A DNA stretch of 64,000 nt from Lachnospiraceae bacterium AC2031. GTDB taxonomy: Bacteria > Bacillota > Clostridia > Lachnospirales > Lachnospiraceae. Positions 1-64,000 of this stretch are shown here, one piece after another; within the stretch, counting starts at the first letter, position 1, and each line of letters begins with the position of its first letter. Location: positions 2,084,001 to 2,148,000 of the forward strand of contig JIAB01000001.1 in NCBI GenBank assembly GCA_000687975.1, in the 5' to 3' direction. The position numbers and the translations under genes were made by a program. The notes beneath the pieces are model-generated. The model was not told where the DNA came from. It saw only the letters and a list, made by a program, of their open reading frames with translations, and did no database searches.

Positions 1-93
1 CGATATTCATTTTATTTATTTGCGAAGATCATGTCAATGCATTATTCTTAAATCAGAAAGACAAAAGAATTGTTTTACAAGGGAAATGAACTT

Positions 94-321
94 ATGGAAA
101 TGGAACTGAAGGCAATGCTTGATAATCTGGCGGATGCAGGATGCACAAAACATGATGCTGAAATCGCAGGAGAACTATACAAAAACGGACAGGCAGATGA
201 GCTGATCCGATTCTTAAAGAAATGCAGATGCAGCCTTATGGATGAGATGCATGAAAGCCAGAGAAAAGTAGATCGTATGGATTTCCTGATCCGGCGGGTG
301 GAGAGGAAAGCGGCAAAGTAA
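94..321 (+). CDS. Small hypothetical protein (75 aa)
   Basis: I do not recognise a named family. The protein is short, charged and predicted mostly helical, with an N-terminal MEMELKAMLDNL stretch, a central C-R-C pair and a basic C-terminus (FLIRRVERKAAK). An upstream in-frame TTG at 70 is possible, but AAGGG at 79-83 is correctly spaced for the ATG at 94, so I start there. It ends 22 nt before the alpha/beta hydrolase and is probably cotranscribed with it. Small helical proteins of this kind often sit beside regulators or enzymes in clostridia, but no role can be assigned. The first 93 bases of the window hold no gene I can support. Confidence 0.7.
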   Translation: MEMELKAMLDNLADAGCTKHDAEIAGELYKNGQADELIRFLKKCRCSLMDEMHESQRKVDRMDFLIRRVERKAAK

Positions 322-343
322 AAAAATTATGGAGGACAATGCA

Positions 344-1342
344 ATGATCAAAGAAGAACTGAAACTGGTACAGGAATGGGACAAGACTTTCGAAAAAAGT
401 GATAAGGTAGATCACAGTAAGGTGACATTTGTAAACAGATATGGAATCACCCTTGCTGCCGATATGTATGTGCCGAAGAATGCGGAAGGAAAACTTCCGG
501 CTATTGCAGTAAGTGGACCGTTTGGGGCTGTGAAAGAACAGTGTAGTGGATTATATGCGCAGACTATGGCAGAGAGAGGATTTCTGACGATCGCATTTGA
601 TCCATCATTCACAGGCGAGAGCGGCGGAAATGTCAGATATATGGCGTCACCCGATATCAATACGGAAGATTTTATGGCGGCTGTGGATTTTCTTTCTCTG
701 AATGAAAATGTAGATGCTGAACGAATCGGAATACTTGGCATTTGCGGATGGGGCGGCATGGCAATCAATGCAGCTGCACTTGATACAAGAGTAAAGGCAA
801 CGGTGGCTTCCACCATGTACGATATGACAAGGGTGAATGCAAACGGATATTTTGACTCTGCGGATTCTGAGGAAGCTCGTTATGAGGCGAAGAAGGCACA
901 GTGTGCACAGCGCTTGGAAGACCTTAAGAATGGCGAGTACAAGCTTGGCGGCGGTGTGGTTGATCCGCTTCCGGAGGATGCTCCATTCTTCGTGGTGGAT
1001 TATTATGATTATTACAAGACAGAGCGTGGATATCACGCAAGATCACTTAATTCCAATGGTGGTTGGAATGTGATTGGATGTGAATCGTTTGTAAATCAGC
1101 CAATCCTGAAGTATAGCAATGAGATCAGAAGCGCAGTTCTTCTCATTCATGGTGAGAAAGCACATTCCTGTTATTTCTCAAAGGACGCTTATGCTGCGAT
1201 GATAAAGGACAGCAAGTATACCGATAACAAGGAACTGATGATCATTCCTGATGCAGTACATACCGATCTGTATGACGGAGGTGGAAAGGATGCAATCCCG
1301 TTTGATAAACTGACTGAGTTTTACACGGAGTATTTGAAATGA
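344..1342 (+). CDS. Alpha/beta hydrolase, dienelactone-hydrolase-like (332 aa)
   Basis: Cytoplasmic alpha/beta-hydrolase fold enzyme, probably an esterase or hydrolase of unknown substrate. It shows a beta-sheet core around LPAIAVSGPFG, a nucleophile-elbow region G-I-C-G-W-G-G at residues 132-138, a strand VLLIHGEKAHS and a late PDAVHTDLYD with candidate catalytic His306. The usual elbow serine is absent: either Cys134 acts, as the Cys of dienelactone hydrolases does, or Trp136 sits in the nucleophile place. GGAGG at 331-335 fits the ATG at 344 better than an in-frame ATG at 329, which lies before that site. Its stop overlaps the next start (ATGA), so the two are translationally coupled. Family assignment is good; substrate is unknown. 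Confidence 0.85.
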   Translation: MIKEELKLVQEWDKTFEKSDKVDHSKVTFVNRYGITLAADMYVPKNAEGKLPAIAVSGPFGAVKEQCSGLYAQTMAERGFLTIAFDPSFTGESGGNVRYMASPDINTEDFMAAVDFLSLNENVDAERIGILGICGWGGMAINAAALDTRVKATVASTMYDMTRVNANGYFDSADSEEARYEAKKAQCAQRLEDLKNGEYKLGGGVVDPLPEDAPFFVVDYYDYYKTERGYHARSLNSNGGWNVIGCESFVNQPILKYSNEIRSAVLLIHGEKAHSCYFSKDAYAAMIKDSKYTDNKELMIIPDAVHTDLYDGGGKDAIPFDKLTEFYTEYLK

Positions 1343-1902
1343 AAAGAACGATTTCTTTGATAATCTTAGTATTACTGTCTTGCACAGTACTTTCAGGCTG
1401 TGGAAAGACCGTAAAGGAAGTGGAACAGGCAAACCCTGTGAACACGGTTGATGCAGATGCAGAGGATACATCTGAGGAAAAGACTATTGATCAGAAGGCA
1501 GAGAAGCCGGAAACGATTACAGAATATGAAAGCGTCACAGAGCAGGAGAATGAGATTATCATGGTGATGACAATCAATAATAAAAAAGTAGATGTTACAT
1601 GGGAAAACAATGCCTCTGTTGCTGAACTGAAGGAGCTTGCAGAAGATGGGCTTACGATACCAATGTCAATGTACGGAGGATTTGAACAGGTAGGACCTAT
1701 CGGAAAGAGTATCACACGAGATGATAAACAGACGACTACGTCGGCAGGAGATATTGTTCTTTATTCAGGAAATCAACTTGTAGTATTTTACGGATCTAAT
1801 TCATGGGCATATACGAGAATAGGGAAAATAAACCTGACTGAGAAAGAACTAACGAATCTGCTTAGTAATGGTGACGTTACTATCACGCTAAGTATGGAAT
1901 AA
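1339..1902 (+). CDS. Lipoprotein with cyclophilin-like domain (187 aa)
   Basis: Surface lipoprotein. A basic start, a hydrophobic segment and lipobox LSGC (residues 18-21, lipidated Cys21) are visible. They are followed by an acidic Glu/Thr-rich linker to about residue 70 and then a domain of about 110 residues. Its pattern (MTINNKKVDVTW, AELKELAEDGLTIPMSMYGGFEQVGPIG, TTSAGDIVLYSGNQLVVFYG, YTRIGKI) is that of the bacterial cyclophilin-like fold family related to TM1367. These are not proven peptidyl-prolyl isomerases. The start codon overlaps the hydrolase stop by ATGA, so the pair is an operon. The role on the cell surface is unknown. Confidence 0.8.
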   Translation: MKRTISLIILVLLSCTVLSGCGKTVKEVEQANPVNTVDADAEDTSEEKTIDQKAEKPETITEYESVTEQENEIIMVMTINNKKVDVTWENNASVAELKELAEDGLTIPMSMYGGFEQVGPIGKSITRDDKQTTTSAGDIVLYSGNQLVVFYGSNSWAYTRIGKINLTEKELTNLLSNGDVTITLSME

Positions 1903-1921
1903 GGAGGACACAAGTCTTTAG

Positions 1922-2083
1922 ATGAAGCATATTCAATGGGGAATGCTAACTAATCAATGTTGCGTTATATCCGAAGTTAAAAACATTAGTGCCTTTGCAA
2001 GTGATTTGGATAACTGGGGCGGAGGCTACTTGGTTATAGGAGCAAAGAGCGTGTCTACCCCGACAACTAAGAGGTTGAGATAG
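1922..2083 (+). pseudogene. Fragment of AlbA_2 (Schlafen-type) DNA-binding domain gene
   Basis: A 53-codon open frame starts at the ATG at 1922 and reads MKHIQWGMLTNQ, then VISEVKNISAFASDLDNWGGGYLVIGA before a stop at 2081. The ISAFA...GGGYLVIGA pattern is the core strand-turn of AlbA_2 domains, which begin many ATP-binding transcriptional regulators of 400-500 aa. The rest of such a protein is missing and no continuation is visible in other frames, so I read it as a decayed 5' remnant. AAGGAGGA at 1902-1909 lies somewhat far upstream, and expression as a tiny protein cannot be excluded. A hairpin repeat follows immediately (2089). Confidence 0.45.
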
Positions 2084-2085
2084 AG

Positions 2086-2345
2086 AAAAGCAACAAAAAT
2101 GAGTGACACGTGCCGTAATTGTTGCTTATTGAGCATGATTTATGCATTTGTGATTTGAGAAAACAACAAATATAGGTGAACTAGAACGAAATTGTTGTCG
2201 ATGTACTTGGATATAAGCTTTTTGGGGTAAAAAAAGCAACAAAAAAAGGTGAACTAGAACGAAATTGTTGTCGATGTACTTGGATATAAGCTTTTTGGGT
2301 AAAAAAAGCAACAAAAATGAGTGAAAAGCCCTCAAATTGTTTCCG
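2086..2345 (+). repeat. Four hairpin repeats, 73-75 bp family (upstream locus)
   Basis: Four copies of an inverted repeat: AGCAACA/TGTTGCT (2089-2126), ACAACA/TGTTGT (2163-2208), GCAACA/TGTTGT (about 2238-2283) and GCAACA with a decayed right arm (about 2313-2342). The middle copies are near-exact duplicates with a 75-bp period, both holding GGTGAACTAGAACG and ATATAAGCTTTTTGGG. The right arm changes with the left in copy two (G to A against C to T), which favours a maintained hairpin. The AAAAGCAACAAAAATG core equals that of the large array at 24392. Between 2346 and 2533 I see only A+T-rich sequence with no clear feature except the ribosome site of the next gene. Confidence 0.75.
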
Positions 2346-2533
2346 GTAGAACGACATCAAATTATGAGTATGAAGTAAATTGAATTTCGAGTAAGTGCTA
2401 GTATATAGATCATATAGGTTCAGTATATATTTTGTGCATCGATATGATATATTAGGCTTGTTAGAGCTGGCATATAAAAAGGCAGATACTAATGAAACTA
2501 TTACCAGTTATGGGGTAAAAGGAGGTAGACAAA

Positions 2534-3010
2534 ATGAGTAAAGTATTAGTGACATATTTTAGTGCAAGTGGTGTGACAAAAAGAGTGGCTGAGGATTTGG
2601 CCAGTGTAGCCGGTGCAGATTTATTTGAGATTGTACCCGAGCAGATATATACAAGTGAGGATTTGAACTGGCAGGATAAGCAGAGCAGGAGTTCTGTTGA
2701 GATGAATGACAGGAACTGTCGTCCTGCCATCGCTTCTACAGTTGAGAATATATCACAGTATTCATATGTGTTTGTGGGTTTTCCAGTTTGGTGGTACCGT
2801 GAGCCTTCCATCATCGATACATTTATGGAAAGCTATGATTGGAATGGTATAACAGTAATCCCATTCTGCACATCAGGTGGAAGTGGATTGGGTGACGCAG
2901 GAAAGAATATGCAAGCTCTGGGAAAGGGGGCAAATGTGGTAGAAGGAAAAAGATTATCTGGGACTGTATCTGAGGCAGAGCTGAAGACTTGGACAGATCA
3001 GGTTTTGTAA
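2534..3010 (+). CDS. Flavodoxin (158 aa)
   Basis: FMN-binding electron carrier of the long-loop flavodoxin type. The N-terminal strand and phosphate loop TYFSASGVTKR (residues 7-17) bind FMN phosphate, VGFPVWWYREPS supplies the isoalloxazine-flanking aromatic loop, and PFCTSGGSGLGDAGKNM is the second flavin loop. The length matches the family. An AAAAGGAGG site lies 8-9 nt before the ATG. It is monocistronic: repeats lie upstream and a strong terminator (3061-3099) downstream. It likely supplies low-potential electrons in the cytoplasm, perhaps replacing ferredoxin under iron limitation; the partner enzyme is not identifiable here. Confidence 0.9.
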   Translation: MSKVLVTYFSASGVTKRVAEDLASVAGADLFEIVPEQIYTSEDLNWQDKQSRSSVEMNDRNCRPAIASTVENISQYSYVFVGFPVWWYREPSIIDTFMESYDWNGITVIPFCTSGGSGLGDAGKNMQALGKGANVVEGKRLSGTVSEAELKTWTDQVL

Positions 3011-3060
3011 GAAAGGATAGATGGATTCCGATAAAGAAAAAATGAGAATTAACATCTGTA

Positions 3061-3099
3061 ATATCCATAGTTAGATACACTAACTATGGATATTTTTAT
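3061..3099 (+). terminator. Rho-independent terminator after flavodoxin
   Basis: Perfect 14-bp stem ATATCCATAGTTAG (3061-3074) with CTAACTATGGATAT (3080-3093), a 5-nt loop, and a T-rich tail reaching 3100. Confidence 0.85.
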
Positions 3100-3228
3100 T
3101 TGGTAGTGGTTCAGCCGTTGGAAGATGCAACAGTTCAATATCTTTCTAACACTTATAGAAAAGAACGAAATTTAGTAGCGAAAAATCATTGATAATGAAT
3201 ATTTATTGCAACTTTGTGAATGATTCTA

Positions 3229-3237
3229 TGTTACAAT
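3229..3237 (+). promoter_or_regulatory. Extended -10 promoter for repeat-headed membrane protein
   Basis: TGTTACAAT forms an extended -10 (TG-n-TACAAT) about 75 nt before the chosen start. The possible -35 TTGCAA at 3206 is 20 nt upstream, too far to be ideal. Confidence 0.4.
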
Positions 3238-3315
3238 ATAGATGTTTTTCAAAATAGATATTTTTATAGCTTAAATATCTTCATATTTACATTGAGTTTC
3301 ACGGGGGGGTGTAAT

Positions 3316-5073
3316 ATGGAAGACTATAACAATACTAATCCAAACGGCAATCAGCAACCAAACCAGACACAGTATGGTTATCAGCAACCAAACCAGACAC
3401 AGTATGGTTATCAACAGCCAAATCAGACACAGTATAATTACCAGCAGTCAAATCAGACGCAGTATAATTACCAGCAGTCAAATCAGACGCAGTATAATTA
3501 TCAGCAGCCAAATCAGACGCAGTATAATTATCAGCAGCCAAATCAAGCGCAGTATGGTTATCAGCAACCAGATCAGACGCAGTATAATTACCAGCCGGTG
3601 AATCAGAAAAAAAATAAGCCGGGTAATTCAGGTGGTCCGAAGAAAAAGACTGGTTTAATAATTGCAATCATTGTTATATTTGCGGTTCTTATTATTGGAG
3701 CTGGTGGTACAGCTGCGTATTTTTATATGAATGAAAAAAAGAATAAGGACGCTGCATCAACCACAGCCAGTGAATTTATGAAGGCGTATGGTAGTCAGGA
3801 TATGAATAATCTTCAGGGCTGCTTCCCTAAACGACTTAAGAAGGAAGATGAGATTGAAGAGTTCACTGATGAGACCAGATATGATGGTGTGAAGTATTTT
3901 GGCTACACGATTAAGGATATTGAAGTGACTGATGCTGAGAAATACAGTGTTGAAACTGCAGAAAAAGATGTGTCAGATGCTTATAAAAAACAACTGGATG
4001 TAAAATCTGCTTATTCGGTAAGTGTTAAGTATACAGAAACCTATGAAAAAGATGGTGAAACAGTAGAGAATACACTGACGGACAATGTCATATGTGGAAA
4101 GATTGATGATCAGTGGTACGTGCTTGATCCGGCACTTATTTCTAAGAAGAATCAGATCGTTGCAGACTTTGATAAAGAGGCGGATGATGGTCAGTCAAAG
4201 GATGTAGTTGAAAAGCTTATGACATGTTTTGCTGAATCCGATCTGGATGGGATGGATGAATGCTTTGCTTCAGCTATCAGGGATGCTGTCTCTACGAAGG
4301 ATAGTAAGGAAGCGTTGACTGAAGACTTTGGCAAACTGAATGAATATGGTATCACTGTTACAGTTGGTGAGTATAGTGTTTCTAAGCCAGAAGATTATGA
4401 GGTTAGAGAAGCAAAGGATAGTGTTAAAAAGGTTTATGGAATAGAACCTGATTTTGACAAATGCCGAAAGTTTACTGTGGATTATTCAGTTACTATAGAA
4501 GTGGACGGAGAGTCAACAAGTAAAGATGCAACAGCAGAATTCACTTGCGGTAAAGAAGATGATAATTGGCATATTTATAATTCAAATATAATAGCTGATT
4601 ATAATGCTCTTTTTTCAGACACCATAGAAGCAAAAGAAACTGAGAAAGATGAAGAAGAAGTAAGAGCAACAATAAATGGTTTTGTTGAGTCTCTTGCGTT
4701 ACTCGATATTGAGACGGTGAAGAGCTATATGCCTGATGCGGTTCTCAATAATGATGATATATCCTCAACGCTTGATAAACTTGAAAGTCAGAAAGCTCAG
4801 TTAGATTCTTATGGAGCGGTTCGTAATTTAGATAGTATTGATATAGGAGACCTCACTAAAGAAAATACAGGCGCTCTTATGATAGAGGTAATGCTTGGAT
4901 ATGAAAACTCGGTACTTTATATAGAAAAGGCTTATTCAACAACAGTTACCTTCGGATTATCCATAAGTCTGAATGGCAGAACGGAATCTGATGTAATTAC
5001 GTCAGATATGATCTGTGCCAAGATTGACGGTAAGTGGTACATACTTCAAGCATCAGTAGTTGAAGATGAATAA
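3316..5073 (+). CDS. Membrane protein: Q/N/Y repeat head, one TM, three repeated extracellular domains (585 aa)
   Basis: The cytoplasmic head (1-100) holds eight 10-residue NQTQYGYQQP-like repeats. A Lys-rich patch and one membrane segment follow (about 112-136, TGLIIAIIVIFAVLIIG). Outside are three related domains of about 150 residues, each ending in a CGKxDDxWY-type motif with Trp at 267, 418 and 574. They resemble NTF2-like DUF4878-type domains, though I cannot fix the family. I use the ATG at 3316 after a G7 run; the longer frame from 3220 adds an unrelated hydrophobic stretch without a ribosome site. The architecture suits a wall- or stress-sensing membrane protein with a low-complexity, possibly condensate-forming cytoplasmic tail. 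The function is unknown. Confidence 0.75.
   Translation: MEDYNNTNPNGNQQPNQTQYGYQQPNQTQYGYQQPNQTQYNYQQSNQTQYNYQQSNQTQYNYQQPNQTQYNYQQPNQAQYGYQQPDQTQYNYQPVNQKKNKPGNSGGPKKKTGLIIAIIVIFAVLIIGAGGTAAYFYMNEKKNKDAASTTASEFMKAYGSQDMNNLQGCFPKRLKKEDEIEEFTDETRYDGVKYFGYTIKDIEVTDAEKYSVETAEKDVSDAYKKQLDVKSAYSVSVKYTETYEKDGETVENTLTDNVICGKIDDQWYVLDPALISKKNQIVADFDKEADDGQSKDVVEKLMTCFAESDLDGMDECFASAIRDAVSTKDSKEALTEDFGKLNEYGITVTVGEYSVSKPEDYEVREAKDSVKKVYGIEPDFDKCRKFTVDYSVTIEVDGESTSKDATAEFTCGKEDDNWHIYNSNIIADYNALFSDTIEAKETEKDEEEVRATINGFVESLALLDIETVKSYMPDAVLNNDDISSTLDKLESQKAQLDSYGAVRNLDSIDIGDLTKENTGALMIEVMLGYENSVLYIEKAYSTTVTFGLSISLNGRTESDVITSDMICAKIDGKWYILQASVVEDE
3361..3600 (+). repeat. Eight tandem 30-bp coding repeats
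   Basis: Units start at 3361, 3391, 3421, 3451, 3481, 3511, 3541 and 3571, each encoding a variant of NQTQYGYQQP. Changes are mostly synonymous or Gly/Asn and Pro/Ser swaps, so the amino-acid repeat appears selected. Copy number may vary between strains. Confidence 0.9.
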
Positions 5074-5102
5074 ATAGAACACTGTAAGATGAATATAAAT
5101 AG

Positions 5103-5155
5103 GCGCTATGTTCCATTCAATTAGTTGATTGATGATGAACATAGCGCTTGTTTTC
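5103..5155 (+). terminator. Terminator-like hairpin
   Basis: GCGCTATGTTC (5103-5113) pairs with GAACATAGCGC (5137-5147). The loop contains a small TCAA/TTGA stem, and TTGTTTTCTTT follows. It separates the membrane protein from the HD-GYP gene. Confidence 0.75.
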
Positions 5156-5268
5156 TTTGCAGAGTTTATGCTTTATAAAGCATGGCAAAACTGATAAAAT
5201 AATCTCAGGCATAGTTTTAATTACATCATGTAAGCAAAATCTTAAATTTATGGGGAAGCAAAATCGAT

Positions 5269-6648
5269 ATGAACTTACACAGAAACAAAAGACGTAGTGC
5301 CTTTATTTTTGTTGCGACTTTTCTTATCACAGCGCTGATATTCTTGCTCAGCGTTGTTAAGACTCATGTCTTTAATTCCAGACGTCATACAGCATTCTTT
5401 TCGGAGAAAAAACTTTTCACTGTACAGAATGATCCAGAATGCAAGGTATGTGTTGGTGCAGATGTTCGTGACAGTGTATGGACTAAGGCTATAGATGTTA
5501 ATGATGAGGGAATCGTTGATCATAATTATCAGGCCTATACTGTCGATTTCTATGTATCAAATAATACTAAGGATCAGGTTAAAGATTTTTCGTTAAAGCT
5601 GAATTTTTATGATGATACGCTGTTGCTTTCAGCATGGAACGGAAGTATTGAAACTCATCAGAAAACAGAGGGCGGTGAAATCGTTGATGAGATCGAAGAT
5701 CTTCGAGAGTTTGATCCTGTAGGTCATGTGGCTGATACCATAACCTCTGATGGGGATATCATGATCTATATGAAGCCGGGAGATTATCTTAACTATACTC
5801 CGAGCGCTTCTTCAAATGCTATGGAGATTCCTATTGAACCTAATGAAGAAACTGTTCCTGGAATAATTCTCTATTTTCCAATAGGTGACAGCCTTGATGA
5901 AACCATGTCGGTTGAACTGGATTATTCATTTCATAGATTCTATACCAGTGAGCCTTTGTTTTGGATAGCTGTTGTTCTTCTTGGCGTCTGGATCATTGCT
6001 CTTGTCATTTATGTTATTACCTCTATCCAGATAAAGAAATATCAGGATCGTCATGAACGTGATAATAAGATTATAAATGAATCCATGGAAACGTTTATCG
6101 GCTTCATCGATGCGAAGGATCCTTATACCAATGGTCATTCAATTCGTGTGGCTAAATATACGAGACTTCTTGCCGAAGAACTAGGCTATAAAGGGGAGGA
6201 ACTGGAAAGAATTTACTATGTTGCTCTTCTTCATGACTGTGGAAAGATTGGTGTTCCGGATAAGATTCTTGGAAAACCTGGCAGACTGACAGACGAGGAG
6301 TTTGAAATTATAAAGTCCCACACAGTTCGTGGTGGAGAGATCATGAGTCACTTTAAGAGCATTGAAGCTGCAGGTGAAGGAGCTCTTTATCATCATGAGA
6401 GATATGATGGAAATGGTTATCCTGAAGGAAAAAAAGGCGAGGAGATTCCATTTATCGCCCGAATTATCTGCGTTGCTGATGCATTTGATGCGATGAATAC
6501 AAACAGAGTATATAGAGATAAGCTGACGAAGGAAGATATTATTGCAGAGATTGAAAGATGCAAAGGAAAGCAGTTCGATCCGAAGGTCGCGGACGTGATG
6601 GTATCCTTACTTAAAAATGATAAACTAAATATTGATGACGCTGAATAA
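5269..6648 (+). CDS. Membrane HD-GYP domain protein, c-di-GMP phosphodiesterase candidate (459 aa)
   Basis: Likely hydrolyses c-di-GMP at the membrane. One membrane segment (about 11-30) and another (about 229-252) enclose an extracellular beta-rich sensor of about 200 residues (CVGADVRDSVWTKAIDV, YTVDFYVSNNT) that resembles carbohydrate-binding folds, an inference only. The cytoplasmic HD-GYP domain has HDCGKIG (HD 322-323), HHERYDGNGYP (375-385, intact GYP), RIICVADAFDAM and QFDPKV, so catalytic residues are retained. Eleven nucleotides separate its stop from the in-frame GTG at 6660 and 50 nt from the preferred kinase start, so the two are likely cotranscribed. Confidence 0.92.
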   Translation: MNLHRNKRRSAFIFVATFLITALIFLLSVVKTHVFNSRRHTAFFSEKKLFTVQNDPECKVCVGADVRDSVWTKAIDVNDEGIVDHNYQAYTVDFYVSNNTKDQVKDFSLKLNFYDDTLLLSAWNGSIETHQKTEGGEIVDEIEDLREFDPVGHVADTITSDGDIMIYMKPGDYLNYTPSASSNAMEIPIEPNEETVPGIILYFPIGDSLDETMSVELDYSFHRFYTSEPLFWIAVVLLGVWIIALVIYVITSIQIKKYQDRHERDNKIINESMETFIGFIDAKDPYTNGHSIRVAKYTRLLAEELGYKGEELERIYYVALLHDCGKIGVPDKILGKPGRLTDEEFEIIKSHTVRGGEIMSHFKSIEAAGEGALYHHERYDGNGYPEGKKGEEIPFIARIICVADAFDAMNTNRVYRDKLTKEDIIAEIERCKGKQFDPKVADVMVSLLKNDKLNIDDAE

Positions 6649-6698
6649 ATGACAATACTGTGTGGTTGAAACTAAGGGAGTTATTAAGGGGAAAAGCA

Positions 6699-9578
6699 GT
6701 GAAGAGAAATCATAACAAACGTTATGGAGTGTGGTTACACAGGCTAATTATTTTAACCTGTGTGATTTTTGTTGCGCTTGCGAGTATTCCAATAAATACA
6801 TTTGCCAATACGCAAAAAGAGATAGTTCGTGTAGGCTATTATGAGAATGAAATCTTTCAAGAAGGTGCAGATGAAGGTGAGGTTAAAAGCGGCTATGCGT
6901 ATGAGTACTATCGAAAGCTTTCTGAATACACCGGCTGGGAATATGAATATGTCTATGGGGACTTTGGGGATCTTTATCAAATGCTGCTTGATGGTGAGAT
7001 TGATATGCTTGCGGGACTGGCGTGGAAAGAAGAGCGTGCAGGAGTTATAGGATACCCAGACGCAAAAATGGGTAATGAATCCTATTATCTTGTCAAAAAC
7101 GATGAAAATGTGGATATTACAGCTGATCCATCTACACTCAGTGGTTGTAAGATTGGTGTTCTGGACAGTGCCATGCTTGATGTTCTGAATCAGTATCTGG
7201 ATGATCACAATGTGAAGGCGGAAGTTGTTACTTATTCGGATTATACGGATTTGTTTGATGCTTTTGATTCTCATGATGTGGATGTATTAGCAGCTGAAAG
7301 TGACGGGGCTTATGGTAGAGACCATTCGGAGGTACTGACTGTTTTTGGTACATCAGATTATTATCTTTGTGTAAGCAACGATCGCGCTGATCTTTTAGCA
7401 GAGCTTAATTCGGCCCAGGCATTACTTGCTGCTGAGGAACCAAACTACCTAAATTCACTTAGAGCAAAGTATTATTCTGTAAGTGTTACAGCTATGGCTT
7501 TTTCTCAGGCTGAGCGTGAATGGATGGATGAGCATACGACGCTTCATGTTGGATATCTTGAGAACTATCTTCCATACTGTGACACAGATGTCCAGGGGGA
7601 AGTAACAGGTATAGTTAAGGATATCATTCCAACAATTATGGATACTGTAGGTATGAAGAATATTGAAATCACCTACAGTGGATATATAAGTTACGATGAT
7701 ATGATTGCTGCTGTCTGTTCAGGTGATATTGATGTGGCATTTCCTGTTGGCGGTGGTCTTTATTACTCCGAGGAGAGTGGTATCTATCAGTCAACCCCTG
7801 TATCTTCATCTGATGCGGAGATAGTATATAAGGGTGATTTTAGCGAAAAGACTACAGAACATTTTGCTATTAATGAAAATAATCGTATGCAGTACTACTT
7901 TGTGCAGACGAATTATCCGGACGCTGAGATAACATTTTATCAATCGAGTGACGAATGCCTTAGAGCTGTGCTTGATGGAAAAGCTGACTGTGCAACTCTA
8001 AATGGACTACGGGCAAATGATATTCTACGAAACAGGAAGTACAAAGATTTGTCCAGTTACCAAACCAGTTATAATGATTCAAGATGCTTTGGAGTGGAAA
8101 TTGGTAATGAAGGATTGCTGAAACTTCTAAATCGTGGAATAAATGTTCTGGGAGATGACTATTATCAGAGTATTTCATATAAATATACCAGTGGACTGTA
8201 TTCCTACAGCTTCTTGGATTTAGTGTTGGATCACATGGCTCTGGTGGGAACTATTATTCTTCTCATTGTTTTAATGATAGTATTTCTTCTTGTACGAGAT
8301 ATTCGTCGCGCGAAGAGGGAAGTTGAAGAAAAGGAAAAAGCTCGGAAGGAGCTGTCTGACGCTTTGATGGCAGCAGAAAATGCCAATCAAGCGAAAACTG
8401 CATTCCTCAACAATATGTCGCATGACATTCGGACACCAATGAATGCCATAGTTGGTTTTACGGGTCTTGCATCTGAACATATTGATAACAAAGAACAGGT
8501 GCAGGATTACCTGGGGAAAATATCCGTATCCAGTCAGCATCTTTTGTCACTTATCAATGATGTATTGGATATGAGTCTCATCGAAAGTGGTAAAGTTACT
8601 ATTGAAGAGACAGATGTACATTTGCCGGATGTGATTCAAGATATAAGGACTATTATTCAACCGAATATCGCCTCTAAGCAGCTGGAACTGCTCGTTGATG
8701 CGCAGGATATAAAACATGAAGATGTATTTACGGATAAGCTGCGACTTAATCAAGTGTTACTTAATATTTTATCTAACGCTATAAAGTTTACACCTGAAGG
8801 TGGAACTATAAGTTTTCAGGTTATTGAAAAGACGTCATCAGACGATAGTATCGCTAATTTTGAGTTTCGAATTAAAGACAATGGAATTGGTATGAGTGAA
8901 GAGTTTCAGAAGACGATTTTTGATACCTTCACCCGAGAAAAGACAAGTACTGTAAGTGGTATTCAGGGAACAGGCCTTGGTATGGCAATAGCAAAGAACA
9001 TTGTCGATATGATGGGAGGCGTAATCTCGGTAAATTCCACAGAGGGTAAGGGAAGTGAGTTTATTGTTGAACTTCCATGTAAAATAAGCGACTCTTCCGC
9101 AAAGCATGAATCACAATCAGAGTCGCAGGAATTACGTACGGCTATAGTCGATGATAAGACAGAAACAATGCCGGATTTCTCTGGAAAACGTGTTTTGTTG
9201 GTAGAAGATAATCAGATGAATCAAATACTTGCAGAGAATATTTTAACAAGTGTTGGTCTTGAAGTTGATATTGCATCTGACGGAACTGAGGCAGTTGAAA
9301 AGATGAAATCAGCAGCGGATGGATATTATGATATTGTTCTGATGGATATCCAAATGCCACATATGGATGGATATGAGGCTACGAGATGTATTCGTGCGCT
9401 TGATGATAAAGTAAAGTCTGCCATACCTATTGTGGCAGTTACAGCAAATGCTTTTGAAGAAGATCGGAAGGTTTCTATGGATGCTGGTATGAATGGCCAT
9501 TTATCTAAACCGTACGATGTTCCAGAAATAATGAAAACGCTTAACGAATTATTAAATCATCGAAAAGCAGAAAAGTGA
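6699..9578 (+). CDS. Hybrid sensor histidine kinase with two SBP_bac_3-type sensors (959 aa)
   Basis: Signal peptide or anchor near 10-35, then two extracellular solute-binding family-3-like domains (first from VRVGYYENEIFQ, second from LHVGYLENYLPYCD). Next come a membrane segment (VGTIILLIVLMIVFLLV), a short coiled coil, HisKA with SHDIRTPMN (phospho-His575), HATPase with DNGIGM and GTGLGMAI, and a C-terminal receiver with VLLVEDN and phospho-Asp883 in LMDIQMP. The BvgS/EvgS-like layout suggests sensing of a small ligand, perhaps an amino acid. I prefer GTG 6699 (AAGGGG upstream) over GTG 6660, which has no ribosome site. No HPt domain or output regulator lies nearby, so the final target is unknown. 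Confidence 0.9.
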   Translation: MKRNHNKRYGVWLHRLIILTCVIFVALASIPINTFANTQKEIVRVGYYENEIFQEGADEGEVKSGYAYEYYRKLSEYTGWEYEYVYGDFGDLYQMLLDGEIDMLAGLAWKEERAGVIGYPDAKMGNESYYLVKNDENVDITADPSTLSGCKIGVLDSAMLDVLNQYLDDHNVKAEVVTYSDYTDLFDAFDSHDVDVLAAESDGAYGRDHSEVLTVFGTSDYYLCVSNDRADLLAELNSAQALLAAEEPNYLNSLRAKYYSVSVTAMAFSQAEREWMDEHTTLHVGYLENYLPYCDTDVQGEVTGIVKDIIPTIMDTVGMKNIEITYSGYISYDDMIAAVCSGDIDVAFPVGGGLYYSEESGIYQSTPVSSSDAEIVYKGDFSEKTTEHFAINENNRMQYYFVQTNYPDAEITFYQSSDECLRAVLDGKADCATLNGLRANDILRNRKYKDLSSYQTSYNDSRCFGVEIGNEGLLKLLNRGINVLGDDYYQSISYKYTSGLYSYSFLDLVLDHMALVGTIILLIVLMIVFLLVRDIRRAKREVEEKEKARKELSDALMAAENANQAKTAFLNNMSHDIRTPMNAIVGFTGLASEHIDNKEQVQDYLGKISVSSQHLLSLINDVLDMSLIESGKVTIEETDVHLPDVIQDIRTIIQPNIASKQLELLVDAQDIKHEDVFTDKLRLNQVLLNILSNAIKFTPEGGTISFQVIEKTSSDDSIANFEFRIKDNGIGMSEEFQKTIFDTFTREKTSTVSGIQGTGLGMAIAKNIVDMMGGVISVNSTEGKGSEFIVELPCKISDSSAKHESQSESQELRTAIVDDKTETMPDFSGKRVLLVEDNQMNQILAENILTSVGLEVDIASDGTEAVEKMKSAADGYYDIVLMDIQMPHMDGYEATRCIRALDDKVKSAIPIVAVTANAFEEDRKVSMDAGMNGHLSKPYDVPEIMKTLNELLNHRKAEK

Positions 9579-9630
9579 TACATAAGTGTAAAGATAATAT
9601 CAGAAAAAGTAGTCATTTACTGAATAAAAG

Positions 9631-9639
9631 TGTTATAAT
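9631..9639 (+). promoter_or_regulatory. Extended -10 promoter
   Basis: TGTTATAAT is a full extended -10 with no good -35. It lies 77 nt before the pyruvyl-transferase-like start and implies independent transcription of that gene. Confidence 0.55.
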
Positions 9640-9715
9640 AGCCTAGTGTGAGTTTAATAGATATAAGGAGAATTATATCTATTAGGAATTTTCAAAACGA
9701 AGGGGTGTTTTTTTA

Positions 9716-10918
9716 ATGGGCAGAAAAATAATGATCGTGGGAGCCAATTTCGAAAATAAGGGTTCTCAGGCTAAGCTTTATGTTGTTATTGATGAGTTAA
9801 GGAAGCGATTTGAAAACTGTGAAATCTTTTATGCACATAATGATGAGCAGTTAGATGGTTCGTTATATAGATTTGGTAAGATTCCATTTTCTAAAAAAGC
9901 TCAATCTCAGGTACTTAAGGCGAATCCTTTGAGTAGTTTAACAAAAATGTTTCGTAAGAAGGATGATAGTGCATCTGGCGACCTTGACGTCGTAAGTGTT
10001 GTTTCACAGATGGAGCTGATCATAGATGTAAGCGAGCAGACGCTTACCAGTAATAGCAGTATGGCTGATATTGAGTATTATCTCAATAATATCAAGATAG
10101 CTAAGAAATATAAAATTCCAATGATCATTATGCCACAGTCATTTGGTCCTTTTGAATTTGATATGGACACCATGTATATTCTGGGAGATATGAAGGATAT
10201 CCTTTTCTATCCTAAGGCTATATTTGCACGTGAACAGTATGGCTATGATGAAATGATGGGATATTTCGGACTTGATAATCTGAGACGTTCCACAGATATG
10301 CTTTTAACAGATAATAATTTTGATATATCAAATGTATGTTCCAGATTTTATAGACCAGAAATTCCTGATATACCAGAAGGTAATAATGTTGCTATTATTC
10401 CTAATGCTGTATGTTTTGGTAAAAAGTATAATGAACATACTATAGATATGTACAAGAAGCTTTTTGAGGCTCTAAGATATGCTAATAAGAATGTTTATAT
10501 AGTTTGTCAGGCTACATCTGATATGGAGGTTTGTAAAGAGCTTGTTTCCATGTCTTCACAGTATGGAAATGTTGATATGGTAGATAGGGAGCTTGACTCA
10601 GTAGAGTTAAATGCTTTCCTTAAGAAATTTGAGCTTGTTATAAGTTCCCATTATACAGCATGTGTTCAGGCGTATAGAAACTTTATTCCTGTTCTGCTTC
10701 TCGGAAATGGAGCAAAATATAAGGAGTTGACAGAGCTTCTGGGACAGGAGAAATTCTTCTTTGATGTTCTTTCAGAGGAATGCAATAACTTTGATATTGT
10801 AGATGCTCTGAACGACTACCTGAAAGACCCTGATATTGCCAAAACAAGAATTCAGACTCGTATGCTTAATATTCAGACTAAGAGCTGCTTCGATGTATTT
10901 GATGAACTTAAATGGTAA
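9716..10918 (+). CDS. Polysaccharide pyruvyl transferase family protein (400 aa)
   Basis: The GT-B-like fold of the CsaB/pyruvyl transferase family is visible: an N-terminal KIMIVGANFENKGSQA nucleotide-loop-like start, IMPQSFGPFEF, FAREQYGYDEM, a Rossmann-like middle VAIIPNAVCFG, and ISSHYTACVQAYRNFIPVLLLG near the end. Family members transfer pyruvate from PEP to sugars of exopolysaccharide or secondary wall polymer. No polysaccharide genes are adjacent, so the acceptor is unknown. The ribosome site GAAGGGG lies rather far from the ATG. It appears monocistronic between an extended -10 and the TetR promoter. Confidence 0.82.
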   Translation: MGRKIMIVGANFENKGSQAKLYVVIDELRKRFENCEIFYAHNDEQLDGSLYRFGKIPFSKKAQSQVLKANPLSSLTKMFRKKDDSASGDLDVVSVVSQMELIIDVSEQTLTSNSSMADIEYYLNNIKIAKKYKIPMIIMPQSFGPFEFDMDTMYILGDMKDILFYPKAIFAREQYGYDEMMGYFGLDNLRRSTDMLLTDNNFDISNVCSRFYRPEIPDIPEGNNVAIIPNAVCFGKKYNEHTIDMYKKLFEALRYANKNVYIVCQATSDMEVCKELVSMSSQYGNVDMVDRELDSVELNAFLKKFELVISSHYTACVQAYRNFIPVLLLGNGAKYKELTELLGQEKFFFDVLSEECNNFDIVDALNDYLKDPDIAKTRIQTRMLNIQTKSCFDVFDELKW

Positions 10919-10959
10919 TGCAAAAAGTTCTGTATAGTATAAGGAAACCCAAGAATTTA

Positions 10960-10988
10960 TTGACATGGGTAACATGGCGTGATAATAT
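10960..10988 (+). promoter_or_regulatory. Promoter for TetR gene
   Basis: TTGACA (10960-10965), a 17-nt spacer and TAATAT (10983-10988). A near-palindrome GAATGA-ATTA-TCGTTC (10996-11011) follows at the likely transcription start and may be the autoregulatory operator. Confidence 0.7.
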
Positions 10989-11028
10989 CCTTTATGAATG
11001 AATTATCGTTCAGTTAAAGGAGAACGCT

Positions 11029-11604
11029 ATGCCAAAGACAGAAGAACAATGTAAAAAAATGAGAGAAGACATGAAAAGTAAGATCCTTCAGATGTCTTCT
11101 CTTTATTTTGCTAAAAATGGCTTCGGTGATACCAAGATAGGAGATCTTGCGAAGCATATAGGAATTGCTCAAGGTACAATATATCTGTATTTCAAGTCTA
11201 AAGAAGATCTTTTTAACGAGATAAGACAGAATGCAGACAACAGTGAAGAAAAGAAGAAGCTGAAGATTCTTACTAAGCTTCCGCTTCCAGCAAAAACTAA
11301 GATCGATAAGCTTTCAAAGGAAATGTGTAAACTGCTGGAAAACGATGAAGAGTTCTGCGTGAAGATCACCCTTCTTACTCAGATTCTTCTTGAGAAGGAA
11401 GATATGTACTCCGATGATCTTTATAAAGAACTGGCAAAGATTATAAAGCAGGGACAGAAGGAAGGCAGCGTTGTAAAAGGCGATGCTCTGTATCTTGCAG
11501 ATCTTTATTGGGGTAATGTATATCTCTATGCTTTAAAGAGGCTTTTTGGGACAAATGTAAAGTCACTAAAAAAGGAAACACTTAATAGACTCCTGGAAGC
11601 CTAA
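11029..11604 (+). CDS. TetR/AcrR family regulator (191 aa)
   Basis: DNA-binding repressor. The N-terminal helix-turn-helix is clear: ILQMSSLYFAKNGFGDTKIGDLAKHIGIAQGTIYLYFKSKEDLF (about 20-63). The helical C-terminal ligand domain is generic. Its own consensus promoter with a palindrome at the start site suggests autorepression. No gene is divergent from it and a terminator follows, so other targets cannot be read from context. AAAGGAG lies 8 nt before the ATG. Confidence 0.92.
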   Translation: MPKTEEQCKKMREDMKSKILQMSSLYFAKNGFGDTKIGDLAKHIGIAQGTIYLYFKSKEDLFNEIRQNADNSEEKKKLKILTKLPLPAKTKIDKLSKEMCKLLENDEEFCVKITLLTQILLEKEDMYSDDLYKELAKIIKQGQKEGSVVKGDALYLADLYWGNVYLYALKRLFGTNVKSLKKETLNRLLEA

Positions 11605-11630
11605 TAATACTGTATAAAACTATAGACAAA

Positions 11631-11668
11631 AAAGCTGTCACATTCTGATATGTGACAGCTTTCTTTTT
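11631..11668 (+). terminator. Bidirectional terminator between tetR and oadG-like genes
   Basis: AAAGCTGTCACAT (11631-11643) pairs perfectly with ATGTGACAGCTTT (11650-11662). A-runs before and TTCTTTTTAT after let it serve both converging genes. Confidence 0.88.
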
Positions 11669-11948
11669 ATAAGTCATGAGATATGTAGTTGTTTTCCTCT
11701 TCTTCAAGGAAATCTTTCTTTTCTCTTTCCTTCATCAGATCCATAGCGGATTCTGTGCTCTTCTTGTCTTTCTTTTCATCCTTAGCATCTTCATCCTCTT
11801 TTGCTTCGTCAGAGTCAGCGCTTTTGGATGTGAGTGCCTTTAGGATATAAATTCCGACAATAATTATTAATGTTACTATGAAGATTCCCAGAAGTCCTAC
11901 ACCCATTATTGGGAGGGAATCCATAAATGCATTTGTATCTATACTCAT
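11667..11948 (-). CDS. OadG-like gamma subunit of Na+-pumping decarboxylase (93 aa)
   Basis: A single membrane helix (IMGVGLLGIFIVTLIIIVGIYIL, about 14-36) is followed by a highly charged Asp/Glu/Lys tail, the form of OadG/MmdD assembly subunits of sodium-translocating decarboxylases. Its start lies 10 nt after the OadB-like stop with AGGAGG in between, so the two are coupled. It likely anchors a soluble carboxyltransferase or biotin subunit to the beta subunit. Those subunits are not in the window. Confidence 0.75.
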   Translation of the reverse strand: MSIDTNAFMDSLPIMGVGLLGIFIVTLIIIVGIYILKALTSKSADSDEAKEDEDAKDEKKDKKSTESAMDLMKEREKKDFLEEEENNYISHDL

Positions 11949-11958
11949 GTGGCGCCTC

Positions 11959-13092
11959 CTATCGTGGTATCAGGTTAAGGATAAGTCCGCCTGCGATAAC
12001 GGAAGCTATCTGACCTGAAACGTTAATTCCTATAGTGTGAGTAAGCAGGAAGTTTGTTGGATCCTCTTCAAGTCCCAGCTTATGAACAACTCTGGATGAC
12101 ATAGGGAAAGCAGAAATTCCTGCAGCGCCTATCATAGGATTGATCTTTTTCTTTGCGAAGATGTTGATCAGCTTAGCGAAGAGAACACCGCCTGCTGTAT
12201 CAAAGATAAATGCTATCAGACCGAGTCCAAGTATCAGAAGTGTCTGTGGATTCAGGAAGGCATCTGCCTGCATCTTCTCAGCAATTGTGATTCCAAGGAA
12301 GAGTGTTACAAGGTTTGGAAGTGCTGTCTGAGCTGTGTCAGAAAGTGAATCTAAAACTCCACACTCTCTTATAAGGTTACCAAACATAAGGAAACCGATA
12401 AGTGCTACTGCATTAGGAGCAACAATACCTGTAAGAATAGTAACGAAGATAGGGAAGATGATCCTAGTTGTCTTAGAAACCTTACCCGGGTTATATTCCA
12501 TTTTGATCGTACGCTCTTTCTTAGTAGTAAGAAGCTTGATGATTGGTGGCTGTACGATAGGTACAAGAGCCATGTATGAATATGCTGCAACGATGATGGC
12601 ACCGATATATTTTGTTCCAAAATAGTTGGCAACGAAGATAGATGTTGGTCCATCAGCTGCACCGATGATAGCGATGGATGCTGCATCACGAAGCTCGAAG
12701 CCGAAGAGTGAAGCAAGGCTCAGAGTAAAGAAGATACCGAACTGAGCGGCTGCACCGAATATCATAAGCTTAGGGTTAGAAAGAAGTGGACCGAAGTCTA
12801 TCATTGCTCCAATTCCTACAAAGAGCAGGAGTGGGAACAGTTCGTTGGCAATACCGCTTTCGAAAAGAATCGAGATAGGTCCTTCCTGTGTGATATCGCC
12901 TACCACCTGTGTGATAGCTCCGGACATAGGCAGGTTAACCAGTATGGCACCAAAGCCTATAGGGAGCAGAAGTGTTGGTTCCATCTTTTTCTTAATAGCG
13001 AGATATATGAGGATTCCTCCTATAGCCCACATAATAAGCTGTTTAAAGTCAAGATTAAGAACGTTTGAAAAAAGAGTTGATAATACGCCCAT
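11959..13092 (-). CDS. Na+-translocating decarboxylase beta subunit (OadB/GcdB/MmdB family, 377 aa)
   Basis: Polytopic membrane protein that couples decarboxylation of a carboxybiotin carrier to Na+ export. The family signatures are visible: FVGIGAMIDFGPLL, AAIAIIGAADGPTSIFVAN-like core (SIAIIGAADGPTSIF), YSYMALVPIVQPP, GNLIRECGVLDSL, TLFLGITIAEKM and ISAFPMSSRVV. Length is normal. Whether it belongs to glutaconyl-CoA, oxaloacetate or methylmalonyl-CoA decarboxylase cannot be told without its alpha subunit; glutaconyl-CoA would suit a butyrate producer. It is transcribed from an extended -10 promoter that shares the intergenic region with the divergent ABC operon. Confidence 0.92.
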   Translation of the reverse strand: MGVLSTLFSNVLNLDFKQLIMWAIGGILIYLAIKKKMEPTLLLPIGFGAILVNLPMSGAITQVVGDITQEGPISILFESGIANELFPLLLFVGIGAMIDFGPLLSNPKLMIFGAAAQFGIFFTLSLASLFGFELRDAASIAIIGAADGPTSIFVANYFGTKYIGAIIVAAYSYMALVPIVQPPIIKLLTTKKERTIKMEYNPGKVSKTTRIIFPIFVTILTGIVAPNAVALIGFLMFGNLIRECGVLDSLSDTAQTALPNLVTLFLGITIAEKMQADAFLNPQTLLILGLGLIAFIFDTAGGVLFAKLINIFAKKKINPMIGAAGISAFPMSSRVVHKLGLEEDPTNFLLTHTIGINVSGQIASVIAGGLILNLIPR

Positions 13093-13130
13093 AATGTTTT
13101 CCTTTCAATAAATTTATTACAAACGAATGT

Positions 13131-13139
13131 ATTATAGCA
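13131..13139 (-). promoter_or_regulatory. Extended -10 promoter for oadB-like operon
   Basis: On the minus strand TGCTATAAT is an extended -10. AAAGGAAAAC follows as ribosome site 6-7 nt before the ATG. Confidence 0.6.
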
Positions 13140-13144
13140 TAACA

Positions 13145-13209
13145 TGTAAGAATTCTGTAAGAATTTTTAAGACTTGTGTAAAGAAGTAAAGTTTTTAAAA
13201 TGATATAGT
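13145..13209 (+). promoter_or_regulatory. Direct-repeat operator and -10 of the ABC/two-component operon
   Basis: TGTAAGAATT occurs at 13145-13154 and again at 13156-13165, one helical turn apart, with a related TGTAAAGAAG at 13177. A -10 TATAGT lies at 13204-13209, but there is no -35 at the right distance. This is the layout of a promoter activated by an OmpR-type regulator bound to direct repeats, most likely the regulator encoded at 18435 (inference). Confidence 0.55.
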
Positions 13210-13243
13210 AAGGGCATAAAGATAAATAGATAGGAGAAAAGAT

Positions 13244-14002
13244 ATGAATACTATTCTAAGAACAGAGAAGCTGTGTAAGTCCTTTTCGAACGCAGGGCAT
13301 CAGCAGCATGTAATAAAGAATCTTGATCTTGAGATATATGAAAATGATTTCACAGTTATTATGGGAGCGTCTGGTTCAGGTAAATCTACACTACTATATG
13401 CTCTTTCAGGAATGGATAAGCCATCCATGGGAAAGGTCTTCTTCGGCGATGAGGAAATATCCAAGTATAACAACGACAAGCTGGCACTCTTTAGAAGAAA
13501 TCATTGCGGCTTTGTATTTCAGAGCATATATCTTCTGGATAGCATGAATGTTCTGGATAATATTCTGACAGGAGCTTTGGTGGCTCAGAAGAATTCACCT
13601 GAACTTATAAAAAAGACAAAGGATCTTCTGGATAAGGTTGGAATCGGTGAGGAGATGTGGAAAAAGTTTCCGAACCAGCTGTCCGGTGGTGAGTGTCAGA
13701 GAGTCGGAATCGTAAGAGCGGTAATAAATGATCCTCAGATACTTTTCGCGGACGAGCCAACTGGAGCGCTAAACTCTGCTGCCGGCTCTGATGTTCTGGA
13801 TGTATTTACAGGTCTCAATAATAATGGACAGAGCATAGTGATGGTAACACACGATTTAAGAACAGCCCTTCGGGGTAATAGAGTTGTTTATCTTAAGGAC
13901 GGAAATGTCATCGGCGAATATAAGATGCCGAAGTACGGAGAGGATGATAAAAAAGAGAGAAGAGCATCGCTCCAGAATTTCTTAGAGGATATGGGATGGT
14001 AA
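13244..14002 (+). CDS. ABC transporter ATPase, MacB/BceA/LolD type (252 aa)
   Basis: Energises the FtsX-type permease encoded next. Walker A GASGSGKST (41-49), Q-loop Gln94, signature LSGGE (147-151) and Walker B LFADEP (168-173) are intact, and the H-loop His is in MVTHDLRT. The family works in antimicrobial-peptide resistance, sensing and lipoprotein export. A 6-nt gap to the permease and the downstream hydrolase, response regulator and kinase argue for a BceAB-RS-like detoxification module. It is preceded by direct-repeat operator boxes. Confidence 0.93.
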   Translation: MNTILRTEKLCKSFSNAGHQQHVIKNLDLEIYENDFTVIMGASGSGKSTLLYALSGMDKPSMGKVFFGDEEISKYNNDKLALFRRNHCGFVFQSIYLLDSMNVLDNILTGALVAQKNSPELIKKTKDLLDKVGIGEEMWKKFPNQLSGGECQRVGIVRAVINDPQILFADEPTGALNSAAGSDVLDVFTGLNNNGQSIVMVTHDLRTALRGNRVVYLKDGNVIGEYKMPKYGEDDKKERRASLQNFLEDMGW

Positions 14003-14008
14003 GTAAGC

Positions 14009-16510
14009 ATGAAGATTTTTAGACTTGCAAAAGCAAAGATAAAAAAGAATAAGAAGGAATCTATACTTCTCTGCATTCTTTTGACCATATGTATGATACT
14101 CCTTTCTTCCTTCGCTTCATCACTTGTGACTTTTAATAAGATTACTCCTATGGTCATGGAGCAGACGGAATGCTGCAAGAATCAGGTTTTTGTTGATCAG
14201 AAGATTTTCTCTAATGATTTTCTACGTGTTCTTGAGGAGGATGACAGAGTCGAAAGATATACATTTATGAAACTTGAAATTATTGATATGTATAAGTTAC
14301 GTGTGGGTGATGGAGAAGAAAAAGAAAGAGTCTCCCTGTACGTTACATCTGTCGGGGGAGAGGAAAGATTTGAGAAATTTGAACCGCATACATCTTATTC
14401 AAAGGAAGAGCTTAGCGCTGTAGAACATCCGATATATCTTGATGGCTTGGAAGCAAAAAGGTATGAAGTGAACGAAGGTGATACACTGACAATTATTCAT
14501 AAGGATAGAGAATTTACATATACATTTGTTGGTACGTTTAATTCGGGTATGGACTCAACGAACTCTAGAGCTGTAGTGAATGATGAGGATATGGATGTTC
14601 TGGAACAGTATTTTGACACATATGAAGTTATCGGAATTGATCTAGTGGAGGGAGAAGATAACAAGGAATTTTTAAAAGAATATAAGGATCACTGTAACGA
14701 ATTATCTGTTGAGGATATAACAGGTAGTTTTAATATATATGATTACGAAACATTCTTAGAAAATAGTAGTACTAACATGTCTTTAATATCAGCTATTGTT
14801 GGAATAATGGCTGGTATAACAGTCATATCAATAATGGTAATGATAAGACTTAGGATCGTTGGAGATATTAATGATCAGATAGTTTCTATCGGTGTTCTTG
14901 AAGCTTTAGGTTATAGAACTAAAGAGATTGCAAAGTCTTATGTGATTGAATACAGCATACTAGCAACTCTGGGGGTGGTTCTCGGAACACTTCCTGGAGT
15001 GGCGTTCACAAAGTTTCTTGTGCAGCAGACTGCTGGTGGTGTATTAGGTTTTGCTGGAAATACACCTATAGAGATTCTTCCCATAGTTTTTTCAGGAATA
15101 GGAATAATTCTTTTTGTAAGACTTATATCAAGAAAGAAAGCAATGGCTGTAAAGAAGTATCCTCCTGTGCTTGCATTTAGAAAAGGAATTGAAACACATA
15201 GCTTTAAAAGATCTTTCTTTCCTTTAGAAAAGACCAGAGGCAATATACATATCAGACTGGCAATGAAGAGATATGTTGAGAATCTTAAGTCTGATTTTGG
15301 TCTGGTGGTATGTATTTCGGCTATTACTGTAACAATAGTTATAAGCTATATCTTCACGGCATTCTTTAGTAATCCGGATAAGATACTGGATAGCGTTGCG
15401 GGACATGAACTTTGTGACATAAGACTCGAGACTGTAGGTTCTATAGAAGCAGAAGACTTTAAGAAGGAAATAGAATCTATGCCGGAGGTGGATAAAGTAC
15501 TTAGAACATCCACAGGCGAGATGATGACATTTGACGATACTGAAACAAATGTAATGCTTGATATATATGATGATTTTTCGGAAACCACAAATATGCATTT
15601 GAAGGAAGGCAGGCTTCCTGAACATGAAAATGAGATAGCCTTTACAGTTGAAGCGAAGGCCTTTGCACATGTGAGTATGGGTGAAACTGTAACCATGAAG
15701 TATGGAAATGTTACAAGAGATTATGTTGTTACAGGATTTGTTAATTCGCTGATCAATGCAAATACAGCATATCTTACGGAGGATGGATTTAGACTGGTAA
15801 ATCCAGCTTACGCAGCAGATGTCTTTGATATTTATTTAAGAGATGATGTTGATATTGATGAGTTTGCTAAGTTACTGAAGGAACGTTATGGATCAGAGAT
15901 TACTGATATAGTAAATGCAGAGATTACTGGTGACACCTATGAGGAGAAGATAAGAAGTGCTGCAGAAATAAAGATGGCGGAAGAGATGGTGGAACATGGT
16001 GTCAGCTATATGGAATACACCATCCAGATAGATGATACAGTGATAAGAGGTAGTACAAATACCATGAAGATTAATACCCTTTCTATGATAAGACAGGAGT
16101 ATAAATATATGTTAGATATGTTGTTTAACATCTTAATACTCATCTCAGCAGCGCTTATGATAGTTGCAGCAGTAGTTGTTGTACTCATGCTTTCTATCCT
16201 TATGGAATCTACTATCAGAAAGCAATATAGGGACCTGGGAATTATGAAGGGGCTGGGTTACACTTCGAAGGAACTTATGCTTCAGATGGCATTTAGAATT
16301 GTTCCAACAACTATTGTAGCAGTATTCTTTGGATTAATTATGAGCGGTTTTGTGATGGCTCTTACAAATCAGTTTTTAGCGGAAATAAGCTTTTCTGTTA
16401 TTGGTGTTGTAATAGTTGTAATAGCGATAATTCTGTTCTGCTTCTTCTGTAGCTACATAAGCGCAAAGAAAATAAAGAAGATTTCGGTTTATGAACTTAT
16501 GACTGAATAA
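14009..16510 (+). CDS. ABC transporter permease, FtsX-like (833 aa)
   Basis: Large permease with an N-terminal membrane helix (about 17-40), an extracellular domain, then an FtsX block of three helices beginning LISAIVGIMAGITVISIMVMIRLRI. A second helix (ITVTIVISYIFTAFF) leads to another extracellular domain and a C-terminal FtsX block (YMLDMLFNILILISAALMIVAAVVVVLML onward). The REIVGILKALG-like coupling helix appears twice (VSIGVLEALGYRTKEI and DLGIMKGLGYTSKEL). Two FtsX repeats with a large exposed loop is the form of BceB- and MacB-like mechanotransmitters. It forms the membrane part for the ATPase just upstream. Confidence 0.9.
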   Translation: MKIFRLAKAKIKKNKKESILLCILLTICMILLSSFASSLVTFNKITPMVMEQTECCKNQVFVDQKIFSNDFLRVLEEDDRVERYTFMKLEIIDMYKLRVGDGEEKERVSLYVTSVGGEERFEKFEPHTSYSKEELSAVEHPIYLDGLEAKRYEVNEGDTLTIIHKDREFTYTFVGTFNSGMDSTNSRAVVNDEDMDVLEQYFDTYEVIGIDLVEGEDNKEFLKEYKDHCNELSVEDITGSFNIYDYETFLENSSTNMSLISAIVGIMAGITVISIMVMIRLRIVGDINDQIVSIGVLEALGYRTKEIAKSYVIEYSILATLGVVLGTLPGVAFTKFLVQQTAGGVLGFAGNTPIEILPIVFSGIGIILFVRLISRKKAMAVKKYPPVLAFRKGIETHSFKRSFFPLEKTRGNIHIRLAMKRYVENLKSDFGLVVCISAITVTIVISYIFTAFFSNPDKILDSVAGHELCDIRLETVGSIEAEDFKKEIESMPEVDKVLRTSTGEMMTFDDTETNVMLDIYDDFSETTNMHLKEGRLPEHENEIAFTVEAKAFAHVSMGETVTMKYGNVTRDYVVTGFVNSLINANTAYLTEDGFRLVNPAYAADVFDIYLRDDVDIDEFAKLLKERYGSEITDIVNAEITGDTYEEKIRSAAEIKMAEEMVEHGVSYMEYTIQIDDTVIRGSTNTMKINTLSMIRQEYKYMLDMLFNILILISAALMIVAAVVVVLMLSILMESTIRKQYRDLGIMKGLGYTSKELMLQMAFRIVPTTIVAVFFGLIMSGFVMALTNQFLAEISFSVIGVVIVVIAIILFCFFCSYISAKKIKKISVYELMTE

Positions 16511-16525
16511 ATTGAGGAATAAAAC

Positions 16526-18403
16526 ATGAAGAATAAAAAACTAACGGCAGCGCTGCTTGCGTTGTTTATGATATTTGGATCGGCCGTTTCTGGGATTAAT
16601 GTATATGCTGAGGAGCAGTCAGATGAGTATTTCCTTGGAATTGGTTCGGTCAGCAAGATGTATGCAACCACGGCAGTCATGCAGCTTAAAGATAAGGGAC
16701 TTGTGGATCTGGATGCGCCAGTTACGGACTATATAGATGACTTTAAGATGGCAGATGAAAGATATAAGGATATTACTGTCAGGATGCTGATGAACCATAC
16801 TTCGGGACTTATGGGAACGGTATATTATGATTCGTTTCGCTTCGACAGTGTTGGTACAGAGTATCATGAAAACTTCCTGAAGATCCTGAGTCAGCAGAGA
16901 CTAAAGGCTGATCCGGGTGAGTATAATTGCTATTGCAACGACGGCTTTACTCTTCTTGAGATTATAGTCGAGAGAGTGACAGGTATGAGCTTTACAGAGT
17001 ATCTGGAAGAAAATATCTGTGAGCCTATGGATATGAATAATACTTATACAATCTGGAATGCTCCTGATATGGAGAACCAGGCTCCATATTATTCGAGAAG
17101 TGGAATACAGATGGCGCCTGAGTGTACCCAGCTTGTGGGAGCGGGTGGAATTCTTTCCACATCTGATGATCTCTGCCGTTTTGGAACAAGCTTCTTCCGT
17201 GGAGATGAAACACTTTTATCAGAAACTTCAAAAAAGGAAATGGAACTCCCAAGCAAAACGTTCTTAAGTACTTCTGGTTATGGCTTAGGTTGGGACACAG
17301 TTAATAATCCTGACTACGAGGCTGCAGGAGTTAAGGTTATATCAAAGGGTGGAGACACGCTGGCACAGCATGCATCTCTTGTGGTTGCACCAGAAGAAAA
17401 AATCAGTGCGGCAGTGGTTAGTTCAGGTGGTGCGAGTAGCTTTAATCAGGATATAGCCTGTGCGCTTATGGATATCGCCCTTGAAGAAAAAGGAATTAAG
17501 GTTGAGCATCCTGTGGAGTCCTTTAAGGAAACTGTGGACAAGGTGCCAGAGGAATATCTCCAGTATGAAGGTGTATATACGTATGGAGACGCTTTATTAA
17601 AGCTCAGTTTTCCAGAAGGAAAATATATGTGCCTCGAATCATTAACTGCAGAGAATCCATTTGAAGAGCAGTACTTATATACATCTGATGATAAGTTTGT
17701 AAAGGTAACAGGTGATGTTGAATCAGGAACAGCTGTTCAGGAAAGACCAATAAGTACTCTTACTTTTAAAGATATAGATGGGAAAATTTACGTGGTGGAT
17801 GAAACAGGATCAGTCATCCTGGGGAGAACTGAAGATAGTACCGCAAGTGATGCGGCTATAGAGTCTTGGAACAAGAGAGATGGCAAGACTTACTACCTAT
17901 ATAACTGCGGATATGCTGACAGTTTTTATGCTGAAGGATTTAAGAATACTCTCGTTACATCTGAAGATGCGTCAGGTTTTGTAAATGGGTATACCATTAT
18001 AGATGAAACTCATGCAATGAACCTTGTAGAGATACCAGGTGATGCTTCAAGAGATATAAATGATATAGAAATAATCGAAGAGGATGGAGCGGAGATTCTT
18101 ACATATCCTGGTCAGGAATATCAGTATATTTCAGAAGATGCAATTCCTCTGTTTGATAAAACCACAAAGACAGTGACTCTCACAGCTGGAAAGGCCAGCT
18201 GGTTTAAGCTAGATGGAGTAGATAATACTATCCTTAAGTTAACTCTACCTAAAAATTCTTCCTGTTATGTTTATGATCAGAAAGGAAATATAGTATATTC
18301 AAGCTTTATGGTTGGATATGGAGATAGCGTTCCACTACCTAGTTATGGTATGATAGTATTTGTTGGAGAAACTGGCTCTAAAGTTACTGTTGGAAGAAAG
18401 TAG
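16526..18403 (+). CDS. Secreted serine hydrolase, class C beta-lactamase/PBP-like (625 aa)
   Basis: Signal peptide (about 1-28, ending VYAEE), so exported. Catalytic motifs of the beta-lactamase superfamily are present: S-V-S-K at 41-44 (nucleophile Ser41) very close to the mature N-terminus, and Y-C-N at 136-138 for YxN. The third motif is not obvious; a KGGD at about 276 is the best candidate. The C-terminal 250 residues form an added beta-rich domain. Such proteins may be esterases, D-Ala peptidases or drug hydrolases. Lying between exporter and two-component genes with 15-nt and 31-nt gaps, it is likely part of the same envelope-stress response. Confidence 0.85.
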   Translation: MKNKKLTAALLALFMIFGSAVSGINVYAEEQSDEYFLGIGSVSKMYATTAVMQLKDKGLVDLDAPVTDYIDDFKMADERYKDITVRMLMNHTSGLMGTVYYDSFRFDSVGTEYHENFLKILSQQRLKADPGEYNCYCNDGFTLLEIIVERVTGMSFTEYLEENICEPMDMNNTYTIWNAPDMENQAPYYSRSGIQMAPECTQLVGAGGILSTSDDLCRFGTSFFRGDETLLSETSKKEMELPSKTFLSTSGYGLGWDTVNNPDYEAAGVKVISKGGDTLAQHASLVVAPEEKISAAVVSSGGASSFNQDIACALMDIALEEKGIKVEHPVESFKETVDKVPEEYLQYEGVYTYGDALLKLSFPEGKYMCLESLTAENPFEEQYLYTSDDKFVKVTGDVESGTAVQERPISTLTFKDIDGKIYVVDETGSVILGRTEDSTASDAAIESWNKRDGKTYYLYNCGYADSFYAEGFKNTLVTSEDASGFVNGYTIIDETHAMNLVEIPGDASRDINDIEIIEEDGAEILTYPGQEYQYISEDAIPLFDKTTKTVTLTAGKASWFKLDGVDNTILKLTLPKNSSCYVYDQKGNIVYSSFMVGYGDSVPLPSYGMIVFVGETGSKVTVGRK

Positions 18404-18434
18404 TAAGAAGCTAATAAGTTGAGGGTAAGAGAAA

Positions 18435-19163
18435 ATGGAATACAAATGTCTGATCGTGGACGATGATATTACCATCGCGGAAAACACAGCAGAATACTTT
18501 AATATTTTCGATATTAAGACGGCATTTGTCACAAGCTACGATGAAGCTATAAGTTTCCTGGAGGGAAATGAAACGTCTCTGGTGCTGCTGGATATCAATC
18601 TGGGTGATAAATCTGGGTTTGAACTTTGCAAGAAGATCCGTCAGGAATTCGATATGCCGATTCTTTTTGTCAGCGCAAGAAAGAGTGATGATGATATACT
18701 AACAGCCCTTAATATAGGAGGCGATGATTATATCAGTAAGCCATTTACTCTTAATATTCTACTTGCTAAGGTTAAGGCAGTTCTTGCCCGCTATGAAAAG
18801 GCAGTAAGTATGGCGAAAGAACAGCAGAAGCCATCTGAGGAACCATCGGGTGAATTAGGTGATGCCGGAAGAATTAGTATTACTGATACCATTTTACTTG
18901 ATACATCGACTCATAAGATCATCAAAGATGGAGAAGAGATTGATCTTAAGGTAAGAGAATACAACATGCTTCTATATCTGCTTAACAATAGAGGCCGAGT
19001 TATTACCAAGGATGAGCTTCTTAAGAATGCCTGGGATGATGAGTTTTTAGGTGAAGGAACCCTTCCGGTTCATGCCAGAAGACTTAGGGTAAAACTTGAG
19101 AAAGATCCTGATAATCCAGAGATATTAAAGACTATCTGGGGTGTGGGGTATATAGTTGAATGA
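18435..19163 (+). CDS. OmpR-family response regulator (242 aa)
   Basis: Receiver domain with acidic pocket VDDD (8-11), phospho-Asp53 in LLDINLG, and Lys in ISKPF. A Ser/Glu-rich linker leads to a winged helix ending VRRLRVKLE-like (ARRLRVKLEKDP) and TIWGVGYIVE. It overlaps the kinase start (ATGA), so they are translationally coupled. Direct repeats upstream of the ABC operon are plausible binding sites. Confidence 0.93.
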   Translation: MEYKCLIVDDDITIAENTAEYFNIFDIKTAFVTSYDEAISFLEGNETSLVLLDINLGDKSGFELCKKIRQEFDMPILFVSARKSDDDILTALNIGGDDYISKPFTLNILLAKVKAVLARYEKAVSMAKEQQKPSEEPSGELGDAGRISITDTILLDTSTHKIIKDGEEIDLKVREYNMLLYLLNNRGRVITKDELLKNAWDDEFLGEGTLPVHARRLRVKLEKDPDNPEILKTIWGVGYIVE

Positions 19164-20437
19164 CGAGAGGATTTAGAAAATTCTTCATATTTTTAACGCT
19201 AGTTTTAATTGTATCGATCTCGCTACTTATTATAGTGGCGAGGTCGACTTACTATGTGGAGATAGATGGAGTTGAGCTAAATGGAATCGTACAGACTGCG
19301 AAGGAAAACTGGAGTGACCTCAGTGTCCTGGACAGTAAGAATTATGATAAGGATATTCTGGTTCTGAGCAGCAATAATGAAGTTCTGTATTCCACATCGG
19401 ATAAGATTTTTAAAAATATCAAATCCCCTCTTGATGCAGTGCAGCAGGGGATGATCACCATGACGGTAAATGATTCGGAACTCTTTATGGGTACGGTGAT
19501 AATACCTAATCCATCTAAGCTTATGTTTGAAAGTGGTGTTCAAAAGCTTTTTCTGATTTCCATACTGATTGCGATGTTAATGATAATCTCTTATATATCA
19601 TTTATCGTTTATATCAATAAGAGGGTGATAGTACCTTTCAAAAAAATGAAGGAGTTTGCTGGGGCCATCGCTCAGGGCAGATTGGACGAACCGCTTATGA
19701 TGGACAAGGGCAACATCTTTGGCGCCTTCACTGAAAGCTTCGATATCATGAGAGAGGAACTGAAGGCGGCCAGACAACGAGAGATAGATCTTAAGATGGA
19801 AGAGAAGGAACTGGTGGCGTCACTCAGTCATGATCTTAAGACTCCGGTAACAGGCATAAAGGCTATATGCAGCGTCGTGGCTGTTAAGGTTGAGGATGAA
19901 TACATCAAGGGTAAGATAAAAAATATTGAGCAGAAGACTGAGGAAATCAACACTCTTGTAAGTGATCTTCTTTCATCAGCTCTTGAAGATTTGGGTGAGA
20001 TGAATGTTAATCTTACCGAGGAAACCTCTGAAATACTCAAAACAATTGTGGAGGAACACGACATCCAGGGCAAGGTTACAGCCACAGATATTCCGGAGTG
20101 TATACTAAGAATTGACCGTAATCGATTGTCTCAGGTAATAGGAAATGTTATCAGCAATTCTTATAAATATGCAGACACAAAGATTGATATATGTTATAAA
20201 TATAGCGAAAAATTTCTTGAGATGAAGATAAAAGATTACGGTGAAGGCGTGGATGAGAATGAACTGGGATTCCTTACAAATAAGTTCTACAGAGGTAAGA
20301 AGAACTCTGCAGGCAAGGAAGGAAGCGGACTAGGTCTTTACATATCCAGTGAGCTCATGAAGAAGATGAATGGTCAGCTTTATTGCTTGTCTGAGGACCA
20401 GGGCTTCGAAGTTATTATAATGATCCCGCTGGCGTAA
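19160..20437 (+). CDS. Sensor histidine kinase (425 aa)
   Basis: Two membrane segments (about 8-27 and 129-152) enclose an extracellular loop of about 100 residues, so unlike the BceS type it has a real external sensor. HAMP follows, then HisKA with SLSHDLKTP (phospho-His about 222), and HATPase with NVISNSYKYA, DYGEGV and GSGLGLYIS. Cognate partner of the overlapping response regulator. It likely senses envelope damage or a peptide exported by the upstream ABC system. Confidence 0.93.
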   Translation: MTRGFRKFFIFLTLVLIVSISLLIIVARSTYYVEIDGVELNGIVQTAKENWSDLSVLDSKNYDKDILVLSSNNEVLYSTSDKIFKNIKSPLDAVQQGMITMTVNDSELFMGTVIIPNPSKLMFESGVQKLFLISILIAMLMIISYISFIVYINKRVIVPFKKMKEFAGAIAQGRLDEPLMMDKGNIFGAFTESFDIMREELKAARQREIDLKMEEKELVASLSHDLKTPVTGIKAICSVVAVKVEDEYIKGKIKNIEQKTEEINTLVSDLLSSALEDLGEMNVNLTEETSEILKTIVEEHDIQGKVTATDIPECILRIDRNRLSQVIGNVISNSYKYADTKIDICYKYSEKFLEMKIKDYGEGVDENELGFLTNKFYRGKKNSAGKEGSGLGLYISSELMKKMNGQLYCLSEDQGFEVIIMIPLA

Positions 20438-20450
20438 ATAGGAGTAATTG

Positions 20451-21608
20451 ATGAATGAAGTAAAGATTGAAGAAATAAAAAAGTGGCCAAAGGATTCATA
20501 TACACTTATAGATATTCGTGACGAAGGACTTGTGGCCTATGGTATGATCCAGGGGGCGGTTCATATTCCAGAGGAGGAACTGCTTAATAGTGATTGTCCA
20601 AAGCTGGATGAGATACCTAAAGAAAATAAAATGGTATTCTACTGCGAAATAGGTCGAAGAACTAGAGAGATAGAAGAACTTCCATGCCTTAAGGAAAGCC
20701 TGGAGGAAAGAGGATGTTATAGTCTTGAGGGCGGCTATGTAGGTTATATCAGATCTGGACTTCAGGATGAGGATGCAATAAAGGAAAAGAAGGAGAAGGC
20801 TGAGAAAAGTATACAGAAGAAGTTTCATAAACAGTTATTTTCTCCGTTTGCAAAGGCTTGTAAAAACTATCAGTTGATAGAAGAGGGAGATCATATCGCT
20901 GTATGTATCTCTGGCGGAAAAGATTCTATGCTGATGGCTAAGCTTTTCCAGGAAATACAAAGACACAGAAAGGTGAATTTTGATCTTACCTTCCTGGTAA
21001 TGGATCCGGGATATAATCAGGCGAACCGAGAGCTGATCGAGAGCAACGCCAAGGCTCTGGGTATACCAATAACTATATTTGAAAGTGATATATTTGATAC
21101 AGTCGACACAATAGAGAAAAGTCCTTGCTATCTCTGTGCCAGAATGAGAAGAGGATATCTTTACAGTAAGGCACAGGAACTGGGATGTAATAAGATAGCT
21201 CTGGGACATCACTATGATGATGTTATAGAGACGATCCTTATGGGAATGCTTTACGGAGCGCAGGTACAGACCATGATGCCTAAGCTTCATAGTACAAACT
21301 TTGAAGGAATGGAACTTATCCGTCCTCTTTACCTTGTGCGCGAAAGCGATATCATCGCATGGAGAGATTATAATGAGCTACACTTCTTACAGTGTGCATG
21401 CCATTTTACTGATACATGTACCACATGTCATGAGGATGGAACGACATCTTCAAAAAGACTGGAAACAAAGAAGCTTATTGCTCGTCTAAAAGAAGAGAAT
21501 CCATATGTTGAATCCAACATATTTAACAGCGTGGAAAATGTAAATCTGGATACTGTAATCTGCTACAAGCAGAAGGGCGTGAGACACCACTTCTTAGATG
21601 AATACTAG
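20451..21608 (+). CDS. Rhodanese-TtcA/TtuA-type tRNA thiolation fusion (385 aa)
   Basis: Residues 1-105 are a rhodanese domain with Cys65 in VFYCEIGRRTRE, which can carry a persulfide. From about 110 to the end is a PP-loop ATPase of the TtcA/TtuA family: S-G-G-K-D-S at 154-159 binds ATP, and C226-x-x-C229 in SPCYLCARMRRG fits the Fe-S cluster ligands, with further cysteines in QCACHFTDTCTTC. TtcA makes 2-thiocytidine in tRNA; TtuA thiolates U54. Fusion to a sulfur donor is chemically sensible. Start ATG 20451 has GGAG 6 nt upstream. It follows the kinase by 13 nt, so is probably in that operon. Confidence 0.85.
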   Translation: MNEVKIEEIKKWPKDSYTLIDIRDEGLVAYGMIQGAVHIPEEELLNSDCPKLDEIPKENKMVFYCEIGRRTREIEELPCLKESLEERGCYSLEGGYVGYIRSGLQDEDAIKEKKEKAEKSIQKKFHKQLFSPFAKACKNYQLIEEGDHIAVCISGGKDSMLMAKLFQEIQRHRKVNFDLTFLVMDPGYNQANRELIESNAKALGIPITIFESDIFDTVDTIEKSPCYLCARMRRGYLYSKAQELGCNKIALGHHYDDVIETILMGMLYGAQVQTMMPKLHSTNFEGMELIRPLYLVRESDIIAWRDYNELHFLQCACHFTDTCTTCHEDGTTSSKRLETKKLIARLKEENPYVESNIFNSVENVNLDTVICYKQKGVRHHFLDEY

Positions 21609-21648
21609 AATCACGAGATTCCTGATCAGGATTAAATGAGGTGCTAAT

Positions 21649-22392
21649 ATGGAACCTACAAAAGATAGTGAAAGAATAGAACCAATAAAAGATGGCGAAA
21701 AACAAGAACCAATAAAAGATGGCGAAAAACAAGAACCAATAAAAGATGGTGATATAGTAATAATTCAAAGTAATGCTAGAGATAATATAAGTATTGTACT
21801 TAATGCAATCATTATTGGTCTTGCTTTGGCAGGAGTGTCCCAGATGGTCAAAAACGTGGATACAGACGGTGCACTGATGTCATCAGGGCTTGATAACCTT
21901 AAGTATTATACCGTACTGTCTAATATATTCTGTATGATCATGGCTATAGTCTTCATTGTACTCAATTTGATGAATAAAAAATGTCCTATCCTTCCGAAGC
22001 TTATGGCTGCGGCGGCGGTGGGGCTAACATTTGTTATTGTTGCTTTCTTTCTCGCACCTATGTATCCTGACCTGGATATGTATGATGGAGCCAATGAATT
22101 CTTTCATCGATGGGTTCCGATTGTGGCTGTGGTCGAATTCATCATGTTTGAACAGGAAAAAAAGATGCCTTTCAGGTATACGTTTATCGCAGCCGGTACA
22201 TCAGTGGCGTATGGTCTCTTTTATCTTGTAAATATATTGCTAAATGGTATCGGCACCTGGCCTGATACTAATGACTGGTATGGTTTCTTAAATTGGGGTT
22301 ACCTAGTAGGAATAGTTATTTTCCTTGTTGTTGTTTTAATGAACTGGATCATAGCTTTGCTTTTGTGGTTGATCAAGCAAAAGGTAAAGTGA
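21649..22392 (+). CDS. Six-TM integral membrane protein, Pr6Pr-like (247 aa)
   Basis: An N-terminal charged tail with three copies of an EPIKDGEKQ-type 9-residue repeat (27-bp units) precedes six membrane helices: SIVLNAIIIGLALAG, YYTVLSNIFCMIMAIVF, LMAAAAVGLTFVIVAFFL, WVPIVAVVEFIMF, FIAAGTSVAYGLFYLV and LVGIVIFLVVVLMNWIIALL. The LKYYTVLSN and FFHRWVP motifs match the Pr6Pr family (FAR-17a/AIG1-like). Function is unknown, though relatives include possible lipid hydrolases. It converges with a tetR gene, with only 2 nt between stops. Confidence 0.7.
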   Translation: MEPTKDSERIEPIKDGEKQEPIKDGEKQEPIKDGDIVIIQSNARDNISIVLNAIIIGLALAGVSQMVKNVDTDGALMSSGLDNLKYYTVLSNIFCMIMAIVFIVLNLMNKKCPILPKLMAAAAVGLTFVIVAFFLAPMYPDLDMYDGANEFFHRWVPIVAVVEFIMFEQEKKMPFRYTFIAAGTSVAYGLFYLVNILLNGIGTWPDTNDWYGFLNWGYLVGIVIFLVVVLMNWIIALLLWLIKQKVK

Positions 22393-22394
22393 AA

Positions 22395-22937
22395 TTAGAT
22401 TCGTTTCAGATATTCTTCGAGTGTTTCCTTGATATGTTCTGGGGAATCCTTCATTCCTCGGTCGACCCACTTGAAGATAACATTCCATATTGCGCCAATG
22501 TTGAAGGCAATCAGATAATCTGGCTCCAGCTCGCCGATAAGTGTGCAGAAGGGATTCTCGCTAAGATCAAGAGATTCATTGAGTTCTGGTATTACCTTAT
22601 TGAGTTTGAGAAGTAACAGATATAGCAGGTTATCTTTATGAAGAAGGGCCAGCAATTCTCTATTCTTATCGCAGAACTCAAAGATGACAGTAAGCGGTCC
22701 ATCAGAAGCTTTTGTAAGAGCCTGAACATAATCGTATATCGCGCTATTAATTATGGAATCAAGTACGTCATCTTTAGATGTAAAATTATTATAGAATGTT
22801 TTTCTTTCAATCTTTGCCTCAAGAGCAATCTGTTTTACAGTAATTTCAGAAAAGGGGTAATCCTGCATAAGTCTTATGAATGCAGCGATTATCTCTTTTT
22901 TTGAATATATAGCTGATGGATTTGTTGATTCTCTCAT
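22395..22937 (-). CDS. TetR family regulator (180 aa)
   Basis: N-terminal helix-turn-helix (IIAAFIRLMQDYPFSEITVKQIALEAKIERKTFYNNFTSKDDVL, about 13-57) of the TetR type, with a C-terminal domain like TetR_C_8. Divergent from the HXXEE gene. The region between holds two TACACA/TGTGTA inverted repeats, so it probably represses both itself and 23126. The ribosome site is weak (AAAAGAGAAAT). Confidence 0.9.
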   Translation of the reverse strand: MRESTNPSAIYSKKEIIAAFIRLMQDYPFSEITVKQIALEAKIERKTFYNNFTSKDDVLDSIINSAIYDYVQALTKASDGPLTVIFEFCDKNRELLALLHKDNLLYLLLLKLNKVIPELNESLDLSENPFCTLIGELEPDYLIAFNIGAIWNVIFKWVDRGMKDSPEHIKETLEEYLKRI

Positions 22938-23013
22938 ACTTATTTCTCTTTTCTATACGACTTGATTTTATTGAAAATCATCTGAAAATATTCATTTATT
23001 CTTTCGTGAAAAG

Positions 23014-23107
23014 TACACATATATTCAAAATTGTGTAACTTTCTTCGGAAGTGTTTACCCGATGTATATTATATCGTATTATACCCTAAAATGTACACAG
23101 GTGTGTA
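23014..23107 (+). promoter_or_regulatory. TetR operators and promoter for HXXEE gene
   Basis: Promoter TTTACC (23054-23059), 17 nt, TATTAT (23077-23082). A perfect palindrome TACACA-GG-TGTGTA sits at 23094-23107, right at the expected start of transcription. A second TACACA (23014-23019) / TGTGTA (23032-23037) pair with a 12-nt spacer lies nearer tetR. Typical repressor-operator geometry. Confidence 0.65.
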
Positions 23108-23125
23108 AATTAAAAGAGGGCGAAA

Positions 23126-23698
23126 ATGAAAGAATATTTGTTGCTTTTACCACTAATTTTTATATTCCATGACATGGAGGAAGTAGTCGGATTCTGTTGG
23201 TTCTTCAGGAAGAATCCATGGCTTTATGACAGGTTCCCCAAGGTGATGAATGCGTACCGAGGAATCACAAATGAAGGAATGGCGGCTGGCGTGTATGAGG
23301 AGTTTATCCCATTCTTCGGCGTGAGCTTACTGGCTTATTACTTTCCTTGCAAAGTGTTATATGCTCTTTGGTTTGGATTCTTCCTTTCCCTGGCGGCGCA
23401 TTTTATAGTTCATATTGGACATACCATATATCTGAGAAAGTACATTCCAAGTTTTATTACAAGTGTTATATGTCTTCCGGTCAGCGTAAGTATTCTTCTT
23501 AGATGTGCAAGGGTTATGACATTTGACGTCGTTACTGTTATAGCTATCGTGGCAAGTATTCTGCTTATGATGGTGAATCTAAAACTGGCACATGCGGTGG
23601 CGCACTACGTAAATGAAAGAATAACCTCACAAGACTTTACTTTGATGGATCAAGGTCTTAATTCAATGGATCAAGGCCTTAATTCAATGGATAAATGA
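23126..23698 (+). CDS. HXXEE domain membrane protein (190 aa)
   Basis: FHDMEE (about 14-19) is the family's H-x-x-E-E motif, followed by five or so membrane helices (FFGVSLLAYYFPC, ALWFGFFLSLAAHFIVHIGHT, PSFITSVICLPVSVSILL, VVTVIAIVASILLMMV) and a second His pair (HFIVHIGH) that may bind metal. Function of the family is unknown. The C-terminus has two tandem 21-bp duplications (MDQGLNS). Overlaps the FMN reductase reading region by a few bases, so cotranscribed with it under the TetR operators. Confidence 0.82.
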   Translation: MKEYLLLLPLIFIFHDMEEVVGFCWFFRKNPWLYDRFPKVMNAYRGITNEGMAAGVYEEFIPFFGVSLLAYYFPCKVLYALWFGFFLSLAAHFIVHIGHTIYLRKYIPSFITSVICLPVSVSILLRCARVMTFDVVTVIAIVASILLMMVNLKLAHAVAHYVNERITSQDFTLMDQGLNSMDQGLNSMDK

Positions 23699-23709
23699 GG
23701 GGTGAAAGA

Positions 23710-24393
23710 ATGAAAGTTGCGATAATTAATGGTAGCCCAAGAAAGAATGGTGTTACTGCAGAGGCACTTCATATAGTTGAGAATGAGCTTGTGAAAGAAG
23801 GGATAGATGTTGAGTTCTATAATCTTTCTGAGATTAATATGTCCCATTGTCTAGGATGCTGTTCCTGCTATAAGACAGGTCATTGCTGCATCGGCGATGA
23901 TGCGGAGATGCTGTCACAAAAGATATTTGAGGCAGATGGATTGGTGCTAGGTTCGCCTACCTATGCCAGCAATGTGTCCGGTCTTATGAAGGACTTTATC
24001 GATCGAGGCCATTTTGTTATAGAACAGCTGCTACATGGAAAGTACTGCGTGACTATTGCTACAGGAGAAAACTATGGCAATAAGGACGCCCTAAAAGTAC
24101 TCAACAATCTAGTTCTTTATTCAGGTGGAAAGAAGTGCTATGGCTTTGTAATGAATGTTCCTTTCAACAATACTGAGTCAGTCAGAGATGAGTTAGTCAG
24201 AGATGAGTTAGTAGCAAAATGCTATAAAGCATCCGAAAGACTGATAAAGGGGTTAAAGAAAAGGACGCACCATCCAATACAAACTGTGTTAAATCATATT
24301 GTTATTTCAATTGGAATAAGACCTCTGATAAAGCGAAAAGGCTCTGAGTATCAGGGCGTGATTGATAAATGGACCGAACTTGGTATCCACTGA
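23710..24393 (+). CDS. NADPH-dependent FMN reductase / flavodoxin-fold iron-sulfur-type flavoprotein (227 aa)
   Basis: Begins MKVAIINGSPRKNGVT, the FMN phosphate loop, followed by HCLGCCSCYKTGHCC (Cys-rich, as in the family's compact cluster or redox motif) and GSPTYASNVSGLMKDFIDR. I use ATG 23710 with GAGGGG 7 nt upstream rather than ATG 23695, which precedes that site. A 15-bp in-frame duplication gives VRDELVRDELV. The last 50 residues are basic and hydrophobic. The stop codon TGA is part of the first unit of the 73-bp repeat array, so the array may have replaced the original gene end. Confidence 0.87.
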   Translation: MKVAIINGSPRKNGVTAEALHIVENELVKEGIDVEFYNLSEINMSHCLGCCSCYKTGHCCIGDDAEMLSQKIFEADGLVLGSPTYASNVSGLMKDFIDRGHFVIEQLLHGKYCVTIATGENYGNKDALKVLNNLVLYSGGKKCYGFVMNVPFNNTESVRDELVRDELVAKCYKASERLIKGLKKRTHHPIQTVLNHIVISIGIRPLIKRKGSEYQGVIDKWTELGIH

Positions 24394-25215
24394 ACGGGAG
24401 AAAAGCAACAAAAACGCATGAAAAAGGCAGAAATTGTTGCTGAAGTAGCAGAAATAAAGCTACTGAACGGGAGAAAAGCAACAAAAATGCATGAAAAAGG
24501 CAGAAATTGTTGCTGAAGTAGCAGAAATAAAGCTACTGAACGGGAGAAAAGCAACAAAAATGCATGAAAAAGGCAGAAATTGTTGCTGAAGCAGCAGAAA
24601 TAAAGCCACTGAACGGGAGAAAAGCAACAAAAATGCTTGAAAAAGGCAGAAAGTGTTGCTGAAGCAGCAGAAATAAAGCTACTGAACGGGAGAAAAGCAA
24701 CAAAAATGCATGAAAATGATGGAAAGTGTTTCTAAAGCGGCAGAAATAAAGCTACCGAACGGGAGAAAAGCAACACAAATGCCTGAAAATAGTGGAAAGT
24801 GTTGCTGAAGCGGCAGAAATAAAGCTACTGAACGGGAGAAAAGCAACAAAAATGCATGAAAATAACTGAAAGTGTTGCTGAAGCAGCAGAAATAAAGTCA
24901 CTGAACGGGAGAAAAGCAACAAAAATGCCTGATAATAGTGGAAATTGTTGCTGAGGGGCAGAAATTGTTGATGAAGCAGCAGAAATAAAGCTACTGAATG
25001 GGAGAAAAGCAACAAAAATGCATGAAAATAACTGAAAGTGTTGCTGAAGTGGCAGAAATAAAGCCACTGAACGGGAGAAAAGCAACAAAAATGCCTGGAA
25101 ATGATGGAAAGTGTTGCTGAAGCAGCAGAAATAAAGCTACCGAACGGGAGAAAAGCAACACAAATGCCTGGAAATGATGGAAAGTGTTGCTGAGGGGCAG
25201 AAATTGTTGATGAAG
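24392..25215 (+). repeat. Tandem array of eleven 73-bp hairpin units
   Basis: Units beginning GAACGGGAG start at 24392, 24465, 24538, 24611, 24684, 24757, 24830, 24903, 24996, 25069 and 25142. The period is 73 bp except unit 8, which is 93 bp because of a 20-bp internal partial copy; the last unit ends with the same partial copy. Each unit carries AAAAGCAACA and TTGTTGCT or GTGTTGCT arms about 25 nt apart, and most carry a second arm pair across the unit join (GTAGC/GCTAC in units 1-2, GTGGC/GCCAC between units 9 and 10, a compensatory change). Spacers are not unique, so it is not CRISPR. There is no coding frame: 73 is not a multiple of three. Confidence 0.92.
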
Positions 25216-25259
25216 GTTAGATATAATTAACTTTTGTTATAGAATTTCGGGGAGTAAAG

Positions 25260-25268
25260 TGGTATAAT
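25260..25268 (+). promoter_or_regulatory. Extended -10 promoter for MFS gene
   Basis: TGGTATAAT (extended -10) 42 nt before the chosen start, just downstream of the repeat array, without a good -35. Confidence 0.55.
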
Positions 25269-25309
25269 TTTATTTGCTTTATTTTTTCTCACAGAAAGGA
25301 CATAACATT

Positions 25310-26644
25310 ATGGAACAATCCAATAAGAAAACTGGATGGCGAGAAAACAAATGGATACGTGCCGCAATTCCTGCATTGTTATTACACTGCAGTATAGGTA
25401 CAGTATACTGTTGGTCTATATTCAGTCAGGAGATTGCTGATTATATAGGATATTCTAAGGGGGCCACGGAATGGGCTTTTTCCTTTGCAATATTTTTCCT
25501 TGGTATGTCAGCTGCGTTTCTTGGAAATATTGTAGAAAAAGATATTCACAAGTCGTCTCTAATCGCGACTATATGTTTCGCTGCTGGAATGTTTTTAACA
25601 GGAGTCTTCATTCGTTACGGTGGAATGCACAAAGGAAGTCCAGTAGCTTTAATAGGAATCTATCTCAGTTATGGATTTATCATGGGAATTGGTCTCGGAA
25701 CTGGATATCTCTCACCTGTTAAAACATTGATGCTTTGGTTCCAGGATCGAAAAGGACTTGCTACCGGACTTGCTGTAGCAGGTTTTGGAGCTGCGAAAGC
25801 TATTGCTAGTCCGATCATGCAGTCTATGCTTTCAGGACTGGGTGATGGTGGAATTTATAAGATGTTTATGATCCTTGCAGCTGTTTATTTTGTAATGATG
25901 TTTATCGGACACCTACTTCTTGCTAAGCCTGCTGGATGGATTGAACCTCAGGACAAGAGTCAGAAACCTAAAATAATGGAGGTTTTAAAAACAAAGCCTA
26001 TTGCAAACTATATAGGAATATGGCTAATGTTCTATATCAATATAACCTGCGGTCTGGCTTTTATCTCTCAGGAAAAACCTATTGTGAAATGTATAGGGCT
26101 GGTAGGTGCAGCCGGAATAATATCAACTATTTCAGCTATATTCAATGCTGGTGGTCGTTTGGGTTTTTCTGCTTGGGCAGATACTATGAAGGATAGAAAT
26201 ACCATTTATAAGCTTATCTTTATTTTATCGATAGCATTTACGATTCTTGTGATGATTACAGGTGGAATTCGAAACGGAAGTGGAAATCCGTTACTCATCT
26301 TTCTTGTTTTAGCACTTATCTTTGTTGTAAATGCAGGATACGGAGGAGGCTTCTCAAATGTTCCGACTTTGCTATCGGATCACTATGGAATGGGTAGCAT
26401 AAGTGCAATTCACGGTATCACACTTTCTGCCTGGGCCTTTGCAGGACTTACGGGTAATCAGGTAGCTACCTATATAGTAAATCACACGGGAGCATTCGAT
26501 AAAGAGGTTGTAGATGCTCTTGGTAATACGTATATTGTAAATCCAGTGGGATATCAGAATGTTTTGATCTTTACAGTTGCTCTATATATTATTGCATTTC
26601 TCTTGTGCCTCATTCTGGTTAAACCTACTAAGGATAAAGCCTGA
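25310..26644 (+). CDS. OFA-family MFS transporter (444 aa)
   Basis: Twelve-helix major facilitator of the oxalate/formate antiporter (OFA) family. The opening IPALLLHCSIGTVYCWSIFSQEI, then GTGYLSPVKTLMLWFQDRKGLATGLAVAGFGAAKAIASPI (motif-A-like loop and GFGxA signature), and in the second half RLGFSAWADTMKDRNTIY, are characteristic. Substrate is likely a small carboxylate or drug; not determinable. AAAGGA precedes the ATG at 25310; the longer frame from 25274 has none. Monocistronic, ended by the hairpin at 26690. Confidence 0.9.
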   Translation: MEQSNKKTGWRENKWIRAAIPALLLHCSIGTVYCWSIFSQEIADYIGYSKGATEWAFSFAIFFLGMSAAFLGNIVEKDIHKSSLIATICFAAGMFLTGVFIRYGGMHKGSPVALIGIYLSYGFIMGIGLGTGYLSPVKTLMLWFQDRKGLATGLAVAGFGAAKAIASPIMQSMLSGLGDGGIYKMFMILAAVYFVMMFIGHLLLAKPAGWIEPQDKSQKPKIMEVLKTKPIANYIGIWLMFYINITCGLAFISQEKPIVKCIGLVGAAGIISTISAIFNAGGRLGFSAWADTMKDRNTIYKLIFILSIAFTILVMITGGIRNGSGNPLLIFLVLALIFVVNAGYGGGFSNVPTLLSDHYGMGSISAIHGITLSAWAFAGLTGNQVATYIVNHTGAFDKEVVDALGNTYIVNPVGYQNVLIFTVALYIIAFLLCLILVKPTKDKA

Positions 26645-26689
26645 ATATTTTAAGACTTAGAATAAGTCAATGTGTTGGAGAAGCTAACC

Positions 26690-26735
26690 AAATGAGTCAC
26701 TTAGCAAATTAAAGCTAGGCGGCTCATTTAGTTTA
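26690..26735 (+). terminator. Terminator-like hairpin after MFS gene
   Basis: AAATGAG (26690-26696) pairs with CTCATTT (26723-26729). An inner TTAGC/GCTAG stem and G-T pairs make a long imperfect stem, followed by AGTTTATT. Confidence 0.6.
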
Positions 26736-26767
26736 TTGTGGGAACACTTTAATTTAACAGTACGCTG

Positions 26768-26776
26768 TGCTATTAT
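26768..26776 (+). promoter_or_regulatory. Extended -10 promoter of the Dlt-like operon, with a tiny leader ORF downstream
   Basis: TGCTATTAT is an extended -10. Downstream, TTTGGAGGGG is a strong ribosome site for ATG GCT TCT TTA TGA at 26805, a four-codon ORF. The MBOAT gene itself has only AGAGG 13 nt before its ATG. A leader-peptide role is possible but unproved. Confidence 0.4.
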
Positions 26777-26855
26777 AAAGATTACATGTGTTTGGAGGGG
26801 ATAAATGGCTTCTTTATGATGCCGACATGATAAAAAAAGAGGTTATTATAGATTC

Positions 26856-28463
26856 ATGCTTTACTATGAATTGGTTTTTGGCATGTTGTTTTTGCCACTT
26901 ATAATGATAATATACCAGATTTTCCCTAAACGTTTTCGCTGGGTATTTTTACTTGTTGCCAGCGTGGGATATTACTTTTCATTCTCTTTAAAGCTTTTTA
27001 TATTCTTGATTCTAGCTACAGGTATTACATATAGTGTAGGCCTGATTCTTGAGAAAGTGAGCAAGGAAAGAAAGGACTCACTAAGTCTTCTAAAAAAAGA
27101 TAAGAATGCTTCAAAGGAAGAAAAGGCTGCTATCAAGGCGAAGTTTCAGAGAAGGAGTAGGCTGATTCTGGTAGTGGGAATTCTTCTTTCCCTCTCAAGT
27201 CTTTTATATCTCAAATATTATAATTTTTTTGCTGAGAATATTAATCTCTTAGCTGGTGCCGCAGAGGATTCTCCTGTGCTTCCCGCTAAGGCACTTGCTC
27301 TGCCTCTTGGCATTTCTTTCTATACAATGCAGGCCATCAGTTATATGGCCGATGTATATTGGGGCAAATTCGAAGCTCAGCGTAATCCATTTAAACTGCT
27401 TTTATTCCTTAGCTTTTTCCCAACTATTATCGAGGGACCTATCGCGCTTTACGCAGATATGAAGGATAAGCTTTACGTAGGTGAGGCTATCGATCCTGAT
27501 AATGTTATTAAAGGATATACAAGATTTATCTGGGGAGTTTCGAAGAAGCTTGTTATTGCGGATAGACTTAATCCTGCAGTTGTATATCTCTTTGATCCGG
27601 CAAATAAGACGAAGGGGCTTGAAGTTATTGTAGCTGCAGTTCTTTTTACAGTTATGGAGTATATGGATTTCTCTGGTTGTATGGACATGGTAATCGGTAT
27701 TGCCATGATCTTCGGAATCCAACTTCCAGAAAACTTCCGTCAGCCATTCCTTGCCAGAAATGCTTCAGAGTTCTGGCGCCGCTGGCATATATCTCTTGGC
27801 GTTTGGTTTAAGACATATATATTCTATCCAGTGTCCATGTCCAGCCTTGCAAAGAAATGGAATAAGTTCGCCCGTGGAAAGGTGAATAAGCACATGACCA
27901 TGGTTGTTGCATCAGCTATGGCACTTCTTCCAGTGTGGCTTTGTAATGGTCTGTGGCATGGTCCAAAGTGGACATATATTTTCTACGGAGTATTTTACTT
28001 TGTAGTTATTCTTCTCGAAGTTTTACTTGAGCCTGTGGGCGATAAGTTGTTAGCACTTCTTCATACATCAAAGGAGAATAAGGTGGTAAATGTGATCCGT
28101 ATTCTTAAGACATGGATCATCATATTTGCAGGTGAACTTTTCTTCGAAGCAGATTCGCTGACAGAAGGATTCCGCATGGTTCGAGATATTGGCAAGGGCT
28201 TTAAGCTTAGCATTCTTTGGAATGGTACAGCCCTTGAATGGGGACTTGATAAGTATGACTGGGCAGTCGTGGCATTTGCCTTGGTCATCGTGATTATTGT
28301 GAATATAATCAGAGAGAAGGACGTTGATGTGACTGGTGCTCTTCTCAGAAGACCGCTTCCTGTTAGATGGGGGCTCGTCTTATCATTACTTCTGGTGCTT
28401 ACAATCTTCGGTTGTTATGGACCAGGCTTTGAGGAGGTGGATCTGATCTATGCAGGATTCTGA
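26856..28463 (+). CDS. MBOAT family O-acyltransferase, DltB/AlgI-like (535 aa)
   Basis: Multi-pass membrane acyltransferase expected to move an acyl or aminoacyl group from a carrier across the membrane. Signatures: LPLGISFYTMQAISYMADVYWG, FFPTIIEGPI, MDFSGCMDMVIGIAMIFGIQLPENF, FWRRWHISLG (His311) and NGLWHGPKW (catalytic His368). A Lys-rich cytoplasmic insert lies near 75-105. It heads a five-gene run with a DltD-like protein, an adenylating enzyme, a PLP enzyme and an acyl carrier protein, each overlapping or closely spaced. Confidence 0.9.
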   Translation: MLYYELVFGMLFLPLIMIIYQIFPKRFRWVFLLVASVGYYFSFSLKLFIFLILATGITYSVGLILEKVSKERKDSLSLLKKDKNASKEEKAAIKAKFQRRSRLILVVGILLSLSSLLYLKYYNFFAENINLLAGAAEDSPVLPAKALALPLGISFYTMQAISYMADVYWGKFEAQRNPFKLLLFLSFFPTIIEGPIALYADMKDKLYVGEAIDPDNVIKGYTRFIWGVSKKLVIADRLNPAVVYLFDPANKTKGLEVIVAAVLFTVMEYMDFSGCMDMVIGIAMIFGIQLPENFRQPFLARNASEFWRRWHISLGVWFKTYIFYPVSMSSLAKKWNKFARGKVNKHMTMVVASAMALLPVWLCNGLWHGPKWTYIFYGVFYFVVILLEVLLEPVGDKLLALLHTSKENKVVNVIRILKTWIIIFAGELFFEADSLTEGFRMVRDIGKGFKLSILWNGTALEWGLDKYDWAVVAFALVIVIIVNIIREKDVDVTGALLRRPLPVRWGLVLSLLLVLTIFGCYGPGFEEVDLIYAGF

Positions 28464-29373
28464 TGTAAAGAAAACAAAACCTCAAAGTAAGAAGCTTAGA
28501 TGGCTGGAAATCTTCGGATTTTTGATCGTGTTCGCAGTGGTTTTAAAGGTGATATCATATGTGATAGATCCTATAAGAAACGATAGGCCTGATATGGTTC
28601 TCCCTCGTGACAAGAGTGTAACAGCAGCGCTTACTGAGAAGAAGGATACCATGGATGTTCTCATCGTTGGCGACAGCGAGGCTATGGTAGTTGCCTCCCC
28701 TAAGATGATGATGGAAGAAGCGGGAATTGAGGCTTATAACTGCAATCAGTTGGGCCAGAGATCCTTTGATGCGTATTTATTCGTTAGAAAGATTTTAGAT
28801 AAGCAGCATCCACAGGTTATGATTCTGGAGACAAATGTTATCGCTCAGGAAACTCTTCTAAAAACTGAAGCGCTTATGACCAACAGTGCGCTTGTAAATG
28901 AAATCTTTCCTGTTATAAGATATCATAGTAACTGGAGATATCTGAGTGGACTTGAAAAGCCTGAACCATACGACGTGGAGAAGGGGTTTGAGGCTGTAGA
29001 GGTTGTTGATCCATATAACGGCGATGAGTATATGTTTGAGACAGAGAAACGTGGATACATTAACGGTATCGCTATGTTTAATCTGGAACAGATCAGAAAG
29101 TTGTGCGAGGAAAAAGGAGTAACACTTGTTCTTGTTACATCCCCTTCTCCTGTTAATATGAGCTATCCTGTGCATAATACTCTGCAGGATTATGCCGATG
29201 AAAATAATCTGGATTATATAGATTTTAATGTACTTAAGGATGAGATTGGAATAGACTGGAGTCAGGATACTGGTGACGCCGGAGACCATATCAATATCTA
29301 TGGCTGTGAGAAGACAACTCGGTATCTTATAGATTATTTAAATGAAAACTATGATCTGCCTGATCATAGATAA
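28450..29373 (+). CDS. SGNH/DltD-like membrane-anchored protein (307 aa)
   Basis: One N-terminal membrane helix (about 20-40), then an extracellular SGNH-hydrolase-like domain: GDSE at 74-77 (Ser76), NQLGQRSFDAY, ILETNVIAQ, LVTSPSPVN and GDAGDHINIYG near 275-284 with a His280 candidate. Works with an MBOAT protein in transferring the group to the final polymer, as DltD does with DltB or AlgJ/X with AlgI. Overlaps the MBOAT gene by 14 nt, with GAGGAGGTGG inside the previous coding end. Confidence 0.83.
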   Translation: MQDSDVKKTKPQSKKLRWLEIFGFLIVFAVVLKVISYVIDPIRNDRPDMVLPRDKSVTAALTEKKDTMDVLIVGDSEAMVVASPKMMMEEAGIEAYNCNQLGQRSFDAYLFVRKILDKQHPQVMILETNVIAQETLLKTEALMTNSALVNEIFPVIRYHSNWRYLSGLEKPEPYDVEKGFEAVEVVDPYNGDEYMFETEKRGYINGIAMFNLEQIRKLCEEKGVTLVLVTSPSPVNMSYPVHNTLQDYADENNLDYIDFNVLKDEIGIDWSQDTGDAGDHINIYGCEKTTRYLIDYLNENYDLPDHR

Positions 29374-29415
29374 GAATGATTTTTTGTTTTAGAAAAAATG
29401 AATTTAGGAATAAAT

Positions 29416-30933
29416 ATGAAGAATGTTCTGGAATATTTAGAGAATACAGCGGCAAGACTGCCTGACAAAATGGCGGTCACTGATGGCGAGGAGTCATGCA
29501 CTTTTGAAGAACTTCGCTGTGTTAGTGCGCGCATTGGAACTGTTCTTTCTGAGTACGTTTCAAAGGGACGTCCGGTTGGAGTTCTGATGAAGAAGAGTAC
29601 AAAGACTCTGCAGATATTCCTGGGCACAGTTTATGCAGGTGGCTTCTACTGTCTGCTGGATCCTGATTTTCCATTTGCCCGTCACAAGAGTCAGCTGGAA
29701 ACTTTGGAACCAGAAGTTATAATCACTGAGAGTGAAAGTCTTGATAGATTAAATGAACTTGAATACAAGGGAAATGTCATCGTAACGGATGAGCTTTTCG
29801 AGAGGGCTGGTGCTGCCGACGAGATGGTGTTGGACGATAACATTTTACCTGATGCACCTCTTTATTGTAACTTTACCTCGGGCTCCACAGGAGTACCTAA
29901 GGGAGTGCTGGTGGGACATGCATCAGTTATCAGTTTTATTGATACCTTCACTGAACTTTTTGGTATTTCAGAAAATGATGTGATAGGAAACCAGGCGCCA
30001 TTTGACTTCGACGTTTCGGTTAAGGATATATATAGCAGTCTTAAGGTTGGTGCCACCATGGTGATAATTCCGACAGCGTATTTCAGACTTCCAAATAATG
30101 TTATGGATATGCTGGAGAAGTATGAGGTGACAACGCTCACCTGGGCTGTGTCGGCGCTGGTTCTTCTGAACAGACTGCATGAATTTATGTACAAGGTTCC
30201 ACCGAAGATAAATAAGGTTCTTTTCAGTGGAGAGGAAATGCCATCGAAGCATCTGCACGATTGGATGGAGCAGTATCCGGATGCAGAGTTCGTTAATCTT
30301 TATGGACCAACTGAGATAACATGTAACTGCTCTTATTATAGAATTGACAGGGCGGATGTTCCTGAAAAGCTTCCGGTGGGAAATGTGTTCCCTGGTAAAG
30401 AGATTTATCTGCTGGATGATGAAGGACATATTATTCCTGAATCTAATGAAGAGACGGTTGGAGAAATCTGTGTAGGTGGTCCGGAACTTGCACTGGGATA
30501 TTATAATAATGAAGAGGCAACAGCTAAGGCTTTTGTAGAGCTCGGAGAGGTTGGTCGGGTTTATAAAACAGGTGACCTCGGATACCGAAAAGGCGGGCTG
30601 CTCCATTTTGCTGGAAGAAGAGATTTCCAGATCAAGCATAATGGACACAGAATAGAGCTTGAGGAAATCGAGAGAGCAATGAACAGTCTGGACGGAATTG
30701 GTCAGGCCTGCTGCTTATATGATGCGGAGAAGTATAGGATCGTGGCATTTTATGCTGGAGATTCATCTGACAGTGATGGTTTGGGCGGTGTGCCGGACAG
30801 GAAACGAATTGTTGCAGGGCTGAAGGAGAAGCTTCCAAGCTATATGCTGCCTAATGTATATAAATGTTTAGAGGAGCTTCCTCTCAGTAAAAATGGTAAG
30901 ATAGATAGAAATAGTCTTCGAGAGAAATTATGA
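29416..30933 (+). CDS. DltA-like AMP-forming adenylating enzyme (505 aa)
   Basis: ANL-family adenylation domain that should activate a carboxylic or amino acid with ATP and load it on the carrier protein encoded by the last gene of the operon. Core motifs: SGSTGVPKG (A3), NLYGPTEIT (A5), GELALGY-like GGPELALGYY, KTGDLG (A7), KHNGHRIELEEIE (A8) and NGKIDR (A10 Lys). Length is that of DltA. The residues after A5 (CNCSYY) differ from typical DltA, so D-alanine should not be assumed. ATG 29416 has AGGA upstream; ATG 29398 is an alternative. Confidence 0.87.
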   Translation: MKNVLEYLENTAARLPDKMAVTDGEESCTFEELRCVSARIGTVLSEYVSKGRPVGVLMKKSTKTLQIFLGTVYAGGFYCLLDPDFPFARHKSQLETLEPEVIITESESLDRLNELEYKGNVIVTDELFERAGAADEMVLDDNILPDAPLYCNFTSGSTGVPKGVLVGHASVISFIDTFTELFGISENDVIGNQAPFDFDVSVKDIYSSLKVGATMVIIPTAYFRLPNNVMDMLEKYEVTTLTWAVSALVLLNRLHEFMYKVPPKINKVLFSGEEMPSKHLHDWMEQYPDAEFVNLYGPTEITCNCSYYRIDRADVPEKLPVGNVFPGKEIYLLDDEGHIIPESNEETVGEICVGGPELALGYYNNEEATAKAFVELGEVGRVYKTGDLGYRKGGLLHFAGRRDFQIKHNGHRIELEEIERAMNSLDGIGQACCLYDAEKYRIVAFYAGDSSDSDGLGGVPDRKRIVAGLKEKLPSYMLPNVYKCLEELPLSKNGKIDRNSLREKL

Positions 30934-32201
30934 ATGATCATGAACTTATAAAAGAATATGGAACGCCGTTCTATCTCTTTGATACGCTTCAGTTAAAGAA
31001 GAGAATTGAAATGATAAAGGAACATCAGGCGGGTATTGGTCTTTGCTATGCAATGAAGGCTGGACCATATCTTACAAAGTATGCAGCAAAGTATGTGGAT
31101 AGACTTGAGGTCTGTTCTCCTGGAGAATATGAGATATGTGTTCGTGATGGTATAGCGCCTGAAAAGATTCTGGTTTCTGGTGTTAATAAAACAGGAGTTA
31201 GTATTAAAAGAATACTAAGTCTTGGCGGCGCGGCAGGATTCTTTTCCATAGAATCACCTGAACAACTGGATGTGATTGAGAATGTAGCACGAGAGTTTAT
31301 GGATTCAAATGAATCTTTTTCTGGAAAGCTAAGATGTTATATAAGACTTTCTTCTGGAAATCAGTTTGGTGTTGATAAGAAGACTTTTGAAGAGTTATGT
31401 GAAAAGGTGATCGATTCTGAAGTTCTAGAACTTGTTGGAATTCATTATTTTTCAGGAACTCAGAAGAGTCTTAAGAAGATTGAGAAGGAACTTGCTGAAC
31501 TTGTCGAGTTTGGTGAAAAGCTGAATGAAAAGTTTGGTGATAGACTGGGTGATAGTACTAAAAAGAAACTATCTCTTGAATATGGCCCAGGACTTGGAAT
31601 AGATTATTATAGAACTGATGATAGTACGCTCGGTGAAGAAGATCTTTCTGGGTATAATGAGTCTTACATCGAAGAATTGACGAAGCTTGTGGAGAAGACA
31701 GGGCTTCGAAAAGTTTTCGGGGAGATGACATTTGAATATGGCAGATATATTGCCGCAACCTGTGGCAGGTATTTTACTAATACAGTTGATGTGAAGAAGA
31801 CTGATGATACGAACTTTGCGATTCTGGACGGGGGCTTACACCAGATCACTTATTACGGAAGTATGGCCGGAATGAAGGTTCCATATGTTGATCTGATTCC
31901 TGGTAATGATAAGGTGGTTGCATCGGACGAGGGTGGATCCAATATGAATGAGGATTATGTTCTTGCAGGATCGCTCTGCTCCGTAAATGACATATTAGTA
32001 AGGCGTATTACTCTGCCGACTCTTGACATTGGCGATACTCTATGCTTCAATCTAGCTGGTGCTTATTGTGCCACAGAGGGAATATCGCTGTTCCTAAGTC
32101 GGGATCTTCCTGCAATTGTTATTCGTGACGAGGACGGGGCGGAGACGCTGATTCGAGACCATATAGAAATTAATACATTTAACGGAGGCTATAATGGATA
32201 G
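30930..32201 (+). CDS. PLP-dependent decarboxylase-like enzyme, fold type III / LysA family (423 aa)
   Basis: TIM-barrel PLP enzyme related to diaminopimelate and ornithine decarboxylases. Lys43 in CYAMKAG forms the Schiff base, SGNQFGVD replaces xSKFGxD, GIHYFSGTQ replaces HxGS, and Cys350 in AGSLCSVNDIL matches the catalytic Cys of the decarboxylases. FEYGRYIAA stands for EPGR. Related decarboxylase plus acyl-ligase plus carrier sets exist next to exosortase-A genes; here it sits in a Dlt-like operon. It may make or modify the building block that is adenylated. Overlaps the previous gene by ATGA. Confidence 0.85.
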   Translation: MNDHELIKEYGTPFYLFDTLQLKKRIEMIKEHQAGIGLCYAMKAGPYLTKYAAKYVDRLEVCSPGEYEICVRDGIAPEKILVSGVNKTGVSIKRILSLGGAAGFFSIESPEQLDVIENVAREFMDSNESFSGKLRCYIRLSSGNQFGVDKKTFEELCEKVIDSEVLELVGIHYFSGTQKSLKKIEKELAELVEFGEKLNEKFGDRLGDSTKKKLSLEYGPGLGIDYYRTDDSTLGEEDLSGYNESYIEELTKLVEKTGLRKVFGEMTFEYGRYIAATCGRYFTNTVDVKKTDDTNFAILDGGLHQITYYGSMAGMKVPYVDLIPGNDKVVASDEGGSNMNEDYVLAGSLCSVNDILVRRITLPTLDIGDTLCFNLAGAYCATEGISLFLSRDLPAIVIRDEDGAETLIRDHIEINTFNGGYNG

Positions 32202-32418
32202 GATTATAGAAATATTAGAAGAGATCATACCTGGCGAGGATGTAGAAACCTGCGACACACTTGTTGATGATGAGATACTTGATTCGTTTGCAATCATTTC
32301 ACTTGTCGCTGCTCTGGAGGAGGAGTACGACATCACAATCTCACCAGCAGAGCTTGTGCCTGAGAATTTCAACTCAGCCGAGGCGCTGTGGGAGATGGTT
32401 GAGAGACTTTCTGAGTAA
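32194..32418 (+). CDS. Acyl carrier protein, DltC-like (74 aa)
   Basis: Four-helix carrier of usual length with Ser31 in EILDSFAII, the phosphopantetheine site (D-S-F/L motif). Overlaps the PLP gene by 8 nt with ACGGAGG as ribosome site. It should carry the activated group from the adenylating enzyme to the MBOAT protein. A terminator follows. Confidence 0.92.
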   Translation: MDRIIEILEEIIPGEDVETCDTLVDDEILDSFAIISLVAALEEEYDITISPAELVPENFNSAEALWEMVERLSE

Positions 32419-32423
32419 TTAAT

Positions 32424-32460
32424 AGGCCGTTTATTCATGCTGGATAAATGGCCTCTTTTT
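32424..32460 (+). terminator. Terminator of the Dlt-like operon
   Basis: AGGCCGTTTATTC (32424-32436) pairs with GGATAAATGGCCT (32442-32454) with two G-T pairs, then CTTTTT. Confidence 0.8.
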
Positions 32461-32524
32461 GTATAATGCCGTGATTTTGAATGACATAGAGTGAATCTTC
32501 GTATAAATGAGAGGTTAGGGGTGT

Positions 32525-33247
32525 ATGAAAAGAGTTCTGATCGTTGAGGATGACAGAGAGATACGTGGTCTCCTAAAGGATTTTCTTGAAGAAAACAAAT
32601 ATGAGGTCAGCGAGGCAAAGGATGGAAATGTAGCCTCGGAACTTATAAATAATGAGAGGTACGATATCATCCTGATGGACATGATGCTTCCTTTTAAGTC
32701 GGGTGATATTCTTATACAAGAACTTCGTGAGTTGAAGGATACGGCAAAGAACAGCACGCCGGTTATTGTTCTTTCTGCAAAGACTATGAAAGACACCCGT
32801 CTCGAGGTGCTTCGAATGGGTGCGGATGATTACATCATAAAACCATTTGATCTTGATGAGGTGCTGGTTAGAATCGAGGTGGTGCTTCGAAGGAGTGAGG
32901 CGGAGGCGGCGAACGCTTCTGGTTCAGGTGCGGGAGAGTCGTCCCAGACTCTTAAGTATGGCGACATTGAAATGAATCTGGAGTACCACTCTGTTACATA
33001 TAAGGGGGAACCTGTAAAACTAACTTTAAAGGAAATGCAGCTGCTCCGGTTATTCCTGGAAAATCCGAAGAAGACATTTACCAAGGCGAATCTTTATGAG
33101 GCTGTCTGGGAGGATACTTACTATTACGAGGATAACACCATAAATGTGCACATGAGTAATCTTCGAAGCAAGCTGAAGAAGGCGACTGGCCGTGAGTTTA
33201 TCGAGACTGTTTGGGGTATCGGTTATAAGCTTGGGGTCGAAGCTTAG
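32525..33247 (+). CDS. OmpR-family response regulator (240 aa)
   Basis: Receiver with EDD pocket (8-10), phospho-Asp52 in LMDMMLP, Lys in IIKPF; winged helix with VHMSNLRSKLKKA and TVWGIGYKLG. Ala/Ser/Gly-rich linker near 125-140. Paired with the kinase 40 nt downstream. Its place after the Dlt-like operon suggests it could control surface charge genes, but no binding site is evident. Confidence 0.92.
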   Translation: MKRVLIVEDDREIRGLLKDFLEENKYEVSEAKDGNVASELINNERYDIILMDMMLPFKSGDILIQELRELKDTAKNSTPVIVLSAKTMKDTRLEVLRMGADDYIIKPFDLDEVLVRIEVVLRRSEAEAANASGSGAGESSQTLKYGDIEMNLEYHSVTYKGEPVKLTLKEMQLLRLFLENPKKTFTKANLYEAVWEDTYYYEDNTINVHMSNLRSKLKKATGREFIETVWGIGYKLGVEA

Positions 33248-33287
33248 TTGGAGATTTGTGGTGTGATTTGTTGGGTGGTTTTAAATT

Positions 33288-34214
33288 ATGCAAGAACTTT
33301 TGATAATAGTTCTTTTTATCGTGATCATTATTCTTCTGGGACTTTTGATAATCTTAAAGAAGAACATTAGGGACGTAAAAAAAGAACTGAAAAAAACTAA
33401 AGATGAGGATTACAATCGTCAGCTGAGAGTGACACTTCTCGATAAAGATGTGGAGGCTCTGGCGACTGAAATCAATCGTAATCTGGAATATCAGAAGTCA
33501 CTTAAGCTGGAAACTGAGAATTCTCGTCGTCAACTGGAACAGTCTATCTCGGATATTGCCCATGATCTCAGAACACCTCTTACAGTTGTGAAGGGTAACC
33601 TCCAAATGTTAGAGTCAGAGGATCTTTCTCCGAAGGGACGTGAGTACCTTGGCATCAGCCGTCGTAAGGCTGAGAGTCTTAAAGGCATGGTGGATGAATT
33701 CTTCGAGCTGTCGGTTCTGGAAAGTGATAGCAAGCCAGTGGAAATGGAAAAGGTTGATATTACTGCTTTCCTCACTGAGTTTGTGGTGGAGAATGAGACG
33801 CTGATTCGCTCTCATAATCTGGCGCCGGAGATAACATTTCCCGAGAAATCTATCTTTGTGCAGGCAAACCGAGCTATTCTATCCCGAGTGTTCAGCAACC
33901 TGATGGGTAACATTCTGAAGTACGCAAAAGAAGGCTTTGAGCTGGGGATTTACGAAGAAAGATTAAGTGATTCTGGAAAGAATGAAAAGAAAGTTTGTAG
34001 GATAAGGGTTGGAAACAACGTTGATGATCCTAGCGCCATCGATATCGACCATATCTTTGACAGAACCTACAGGGCGGATAAGGCCAGAAGTGATGGCAGT
34101 GCGGGACTTGGATTATATATCGCGAGACTCTTGACGACAAAACAAAAAGGAAGCATAACGGCGTGCCTCGAGAACGGCAAGTTATACTTCGACATAATAC
34201 TGAATAAATGCTAA
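33288..34214 (+). CDS. Sensor histidine kinase without extracellular sensor (308 aa)
   Basis: One N-terminal membrane helix (3-24), a coiled-coil linker, HisKA with DIAHDLRTPL (His about 92) and HATPase with SNLMGNILKYA and GSAGLGLYIA. The lack of an external loop resembles intramembrane-sensing kinases or ones that rely on a partner protein such as a transporter. It forms a pair with the preceding regulator. A strong terminator follows at 34224. Confidence 0.9.
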   Translation: MQELLIIVLFIVIIILLGLLIILKKNIRDVKKELKKTKDEDYNRQLRVTLLDKDVEALATEINRNLEYQKSLKLETENSRRQLEQSISDIAHDLRTPLTVVKGNLQMLESEDLSPKGREYLGISRRKAESLKGMVDEFFELSVLESDSKPVEMEKVDITAFLTEFVVENETLIRSHNLAPEITFPEKSIFVQANRAILSRVFSNLMGNILKYAKEGFELGIYEERLSDSGKNEKKVCRIRVGNNVDDPSAIDIDHIFDRTYRADKARSDGSAGLGLYIARLLTTKQKGSITACLENGKLYFDIILNKC

Positions 34215-34223
34215 ACAAATAAT

Positions 34224-34268
34224 AAAAGCGAACATTTCTGGAAAATCAGAAAAATGTTCGCTTTTTTT
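34224..34268 (+). terminator. Rho-independent terminator
   Basis: AAAAGCGAACATTT at 34224-34237 pairs with AAATGTTCGCTTTT ending about 34265, with an extra CTG/CAG at the top of the stem and a T7 tail. Separates the kinase from the vWA/HEPN-STAND operon. Confidence 0.88.
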
Positions 34269-34309
34269 GTTGAAATATAGAATGGAAAAAATTTTTTTTG
34301 AAAAAACTC

Positions 34310-34376
34310 TTGACATATTATCAAAATGATAATAAGATATGACCAACAAAGAGATATAATCATAATGATAATAAGA
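34310..34376 (+). promoter_or_regulatory. Promoter with Fur-box-like palindromes for the vWA/HEPN-STAND operon
   Basis: TTGACA (34310-34315), 17-nt spacer, TAAGAT (34333-34338). The spacer is almost filled by the perfect palindrome ATTATCA-AAA-TGATAAT (34317-34333). A second, one-mismatch palindrome ATAATCAT-A-ATGATAAT lies at 34356-34372. The two share the 13-bp direct repeat AATGATAATAAGA, 39 bp apart. The half-site TGATAAT is like Fur-family boxes, so a Fur-type repressor is the leading guess. Confidence 0.65.
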
Positions 34377-34429
34377 GGCAAGAGAGAAACTTATTAAGGA
34401 AAGCACTTTAGTCGGAAGGAGGAATGAAT

Positions 34430-35032
34430 ATGGATAATATGTTTAATGGAATTTTTGGAAAGATAGCACCGGGTATGTGCAGGGTAACAATGAATGGTGA
34501 TCTGGCGATCAAAACTTCGAATGGATATAAGTCTTACGAGGTAACGTCAGGGCGTCTTACAAACTGTAACAACTTTGTTTTCAATATCGGCGAGGAGTTC
34601 TGCTTCGTAGTTCCTACGAACAAAGTGAAGAAGGGCGATATCATTTTAGCAAATGGAAAGCCCCGCTGTGTCGTCGAAGTAAACAAGGACAGGATCACAG
34701 TGATCAACTATGAGGATTCAACTATAGAACAACTCCTGCCGGAGAGACACATCTTTATGGGTAATACTTACTTCTACGGAAAGATCGTTTCAATGTTTGG
34801 TAACAATCTGAAGAAGGGTAAGGGTCCTGGCAACATCATGAAGTACCTGATGCTGAGTGAGATGCTGAAGGGCAATGGAAATGGCAACGGTAAGAGCGGT
34901 GGCTTCGGCGAAGGAATGGGAGGCATTCTTCCATTTATGCTACTAGGCAAAAATATGGACGGAATGTTTGATGGCATGTTCGACTTCGATGAGCCAGACG
35001 ATGAACCAGACGATGAAGCTGATGAAGGATGA
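34430..35032 (+). CDS. Hypothetical Gly-rich-tailed protein, first gene of the vWA/HEPN-STAND operon (200 aa)
   Basis: The N-terminal 125 residues look like a compact beta-barrel-rich domain (GMCRVTMNGDLAIKTSNGYKSY, GEEFCFVVPTNKVKKGDIILANGKPRCVVEV, DRITVINYEDSTIEQLLPERHIFMGNTYFYGKIVSMFG), perhaps SH3- or OB-like. A Gly/Asn-rich segment (GNGNGNGKSGGFGEGMGG) and a Met/Phe/Asp-rich acidic tail follow. No known family is recognised with certainty. ATG 34430 is 7 nt after AAGGAGG; ATG 34424 is too close. Transcribed from a strong, apparently repressed promoter, ahead of the vWA gene. Confidence 0.75.
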   Translation: MDNMFNGIFGKIAPGMCRVTMNGDLAIKTSNGYKSYEVTSGRLTNCNNFVFNIGEEFCFVVPTNKVKKGDIILANGKPRCVVEVNKDRITVINYEDSTIEQLLPERHIFMGNTYFYGKIVSMFGNNLKKGKGPGNIMKYLMLSEMLKGNGNGNGKSGGFGEGMGGILPFMLLGKNMDGMFDGMFDFDEPDDEPDDEADEG

Positions 35033-35101
35033 GTCGATTCGGCCCTCTCGCCAAGTGACTCAAAAATGAGTCAAAAGAGCTTTGAGCCAAAGTGACTCAT
35101 T
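35030..35101 (+). repeat. Two TGAGTC hairpin elements, first overlapping a stop codon
   Basis: Element A: TGAGTC (35030-35035, whose TGA is the stop of the preceding gene) with GACTCA (35057-35062). Element B: AATGAGTC (35065-35072) with GACTCATT (35094-35101), followed by AGATAAAAG. Element A shares CTCTCGCCAA with the copy at 42183. Confidence 0.8.
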
Positions 35102-35124
35102 AGATAAAAGAAAGGAGAAAAATT

Positions 35125-35991
35125 ATGGGAAGCGGAGTATGGAGAGATGATACATTTAGAAATTATTCAAGAAAGGCAGGCAGAAGCGTAGATTCAAGGG
35201 GACGCCTGACTGGCAATATGAGCAATCAGCAGATGTTTACTGCAAGGGAACTTGATCCGATGCTGGATCCAAGGGATGCATTCAGGGAGTGCTGCGATTC
35301 AGAGGAGCATCCTAACACAGTTCCTGTAATCCTGGCACTTGACGTAACAGGATCTATGGGGCAGGCTGCCGTAGAGGTAGCTAAGCAGTTAAATGTTATC
35401 ATGACTAAACTTTATGAGAAGGTAACTGATGTAGAGTTTATGATCATGGGTATAGGCGACTTTGCTTACGACAGATGCCCACTTCAGGTATCACAATTTG
35501 AATCTGACATTAGAATCGCGGAGCAGCTGGATAAGATATTCTTCGAATTCGGCGGCGGCGGAAACTCTTATGAATCTTACACAGCTGCATGGTATTTCGG
35601 GGTGAATCATGTAAGACTGGATGCGTGGAAGAGAGGCAAGAAGGGACTTATTATCACAATGGGTGATGAAGGAATTAATCCTTATCTTCCAGCAAATGCA
35701 CTCACTAACTATATCGGCAGACCTGTAAATCAGGACGTGAACACAGAAGCACTCTACAACCAGACTTTGGAAAAGTATGATGTGTATCACCTGTTTGTAA
35801 ATCACAGATTTGGAGTGAATAATTCTTACATCAAAACTTGGGAAAACTTCATGGATAAGGAGCACTTCAAGGTGGTAAAGATGGATAGGATTTCTGATAC
35901 TATCGTTGATATCGTGAAGAGACATGCAGGAAAAGATGCTTTAGTTAAGGCGAAGGCTGAACTTCCAATGGCTGCTGGAATCTCATGGTGA
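35125..35991 (+). CDS. von Willebrand factor A domain protein (288 aa)
   Basis: Metal-dependent protein-binding domain. VILALDVTGSMG (69-79) is a MIDAS loop (D73-x-T75-x-S77); later FMIMGIGDFAYD and LIITMGDEGIN supply the remaining strands and metal ligands. The first 60 residues (WRDDTFRNYSRKAGRS and on) are basic and predicted disordered. No signal peptide, so cytoplasmic. vWA proteins in bacterial stress and conflict operons often act as adaptors for NTPases, and here an NTPase gene follows two genes later. AAAGGAG gives a clear start. Confidence 0.87.
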   Translation: MGSGVWRDDTFRNYSRKAGRSVDSRGRLTGNMSNQQMFTARELDPMLDPRDAFRECCDSEEHPNTVPVILALDVTGSMGQAAVEVAKQLNVIMTKLYEKVTDVEFMIMGIGDFAYDRCPLQVSQFESDIRIAEQLDKIFFEFGGGGNSYESYTAAWYFGVNHVRLDAWKRGKKGLIITMGDEGINPYLPANALTNYIGRPVNQDVNTEALYNQTLEKYDVYHLFVNHRFGVNNSYIKTWENFMDKEHFKVVKMDRISDTIVDIVKRHAGKDALVKAKAELPMAAGISW

Positions 35992-36054
35992 ACAGTGAAT
36001 AAGTCAAATATGTGAAAAAAATGTTTTAGTAATGAAGGAGAAAGGAGGAAAAGT

Positions 36055-37329
36055 ATGAAGGACGTGAAGATCGTTATTGGCGCCAGCTTTGGTGACGAAG
36101 GCAAGGGTCTCATGACTGACTACTTCGCTGGTGACGCTGCGACGCGCGGGGAGACAACACTTGTTGTGTGCAGTAACGGCGGTGCTCAGCGAGGTCATAC
36201 AGTTAAAGCCAAATGCAATGCCACGGGGCAGGACACCGAAGTAAGACATGTGTTCCACCATTTTGGATCCGGTACTTACGCGGGAGCAGATACATACCTT
36301 CCATACTTTTTCATCCTTAATCCTATGCTTTTTGTGAAGGAGTATTTTGAGATTGAGGAGGAGTATGGAGGACTGCCCCAGGTGTTCGTGCATTCAGAAT
36401 GTTTCGTTTCAACCCCATTTGACATGATCCTTAATCAGATGTTGGAGGAGCATAGAGGAAATGGAAGACACGGAAGCTGTGGTATGGGCATCTGGGAAAC
36501 TCTGGTGCGGAGTGGAATCAATTATGGCACTCTTATGGGTATGACAGATGATGAGATACGAAAGTATCTTGGCACAGATTGCAGGCAGTATTTGTGGAAG
36601 CGTTTGAAGGAGAAAGGAGTTAAGGATTACCGCCCGGAGTGGCGTGAAATCATAGAGGATGATGGACTTATCGAGCACTATATCGAAGATCTTCGTTTCA
36701 TGCAAAATTATTGCGAGGTCGCAGATGTTAATATATTTGATAGATACGACAGAGTGATCTTTGAGGGTGGGCAGGGGCTTCTCCTGGATAGGTGCAGAAA
36801 GGAGTATGGCAACAACACGACTCCAAGTAACACTGGTATAAGAAATCCGTACCAGCTACTGAAAGAATATAATTTGCTGAAAAATAATCAGTTACAGAAA
36901 GTATATGGAACTGGTAATGATTCGTTAGAAAAGATTTCAGTAGAGGTGTGCTACGTATCCCGTACCTATCTTACTCGACATGGCGCTGGCAGGTTCGATG
37001 AAGAGTGCGATAAGGCTGACATCAATCCTAACATGGTGGATCTTACCAATGTGCCAAATCCTCATCAGGGAACTATAAGATACGGTAAACTTAGTAGCGA
37101 ATCACTACTAAGACGGATAAAAGAAGACTTCGACAGTGCATCGCTGCCGATGACATTTGAACCCCGAAAAACACTTGCGGTCACTCATATTAATGAATAT
37201 ATGTCAGATATCGTGAAGGAGGCTGACTACATATCTGGCGGAGAAACAAGAGAGAACGTCGAGAAAAGAGAAAAGCAGATTGCAACTAAAGTTGACGCTA
37301 CTTATTATCTAAATTATAATATGTCATAA
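36055..37329 (+). CDS. Diverged adenylosuccinate synthetase paralogue (424 aa)
   Basis: PurA-fold enzyme. SFGDEGKG (11-18) keeps the catalytic Asp14 and P-loop Lys17, and His48 in GGAQRGHTV matches the catalytic His of GGHNAGH. The neighbouring Asn is Gln, and the IMP-loop GTTGRGIGP is replaced by HGSCGMGIWE. FEGGQGLLLD and TRHGAGRFDEE follow the PurA order, while the TGRRRRTGW base/aspartate loop reads PNPHQGTIRYGKL. So it should still activate an oxo group with a nucleoside triphosphate, but on another nucleotide or with another amine donor. It is unlikely to be the housekeeping purA given these changes and its neighbours. Confidence 0.83.
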   Translation: MKDVKIVIGASFGDEGKGLMTDYFAGDAATRGETTLVVCSNGGAQRGHTVKAKCNATGQDTEVRHVFHHFGSGTYAGADTYLPYFFILNPMLFVKEYFEIEEEYGGLPQVFVHSECFVSTPFDMILNQMLEEHRGNGRHGSCGMGIWETLVRSGINYGTLMGMTDDEIRKYLGTDCRQYLWKRLKEKGVKDYRPEWREIIEDDGLIEHYIEDLRFMQNYCEVADVNIFDRYDRVIFEGGQGLLLDRCRKEYGNNTTPSNTGIRNPYQLLKEYNLLKNNQLQKVYGTGNDSLEKISVEVCYVSRTYLTRHGAGRFDEECDKADINPNMVDLTNVPNPHQGTIRYGKLSSESLLRRIKEDFDSASLPMTFEPRKTLAVTHINEYMSDIVKEADYISGGETRENVEKREKQIATKVDATYYLNYNMS

Positions 37330-37357
37330 GTGTCATAGGTCATTCGGGGGATTAGAA

Positions 37358-40300
37358 ATGAGTGAATGGTTAAAAGAATTAGCGGATAATAGTAAGTTTT
37401 GGGCTCAGGGAGTGGGGACTCTTCCTGAGCCTATAGCATGCACATACGATCGCCTTCAGGAAATGGCACAGCAGGGTAATGTGTACGGCTGCCTGCTCCA
37501 GCTCAAGGATGCTTATGAGATCGCCATGAAGATCCCTGTTCTTTCAGCACTCATTTTCCTTGATTCAGAGTATGAGGACAGTCTGGTTAAGGAACGCAAG
37601 ATTTCTGAAAGACTGATCCTTACACCTCTTGCAATAGGTGGATGGTATGAGCTGGCTCTTTCGATACTTAAGGCAGACAAGCGAAAACATTTTGAACTTG
37701 CAGGATCTATAAAGAAGATTCTTGAGAAGACCAAGGATCTTTATAACAAGAGGGTTTCTTCGGAATACTCCAATATTTCCAACTGGCGAAATGAGACTAT
37801 CGGCCATGGTATGCTTCGATGCGAGGATAGTGGAAATTATCAGGAGGAGTATGAGAATCTTCTTGCAAATCTAAAAGAATATCTGAGCGATGTGTCTGAG
37901 TTTTATAAGAGTATTTCTTATATGGTTGATGACCAGAATGCAACGCTTATAGTTGATGACTACGAGATAGAAATTAACAGATTTGTATTTCGTGGTTTCT
38001 TTCTGGATTCCTTTTATTATAGAAAAAAGAATATCAAGTATGCGGATTATGTGAGCGGTAAGTACCAGACCGGAAATCTGGAGCCTTTCCGTCCTTATAT
38101 TGATGAGCTGGGCGAAGCCGCATTTGAAAGGAGTGTTAAGGCCGACTTTGTGAAGAAGTCGGAGGATAATCTTTATAGTTATCTGAATACTCCTGAAAAG
38201 TATGTTGTCTCTGAGGGACTCAAGGAAAAGGTGAGCAGATTTCTTGAGGACCGTGATAGGGGCGTTCTTACTGTGTGCATGGAACGTGGTATGGGAAAGA
38301 CTGCGTTTGCTAACTCTATTGCAGGATTTTATGAGTATGATGGAGTTGGTTTTATTGATGATGCTATCGTTCACACCTACAGCATTGCGGCGGCAAATCT
38401 CAGGGGCGTAAATGATTTCTTTGGCAATCTGAACTTCGTATTTGCAAATGTTGGGGACGATACATTTAGATCCTCATCAAAGAGACTGCCTGAGATTTCT
38501 CTTGATGACGCGTGTACTGCCGAGACTATGGCAAACTTCCTTAATACCTACAGGGAAATCTATGAGGATGAGTTCGATGTTGCAAGACTGGTGCTTGTGA
38601 TTGATGGTCTTGACGAAATGACAGACAGCACTAGGAAACTACGTGACTGGCTGATATGTGGCGATTCAACTGAACTTCTGGATGAGGGGGTATACATTAT
38701 TTACACCACTCGTTTTCCAGAAGAATTATCTTCAAAGTCAAATGCTATCTTAGCTGAAAACCTTATCGAAGAATCGGATGCGTGCATCGAAATCCACCGC
38801 ACTGATGCAGAAAATATAGAAGTGTTGATGGATTATCTGGGTAGCAGAAAGAAGAGTAGAGGTCTTTCTGAAGAAGAAAGATATGCTCTTATTGAAAAGG
38901 CCGATCATAGATTTTTGTATCTTAAAATATTTGCTGAGGTAGGGGCAGAAGCTTTTGGAGAAGAACTCAGCGGAAAGACAGTTATCGCTGAATATCTGAG
39001 GAGGCTTTTCGATAACTATGACATGACCAATGAGAATATCGCCTTGGAATTCCTTACAACTCTTTCTGCATTTGAAAAGATTACTCTTGAAGACTATTTT
39101 GATTTTATAAGTCTGGACGATATGACTTATCGTTATATTGGAGTGCTTAATGATCTTTCACCGCTGCTTTCTATCTACGGTGAGGAATCAGGACGCGTGT
39201 ATAGCTTCGCAAATGAAGAGTATAGAGAATATATCTGGAATGAATATCCGGACTACATTGAAGGTTTGTTTGAAAGACTTCAGGAGAGCTTCTCTGAAAT
39301 GGCCACGGAGCAGGTAACTCATTCATTGGGTGATCCAAATCATGACTCCAGAGGCCTTGCTATGTACATGCGGATGCTGCCAGTTATCCTTCGTATTAGA
39401 AATACATTTGATATGCCTTATAGCCCAGATTTTATTCAAGAACTTTCTGTCTTCGATGGTGATTGGCACAGGTGGGAGGAGTTTTGGAGTAAGAGACTTC
39501 AAAAAATGTATGACGAATATAGTAGGAATGTTTGTCAGATTTTTTATTCGCTTAAAGAATCTGAAGTGGAAGAGTGCCATTTTGGTTATTCGTATGTTGC
39601 GTTTGGAAACTATTCAAGACTTTATGATATGTTTAGGTATGATCCGGAAGCATTTGATGCGTTGGCTGAAAGAGTTTTGGTTAGTGGTGAAAAGGCCTTC
39701 AAATGGTGGTACAGGTTCTTTATGCAAAAGGATGAGTGCCTTGTTGATCCAGAGTTTACTGAGAAATATCTTGATATAATGGACAGAATCTTTTCTCGTG
39801 CCGAGAAGGATAATACTCTTGGAAAATTCGCAATATATCTTAGACCTTCGTCTGGTGGAGAAAAGGTAAATGAATTTGATCGATATTTACTTACTTATAG
39901 TAAGCTTCTTGAAATCGTTATTACCTATGAGTTAGCTCATGATGACATGGAGATAGCATTAACATATCTCGCTGCTGCGTACGCATTAATTGAATACTAT
40001 GGTGAGAGTGGTGTAGAAACCGAGTTTTATGATAAGGATAATCTTCCGGAAGAGGCAAAGGCATACAGGCTCTTCCGGAAAATGGTAGATGAAGGGTATG
40101 AACCTCGGATCAATTATATGGAGACTGAAGTAAAGAAGGGGTTATCCGACTATGAGATTGTAGCGAGAAAGGCGTTTGGATGCACCAATTACGGCATTAA
40201 ACTGCAGCGAATGGCTGAACTATATGAAAAGATGGGTGACTTCCTGGAGGAGACTATAGCTGAGAAGGATTTTGGTTTTATTCAGGATAAAGAAGCGCTT

Positions 40301-41251
40301 GCTTCATTTGCGCAGAATGCTGCGGAAATGTTTATGGATGGATCTGATATCGTGTCAAATGAAGATTTCAGAGATGCTGGCATGAATCTTACCATAAGGC
40401 TATTGCAGTTTATGGTTCAGGGTATATACGAAGGAGTTCTTGATGTTGAGGATTTCGACCTTCCTATTGAACCAATTTACATACTCACATTTTTTGAAAA
40501 TATTGATGATTATTACAGCGATGTGCCGGACTACTCTCCAGATTTTTTACTTGATTGGCTAGGCGTTATTGATGATGCAGGTGAATGTGAGTCACCCCTT
40601 TATTATCTTATGTGTTATCAGGCGGGAAATGAATTTGGTATATATGATCTTGTGGAAAAGGGACTGTTTAATTATTTCTCGAAATTAGTATTTAGAGAAA
40701 TGACCAGAACTCCGATACCAGATGATGCCCCTGATGATATAGAGGGACGTGTGCTGATTAGTGGTCATACGATTGCTTATTTTAAAGAATTAGTGAGGAT
40801 TGGAGAAACTGATAAGGCGAAAAAACTTTTCACGGAGATGATCAAGGGCTCGTCATGGTTTGAGTCGTATAAGGTGGAAAGAAGTGGATATGAGTCCACA
40901 TCAATGTTTACCCTGCTGAATAATATGGTCATGTTATATGATACCGCGTATCGATTAGAATATTCTGACTGGGAAGTTGCTCGTCAGGAGGCTGTAAGAC
41001 TGCTTTATTGTATAGTGGATTATTTCTTCGTCGATCTAGAGGGATATAATAATTTCTTTGGAACTCTGGAGCATGAAAGTGTAATACGTAATTTGAAGAG
41101 AATTGCGAATTTGTCAGAATTTTTTGTCTCAGAAATAGAAAAAGCTTTAGAAAAAATCAGATTCGCTATTGAAGTGGCTCGTCCAAATCTGGATGAGGAC
41201 ATGCAGGACGAATTAACAAAGCTTCAAGAAATGTGCCACAAGGAGATATAG
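37358..41251 (+). CDS. HEPN-like / STAND-type NTPase (1297 aa)
   Basis: Large cytoplasmic switch-type protein. The helical N-terminus (about 1-240) has R144-N-E-T-I-G-H150 in SNWRNETIGHG, matching the R-x4-6-H active-site motif of HEPN ribonucleases with the usual polar residue after Arg. A P-loop NTPase follows: Walker A in ERGMGKTAF (about 309-317) and Walker B VLVIDGLDE (about 412-420), then IYTTRFPEE as a sensor-like strand and a winged-helix-like part. The last 650 residues are all-helical and acidic, probably the ligand-sensing superstructure. This order (effector, NTPase, helical repeats) is that of STAND conflict proteins. Assignment of HEPN is by motif only. Confidence 0.75.
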   Translation: MSEWLKELADNSKFWAQGVGTLPEPIACTYDRLQEMAQQGNVYGCLLQLKDAYEIAMKIPVLSALIFLDSEYEDSLVKERKISERLILTPLAIGGWYELALSILKADKRKHFELAGSIKKILEKTKDLYNKRVSSEYSNISNWRNETIGHGMLRCEDSGNYQEEYENLLANLKEYLSDVSEFYKSISYMVDDQNATLIVDDYEIEINRFVFRGFFLDSFYYRKKNIKYADYVSGKYQTGNLEPFRPYIDELGEAAFERSVKADFVKKSEDNLYSYLNTPEKYVVSEGLKEKVSRFLEDRDRGVLTVCMERGMGKTAFANSIAGFYEYDGVGFIDDAIVHTYSIAAANLRGVNDFFGNLNFVFANVGDDTFRSSSKRLPEISLDDACTAETMANFLNTYREIYEDEFDVARLVLVIDGLDEMTDSTRKLRDWLICGDSTELLDEGVYIIYTTRFPEELSSKSNAILAENLIEESDACIEIHRTDAENIEVLMDYLGSRKKSRGLSEEERYALIEKADHRFLYLKIFAEVGAEAFGEELSGKTVIAEYLRRLFDNYDMTNENIALEFLTTLSAFEKITLEDYFDFISLDDMTYRYIGVLNDLSPLLSIYGEESGRVYSFANEEYREYIWNEYPDYIEGLFERLQESFSEMATEQVTHSLGDPNHDSRGLAMYMRMLPVILRIRNTFDMPYSPDFIQELSVFDGDWHRWEEFWSKRLQKMYDEYSRNVCQIFYSLKESEVEECHFGYSYVAFGNYSRLYDMFRYDPEAFDALAERVLVSGEKAFKWWYRFFMQKDECLVDPEFTEKYLDIMDRIFSRAEKDNTLGKFAIYLRPSSGGEKVNEFDRYLLTYSKLLEIVITYELAHDDMEIALTYLAAAYALIEYYGESGVETEFYDKDNLPEEAKAYRLFRKMVDEGYEPRINYMETEVKKGLSDYEIVARKAFGCTNYGIKLQRMAELYEKMGDFLEETIAEKDFGFIQDKEALASFAQNAAEMFMDGSDIVSNEDFRDAGMNLTIRLLQFMVQGIYEGVLDVEDFDLPIEPIYILTFFENIDDYYSDVPDYSPDFLLDWLGVIDDAGECESPLYYLMCYQAGNEFGIYDLVEKGLFNYFSKLVFREMTRTPIPDDAPDDIEGRVLISGHTIAYFKELVRIGETDKAKKLFTEMIKGSSWFESYKVERSGYESTSMFTLLNNMVMLYDTAYRLEYSDWEVARQEAVRLLYCIVDYFFVDLEGYNNFFGTLEHESVIRNLKRIANLSEFFVSEIEKALEKIRFAIEVARPNLDEDMQDELTKLQEMCHKEI

Positions 41252-41254
41252 ATA

Positions 41255-42187
41255 ATGTATAGAATGTCAAAGGAAGAGAAAGAGTTTCTTAAGTCATACG
41301 ATATGTCGAAGTATGACCGACCATCTTTAACTGCGGATATTGCAGTATTTGCAATCCTTCAAACAAAGGAGAGCGATGAATATAGAAAAGATCCTGAGCG
41401 AAAGCTTGGGATTCTTCTGATTAACAGAAAGGACTATCCGTATAAAAACTGCTGGGCGCTTCCAGGTGGTTTCAGCAACAAGAAGGAGGATCTTCATGAC
41501 ACAGCCCTTCGTGAGCTGAGGGAGGAGACGGGGATTGATAATGCCTACATCACATCCTTCGGTGTATTTAGCGAGCCGGGACGTGACCCTAGAGGCTGGA
41601 TAGTTTCCCAGGCATTTCTTGCTCTCGTGGATAGAGCGGAGACTCGCGTAAAGGCTGGTTCCGACGCAGGGGATGCAGCATGGTTCTCCATCGATATAAC
41701 TCGAACAGAACTGAAGAAGCATGTGCTGAAAACCAAAGCTGAGATCAAAACCAAGTACGAAATCCGACTTGAACAGACTGATGTGGATTCATTAAATTCA
41801 AGTCAATCACAGTCAAATGGCGTCGTCATCAGCGCGATTGTCGAAGAGACTCGTGTCTTTGACAACCACCACGAATCCATTTCCTACGAGATACTGGACA
41901 GTGGAAGCCTTGCATTTGACCATGCGGAGATAATCGTTCGAGCCTTCAAGTCTCTTCATAAAGAAGCAGATGATGAAGGGCGAATAATCTTCGACCTCAT
42001 GCCGGAAAAGTTCACACTCTACAGCCTTCAGGAGGCCTATGAGATAGTGCTGGGTGAGAAGCTGACAACTCCAAACTTCCGTCGTAAGATTGCTCCATAT
42101 GTAATCGAAACAACCGATATAATCACCGGTGCTGGACATCGTCCGGCAAAACTCTTCAAACGCAATCTGGATGCATTCTACGAATGA
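41255..42187 (+). CDS. Nudix hydrolase with NrtR-like C-terminal winged helix (310 aa)
   Basis: A full Nudix box lies in PGGFSNKKEDLHDTALRE followed by LREETGI (G-x5-E-x7-R-E-x2-E-E-x-G). The C-terminal 90 residues (FTLYSLQEAYEIVLGEKL, NFRRKI) match the DNA-binding half of NrtR-type NAD-biosynthesis regulators and related ADP-ribose pyrophosphatases. All catalytic Glu residues are kept, so it may still hydrolyse an NDP-sugar such as ADP-ribose. A Ser/Gln-rich insert lies near 185-195. It begins 3 nt after the STAND gene with AAGGAG, so is tightly coupled. It could regulate the operon or remove a nucleotide signal. Confidence 0.87.
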   Translation: MYRMSKEEKEFLKSYDMSKYDRPSLTADIAVFAILQTKESDEYRKDPERKLGILLINRKDYPYKNCWALPGGFSNKKEDLHDTALRELREETGIDNAYITSFGVFSEPGRDPRGWIVSQAFLALVDRAETRVKAGSDAGDAAWFSIDITRTELKKHVLKTKAEIKTKYEIRLEQTDVDSLNSSQSQSNGVVISAIVEETRVFDNHHESISYEILDSGSLAFDHAEIIVRAFKSLHKEADDEGRIIFDLMPEKFTLYSLQEAYEIVLGEKLTTPNFRRKIAPYVIETTDIITGAGHRPAKLFKRNLDAFYE

Positions 42188-42219
42188 GTCAAAAGGGCTC
42201 TCTCGCCAATCGACTCATT
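42183..42219 (+). repeat. TGAGTC hairpin element overlapping the Nudix stop codon
   Basis: AATGAGTC (42183-42190) pairs with GACTCATT (42212-42219); the TGA is the stop codon of the Nudix gene. GAGATAAAAGG follows, as after element B at 35101. Confidence 0.8.
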
Positions 42220-42238
42220 GAGATAAAAGGGGATAAAC

Positions 42239-44185
42239 ATGGAAAAATGGTATGAATATCTATACTACACTGAGAATGTAGCGGTGAACATCGAGCGTGT
42301 GGAGAAGGTGGAGGATATCACCGGTCGTGAAACTCTTCAGTATGTTCTGCGTACACTGAGTATTCTGGACAAGATAATTCTTCGAGATGGAATTACTGAT
42401 TCTACAAATATAGTTCGCACGGTGCTTCAGTGGTCTGAGGTTGCCAAGGGCGGAACTGCAAAGGACCGCGCCGAGTGGCTGGAGGCGGGTCTTCCTCTCG
42501 ATATCCACAACATCGCATCCGCTGAGATATACAGAGGCTTCTATCCAGATGATAATGTGGGTTACATTCTGATCAAGACTCACGGAATGATTGGTCAGTG
42601 CCTCAGAGGCGAGGTGCCAGTATCCTGCAACAACGAGGTTCTGGAGCTCCTGCCTGTCCTGGGCGAAAAGCGCCTGAAGGACATTCTCTATATTTTGAAC
42701 GAGTGTATCATTGCTGCCGTAAGCGAAGAACTTTGGAACAAAGTAGGGGATGCTACCAAGAATCTTATCGATCAGATAATCTCTAGAACAAGTAAGGAAA
42801 TGGAATCTCCAGCGCGCGTATGCAAGCTTCTTCCAAAACTTGGAGATCCATCTAACGCGCTCATCAAAATTTTCGAAGAGAAGTATTTCCCAAAGTATGA
42901 GCTGTGGTACTTTGAGGCTGCACTTTCAGATTTTAACAGTGAGCAGCTTGTTGTGATACTAACTCGCCTAGATGAGTTTATTTCTAGAATAAAAGTTACA
43001 GATGAATCAGAAGATATCTGTTATATCTCCTTCAAGCCTCTTGCCGACAGTCTTTACTATGACTATGAGGGCAAGAAGCATATAAATGTTTATAAGAAGA
43101 GAATTATTGAAAAGTATCTTCGCGATGCAAGTACTGAAAATGTGAATCTCGACGCTAAAGTGGTTGGCGGTGCACTTCTTGTGGATTTTAAATTCTCTAA
43201 GGTGTGTGAGAAGCTGATTGAGTTCTGCGTGGAAGCAGAGCGAAGTGGGCTGCTTACATTTGAAAAGAGCATCACTGTACTTTACGATATGTTCGGCTTC
43301 AGACGTGATGAGTTCGACCGTCTCAACAACGAGGATAAGTACCTTAGTACAATGAACGACGCAGATAGCTCCACCAAGTACACAACTCTTGACTACGTGA
43401 AGGGAGAGAGTGTCGTGGACGTGGGCTCGGGCGGCGGCGTGCTCCTTGATAAGCTGGAGGAAAAGTATCCTGATAAGAAAGTTATCGGTACGGATATATC
43501 CACAAATGTTATCGAAGTCCTGAACAAAAAGAAGAGGGACGAGAACCACAAGTGGACAGTTGTTCGACACAACTTCGTGGATTCTCCATTTGCTATTGAT
43601 GACGAGAATATGAAATTGGAAAAGGTGGATACAGTAATATTCTCTTCGATTCTGCATGAGATATTTTCTTACACAGAAACTCCTGAGGGTCGCTTCAATA
43701 TCGAGACCGTAAAGAAGTCGCTGAAGAATGCGTATGATTCACTGAAGCTAGGTGGACGAATCATCATCCGTGACGGAGTGAAGACACCAATTAATGACGA
43801 TATCTTAACAGTAACATTTAAAGATAAGTCAGGTCTTGATTTCTTCAAGAATTACCTTCAGGATTTCGAAGGCCTCACAGATATAGAAGATAAGCGTATA
43901 ACTATAGATGAAGATAATCTGAAGGTGAGTGGCTGTACCAACTACATCCGTGAGTTCCTCTATACATATACATGGGGACAGGAGTCCTACAGCCATGAGG
44001 TGCAGGAACAGTTTGGTTATTTCACCATCGCAGATTTCAAGGAGTTCTTTGAAAATCTTGGTGCAAAGATAATCCGTGCAGATTCATTTCTCGAGCCAGG
44101 CTACCCAGAACACCTGCGAGACATGGTGACACTTGAACCAGATGTTTATCCTGATTCCAACTGCATCGTAGTTGTTGAGAAGTGA
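42239..44185 (+). CDS. SAM-dependent methyltransferase with large helical N-terminus (648 aa)
   Basis: Class I methyltransferase domain in the C-terminal half: motif I VVDVGSGGGVLLDKL (about 391-405), VIGTDIS with the ribose-binding Asp, then FSSILHEIFSY and LKLGGRIIIRDGV. The first 380 residues are helical, unlike known methyltransferase partners. Substrate unknown; small molecule or nucleotide seems likelier than DNA because no target-recognition or NPPY motif is seen. Last gene of the operon, ended by the GTGCAG hairpin. Confidence 0.83.
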   Translation: MEKWYEYLYYTENVAVNIERVEKVEDITGRETLQYVLRTLSILDKIILRDGITDSTNIVRTVLQWSEVAKGGTAKDRAEWLEAGLPLDIHNIASAEIYRGFYPDDNVGYILIKTHGMIGQCLRGEVPVSCNNEVLELLPVLGEKRLKDILYILNECIIAAVSEELWNKVGDATKNLIDQIISRTSKEMESPARVCKLLPKLGDPSNALIKIFEEKYFPKYELWYFEAALSDFNSEQLVVILTRLDEFISRIKVTDESEDICYISFKPLADSLYYDYEGKKHINVYKKRIIEKYLRDASTENVNLDAKVVGGALLVDFKFSKVCEKLIEFCVEAERSGLLTFEKSITVLYDMFGFRRDEFDRLNNEDKYLSTMNDADSSTKYTTLDYVKGESVVDVGSGGGVLLDKLEEKYPDKKVIGTDISTNVIEVLNKKKRDENHKWTVVRHNFVDSPFAIDDENMKLEKVDTVIFSSILHEIFSYTETPEGRFNIETVKKSLKNAYDSLKLGGRIIIRDGVKTPINDDILTVTFKDKSGLDFFKNYLQDFEGLTDIEDKRITIDEDNLKVSGCTNYIREFLYTYTWGQESYSHEVQEQFGYFTIADFKEFFENLGAKIIRADSFLEPGYPEHLRDMVTLEPDVYPDSNCIVVVEK

Positions 44186-44187
44186 AA

Positions 44188-44222
44188 AAAGTGCAGCGGC
44201 GTCCCCGCTGCACTTTATTTTA
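44188..44222 (+). terminator. Bidirectional GTGCAG terminator
   Basis: AAAGTGCAGCGG (44188-44199) pairs with CCGCTGCACTTT (44205-44216), 12 bp, followed by TATTTT and preceded by A6. It covers the stop codon of the converging tetR gene. Its arms resemble the hairpin at 46184. Confidence 0.85.
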
Positions 44223-44820
44223 GGTATAGTTCCTTCCAGAAGTCGATCAGCTTTCGGAAGTCTTTTAGTAGTTTATCTGGATCAATGCGTCCCTTGTTCT
44301 GCATCTGGAAAAGGTACCCTTCCGAAGCAAGGTACATATTCTGATACATAAGCTTCAAATCCAGTCCCTCTTTATAATCATCAGGATTCAGCTTCGGCAA
44401 ACTCTTGTTGGTGCTGAGCTTTGTGTAAGGTTCAACAATCTTTCGTATCTCATCACGCACTTCCTCGTCATCTTCGTAATATGCTTTAAGAGCAAATGAA
44501 CTCATGTCTGGATATTCCTTCAGCATCTCAACCTTTGCCTGAAGGCTCTTGTACATCATCTCAAAGATATCAGGCTCATTACTTGAACCTGAGGCTAGCA
44601 CGTAGCGCGTAGTAAGCTCCTCGGCTTGCTTCATCAGGAAGAGGTAGAACTCCTGCTTATTTCTAAAATAGAAGAAGAGCAGAGATTTGCTTATACCTGC
44701 TTCGGCAGCTATCTCATTCATCGGGCTTTTTCTGTATGAGTTCTTTGAGAAAACCTTGAAGCCTGCATTTATGATCCTGTCTTGTTTTTCCTTTGGAAGC
44801 GCGTAGAATTTATCGTTCAT
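44215..44820 (-). CDS. TetR family regulator (201 aa)
   Basis: N-terminal helix-turn-helix with IINAGFKVFSKNSYRKSPMNEIAAEAGISKSLLFFYFRNKQEFYLF (about 15-60). Lies 8 nt after the PaaK-like ligase gene and is cotranscribed with it. Paired TTGACCG sites upstream of the ligase and of the divergent ABC operon are likely operators for this protein. Confidence 0.92.
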   Translation of the reverse strand: MNDKFYALPKEKQDRIINAGFKVFSKNSYRKSPMNEIAAEAGISKSLLFFYFRNKQEFYLFLMKQAEELTTRYVLASGSSNEPDIFEMMYKSLQAKVEMLKEYPDMSSFALKAYYEDDEEVRDEIRKIVEPYTKLSTNKSLPKLNPDDYKEGLDLKLMYQNMYLASEGYLFQMQNKGRIDPDKLLKDFRKLIDFWKELYLK

Positions 44821-44828
44821 ATTTTCCC

Positions 44829-46160
44829 CTAATTAAAATCAGAATATATGTGCTTGAACTTTCCACTGGTCTTATTGGCCTGTGGAAGCTTGTCTGATGG
44901 TTCAATCATAATATTAGTTAATCCATTTTTCTTGAAAAATGCTATCAAGTCTTTCCTGGCATTTTCAAAGACTGTCTCTTTATCCCTGTCAGTAGTTACT
45001 CTAAGTTCTAGTTTCGTGAGTGATCTCTGGATAAGCTGGAATCTTCTTATGTCAGGAACTTCTTCCAGAACTTTATATAGAGACATTGGAGCGATTCGAA
45101 TGCCATTCTCGAATTCCAGTATATCGTCGGTTCTGCCTTCTATTTCGAGCCAGTGAGAGGTGCGGCCACATTTGCATCTTTCTTCGTGAACTATAACTCT
45201 GTCTGTTAGCTCGTAGCGAATAAATGGCTGTATATAGTTTGAGAGATTTGTGATGAGTACCTTGTCAGACATCTTCCCATAAGGAACGGGCTTGTTATCC
45301 TTATCTACAGGTTCGACTATAACCCAGTCTTCATTAATGTGGAGATGTCTTTCCTCGCATTCGCAGGCAATCTCGCCGCCTTCCGTACAGGAATAATGAG
45401 TCTGAACATAGCAACCGAATCTATCTTCTAGTTTCTTTCTTATCTGATCAGTAAGAAGCTCGCCACCAGTTATTACCACATCAGGGTGAATGCTGAGTTC
45501 TTTAAAATCTGCCAGCAGTGCAAGATTAGATGGATAGCCGCTCAGCATAGAAGGCTGAAATGCATTTAAGTCGCTGATTATCTTTGCTTCTGGAGCGTTG
45601 ACATCTACATTTATCTTTGTCTTCTTGTGTGGCATCTTAAGCTGCAGATATTTCGACATACCGCAGGCAAGATAGAAGCCATAGTCGGCAAAGACTCCGG
45701 CGGTTTTCTTTCCGTGCTTCATAAATTTGTCGTAGTCTTCCTTCCTGGCAAAGGTTCTAAATGCAGCAATGGCGGAAGAAACATCGATGTTCTGTTTATC
45801 ATATAAGACAACCGCAGGATTTCCAGTGGAGCCAGAAGTTTTAAAAATCAAATATTTATCATCTATCATTCTTCCGATGTTACCCAGGTCACTGGTGAAA
45901 TCGTCAATCCGCTTCATAGTAATATTTCGGTCAGTCAGCACATCATCAAAATGGGCCATCAACTCTGGCTTTGTTACAGGTGGGAGGTCGCTAAGCTGAA
46001 AATCATCCTTGAGTCCAGAGTATAATTCCTTGTAATACGGACTGTTAGAACGAGTGTACCTGATAAGCTTGACAAGACGTTTACGCTGCAAGTCCGCAGT
46101 CTTTTCACGTGACTTTTTATCGCCTTTATAAGTTGTCATCATTGCACCAATTAAACTCAT
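44829..46160 (-). CDS. PaaK/CapK-like AMP-forming ligase (443 aa)
   Basis: Phenylacetate-CoA-ligase-family adenylating enzyme: FKTSGSTGNPAVVLYD (ATP loop), HYSCTEGGEIACEC (A5 region, with a Cys/His-rich insert), RTDDILEF (hinge Asp) and a C-terminal lid with Lys near the end. Paralogues include CoA ligases and coenzyme F390 synthetase, so the acyl substrate is open. The longer frame to 46235 has no ribosome site; GGAGG fits ATG at 46160. Operon with the tetR gene, divergent from an exporter. Confidence 0.85.
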   Translation of the reverse strand: MSLIGAMMTTYKGDKKSREKTADLQRKRLVKLIRYTRSNSPYYKELYSGLKDDFQLSDLPPVTKPELMAHFDDVLTDRNITMKRIDDFTSDLGNIGRMIDDKYLIFKTSGSTGNPAVVLYDKQNIDVSSAIAAFRTFARKEDYDKFMKHGKKTAGVFADYGFYLACGMSKYLQLKMPHKKTKINVDVNAPEAKIISDLNAFQPSMLSGYPSNLALLADFKELSIHPDVVITGGELLTDQIRKKLEDRFGCYVQTHYSCTEGGEIACECEERHLHINEDWVIVEPVDKDNKPVPYGKMSDKVLITNLSNYIQPFIRYELTDRVIVHEERCKCGRTSHWLEIEGRTDDILEFENGIRIAPMSLYKVLEEVPDIRRFQLIQRSLTKLELRVTTDRDKETVFENARKDLIAFFKKNGLTNIMIEPSDKLPQANKTSGKFKHIYSDFN

Positions 46161-46183
46161 TTCATTCCTCCGTTTTTCACAAT

Positions 46184-46212
46184 GGTGCAGTGGGGTCCGT
46201 CCCCACTGCACC
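46184..46212. repeat. GTGCAG-type perfect hairpin
   Basis: GGTGCAGTGGGG (46184-46195) pairs perfectly with CCCCACTGCACC (46201-46212) over a 5-nt TCCGT loop; a partial copy (GGTCTGTCCCCTATTGCAC) follows at 46214-46232. No T-tract on either side, so not a terminator. Looks like a dispersed REP-like element. Confidence 0.75.
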
Positions 46213-46238
46213 GAGGTCTGTCCCCTATTGCACATTCA

Positions 46239-46279
46239 TTGACCGGTTCGGTTAATAACAATTATATTCCATTGACCGG
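46239..46279 (+). promoter_or_regulatory. Promoter of ABC operon with paired TTGACCGGTT operators
   Basis: TTGACC (46239-46244), 17 nt, TTATAT (46262-46267). The -35 is inside a near-palindrome TTGACCG-GTT-CGGTTAA (46239-46255), and TTGACCGGTT recurs at 46272, 33 bp on. These are typical TetR-family half-sites. Confidence 0.6.
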
Positions 46280-46431
46280 TTTTGAGAAGACCCTTTTTTA
46301 GTTGCCATTAAAAAGCTGAATAAAAAATTAAGATATTTAAGAAATACTTTAATTTTATTTTTTATATTATAACCAGAACAAAAAACTGCCAGTGGGAACG
46401 ATTCTCCGTGGCAGCCGAGAAGGAGAGAAAA

Positions 46432-47361
46432 ATGTCTGAGATTATCGTTGATGTTAAGAATATGAAGAAGCAGTACGGAAAGCAGATGGCGCTGGATGGT
46501 GTTTCTTTCCAGATTAAGAAGGGAAGCATCGTTGGTCTTATCGGTCCAAATGGAGCTGGCAAAACTACTATGATGAAGATTATGGGAGGTCTTGCTTTTC
46601 CAACTGGTGGTGAGCTGGAAATGTATGGTGCCACAGATGAGAAGGGTCTCAACCATGCCAGAACAAGGATGAGCTTCATGATCGAAACTCCTTACGAGAA
46701 GGAGAAGATGACTGCTCGCGAGAATCTGGAGAAGCAAAGGATTCAGAAGGGTATTCCGGATAGGAAAAGAATTGATGAGGTGCTGGAGATAGTTAATCTG
46801 CAGGATACTGGAAAGAAGATAGTTAAGAACTTCTCTCTCGGTATGAGACAGCGTCTCGGACTTGCAAATGCACTTATGGGAAAGCCTGAGTTTATGGTTC
46901 TGGATGAGCCGATCAACGGTCTGGATCCAGAGGGTATCGTTGAGATAAGAGAACTATTCAGAAAGCTTAATAGGGAAGAGGATATCACCATGGTTATTTC
47001 CTCTCACATTCTAAGTGAGTTGTCTCTGCTATGTACGGATTACATCTTCATCAACCACGGGCAGATAAAAGGTACATTTACTGCAGAAGAGCTGAAGGCT
47101 GCCTGCAGCGAGTATTACCATATCAATACTGACAATAACGAGAAGGCCAGCTCCATACTCACAAGAGAGTGCGGCATCAAGACGGTGGAAGCTCTGGAAG
47201 ATGGAAGCCTCCGTATTTATGAGAAGCTGGATGAGATTCGTGATATCTCACTCACACTCTACGAAAATGGAATCATCCCGATCGAACTATCGAAGAATGA
47301 GGTGAATCTGGAAGATTACTACATGCGTATGGTACAAGACGTGCAATCGCAGAGCAAGTAG
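46432..47361 (+). CDS. ABC transporter ATPase, ABC-2/BcrA type (309 aa)
   Basis: Drives the two ABC-2-type permeases downstream. Walker A IGPNGAGKTT (37-46), signature FSLGMRQR, Walker B FMVLDEPINGLDP and H-loop SSHIL are intact, followed by the regulatory C-terminal region of BcrA-like ATPases. ATG 46432 with AGGAGAG is chosen over GTG 46408. Its last codons lie inside the multibranched structure at 47341. The family exports bacitracin-like or other hydrophobic compounds. Confidence 0.93.
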   Translation: MSEIIVDVKNMKKQYGKQMALDGVSFQIKKGSIVGLIGPNGAGKTTMMKIMGGLAFPTGGELEMYGATDEKGLNHARTRMSFMIETPYEKEKMTARENLEKQRIQKGIPDRKRIDEVLEIVNLQDTGKKIVKNFSLGMRQRLGLANALMGKPEFMVLDEPINGLDPEGIVEIRELFRKLNREEDITMVISSHILSELSLLCTDYIFINHGQIKGTFTAEELKAACSEYYHINTDNNEKASSILTRECGIKTVEALEDGSLRIYEKLDEIRDISLTLYENGIIPIELSKNEVNLEDYYMRMVQDVQSQSK

Positions 47362-47490
47362 CGAACGAGCAAGCTTGCTTGCAGAGTGAGCTACTTGGTT
47401 CTGCGATTATAGGGAGTTTACTCCCGACATCGCTGAACAGAAGGCTCGAAGAGCCGACGGATGCTATGGCATCCGGTTCAGCGATTGCAC
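47341..47490 (+). other. 150-nt multibranched structured element
   Basis: Outer arms GTGCAATCGC (47341-47350) and GCGATTGCAC (47481-47490) are perfect complements. Inside are CAAGTAGC/GCTACTTG (47355/47390) around GCAAGCTTGC, GGGAG/CTCCC, and GCTGAAC/GTTCAGC enclosing GGCTC-GAA-GAGCC and GGATGC-TAT-GCATCC. TCTGCGATT (47400) offers a rival partner for the left outer arm. The left arm codes for the end of the ATPase, including its TAG. Confidence 0.7.
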
Positions 47491-47518
47491 GTATTGATAT
47501 AAACAGAAAGGAACAAAA

Positions 47519-48319
47519 ATGATCAACATTATAAAATCGCTAAATTACAGTGCCCGCCGGGACACGGTAATCTGGCTCACAATAATTACATTGCTTATTT
47601 CACCCCTCTGTGCTCTTTACTTATCGGGTATGATCAATCCTGATTTAGGTTCAGAATTTACTTCCAGTATGTATTTCGCCAGCAATCTGATGGGAACAGT
47701 ATTTACATTTATGACCTTCGGAATAATGATTCTTACCTGCAAACTAATGGCTGGAGATGCGGGCGATAAGACAATCAATTATGAATTTATGGCAGGTCAC
47801 AGTCGGAAGAGGATATTTATTGGAAGGACCATAGCTGCGTTTCTTTGGGGAGCTGTTCTCGTATTTATTATCATGATACTTCCATTGGGATATCTGACTT
47901 TAATCTATGGCTGGGGACCAGAGACAAGTGTGAATGGAGTTCTTTTTAGATGTTTCCTTGCTTTGTTTCCGATAATCAGATTTACAGCGCTGACTTTGAT
48001 GATAGCTAGTGTTTCGAGGGGAGCTGGAAAAGGAATAGCACTTAATTATGCACTGTATATGGTAACAGCTATGGTGGCATCTGTTATTCAGGAAGTGCTT
48101 GAGAAGGATATAGTATATCCATTTAGTATGACAAATGTAGCAGCTCTGCTGTCCGCGACTAATTCCCGAAATGTTGTTATAGATGGAAAGACCATAACTG
48201 TTTTTGATACAGCAGTTCCTGGCGATATGATGTGGAAGACCATAGGAGTGTCACTTTTATGTGCGGTCATATATCTGATAATAGCTTATATAAACTTTAT
48301 AAAGACGGATAGGGATTAA
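47519..48319 (+). CDS. ABC-2-type permease (266 aa)
   Basis: Six or so membrane helices with a cytoplasmic MAGHSRKRIFIGR motif after the second, shared with the next gene (LSGHSRKSIFFAR), so the two permeases are paralogues that probably form a heterodimer. AAAGGAAC precedes the ATG. Works with the ATPase 157 nt upstream, beyond the structured element. The substrate is unknown. Confidence 0.85.
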   Translation: MINIIKSLNYSARRDTVIWLTIITLLISPLCALYLSGMINPDLGSEFTSSMYFASNLMGTVFTFMTFGIMILTCKLMAGDAGDKTINYEFMAGHSRKRIFIGRTIAAFLWGAVLVFIIMILPLGYLTLIYGWGPETSVNGVLFRCFLALFPIIRFTALTLMIASVSRGAGKGIALNYALYMVTAMVASVIQEVLEKDIVYPFSMTNVAALLSATNSRNVVIDGKTITVFDTAVPGDMMWKTIGVSLLCAVIYLIIAYINFIKTDRD

Positions 48320-48321
48320 TT

Positions 48322-49107
48322 ATGAAAAATATAATGAAATCTATATGGTATGAAATACTTCGTAGCAAAATGCTTATAAGACTATACATTGTTTTTGTTC
48401 TTCTTATGGGACTAATTGGAGTTTTAAATACGGGACAGATGCAGGGGGGACACGCCAGCGGCATGATTGCAGAAAACTCATTAGTTATATACGAGTTTCC
48501 TGTATTTATGTTGGCAATAATAGTTGGAATAATCTGTGGAGAAGACTATAAAGATAAGGTTGCTAACTATGAGGTTCTCTCGGGGCACTCCCGGAAAAGT
48601 ATATTCTTTGCAAGAAGCTTTATGGGAATATTAGTAGGATCAGTATTTTCGACTATTCTATGTAGTGTTCCTTTAATTGTTGGAATAATAGTGGATGGCT
48701 GGGGCGGTGCTCTGGTTCTCAGTGATGTGATTATAAGAATACTTCTCCTGTTCTTCCCGATGCTTAGACTTGCTGCATTTTTAGCAGTGATCACATTTCT
48801 TGTTAAGAATCAGTACGTGATGATGGCTTCAGGCTTTATCATAATGATGGGATGCTCATTACTTCAAACCTTGATTACAGATTCGAAGAATATATTTATT
48901 AGCATATTTAATATGGCGCTTCTTATGTCCTTTGATGGCTGGAGTATATACAATCTGGATCCGGTTAAGGGACTAGTGACGTATAACTCTTATGTCAGTA
49001 CAGTAACTCCAGAACTTGTGATTGGAACTATCACAGCGTCGCTGGTGATGACAGCATTTTACCTCTTTATGGGATATGCGCTTTTTAGACGTGATGATTT
49101 GAGCTAG
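48322..49107 (+). CDS. ABC-2-type permease (261 aa)
   Basis: Second permease, starting 2 nt after the first. Same plan: N-terminal helix (LIRLYIVFVLLMGLIGVL), SGHSRKSIFFAR coupling motif and five more helices. Forms the transport channel with its paralogue. The peptidase gene begins 17 nt later. Confidence 0.85.
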   Translation: MKNIMKSIWYEILRSKMLIRLYIVFVLLMGLIGVLNTGQMQGGHASGMIAENSLVIYEFPVFMLAIIVGIICGEDYKDKVANYEVLSGHSRKSIFFARSFMGILVGSVFSTILCSVPLIVGIIVDGWGGALVLSDVIIRILLLFFPMLRLAAFLAVITFLVKNQYVMMASGFIIMMGCSLLQTLITDSKNIFISIFNMALLMSFDGWSIYNLDPVKGLVTYNSYVSTVTPELVIGTITASLVMTAFYLFMGYALFRRDDLS

Positions 49108-49124
49108 ATAAGAAAGGATTTATT

Positions 49125-50927
49125 ATGGATTTTTCGTTTAGTTTAATAGAACTTGGTTTAATGATACTTCTCTTTATAGTGGCTGGTCTTTCGGTGAAGC
49201 AGGTATCTAATAAGTGGCGTGTTCTATATGCTGCTCCGACTTTCTTTGCATTAACACTTGTTATACTGGATGGCTTTGACTATTTTCATTTCGCTCTGTA
49301 TCTTGGAGCGGCGCTTCAGATTGTTGCGCTCTTCTTTGGACTAGGTAAGGTAAAACAGAAGAGGGCTTTGGCTATAGCTTCAGCGGCAATGATCATAGTG
49401 CATATGGTGATCATCTCAATCTGCCCTGGTTATCACAGGCTTCCTATATATGATGATTTTGAGAAAGCGTTTAATACTCTGAAGAATCATTATGTTCTCG
49501 CTGAAGAAAAGGGTATTGATTTTGACGAGCTTTATGCAAAGTATGATCCTCTCTTTAAGAAGATTGATAGGGAACAGGACTATATTGAAAACTATAAGGT
49601 ATGGCAGCAGTTTACTCGTGAATTTTATGACGGTCACGTAGGTTATCATATGACGTCCGGTGGACTCGTGCTTATGGCGTTTTGTGAGTCTTATGGAAAT
49701 GACTATGGTCTCTCTCTTGCAAGACTGTCTAGTGGTGAGTTTGTTGCGATAAATGTGGAAGGTTATGATAATTCTTACTCTATAGACAGTACTGAACACG
49801 ATGATCTGCAATTCTATACTGTGAAGGGGAGTTTACAGCCTGAAGATGCTGAAGCAAATAGGTTGACGCTGAAGAATGCTGGAATAAAAAATGGTACTGT
49901 GATCACAAAGTGGAATGGCAAGTCTATAGATGAATACTATGACGAAGTGACATATTACGTTGGCCCGTATCCGGATAAGGAAAATGAAGAGTTCGATCTT
50001 CCAATCTATGTTGCCGGAATGGGTAAGGATATGAACTACGGTGATACATATGTGCCTGGGAAAGATGTAGAGTCAAAGTCTGGGGGAAGAATAACGGATA
50101 ACCCGACAGTTGATATAACATATATTGATGAAAGTGGTGAAGAGCAGACAGTTACAGCTCCGAGCCTTGGAATATATGCACCAAGAATGTATGACACCAT
50201 GAATAAATTATATGATGGAGTTAATGTGACTAATCTTACCTGGCAGGAAATCAATTCAGAAACCTATATGCTCAGGATAAGTGAGATGGCTTATGATGAG
50301 CAAACCTATACCGGATCAGATTATTCCGAGATGACAGATAAGCTGAGAGACGAAATACTCGGTCTTAAAGAATCGGGAGTTAAAAAACTGGTCTTCGATC
50401 TCAGGTCAAATGGAGGCGGCAGTCCTTACTTTGTCGAAGGAATCGCTCAGCTGTTCGCTCCGGAAGGTGAGCATCTTACCTACTACAGTGCAGTGATAAA
50501 TGAAGAGACAGCCACCTACGAAAGAGACGAGAATGGCAAGTACAAGATGGGTGTTCCTTCATCCTATGTAGGTGAGGATCTATGGCATGATGGCGAGGTT
50601 ATACTTCTTGTTAATTCACGTACTGTAAGTGCCGGCGATGATATGACCTATATGATGGGAAGTTTCCCGAATGTGAAAATTATCGGACTCACAAAAAGTA
50701 ACAGCTCATGCCAGGCAGTTACATCGGTTCATGGTATGGAGTTCGGTTCCCTTAGTTTCTCGGCGGTTCCAAATCTTCTTCCGGATGGAGAGATTGCAAT
50801 CGATACTTATACAGACCATGTGGGCAGGACCCCATTTGACGAAAAGATTCCTTTTACTCAGGAGTGTGTTACAGCAGTCTTTGATAATGGTGAGGATTAT
50901 CTTCTTAACTATGCGGCAAATGATTAA
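49125..50927 (+). CDS. Membrane-anchored S41-family peptidase (600 aa)
   Basis: Four N-terminal membrane helices (to about 110) followed by an extracellular tail-specific-protease-like domain. The core is visible in LVFDLRSNGGGSPYFVEGIA, ILLVNSRTVSAGDDM (candidate nucleophile Ser502) and GLTKSNSSC (candidate Lys524); the S-K spacing is a few residues shorter than in CtpA. Residues 120-200 form a cap with DGHVGYHM. In this operon it may process a peptide exported by, or protecting against the substrate of, the ABC system. Confidence 0.83.
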   Translation: MDFSFSLIELGLMILLFIVAGLSVKQVSNKWRVLYAAPTFFALTLVILDGFDYFHFALYLGAALQIVALFFGLGKVKQKRALAIASAAMIIVHMVIISICPGYHRLPIYDDFEKAFNTLKNHYVLAEEKGIDFDELYAKYDPLFKKIDREQDYIENYKVWQQFTREFYDGHVGYHMTSGGLVLMAFCESYGNDYGLSLARLSSGEFVAINVEGYDNSYSIDSTEHDDLQFYTVKGSLQPEDAEANRLTLKNAGIKNGTVITKWNGKSIDEYYDEVTYYVGPYPDKENEEFDLPIYVAGMGKDMNYGDTYVPGKDVESKSGGRITDNPTVDITYIDESGEEQTVTAPSLGIYAPRMYDTMNKLYDGVNVTNLTWQEINSETYMLRISEMAYDEQTYTGSDYSEMTDKLRDEILGLKESGVKKLVFDLRSNGGGSPYFVEGIAQLFAPEGEHLTYYSAVINEETATYERDENGKYKMGVPSSYVGEDLWHDGEVILLVNSRTVSAGDDMTYMMGSFPNVKIIGLTKSNSSCQAVTSVHGMEFGSLSFSAVPNLLPDGEIAIDTYTDHVGRTPFDEKIPFTQECVTAVFDNGEDYLLNYAAND

Positions 50928-51021
50928 CTTTGCTTGTCAGCAGTTGAACGTAGTAGTACAATAATATGATATGAAGAGGGATAAAATATATGGAAGAATA
51001 ATTCTTAAATAGGGACATTTT

Positions 51022-52950
51022 ATGAGAAAAAAGATTGCAGTATTAATACTGAATATGTATGGAGCCATGGTAACGGACATCCAGAAGGGGCTAAATGAAG
51101 CTGCTTTTGAAGAAGATGTGAAGCTTATCTATTTTGCCAGCTTCAGCGATGGCTTCAGCAAAGAGTTTTATGATCAATATGTAAAATATGACGAGGGGGA
51201 TATCGTATCATTCAAGCTGCCAAATCTGGATGATTTCGATGGCGTGATTGTGGTATCCTGCTCATTTTCGCCGGAGTATCTTAAGAGAATCGAGCCGCTG
51301 CTTCTCTCTACAAAGACTCCGGTTGTTTACGTTGGCGTTCCTGATGACAGATTCATCAGTGTTGTAAATGATGAGAAGCAGTCATTTAGTGCTGTGGTCA
51401 GACATGTTATTGAAGAACATGGATGCAAGAATATCTATCACATTGCTGGAGCAAAAGATAGAAGCTTTACTTACGATAGAATAAATTCCTTTAAGGAAGT
51501 GATGGCGGAGTATGGCTATCCAGCTGGTGATGACAGAATATACTACGGAACTCTGTGGCGTGACTGTGGAGATCCAGGCCTTGAATATGTGCTTAGTCAG
51601 TGTGAAAAAGAGGGATGCAAGTATCCGGATGCAATAGTCTGTGCCAATGATTATACTGCGATAGGTATTGTAGATGCCTGCAGAGAACGGGGCATTGATG
51701 TGCCTGGAGATATTATCGTTACAGGTTTTGATGGAATAGAAACAGCCAGAATGGGATTTCCATCCATAACAACTTCTAATCAGCCTTTCTATGAGATAGG
51801 TAAAAATGGTATCTACACCATGGAGAAAATCTGGAATGGTGAAAAGGTTGATATGAAGATCCGCTGTGCGGGTGAACTTGTTCCAAGTCAGTCATGTGGA
51901 TGTGTTCCGCTGGATATGAATAGATCTGAGGAAATCCGTCAGCTCTATAGTAGCAGAATGGGCAAAATGGAATATCTGGCCCAGTCTACTACGAATATGA
52001 TCCTAAGTATTTCCAATGCTCCTACTATAGAGGATGCGTATAGAGAGATAGCTGAGAATGCCATGTCAGATACTGGCTTTGATACATTTATTCTTTGTAT
52101 CGCTCCAGGCTGGGATACTCAGCGAGTTATCACAGCAGAGACCACGATGCCTGATGAAAAGATGAAACTGGTCTGTGGATTTATGGGAAATAAATCTGTG
52201 GAGCCTCAGGAGTTTGATAAGAAGGATCTTCTTCCAGCTGACCTGCTGGACGATCCATTTCCTTATTACATCTGCTCTATCCATCACCTTCAGTATTACA
52301 TGGGCTACATGATCATTTCTCCAAGACTTGATAACTATAATCAGCTTATGGCCAAGTCCTGGGTGGTAAATGTGGGCGCCATGCTGGAGAACTGGCGAAT
52401 CAGAGAAAAGCTTAACGACACAGTAGACAGACTTGAAGACCTTTACAAGAGAGATATGCTGACAGGTCTTTATAACAGACGTGGATATGAGGCACATTTC
52501 AAGAGACTCTTCAGAGAGTGTGTTATAGAGGAACGTTCCATAGCGGTAATGGTTATCGATATGGATGACCTTAAATATGTAAATGATAACTATGGTCATA
52601 CAGAAGGCGATTACAGTCTTACAACGATTGCAGATGGAATGAAGGCTGCGGCTACCCAGGGTGAGGTATGCCTTAGAACTGGTGGCGATGAGTTCGCTGT
52701 TCTGGCCAAGGGCTATACATATGAGATGGCAGAGGATTATATACGTCGTCTTAGAGAATATATGGAAACAAAGGTTCAGGAGGATAAGAAAGAATATCCT
52801 TTGGGTGTCAGCGTGGGAGTCTGTGTCAGAAATCCTGAGGACAACGATGGAATAATAACTGATGCCGAGATAGATGCAGCTTCTGAAGAGTATATGAAGT
52901 ATGCCGATGCTGAAATGTACAAAGAGAAGAAAGCCCACAAGCAAGGGTAA
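51022..52950 (+). CDS. Diguanylate cyclase with LacI-type periplasmic-binding-protein sensor (642 aa)
   Basis: Residues 1-300 are a Peripla_BP_3 domain (KIAVLILNMYGAMVTDIQKGL, VICANDYTAIGIVDACRERGIDVPGDIIVTGFDG) as in LacI/GalR regulators but with no helix-turn-helix or membrane segment, so cytoplasmic. A linker of about 150 residues and coiled coil lead to a GGDEF domain with RDMLTGLYNRRGY and active RTGGDEFAV. The RxxD inhibitory site is missing (ATQG in its place). Thus a sugar or nucleotide in the cytoplasm may directly set c-di-GMP synthesis. Monocistronic. Confidence 0.92.
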   Translation: MRKKIAVLILNMYGAMVTDIQKGLNEAAFEEDVKLIYFASFSDGFSKEFYDQYVKYDEGDIVSFKLPNLDDFDGVIVVSCSFSPEYLKRIEPLLLSTKTPVVYVGVPDDRFISVVNDEKQSFSAVVRHVIEEHGCKNIYHIAGAKDRSFTYDRINSFKEVMAEYGYPAGDDRIYYGTLWRDCGDPGLEYVLSQCEKEGCKYPDAIVCANDYTAIGIVDACRERGIDVPGDIIVTGFDGIETARMGFPSITTSNQPFYEIGKNGIYTMEKIWNGEKVDMKIRCAGELVPSQSCGCVPLDMNRSEEIRQLYSSRMGKMEYLAQSTTNMILSISNAPTIEDAYREIAENAMSDTGFDTFILCIAPGWDTQRVITAETTMPDEKMKLVCGFMGNKSVEPQEFDKKDLLPADLLDDPFPYYICSIHHLQYYMGYMIISPRLDNYNQLMAKSWVVNVGAMLENWRIREKLNDTVDRLEDLYKRDMLTGLYNRRGYEAHFKRLFRECVIEERSIAVMVIDMDDLKYVNDNYGHTEGDYSLTTIADGMKAAATQGEVCLRTGGDEFAVLAKGYTYEMAEDYIRRLREYMETKVQEDKKEYPLGVSVGVCVRNPEDNDGIITDAEIDAASEEYMKYADAEMYKEKKAHKQG

Positions 52951-53088
52951 AATATTGCATAAAGAAAGTTTAGCGTATCGCCTGTTTTTTGACTAATAGC
53001 AAAAGACAGGCGATAAAAATATCGATTATTTGTCTAGGTAGGTGAAAAAGTTACAAAAACGGATATCATTTTCGTTAAGTTCTACGAA

Positions 53089-53171
53089 TTGACAGTTTTA
53101 GTAAATCAGAATAAAGTTCTGATTAATAGATGTAATGTAGAAGAAAACTGTTGTGTGACGGGGTCGTCACA
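53089..53171 (+). promoter_or_regulatory. Promoter with palindrome over -10 and a leader hairpin, for GH53-like gene
   Basis: TTGACA (53089-53094), 17 nt, TAAAGT (53112-53117). A perfect palindrome AATCAGAA-TAAAG-TTCTGATT (53104-53124) covers the -10, as an operator would. Downstream TGTGACG-GGGT-CGTCACA (53154-53171) forms a leader hairpin. Another stem, TATCGCCTGT/ACAGGCGATA, lies earlier (about 52976-53014). Confidence 0.5.
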
Positions 53172-53197
53172 GTGTAGAAGGCGAAAGAGGTATGAAA

Positions 53198-53989
53198 ATG
53201 AATCACTTATGTAGAATGGTTAATGTAGCAAATGGAGTTACCAAGGATAGACTTAATATCCTGAGAACTAAAGGCGTTGATACGATAATGAGCGTTGCTA
53301 GCATCGTACAGGGAATCGCAGATAATGCAGATTCAATCATTGAAACTGGTGCTTCAGCAAGTTCACTTGGGGTTAGATGGTGTCTTGAACTTGATGTTAT
53401 GCCTCTCTATGAGGGAGTACTTAAGGAAGTTGGCGACGACATCAGAATGTTCGTAAGAAAAGCTGAAAGAGGCGGATTTGAGAATGTTCATAAGCTTTTT
53501 ACAAAGCTTGCAGAGAACGCCGCTACTCCAGATTTTATTCAGATAAATACAGAAACTTTTAGTGATCATCCAGAGATCAGTCTTGGATTTGAAGAGCAGA
53601 CTCGTATGATCAATGCTATCATCAATGCAGTTAAGGCTGTATGTCCAGAGTGCAAGGTTATCCTTAGCACAGGTGAGAGCGCAGATAACGAGAAAGCAAA
53701 GAAATGGTTTAATCGCTTCCAGGTTTCTGGAGGAAAGAAGTTTGATATCATCGCACTTAGATATGCACTTAGTGCTGATACATTCTATAATCTCAGCCTC
53801 AATATGAGCGATCTTTCAAGACGTTTTGAAGCAGAGATTCTTGTAGATATCTCAGGTCAGAAGAATGCAGCTTCAGCTGATATTGGTCTTTCTGATCTTG
53901 ATAGTGCAATCGAGATTGTACCACTTGACAGAGGTTTTGGAGTTGTTTATTCTAATGAGGGACTTGACGAAGCTACCCTTGTTGCATGA
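53198..53989 (+). CDS. GH53-like (endo-galactanase-related) cytoplasmic protein, possibly inactive (263 aa)
   Basis: The middle and end follow glycoside hydrolase family 53: TPDFIQINTE (Glu119 in place of the acid/base in QIGNE), INAVKAVCPECKVILS, DNEKAKKWFNRF, KFDIIALRYAL and EILVDISG. The family's nucleophile strand VVET reads LVDIS, so the nucleophile Glu appears to be Asp or lost. The N-terminal third is shorter than in GH53 enzymes and there is no signal peptide. It may be a degenerate sugar-binding or regulatory protein. ATG 53198 is 7 nt after AAAGAGG; ATG 53192 is too close. Confidence 0.55.
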   Translation: MNHLCRMVNVANGVTKDRLNILRTKGVDTIMSVASIVQGIADNADSIIETGASASSLGVRWCLELDVMPLYEGVLKEVGDDIRMFVRKAERGGFENVHKLFTKLAENAATPDFIQINTETFSDHPEISLGFEEQTRMINAIINAVKAVCPECKVILSTGESADNEKAKKWFNRFQVSGGKKFDIIALRYALSADTFYNLSLNMSDLSRRFEAEILVDISGQKNAASADIGLSDLDSAIEIVPLDRGFGVVYSNEGLDEATLVA

Positions 53990-54033
53990 ACTGAAACAAA
54001 TGCTTGATGTTTGATTCATAAAGATTGTCTTTG

Positions 54034-54067
54034 AAAAGTCACACCTTGGGTGTGACTTTTCTTTTAT
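54034..54067 (+). terminator. Terminator after GH53-like gene
   Basis: AAAAGTCACACC (54034-54045) pairs with GGTGTGACTTTT (54049-54060), a 3-nt loop, then CTTTTAT. Confidence 0.88.
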
Positions 54068-54108
54068 ACAAGTTATATGCGTGGCGGAAGCTACATAGAG
54101 GAATAATT

Positions 54109-54900
54109 ATGTCATATATATATGAAACACATTTACATACATCAGAGGCCAGCAAGTGCGGAAAGGTCTCAGGTGGTGATTATATCCAGTACATGATAGA
54201 ACAGGGCTATAACGGTATCATTGTTACGGATCATTTCTTTAATGGCAATAGCGCAGTGCCAAAGGATCTTCCTTGGAACGAAAGAGTTGCCATGTATGTC
54301 AGCGGATATAAGGCGGCGAAGAAGGCTGCAGATGAATATAATGCTGGACTCAGTCCAGAGAGGTTAGAGGCAGATCGCTTCGACGTATTCTTCGGTATTG
54401 AATACAATTTTAATGGGGATGAGTATCTTGTATACGGAGTTGATGAGAAATGGCTGAATGCAAATCCTGATCTTCTCAGCAAGAATAGATATGAGTTGCA
54501 TGACCTGGTTTCTGCTGCAGGTGGAATCATGGTTCAGGCTCATCCTTACCGCGAGAGATGGTATATAGACGATATCGTTCTTACACCACAGATAAGCGAT
54601 GGAATAGAAATATATAATGCGGCCAACGGTTCTAACATGAACGCGCTGGGTTATATATATGCTAATAAGCTGGGAGTTCCTATGTCTGCCGGTTCGGATA
54701 TCCATTTCTTTTATGATGGCCCTAAGGGCGGCATGATGTTTGAAAGACGTATAGATAGCATAGAAGACTATGTGAAAGCCTTTTTAAACAGAGAAGGAGT
54801 TCCTGTGCTCCTAGAAGATGGACAGGTGAAAAAAATAGAGGACGTAGCAGAACAGACTGTTCCGCGACATCCTCATACATATTCATTAACTATCAAATGA
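54109..54900 (+). CDS. PHP-domain metal-dependent phosphoesterase (263 aa)
   Basis: Four PHP motifs are present: ETHLHTS (5-11), VTDHF, VQAHPYR and GSDIHF, which together hold a tri-metal centre. GIEYNFNGDEYLVYG gives the motif Glu. Likely acts on a small phosphorylated substrate such as a nucleotide or histidinol phosphate-like compound. ATG 54109 has GAGGA upstream; the longer frame from 54025 runs through the previous terminator. Ends in a stop-overlapping terminator. Confidence 0.88.
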   Translation: MSYIYETHLHTSEASKCGKVSGGDYIQYMIEQGYNGIIVTDHFFNGNSAVPKDLPWNERVAMYVSGYKAAKKAADEYNAGLSPERLEADRFDVFFGIEYNFNGDEYLVYGVDEKWLNANPDLLSKNRYELHDLVSAAGGIMVQAHPYRERWYIDDIVLTPQISDGIEIYNAANGSNMNALGYIYANKLGVPMSAGSDIHFFYDGPKGGMMFERRIDSIEDYVKAFLNREGVPVLLEDGQVKKIEDVAEQTVPRHPHTYSLTIK

Positions 54901-54929
54901 GTCAAAAGAGCCCTTTTGACTCTTTTTTA
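54896..54929 (+). terminator. TGAGTC-type terminator overlapping the PHP stop codon
   Basis: GAGTCAAAAG (54899-54908) pairs with CTTTTGACTC (54913-54922), loop AGCC, T6 tail. The TGA at 54898 is the stop codon. Same left arm as the hairpins at 35065 and 42183. Confidence 0.88.
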
Positions 54930-55415
54930 ATCCAGGGGTTGGATTTTTCCATCAGCAACTGACTGGCTGATCCACAGCTTCAGTGACTCGATGGTATTTG
55001 ATATCTTGTTCAGGTTTTCCTGAATCTTTTTGAAGTCTTCGGCTTCGTCTTCACGGATGGTGCCATCCTCGGCAATCTCCATCAGACGCTCCTTCTGAGA
55101 ATTCAGTGCATTTAGTGAATTAAATATTCCCAGAGACAGCTCAGCTAGATTTGAAGGATGTATCTCGGCTACTGTGTCCTGACCGATGCGACACTCATGA
55201 GTGCAGTAGTAGTTGCAAAGACTAGGCTTCTTGTAGGCCTGAGCCATGGCTACAACATCTGAAGGTTGAACGATGGTTCTGTCATTTTCAATCTTATCAA
55301 TTCGGCTTTCTGATACATATACCATAGCTTCACTTGCTTCTGCACGTGTGAGACCGGCTTCTTCTCTAGATCTAAAGTAGATATTTTTGTCTGCTTTTAT
55401 AGATTTTCTTCCCAT
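54927..55415 (-). CDS. XRE-family helix-turn-helix regulator (162 aa)
   Basis: Helix-turn-helix near the N-terminus: FRSREEAGLTRAEASEAMVYVSESRIDKIENDRTIVQPSDVVAMAQAYKKP. A short CNYYCTHEC Cys cluster follows (possible metal or redox site), then a C-terminal coiled coil of about 80 residues (LNALNSQKERLMEIAEDG to the end). ATG 55415 with AAGAGGA is chosen over the frame start at 55466. Divergent from the GH13 gene, with back-to-back promoters. Confidence 0.87.
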   Translation of the reverse strand: MGRKSIKADKNIYFRSREEAGLTRAEASEAMVYVSESRIDKIENDRTIVQPSDVVAMAQAYKKPSLCNYYCTHECRIGQDTVAEIHPSNLAELSLGIFNSLNALNSQKERLMEIAEDGTIREDEAEDFKKIQENLNKISNTIESLKLWISQSVADGKIQPLD

Positions 55416-55475
55416 GATTTTCCTCTTAACTCCTAGTGTTTTAATTGAATTCTTATATCCTATCACATGTCTAAC

Positions 55476-55504
55476 ATTATAATAGCATCCAAGTTCAATG
55501 TCAC
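55476..55504 (-). promoter_or_regulatory. Promoter of XRE gene
   Basis: Minus strand: GTGACA (55504-55499), 17-nt spacer, TATAAT (55481-55476). Confidence 0.65.
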
Positions 55505-55533
55505 TTTAATTTTTCGTTAATTCGTGGTAGAAT
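55505..55533 (+). promoter_or_regulatory. Promoter of GH13 gene
   Basis: TTTAAT (55505-55510), 17 nt, TAGAAT (55528-55533). Its -35 abuts that of the XRE promoter, so one bound regulator could affect both. Confidence 0.5.
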
Positions 55534-55617
55534 ACGAATAATTGTGGGTACTGAAAACTGACGAATATTGTTCATGAACATTTGGGCTCACATTTTGCTT
55601 GTGACTGGAGGATGCAT

Positions 55618-57708
55618 ATGTCTAATCGAGACGTGCTCAAAATGATCAACAGCATATTTAATTGTACGACTATCCTTAACTTTGGCGCACTGTTTACGGA
55701 CGTGACGCCAAACTTTGTGTCGCCTGCAGAACCTGTACCTGGTGATGATATTACTATTAAGTTCAGAACTGCAAAGAACAACGTTGATAGCATCGATATC
55801 GTTATCGATGATGAGCACTTCCCAATGAAGATGACAAAGCAGACAGGCATCTTCGACTACTATTCGATTAAGATTCCTCATGTATATAATAAGCTGAGAT
55901 ATTACTTTGAGATACATAGCGACAGACTGTGTGTAATCTATAACCGCCTTGGTATCTTAAGAGAGGCGAATCATGATTACGATTTCCAGATAGTTCCTGG
56001 CTTCAAGACTCCAGACTGGGCAAAGGGAGCGGTGTTCTATCAGATCTTTGTAGACCGTTTCTGCAATGGTGATAAGTCCAACGATGTTGTTGATGGAGAG
56101 TATTGCTATGTTGGAAAACATGTTCGCAGGATTGAAGACTGGAACAAGACTCCAGATGCTATGGATGTTGGAAACTTCTATGGTGGTGATCTTCAGGGTG
56201 TTATCAGCAAGTTGGATTATCTGAAGGATCTGGGAGTAGAGGCAATCTATCTCAATCCTATCTTTGTATCCCCATCCAATCATAAGTATGATATTCAGGA
56301 CTATGATTATATAGATCCTCATTTTGGTAAGATCGTAAAGGATGAGGGTGAGCCACTCGAGGAGTGGGATAATGACAATACTAATGCGACTAAGTATATC
56401 AGCCGAGTTACCAGCAAGGAGAATCTGAAGGCATCTAACCGTCTTTTTGCTAAGCTGGTTAATGAAGCTCATGAGAGAGGAATTAAGGTTATCCTGGATG
56501 GCGTCTTCAACCACTGCGGTTCCTTCAATAAGTGGCTGGATAAGGAAAGAATCTATGATCAGAATCCAGACTATGAGAAGGGTGCTTATGTATCAGGAGA
56601 CAGTCCATATAAAAGCTTTTTCAAATTCCAGGATGAAAATGCATGGCCTTGCAACGGCTCATATAACGGTTGGTGGGGACATGATACATTACCTAAGCTT
56701 AATTACGAGGAGTCACAGAAGCTCCACGATTATATAATGAAGATCGGACGCAAATGGGTTTCACCGCCTTACAACTGCGATGGATGGCGTCTCGACGTAG
56801 CGGCAGATCTTGGCTACTCAGAGGAGTACAATCACCAGTTCTGGCGTGACTTCAGAACTGCAGTAAAGGATGCAAATCCTGAAGCTATCATTCTGGCTGA
56901 GCACTACGGCAATCCAAAGGAATGGCTGGACGGCGATCAGTGGGATACCATAATGAACTACGGTGCCTTTATGGAACCAATCACCTGGTTCCTGACAGGT
57001 GTTGAAAAGCACAGCGATGAGTTCCGTGGAGACTTCCTTGGAAATGCAGATTTCTTCAAGGGAACCATCAGAAATTACATGTCATACATGATGTACAATT
57101 CGCTCTATGTTTCAATGAACGAGCTGTCAAATCATGACCACTCTCGTTTCCTTACAAGGACTAATCACAGAGTTGGTCGTATTCAGACTGTTGGCGCTGA
57201 GACGGCAAATGAAAATGTGAGCCGCGGCATCATGCGAATGGCGGTAGCTTTTCAGATGACCTGGCCAGGTGCGCCTACTATCTACTATGGTGACGAGGCT
57301 GGTGTCTGTGGATGGACTGATCCTGACTCAAGACGTACCTATCCTTGGGGACATGAGGATCAGGAGATGATCCAGTTCCATAAGGATATAATAAATATTC
57401 ATAACTCTTATCAGTGCCTGAGAACAGGCTCACTCAAGTTCCTTCATGGAGAGTACCGAATGATAGCATTTGGCCGCTTCAACTATAAGGAGGCGGTGGC
57501 TGTTATTATTAACAGCGACTATGTTGATAAGAGGATTAAGCTCCATGTCAGAGAACTTGGAGTTCATAATAACAGAACAATGAAGAGGGTAATGATGACT
57601 ACTGAGGAGGGCTATACTCTGGATGAGCATATCTGCATGGTTCAGAACAACGTGCTGACTGTGGTTGTGCCAAAGAATTCCTGCCTCATCTTTACCTGCA
57701 AGCTTTAG
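55618..57708 (+). CDS. Intracellular GH13 alpha-amylase family enzyme, neopullulanase/cyclomaltodextrinase-like (696 aa)
   Basis: Cleaves alpha-glucan oligosaccharides in the cytoplasm (no signal peptide). An N-terminal beta domain (to about 120) is followed by the GH13 barrel: VFYQIFVDRFCNGD, GVEAIYLNPIF, ILDGVFNHCG (region I), GWRLDVAADL with nucleophile Asp393, IILAEHYG with acid/base Glu428, and LSNHDHSRF (region IV). A C-terminal beta domain closes the protein. YYGDEAGVCGWTDPDSRRTYPW is the oligosaccharide-family calcium/loop region. ATG 55618 has TGGAGG upstream. It is followed 40 nt later by uvrB. Confidence 0.92.
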   Translation: MSNRDVLKMINSIFNCTTILNFGALFTDVTPNFVSPAEPVPGDDITIKFRTAKNNVDSIDIVIDDEHFPMKMTKQTGIFDYYSIKIPHVYNKLRYYFEIHSDRLCVIYNRLGILREANHDYDFQIVPGFKTPDWAKGAVFYQIFVDRFCNGDKSNDVVDGEYCYVGKHVRRIEDWNKTPDAMDVGNFYGGDLQGVISKLDYLKDLGVEAIYLNPIFVSPSNHKYDIQDYDYIDPHFGKIVKDEGEPLEEWDNDNTNATKYISRVTSKENLKASNRLFAKLVNEAHERGIKVILDGVFNHCGSFNKWLDKERIYDQNPDYEKGAYVSGDSPYKSFFKFQDENAWPCNGSYNGWWGHDTLPKLNYEESQKLHDYIMKIGRKWVSPPYNCDGWRLDVAADLGYSEEYNHQFWRDFRTAVKDANPEAIILAEHYGNPKEWLDGDQWDTIMNYGAFMEPITWFLTGVEKHSDEFRGDFLGNADFFKGTIRNYMSYMMYNSLYVSMNELSNHDHSRFLTRTNHRVGRIQTVGAETANENVSRGIMRMAVAFQMTWPGAPTIYYGDEAGVCGWTDPDSRRTYPWGHEDQEMIQFHKDIINIHNSYQCLRTGSLKFLHGEYRMIAFGRFNYKEAVAVIINSDYVDKRIKLHVRELGVHNNRTMKRVMMTTEEGYTLDEHICMVQNNVLTVVVPKNSCLIFTCKL

Positions 57709-57748
57709 TAAATGGGTTCGCGGCTTGCGTGAACTTTAGGATTTTATC

Positions 57749-59752
57749 ATGGCAGATTTTGTATTACATAGTGAATATGCGCCTACAGGCGATCAGCCTG
57801 AAGCAATCAAGTCTATAGTTGAGGGCTTTAAAGCTGGCAGGAAGCATCAGACGCTGCTTGGTGTTACTGGCTCAGGAAAGACATTTACCATGGCAAATGT
57901 CATCAAAGCTCTCGGTAAAAAAACACTTATAATGTCACATAACAAGACTCTTGCTGCACAGCTCTACGGGGAGATGAAAGCTTTCTTCCCAGAGAATGCG
58001 GTGGAGTATTTTGTTTCTTATTACGATTATTATCAGCCGGAGGCATATGTTCCTTCGTCTGATACTTATATTGCCAAGGATTCCTCTGTAAATGATGAAA
58101 TAGATATGCTGCGACACAGCGCCACATCTGCTCTTATTGAGAGAGATGATGTTATCGTTGTATCGTCGGTTTCCTGTATCTACGGAATCGGTAATCCTGA
58201 AGATTATAAGTCTATGATGTTGGGCCTTCGACCGGGCATGGCCCTTGACCGTGATGTGCTGCTGAAGGAACTGGTGGATATGCAGTACACTCGTAACGAG
58301 ATGGACTTTAAGCGAAGCACCTTCCGTGTAAAGGGCGATGTGGTGGATATCATTCCAGCCAATAAGGATGGAGAGGCTATTCGAATAGAGTTCTTCGGGG
58401 ATGAGATTGACAGGCTTTCAGAGTTTGATCCACTTACAGGAGAAATCAAGCGTGATATAACATTTACCTGTATCTTCCCAGCTTCTTACTACGTTATCGC
58501 ACCTGAGAAGATGGAAAAGGCTCTTGCTGAGATTGATGCTGAGCTTAGAGAGCGTATCGTGTATTTTAAGTCCCACGACAAGCTGCTGGAGGCACAGCGA
58601 ATTCAGGAACGTACTGAGTTCGACATGGAAATGTTACGCGAGACAGGATTCTGTTCAGGAATCGAGAACTATACCCGTATCCTTGCTGGCGGAAAGCCAG
58701 GGGATCCTCCTGATACACTGATAGATTTCTTCGGTGATGACTACCTTCTTATTGTGGATGAGTCTCACCAGACTCTGCCTCAGGTAAGAGGAATGTTTGG
58801 AGGAAACAAGGCACGTAAGCAGACTCTGATCGACTTCGGTTTCAGACTTCCTTCTGCTATGGATAACAGACCTCTGAATTTTGAGGAGTATGAGCAAAGA
58901 ATAGATAAGATACTTTTCGTATCAGCAACTCCTGGTCCTTACGAGGATGAGCATGAGGAGGCAAGAGTTGAGCAGATCATCAGACCTACGGGACTGCTGG
59001 ATCCGCCAATAGATGTGCGTCCTGTTGAGGGACAGGTGGATGACCTGTATAGTGAAATCAATGCTGAGGTATCGAAGGGTAACAAGGTGCTGGTCACAAC
59101 CCTTACCAAGCGTATGGCGGAGGAGCTTACCAGCTATCTTCGTAACCTTGATATAAAAGTAAAGTATCTCCACAGTGATATTGATACTCTTGAGAGAATG
59201 GAGATAGTGAGGGATCTTAGACTGGGCGTCTTTGATGTTCTGGTTGGTATCAACCTGCTTCGAGAGGGTCTGGATATTCCAGAGATAACTCTGGTTGCCA
59301 TCCTTGATGCGGATAAGGAAGGCTTCCTTAGATCCGAAACTTCTCTTATACAGACTATTGGTCGTGCGGCCCGAAATGTGGATGGCCACGTTGTAATGTA
59401 TGCAGATACCATCACTGACTCCATGAAGAAGGCCATAGATGAGACCAATCGTCGACGTGAGATTCAGCAGAAGTATAATGAAGAGCATGGCATCACTCCG
59501 CAAACTATTCGAAAGGCTGTCCGTGAGCTTATCTCCACAAGTCTCAAGGCGGCCAAGGAGGATGAGAAGGACCGCAGAAAGACTGTGGGCAAGGATCCTG
59601 ATCTGATGAATAAGAAGGAACTTGGTAAAGAGATCGATCGCCTGACAAAGAAGATGAATCAGGCTGCATCGGAGCTGAACTTTGAGCTTGCGGCTATACT
59701 TCGTGATGAGCTTATTGAATTAAAGGTAAAGCTCAGGGATTATGATAAATAG
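57749..59752 (+). CDS. uvrB: Excinuclease ABC subunit UvrB
   Basis: Damage-verifying helicase of nucleotide excision repair. Walker A GVTGSGKT (about 38-45), the beta-hairpin region [25 protein letters not shown]-like [10 protein letters not shown], helicase motif [16 protein letters not shown] and a C-terminal UvrC-binding coiled coil ([25 protein letters not shown]) are all present at usual length. It acts with UvrA, encoded 36 nt downstream, in the classic order. Confidence 0.98.
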
Positions 59753-59788
59753 AATAAATTTGATAAAACACTGAAATAAGGAATTAAC

Positions 59789-62620
59789 ATGGGTGAGATT
59801 AAGTATATAACAGTGCAGGGAGCACGTGAGCACAACCTGAAGGGTGTGGACGTGACGCTGCCTAGAAATAAATTTATAGTATTTACAGGTCTTTCGGGAT
59901 CTGGAAAATCATCGCTTGCATTTGACACTATATATGCAGAAGGACAGAGAAGATATATGGAGTCTCTGTCTTCTTATGCGAGGCAGTTCCTTGGTCAGGC
60001 GGAGAAGCCTGACGTTGATAAGATAGAGGGACTGTCTCCTGCTATTTCCATAGATCAGAAATCTACTAACAAGAACCCTCGTTCTACAGTTGGTACAGTT
60101 ACAGAAATCTATGATTATCTAAGACTTCTTTATGCCAGAATCGGTGTGCCACACTGTCCTGAATGTGGTCGTATCATCGAGAGACAGACTGTGGATCAGA
60201 TGGTGGATCAGGTTATGGAGCTTCCAGAAAAAACTAAGTTCCAGATTCTTGCGCCTGTGGTCCGTGGACGTAAGGGTACTCACGAGAAGCTTCTTGCAAG
60301 AGCAAAGAAGAGTGGTTTCGTAAGAGTTGTGGTAGATGGAAATCAGTACACTCTGGATGAAGAGATTAACCTGGATAAGAATATAAAGCATAACATAGAT
60401 ATAATCGTAGACCGTCTTGTTATAAAGGAAGGGATTGAAAGAAGACTTGCAGACTCTCTTGAGGTTGCACTGAAACAGGCAGAGGGCATAGTTAAGATAG
60501 AAGTTATCGGTGGTGAAACTTATACTTTCTCTGACAGCTTCTCCTGTCCATATTGCAATGTTTCCATAGATGAGATCGAGCCTCGATCGTTTTCCTTTAA
60601 TAATCCATTTGGCGCCTGCCCTGCTTGTACAGGTATAGGATGGGAGAGAAGGCTGGACCCGGATCTGATGATCCCAGACAAGTCCCGTTCTCTTAACGAG
60701 GGTGCTATTGCGGTTTCTGGATGGGCTTCCAGTGGTGATGCAAAGTCCTTTACACATGCGCTTCTTGTGGCGCTTTCTGAGACCTATAATTTCTCTATGG
60801 ATACCCCTTATCGCGATCTTCCGGATGAGGTGAAGGACGTGATCATGAATGGTACTCATGGCAGAAGGATTACGATTCATTATCAGAGCCAGAGAACTCG
60901 TCGCAGCACATTTACACATCCTTTCGAGGGTCTGATCGCAAATGTGGAAGAGCGCTACAAGTATACAGGCTCCGAGGAAATGCGAAATGACTACGAGTCT
61001 TATATGACATTTACCCCTTGTAAGGTCTGTGGTGGAAAGAGGCTGAAGCCTTCATCACTTGCGGTGACCATCGGGGATAAGAATATATATGATATGACGG
61101 AGATGCCAGTGGACGAGCTGGCTGAATATGTAAATAATCTGGAGCTTACAAAGCGCCAGCAGATGATCGGTCGAGATATCCTGAAGGAGATCAGAGCCCG
61201 TCTTAACTTCATGGTGGATGTGGGACTTAGCTATCTGAATCTTAGCCGTGCCACAGCATCACTTTCAGGTGGTGAGGCACAGCGTATCAGACTGGCAACT
61301 CAGATTGGTTCTGGACTTGTGGGTGTTACCTACATTTTGGACGAGCCATCCATCGGTCTTCATCAGAGGGACAATGATAAGCTGATCGCGTCACTGAAGC
61401 GACTTCAGAGTCTGGGCAACACACTTATAGTTGTTGAGCACGACGAGGACACCATGCGTGCGGCAGACTTCATCGTGGATATAGGACCGAGGGCTGGAAT
61501 TCACGGAGGCGAGGTGGTGGCAACAGGTTCCATCAATGACATCATCGCCTGCAAGGATTCTATAACTGGACAATACCTGAGCGGTGAGGAGATAATTCCT
61601 GTACCTGCGAAGCGAAGAGAACCAACGGGCTTCATAAAGATAAAAGGCGCCCGAGAAAATAATCTGAAGAATGTGGATGTTGAAGTTCCGCTTGGAGTCT
61701 TCACAGTTGTTACTGGAGTATCAGGTTCAGGCAAGAGTTCACTGATAAATGAAATCTTAAAGAAACGTCTTCTAAGAGATCTGAACCGTGCCCGCATAAA
61801 GCCTGGTAAGCATGATGATATCGAGGGTATCGAATCTCTGGACAAGATAATCGATATTGACCAGTCACCTATTGGAAGAACACCTCGTTCAAATCCTGCA
61901 ACATATACTGGAGTCTTTGATCTTATAAGAGGTATCTTTGCTGAGACCAAGGATGCAAAGGCCATGGGATACAATAAGGGCCGCTTTTCCTTTAATGTTT
62001 CAGGCGGACGTTGCGAGGCCTGCAAGGGTGATGGTATTAATAAGATAGAGATGCATTTCCTTCCGGATATTTACGTGCCATGTGAGGTGTGCGACGGTAA
62101 GAGATATAACCGTGAGACTCTGGAGGTAAGATATAAGGGCAAGAACATCTTTGAGGTTCTTGATATGTCGGTGGATGAGGCCTGTGAATTCTTTGAGGCT
62201 GTTCCTCCTATTTATAGAAAGATTAAAACCCTGCAGGATGTAGGCCTGGGATATATTAAACTGGGTCAGCCATCCACTACGCTTTCTGGTGGTGAGGCTC
62301 AGCGTATCAAGCTGGCTACCGAGCTTAGTAAGCGTAGTACGGGAAATACCATTTATATACTTGACGAACCAACTACTGGACTTCATTTTGATGATGTTAG
62401 GAAGCTGCTTCAGATACTTCAGACCTTTGCCGATGGCGGAAACACGGTTGTGGTTATCGAACACAATATGGACGTTATCAAGCAGGCGGATTATATTATT
62501 GATATGGGACCTGAGGGCGGAAATGGCGGCGGCACTGTGGTCGCTGTGGGTACGCCTGAGGAAATCGCCAAGAAGAGAAAGTCCTATACTGGCAAATACT
62601 TGAAGAAATACTTAAAATAA
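59789..62620 (+). CDS. uvrA: Excinuclease ABC subunit UvrA
   Basis: Damage-recognition ABC ATPase dimer of excision repair. Two ABC modules with Walker [10 protein letters not shown] and GVSGSGKSS, signatures LSGGEAQRI twice, zinc-binding CPECG...CPYC and CEACKGDG...[10 protein letters not shown] clusters, and length 943 aa as expected. Operon with uvrB, and fruK starts 28 nt after. Confidence 0.99.
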
Positions 62621-62648
62621 TTGATTCACTTGAAAGAAGGAAAAATAA

Positions 62649-63551
62649 ATGATTTACACTGTGACATTTAATCCGTCTCTGGACTATATCGTGGACGTGA
62701 AGGACTTCGCCCTGGGCATGACCAACCGCACCACATCTGAGCTTATGCTCCCTGGAGGTAAGGGGATAAATGTCTCGACTGTTCTGAGAAATCTTGGCAT
62801 AGATAACACGGCTCTCTACTTTTCAGCGGGCTTCGTAGGCGACGAGATCACGAGGCTGCTTCGAGAGGATGGTGTGAATGCTGAAGAGATAAAGGTGGAG
62901 GGCGGTTGCTCTCGAATCAATGTGAAGCTTAGCTCCATAGAGGGAACGGAGATAAATGGCATGGGCCCTGTTATTTCTGACGAAGGAATCGAAAGGCTTT
63001 ACCAGAAGCTGGACACCCTCGCTGAAGGCGACTTTCTGGTTCTTGCCGGAAGTCTTCCATCAGGTATGTCCACTACGATTTATAGTGATATAATGAAGAG
63101 GTTGGAAGGAAAGGGCGTGAAGTTCGTTGTGGACGCGACACGTGATCTGCTTCGAAATGCACTGGAGTACAAGCCATTTTTCGTAAAACCAAATAATCAC
63201 GAGCTGGGAGAAATCTTTGGGGTAACACTGAAAACCTTTGAAGAGGTGGAACCATATGCTCGAAAGATGCAGGAGATGGGAGCAGCAAATGTTATCGTCT
63301 CATTATCGGGACAGGGCGCTCTGATGGTGACATCCGACGGAGAATGCCTGACTCTGGAGGCTCCAAAGGGCCAGGTAATAAATGCTGTTGGAGCAGGCGA
63401 CTCACTTGTGGCTGGCTTCCTTGCAGGATATATTGAATCTGGTAATTATGAGCATGCATTTAAGATGGGAGTTGCATCTGGATCAGCCAGTGCATTTTCG
63501 TCTGATTTTGCAACTAGAGAAGAAGTTGAAAAGTTATTAGGGGGATTATAA
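62649..63551 (+). CDS. fruK: 1-phosphofructokinase
   Basis: PfkB-family sugar kinase; phosphorylates fructose-1-phosphate to fructose-1,6-bisphosphate. MIYTVTFNPSLDYIVDV opening, PGGKGINVSTVLRNLG (substrate site), LAGSLPSG, KPNNHELGEIFG, and GAGDSLVAGFLAG with the catalytic Asp of the anion hole are present. Tagatose-6-phosphate kinase activity is an alternative. AGAAGGA gives the start. No fru PTS gene is within the window, though it may lie just past it. Confidence 0.88.
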   Translation: MIYTVTFNPSLDYIVDVKDFALGMTNRTTSELMLPGGKGINVSTVLRNLGIDNTALYFSAGFVGDEITRLLREDGVNAEEIKVEGGCSRINVKLSSIEGTEINGMGPVISDEGIERLYQKLDTLAEGDFLVLAGSLPSGMSTTIYSDIMKRLEGKGVKFVVDATRDLLRNALEYKPFFVKPNNHELGEIFGVTLKTFEEVEPYARKMQEMGAANVIVSLSGQGALMVTSDGECLTLEAPKGQVINAVGAGDSLVAGFLAGYIESGNYEHAFKMGVASGSASAFSSDFATREEVEKLLGGL

Positions 63552-64000
63552 TGAGTACTGAAAACCTGAAGGATACTTCTGAAATGGAAACTGAGGTTCT
63601 GATCGGAGAAACTTCTGAGGCAGAAACGCAGGTTCTGGTTGAAGAGAAAACTGAAGAAAAGACTGAAGAGAAATCTGAAGGATTCTCGGATGTGAGTGAA
63701 GAGAACAAGGAACCGGAAAAATCAGAAGAAGAGAATAAGGAATCAGAAGCTCCTCAAGAAGAAAATAAGGAATCTGAGAATTCTCAAGAGGAAAGTAAAG
63801 ATCCTGAAAACTCGGAAGAGAGTAAAGAACCTGAGAAGTCAGAGGATACTAAGTTTGAGGAAAAGGTTGAAGAAAAGGTTGAAGAGAAAATCGAGGAACC
63901 AGCTCCGATAAAGATTGAGCTTCCTCAGGATGAATCGAAGGGAAAGAAGATTTATTCCTGGCTCTTAGAAGGAGAAAAGGCAAGCTTTCCATTTGTAATG
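63551..64000 (+). CDS. Partial very acidic protein cut by window end
   Basis: Starts at ATG 63551, overlapping the fruK stop by one base (TAATG), with GGGG at 63541; it stays open to the last base (150 codons visible). About 120 residues are almost only Glu, Lys, Ser, Thr and Pro with degenerate EENKESE/EEKVEEK repeats, then a more ordered stretch IKIELPQDESKGKKIYSWLLEGEKASFPFV begins. Likely a long disordered head to a domain lying outside the window, so a function cannot be given. Confidence 0.75.
   Translation, partial: MSTENLKDTSEMETEVLIGETSEAETQVLVEEKTEEKTEEKSEGFSDVSEENKEPEKSEEENKESEAPQEENKESENSQEESKDPENSEESKEPEKSEDTKFEEKVEEKVEEKIEEPAPIKIELPQDESKGKKIYSWLLEGEKASFPFVM

Follow-up and report, generated by a model that had tools for sequence, protein, structure and literature searches.

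What is the array of 73-bp tandem units that lies between two co-directional genes of Lachnospiraceae bacterium AC2031, and does it belong to a wider system with a protein of its own? Here, we analysed the array in the window that holds it (the whole stretch of 64,000 nucleotides under study), in the rest of that genome (G000) and in related genomes. The reading that we favour, and to which we give about an even chance, is that the array is a dispersed copy of a repeat family resembling the REP elements of RAYT transposases, served by an unrelated, nuclease-like partner protein of 274 aa, denoted p274 (Table 1). The initial annotation, made from the letters alone, described eleven tandem units with a 73-bp period, one of them extended to 93 bp by a 20-bp internal copy that recurs at the array end. 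The description is borne out: GGGAGAAAAGCAACA starts 11 times, with nine spacings of 73 bp and one of 93 bp, the recurrence of the 20 bp is evident in the sequence, and Tandem Repeats Finder (TRF) scores the array at 881 and 1030. The units run head to tail, and the hairpin arms ascribed to each of them are present, CAACA and TGTTG pairing at 5/5 positions in 10 of the 11 units and at 4/5 in the remaining one. The joints are near-identical, so that, as stated at the outset, there are no unique spacers, which sets the array apart from a CRISPR array. The claim that the region contains no ORF applies to the strand of the array at a length of at least 80 aa, but two ORFs of 87 aa each cross it on the minus strand. 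For the downstream gene, which the ORF list opens at TTG (25274), we adopted the ATG as the start, leaving about 95 bp between the array end and that codon. One 93-bp spacing is also found in another array of the same genome (at 835 kb). Elsewhere in the window, at 3350-3595, TRF reports another tandem repeat, with a 30-bp unit in about 8 copies.

Table 1. Coordinates of the array, its neighbours and the p274 gene (window positions unless G000 is named)
Feature	Position	Strand	Description
Tandem array	24391..25215	+	11 units, period 73 bp, one of 93 bp; unit = GGGAGAAAAG CAACA N24 TGTTG + joint
93-bp unit	24907..24999	+	Internal 20-bp duplication, same 20 bp again at array end
Upstream gene, FMN reductase family	23695..24393	+	Stop codon overlaps array start
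Downstream gene, MFS transporter	25311..26644	+	Same direction; start = ATG 25311
Second array, same family	2077..2348	+	4 units, more diverged
p274 gene, 274 aa	1486256-1487080 of G000	-	Directly behind the seven-unit array that follows comEC

A profile built from the sequences of 41 units (R1) had 96 matches in the G000 genome at E <= 1 and 93 at E <= 0.01 within 15 fetched stretches; by our own grouping, these form 18 arrays with about 93 units in 3.19 Mb. The core-to-core spacings (n = 70) are 73 bp in 60 cases, 74 bp in five, 93 bp in two, and 72, 82 and 146 bp in one case each, the last representing one skipped unit. Units are near-identical inside one array and diverged from array to array. 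The two pentamers are nearly fixed over 93 aligned matches (per column, 87-92 of 92 for CAACA and 91-93 of 93 for TGTTG), an invariance that partly reflects how units were picked, since those entering the first profile had been recognised by these very arms. All 18 arrays fall within 0.50-2.11 Mb of contig C1 of G000, the half of the chromosome around dnaA (at 1,714,448), and no match below E 0.5 was obtained elsewhere; 13 arrays are on the minus strand left of dnaA and 5 on the plus strand right of it. Thus, 18 of 18 have the leading-strand orientation, but so do 152 of the 165 genes sampled from this region, so that this orientation adds no independent evidence, and a replication-strand element was set aside. 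In the relatives G026 and G027 (Eubacterium ruminantium FB3002), local GC skew in the direction of the array is positive for 19 of 22 arrays and negative for 3.

Homologues in related genomes, for which the initial annotation had called, do exist. Class I units (profile R2, E <= 1e-5) were detected in 15 of 61 same-genus genomes, including that of AC2031, in a scan that, like all searches over 40 genomes, was run with stricter filters. Across the family, with 13 candidates scored per genome, they were found in 2 of 397 genomes, the second being G415, from another genus, in which the five loci read have GCAGCA/TGCTGC as consensus arms and single units deviate. Within the genus, the number of units varies from none to many among species in a patchy distribution, several of the genomes being incomplete. 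Class II units are present in four genomes, two of which, G078 and G065, have them at two loci. TRF runs over 200 kb of G078 and 200 kb of G022 gave no additional 73-bp array. An origin from phages or plasmids was rejected, given that the first four units had no blastn match in either and that the one viral contig matched by pattern contains no unit at E <= 0.01.

When the flanks of the G000 arrays were compared with those in G026 and G027, one site proved clearly common, namely, that behind comEC. A search with the ComEC end located this site in 53 of the 61 genus genomes, and 50 sites were read (30 + 20). At 21 of these, profile search detected p274-family sequence behind comEC, a count that includes fragments in G020, G027 and G036 and, in G068, a stretch of 23 residues. 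As scored by script, an array lies between comEC and the p274-family sequence at 12 of the 21 sites, compared to 3 of 29 sites that lack such sequence (p = 5.5e-4), and at 12 of 21 compared to 1 of 24 when five sites truncated at contig ends (G005, G013, G017, G025 and G070) are dropped (p = 1.3e-4), p-values that are overstated and purely descriptive because the species are related. The three array-positive sites without p274 comprise two that run into a contig end (G005 and G017) and one, in G024, where the match is inside an ORF beyond the 248-nt gap, the gap itself being free of the repeat; G025, where the script missed two units lying ahead of a contig end, was counted as neither. The 9 of 21 p274 sites with no array in front include five intact genes (G064, G032, G001, G006 and G023), fragments in G020, G027 and G068, and a very diverged sequence in G072. 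A later look behind the gene, which covered those sites with a p274 gene for which the following sequence was at hand, revealed 74-bp arrays directly behind p274 in G006 (about eight units, GCTAACC/GGTTAGC, identity 0.97 over 40 nt) and in G032 (three units with imperfect arms, identity 1.0 over 40 nt), a weaker 73-bp repeat in G073, which perhaps has an array on both sides, and, by eye, decayed inverted repeats in G001 and G064; several comEC loci end soon after the p274 gene.

The abundance of units elsewhere in the genome can be set beside the presence of the gene. Each of the five species with class I p274 (G000, G026, G071, G076 and G084) carries at least 9 class I units genome-wide, and the p274 proteins of the other four are 72-79% identical to that of G000. 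In G027 and G020, only a p274 remnant is left at the comEC site and class I units are kept (29 and 8, respectively), which would fit the loss of the partner after the spread of the repeats. G003 has 6 class I units and a comEC site without a p274 gene; we propose that loss of p274 would explain the units in all three genomes.

The arms themselves differ among species. At the comEC site, arrays of at least two units with CAACA-type left arms occur in G000, G025, G026, G071, G076 and G084, and single CAACA-type units in G003, G004, G020 and G027; the G071 array has the arms GGCAACAA/TTGATGCC, its right arm being TTGATGCC. The other arm pairs at this site are GGCTATAA/TTATAGCC in G065 and G078, GGTAACAAA/TTTGTTACC in G022, GGTAACA/TATTACC in G019, CGGCTAAG/CATAGCCG or similar in G029 and G073, GGCAGACACA/TGTGTCTGCC in G017, ATTAGCC/GGCTAAT in G036, and GGGTAT/ATACCC in G005. 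Across species, the arms are thus altered yet complementary or nearly so, with one mismatch each in G019, G029, G073 and the G071 comEC array. Units of the comEC arrays are spaced at 72-76 bp, apart from those of G005 (50-53 bp) and one 40-bp step in G026; across arm types, the period is 72-76 bp in 9 of the 10 arrays measured.

These arm changes follow the protein. For 11 species, drawn from 15 aligned p274 relatives and assigned by us to four arm classes (G023 by an array that it carries at another site), two p274 proteins are 75.1% identical when their classes agree and 51.9% when they do not, a gap that none of 20,000 label shuffles equalled. The N-terminal part of the protein gives 67.3% within and 38.2% between classes, and the C-terminal part 84.4% and 67.6%. 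The ComEC end at the same loci (about 65 aa) yields 67.3% and 60.7%, which was matched by 194 of 20,000 shuffles; with G065, near-identical to G078, left out, the within-between differences are 22.0 points for p274 and 3.1 points for ComEC. The cleanest case is the comparison of G019, G022 and G073: G019 and G022 have GGTAAyA arms in common and 70% identity in p274 with 56% in ComEC, whereas G019 and G073 have different arms and 75% identity in ComEC with 58% in p274. G029 and G073 have an arm type in common and p274 proteins of only 56% identity, and so add no support. Overall, in these alignments, the arm class follows p274 more than it follows comEC. Given this co-variation and the common comEC site, we conclude that the arrays and p274 go together, a link that the comparative sequence evidence supports well.

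The same data bear on the possibility that the arrays are a neutral or selfish intergenic satellite of the MIRU/STAR type that grows by slippage and relocates by chance, with p274 a bystander at one ancestral site. The homogeneity of units inside arrays and their divergence between arrays, the 20-bp duplication inside the window array and the patchy distribution would all be expected of such a satellite. By contrast, across the 93 units the arms hardly vary although the remainder of the unit drifts (with the reservation that the first profile was arm-selected), they change as pairs and more in step with p274 than with ComEC, and the period is held across arm types, so we consider this explanation improbable.

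What, then, is p274? We found no convincing Pfam, NCBIfam or PDB family match, and none in Pfam up to E 5. Residues 153-265 match the PADLOC model of the defence candidate PDC-S68 (5.7e-27), at the end of its 1221 positions, and PDC-S69 is matched weakly (0.0039). Five residues, E165, P194-D195 and E210-H211, are invariant in all 15 aligned relatives and, judging by motif spacing, look like a variant of the PD-(D/E)XK motif. PDC-S68 is a RecD-like helicase fusion the C-terminal domain of which corresponds to this part of p274; unlike PDC-S68 and PDC-S69, p274 has no helicase part and possesses an N-terminal region of its own as well as repeat arrays. In G078, a RecD-like helicase (L199:6804-10487) whose C-terminal domain is akin to p274 matches PDC-S68 over its full length. 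With tblastn, p274 hit 9 plasmid records, in the C-terminal domains of AAA/RecD-like proteins, and, among phages, three gut contigs; scans of viral_contigs detected no relatives. A p274 relative is encoded at 3048-3836 of a human-gut contig labelled 'Bacteriophage sp.' (L292, MT839528.1), with 32% identity over 83%, and no array is present in the preceding 110 nt. A partner of the Y1/RAYT kind was considered and rejected: Y1_Tnp is present in 22 of 41 relatives, both with and without arrays, and does not follow the arrays, G020 (72% complete), for instance, having 8-15 units and no Y1_Tnp match.

To our knowledge, the start and spread of bacterial intergenic repeat families are understood mainly through REP-RAYT. 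REP/BIME elements and their RAYT transposases combine dispersed intergenic inverted repeats with a dedicated adjoining gene, co-evolution of repeat and protein, a gene presence that goes with repeat abundance, and species specificity (PMC2817692). The p274 system shares these features, namely, dispersed intergenic inverted-repeat units, an adjoining and co-evolving gene, a correspondence between gene presence and repeat abundance, and species specificity. Unlike RAYTs, however, p274 matches no HUH/Y1 model; unlike REPs, which alternate in orientation, the units linked to p274 form direct tandem arrays with a period of 73-74 bp; and instead of the inverted pair that flanks a RAYT gene, the arrays lie before p274 in most species and behind it in others. 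The staphylococcal STAR elements are interspersed intergenic direct repeats with locus-specific sequence, lineage-dependent number, and expansion and contraction (PMC3532100), all of which the present arrays resemble; the abstract names no partner gene, unlike the situation here, where one site is common to many species and the arms track p274. Our arrays also resemble those of the mycobacterial MIRU/VNTR type in being intergenic and tandem, sharing gene direction and overlapping a stop codon. The MIRU/VNTR arrays of mycobacteria consist of intergenic tandem units that match the direction of the genes and overlap stop codons; we know of no inverted arms or partner protein in them. Among open PubMed Central texts, searched with few terms, no title dealt with these arrays or with a p274-repeat pair.

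By analogy with RAYTs, we infer that p274 may mobilise the repeats. Each unit consists of two short inverted arms (here CAACA and TGTTG), about 30 bp apart from start to start, and recurs head to tail every 73-74 bp. The fast-changing N-terminal half of p274 would bind the arm pair, and the conserved C-terminal half, given its nuclease-like character and the same analogy, would introduce nicks or cuts in the units or close to them; repair of the breaks, together with unequal exchange, could then multiply units inside one intergenic site and carry them to others. On this view, the window array would itself be non-autonomous, a side effect of that activity. The arrays behind p274 speak for this reading; against it weigh the nine p274 sites with no array in front, the G029-G073 pair, the single arm mismatches, the units kept in G027, G020 and G003, the gut homologue with no array before it and the shorter period in G005. 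More tentatively, and with somewhat less than an even chance, the whole might be a selfish or defence-derived system in which a small nuclease-like protein, its C-terminal domain common to helicase-type defence candidates, recognises its own species-specific inverted arms, maintains and expands helically phased tandem arrays and seeds them behind genes throughout the chromosome, a convergent counterpart of REP-RAYT without the transposase fold. An unrelated, nuclease-like protein displays the signs of REP-RAYT (neighbourhood, arm-protein co-variation and cognate copies throughout the genome) and may connect a defence-type domain with repeat propagation; with at least four natural arm types, recognition of the repeat by the protein and the birth of arrays become directly testable. 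Of the readings offered in the initial annotation (structural RNA or DNA array, protein-binding array, expanding satellite), the best fit is a protein-linked array that also expands, given that the arm class tracks p274, and the RNA reading is weakened. Nothing in these analyses, which bore on such roles only indirectly, pointed to a function in partition, in the nucleoid or in phase variation.

The placement of the arrays suggests another role, in which p274 would act as a regulatory or architectural protein, with the arrays as its operators or wrapping sites. The arrays would give transcription-unit ends their shape or insulate them, and the nuclease-like domain would be unused for spreading. 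All 18 arrays of G000 are in gaps between called ORFs, some short ORFs being called across arrays. These gaps are short, and where they are co-directional, the array reads in the direction of the gene before it in 27 of 28 cases by automatic ORF calls (16/16 in G000 and 11/12 in G026 and G027); the exception, L134, depends on a 102-aa ORF, and the presence of a 713-aa plus-strand ORF upstream would make that gap convergent. Furthermore, the period of 73-74 bp is close to seven helical turns, with A-runs recurring at intervals of 73/7 bp. Of 25 array consensuses, 18 have k = 7 as the leading harmonic of their A-runs, run shuffles giving an expectation of 2, and phasing in single arrays is mostly non-significant (median p 0.17). 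The mean predicted bend exceeds the genome 99th percentile in 17 of 18 arrays under the AA-wedge model and in 11 of 18 under the 16-step model. However, compared to tiled shuffles of the same unit, the bend stands out (p < 0.05) in only 6 of 18 and 1 of 18 arrays, respectively; curvature, strong against the genome and weak against shuffles, was therefore not accepted as a proven function. The ten proteins examined near arrays are of mixed function, and species of the same genus range from no units to many, which also argues against a regulatory or architectural role, and we regard it as unlikely.

Finally, the arrays could be transcribed into a structural RNA of repeated hairpins. Their sense orientation is compatible with this, as are the folding of about four units (z = -4.1) and the paired arm changes between species. 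Conservation of both stems was examined over 81 consensus rows from 14 genomes, about nine of the rows being chance single matches of a relaxed pattern. One stem-1 pair exceeds the shuffles, pairing in 76 of 81 rows where 68.9 would be expected, with eight rows changed on both sides, five from one genus and three of the chance rows. The second arm pair, placed in the initial annotation across the unit joins, is described exactly for the window, where 5/5 positions pair in 3 of 11 units, 3-4/5 in six and 1/5 in two, but it is not conserved across arrays, and covariation does not support it as a conserved stem: 356 of 729 cells pair, compared to 340.7 +- 9.6 in shuffles (p 0.074; p 0.02 with a slid centre). 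Within G000, arm changes are mostly uncompensated (outer pair A-C in 5 rows and A-T in 2), five rows having an altered CAACA with TGTTG unaltered. No Rfam family reaches the gathering threshold in the window, the sole match at E <= 1 scoring 16.3 bits of the 117 needed. Because of the Rfam result, the uncompensated changes and the lack of second-stem covariation, the RNA reading is weakened, and we hold it to be very improbable. Terminator-like hairpins, counted here without a chance rate, precede the array in 6 of 18 cases in G000 and 12 of 21 in G026 and G027, where the array would fall outside the main transcript, a placement that speaks against the RNA reading, and follow it in 4 of 18 and 2 of 21. 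In G027, a different palindromic dispersed element (GCGCACTGAGCGAGTCATGCAC...) is found after terminators (L140-L147), in several loci between the terminator and a 74-bp array.
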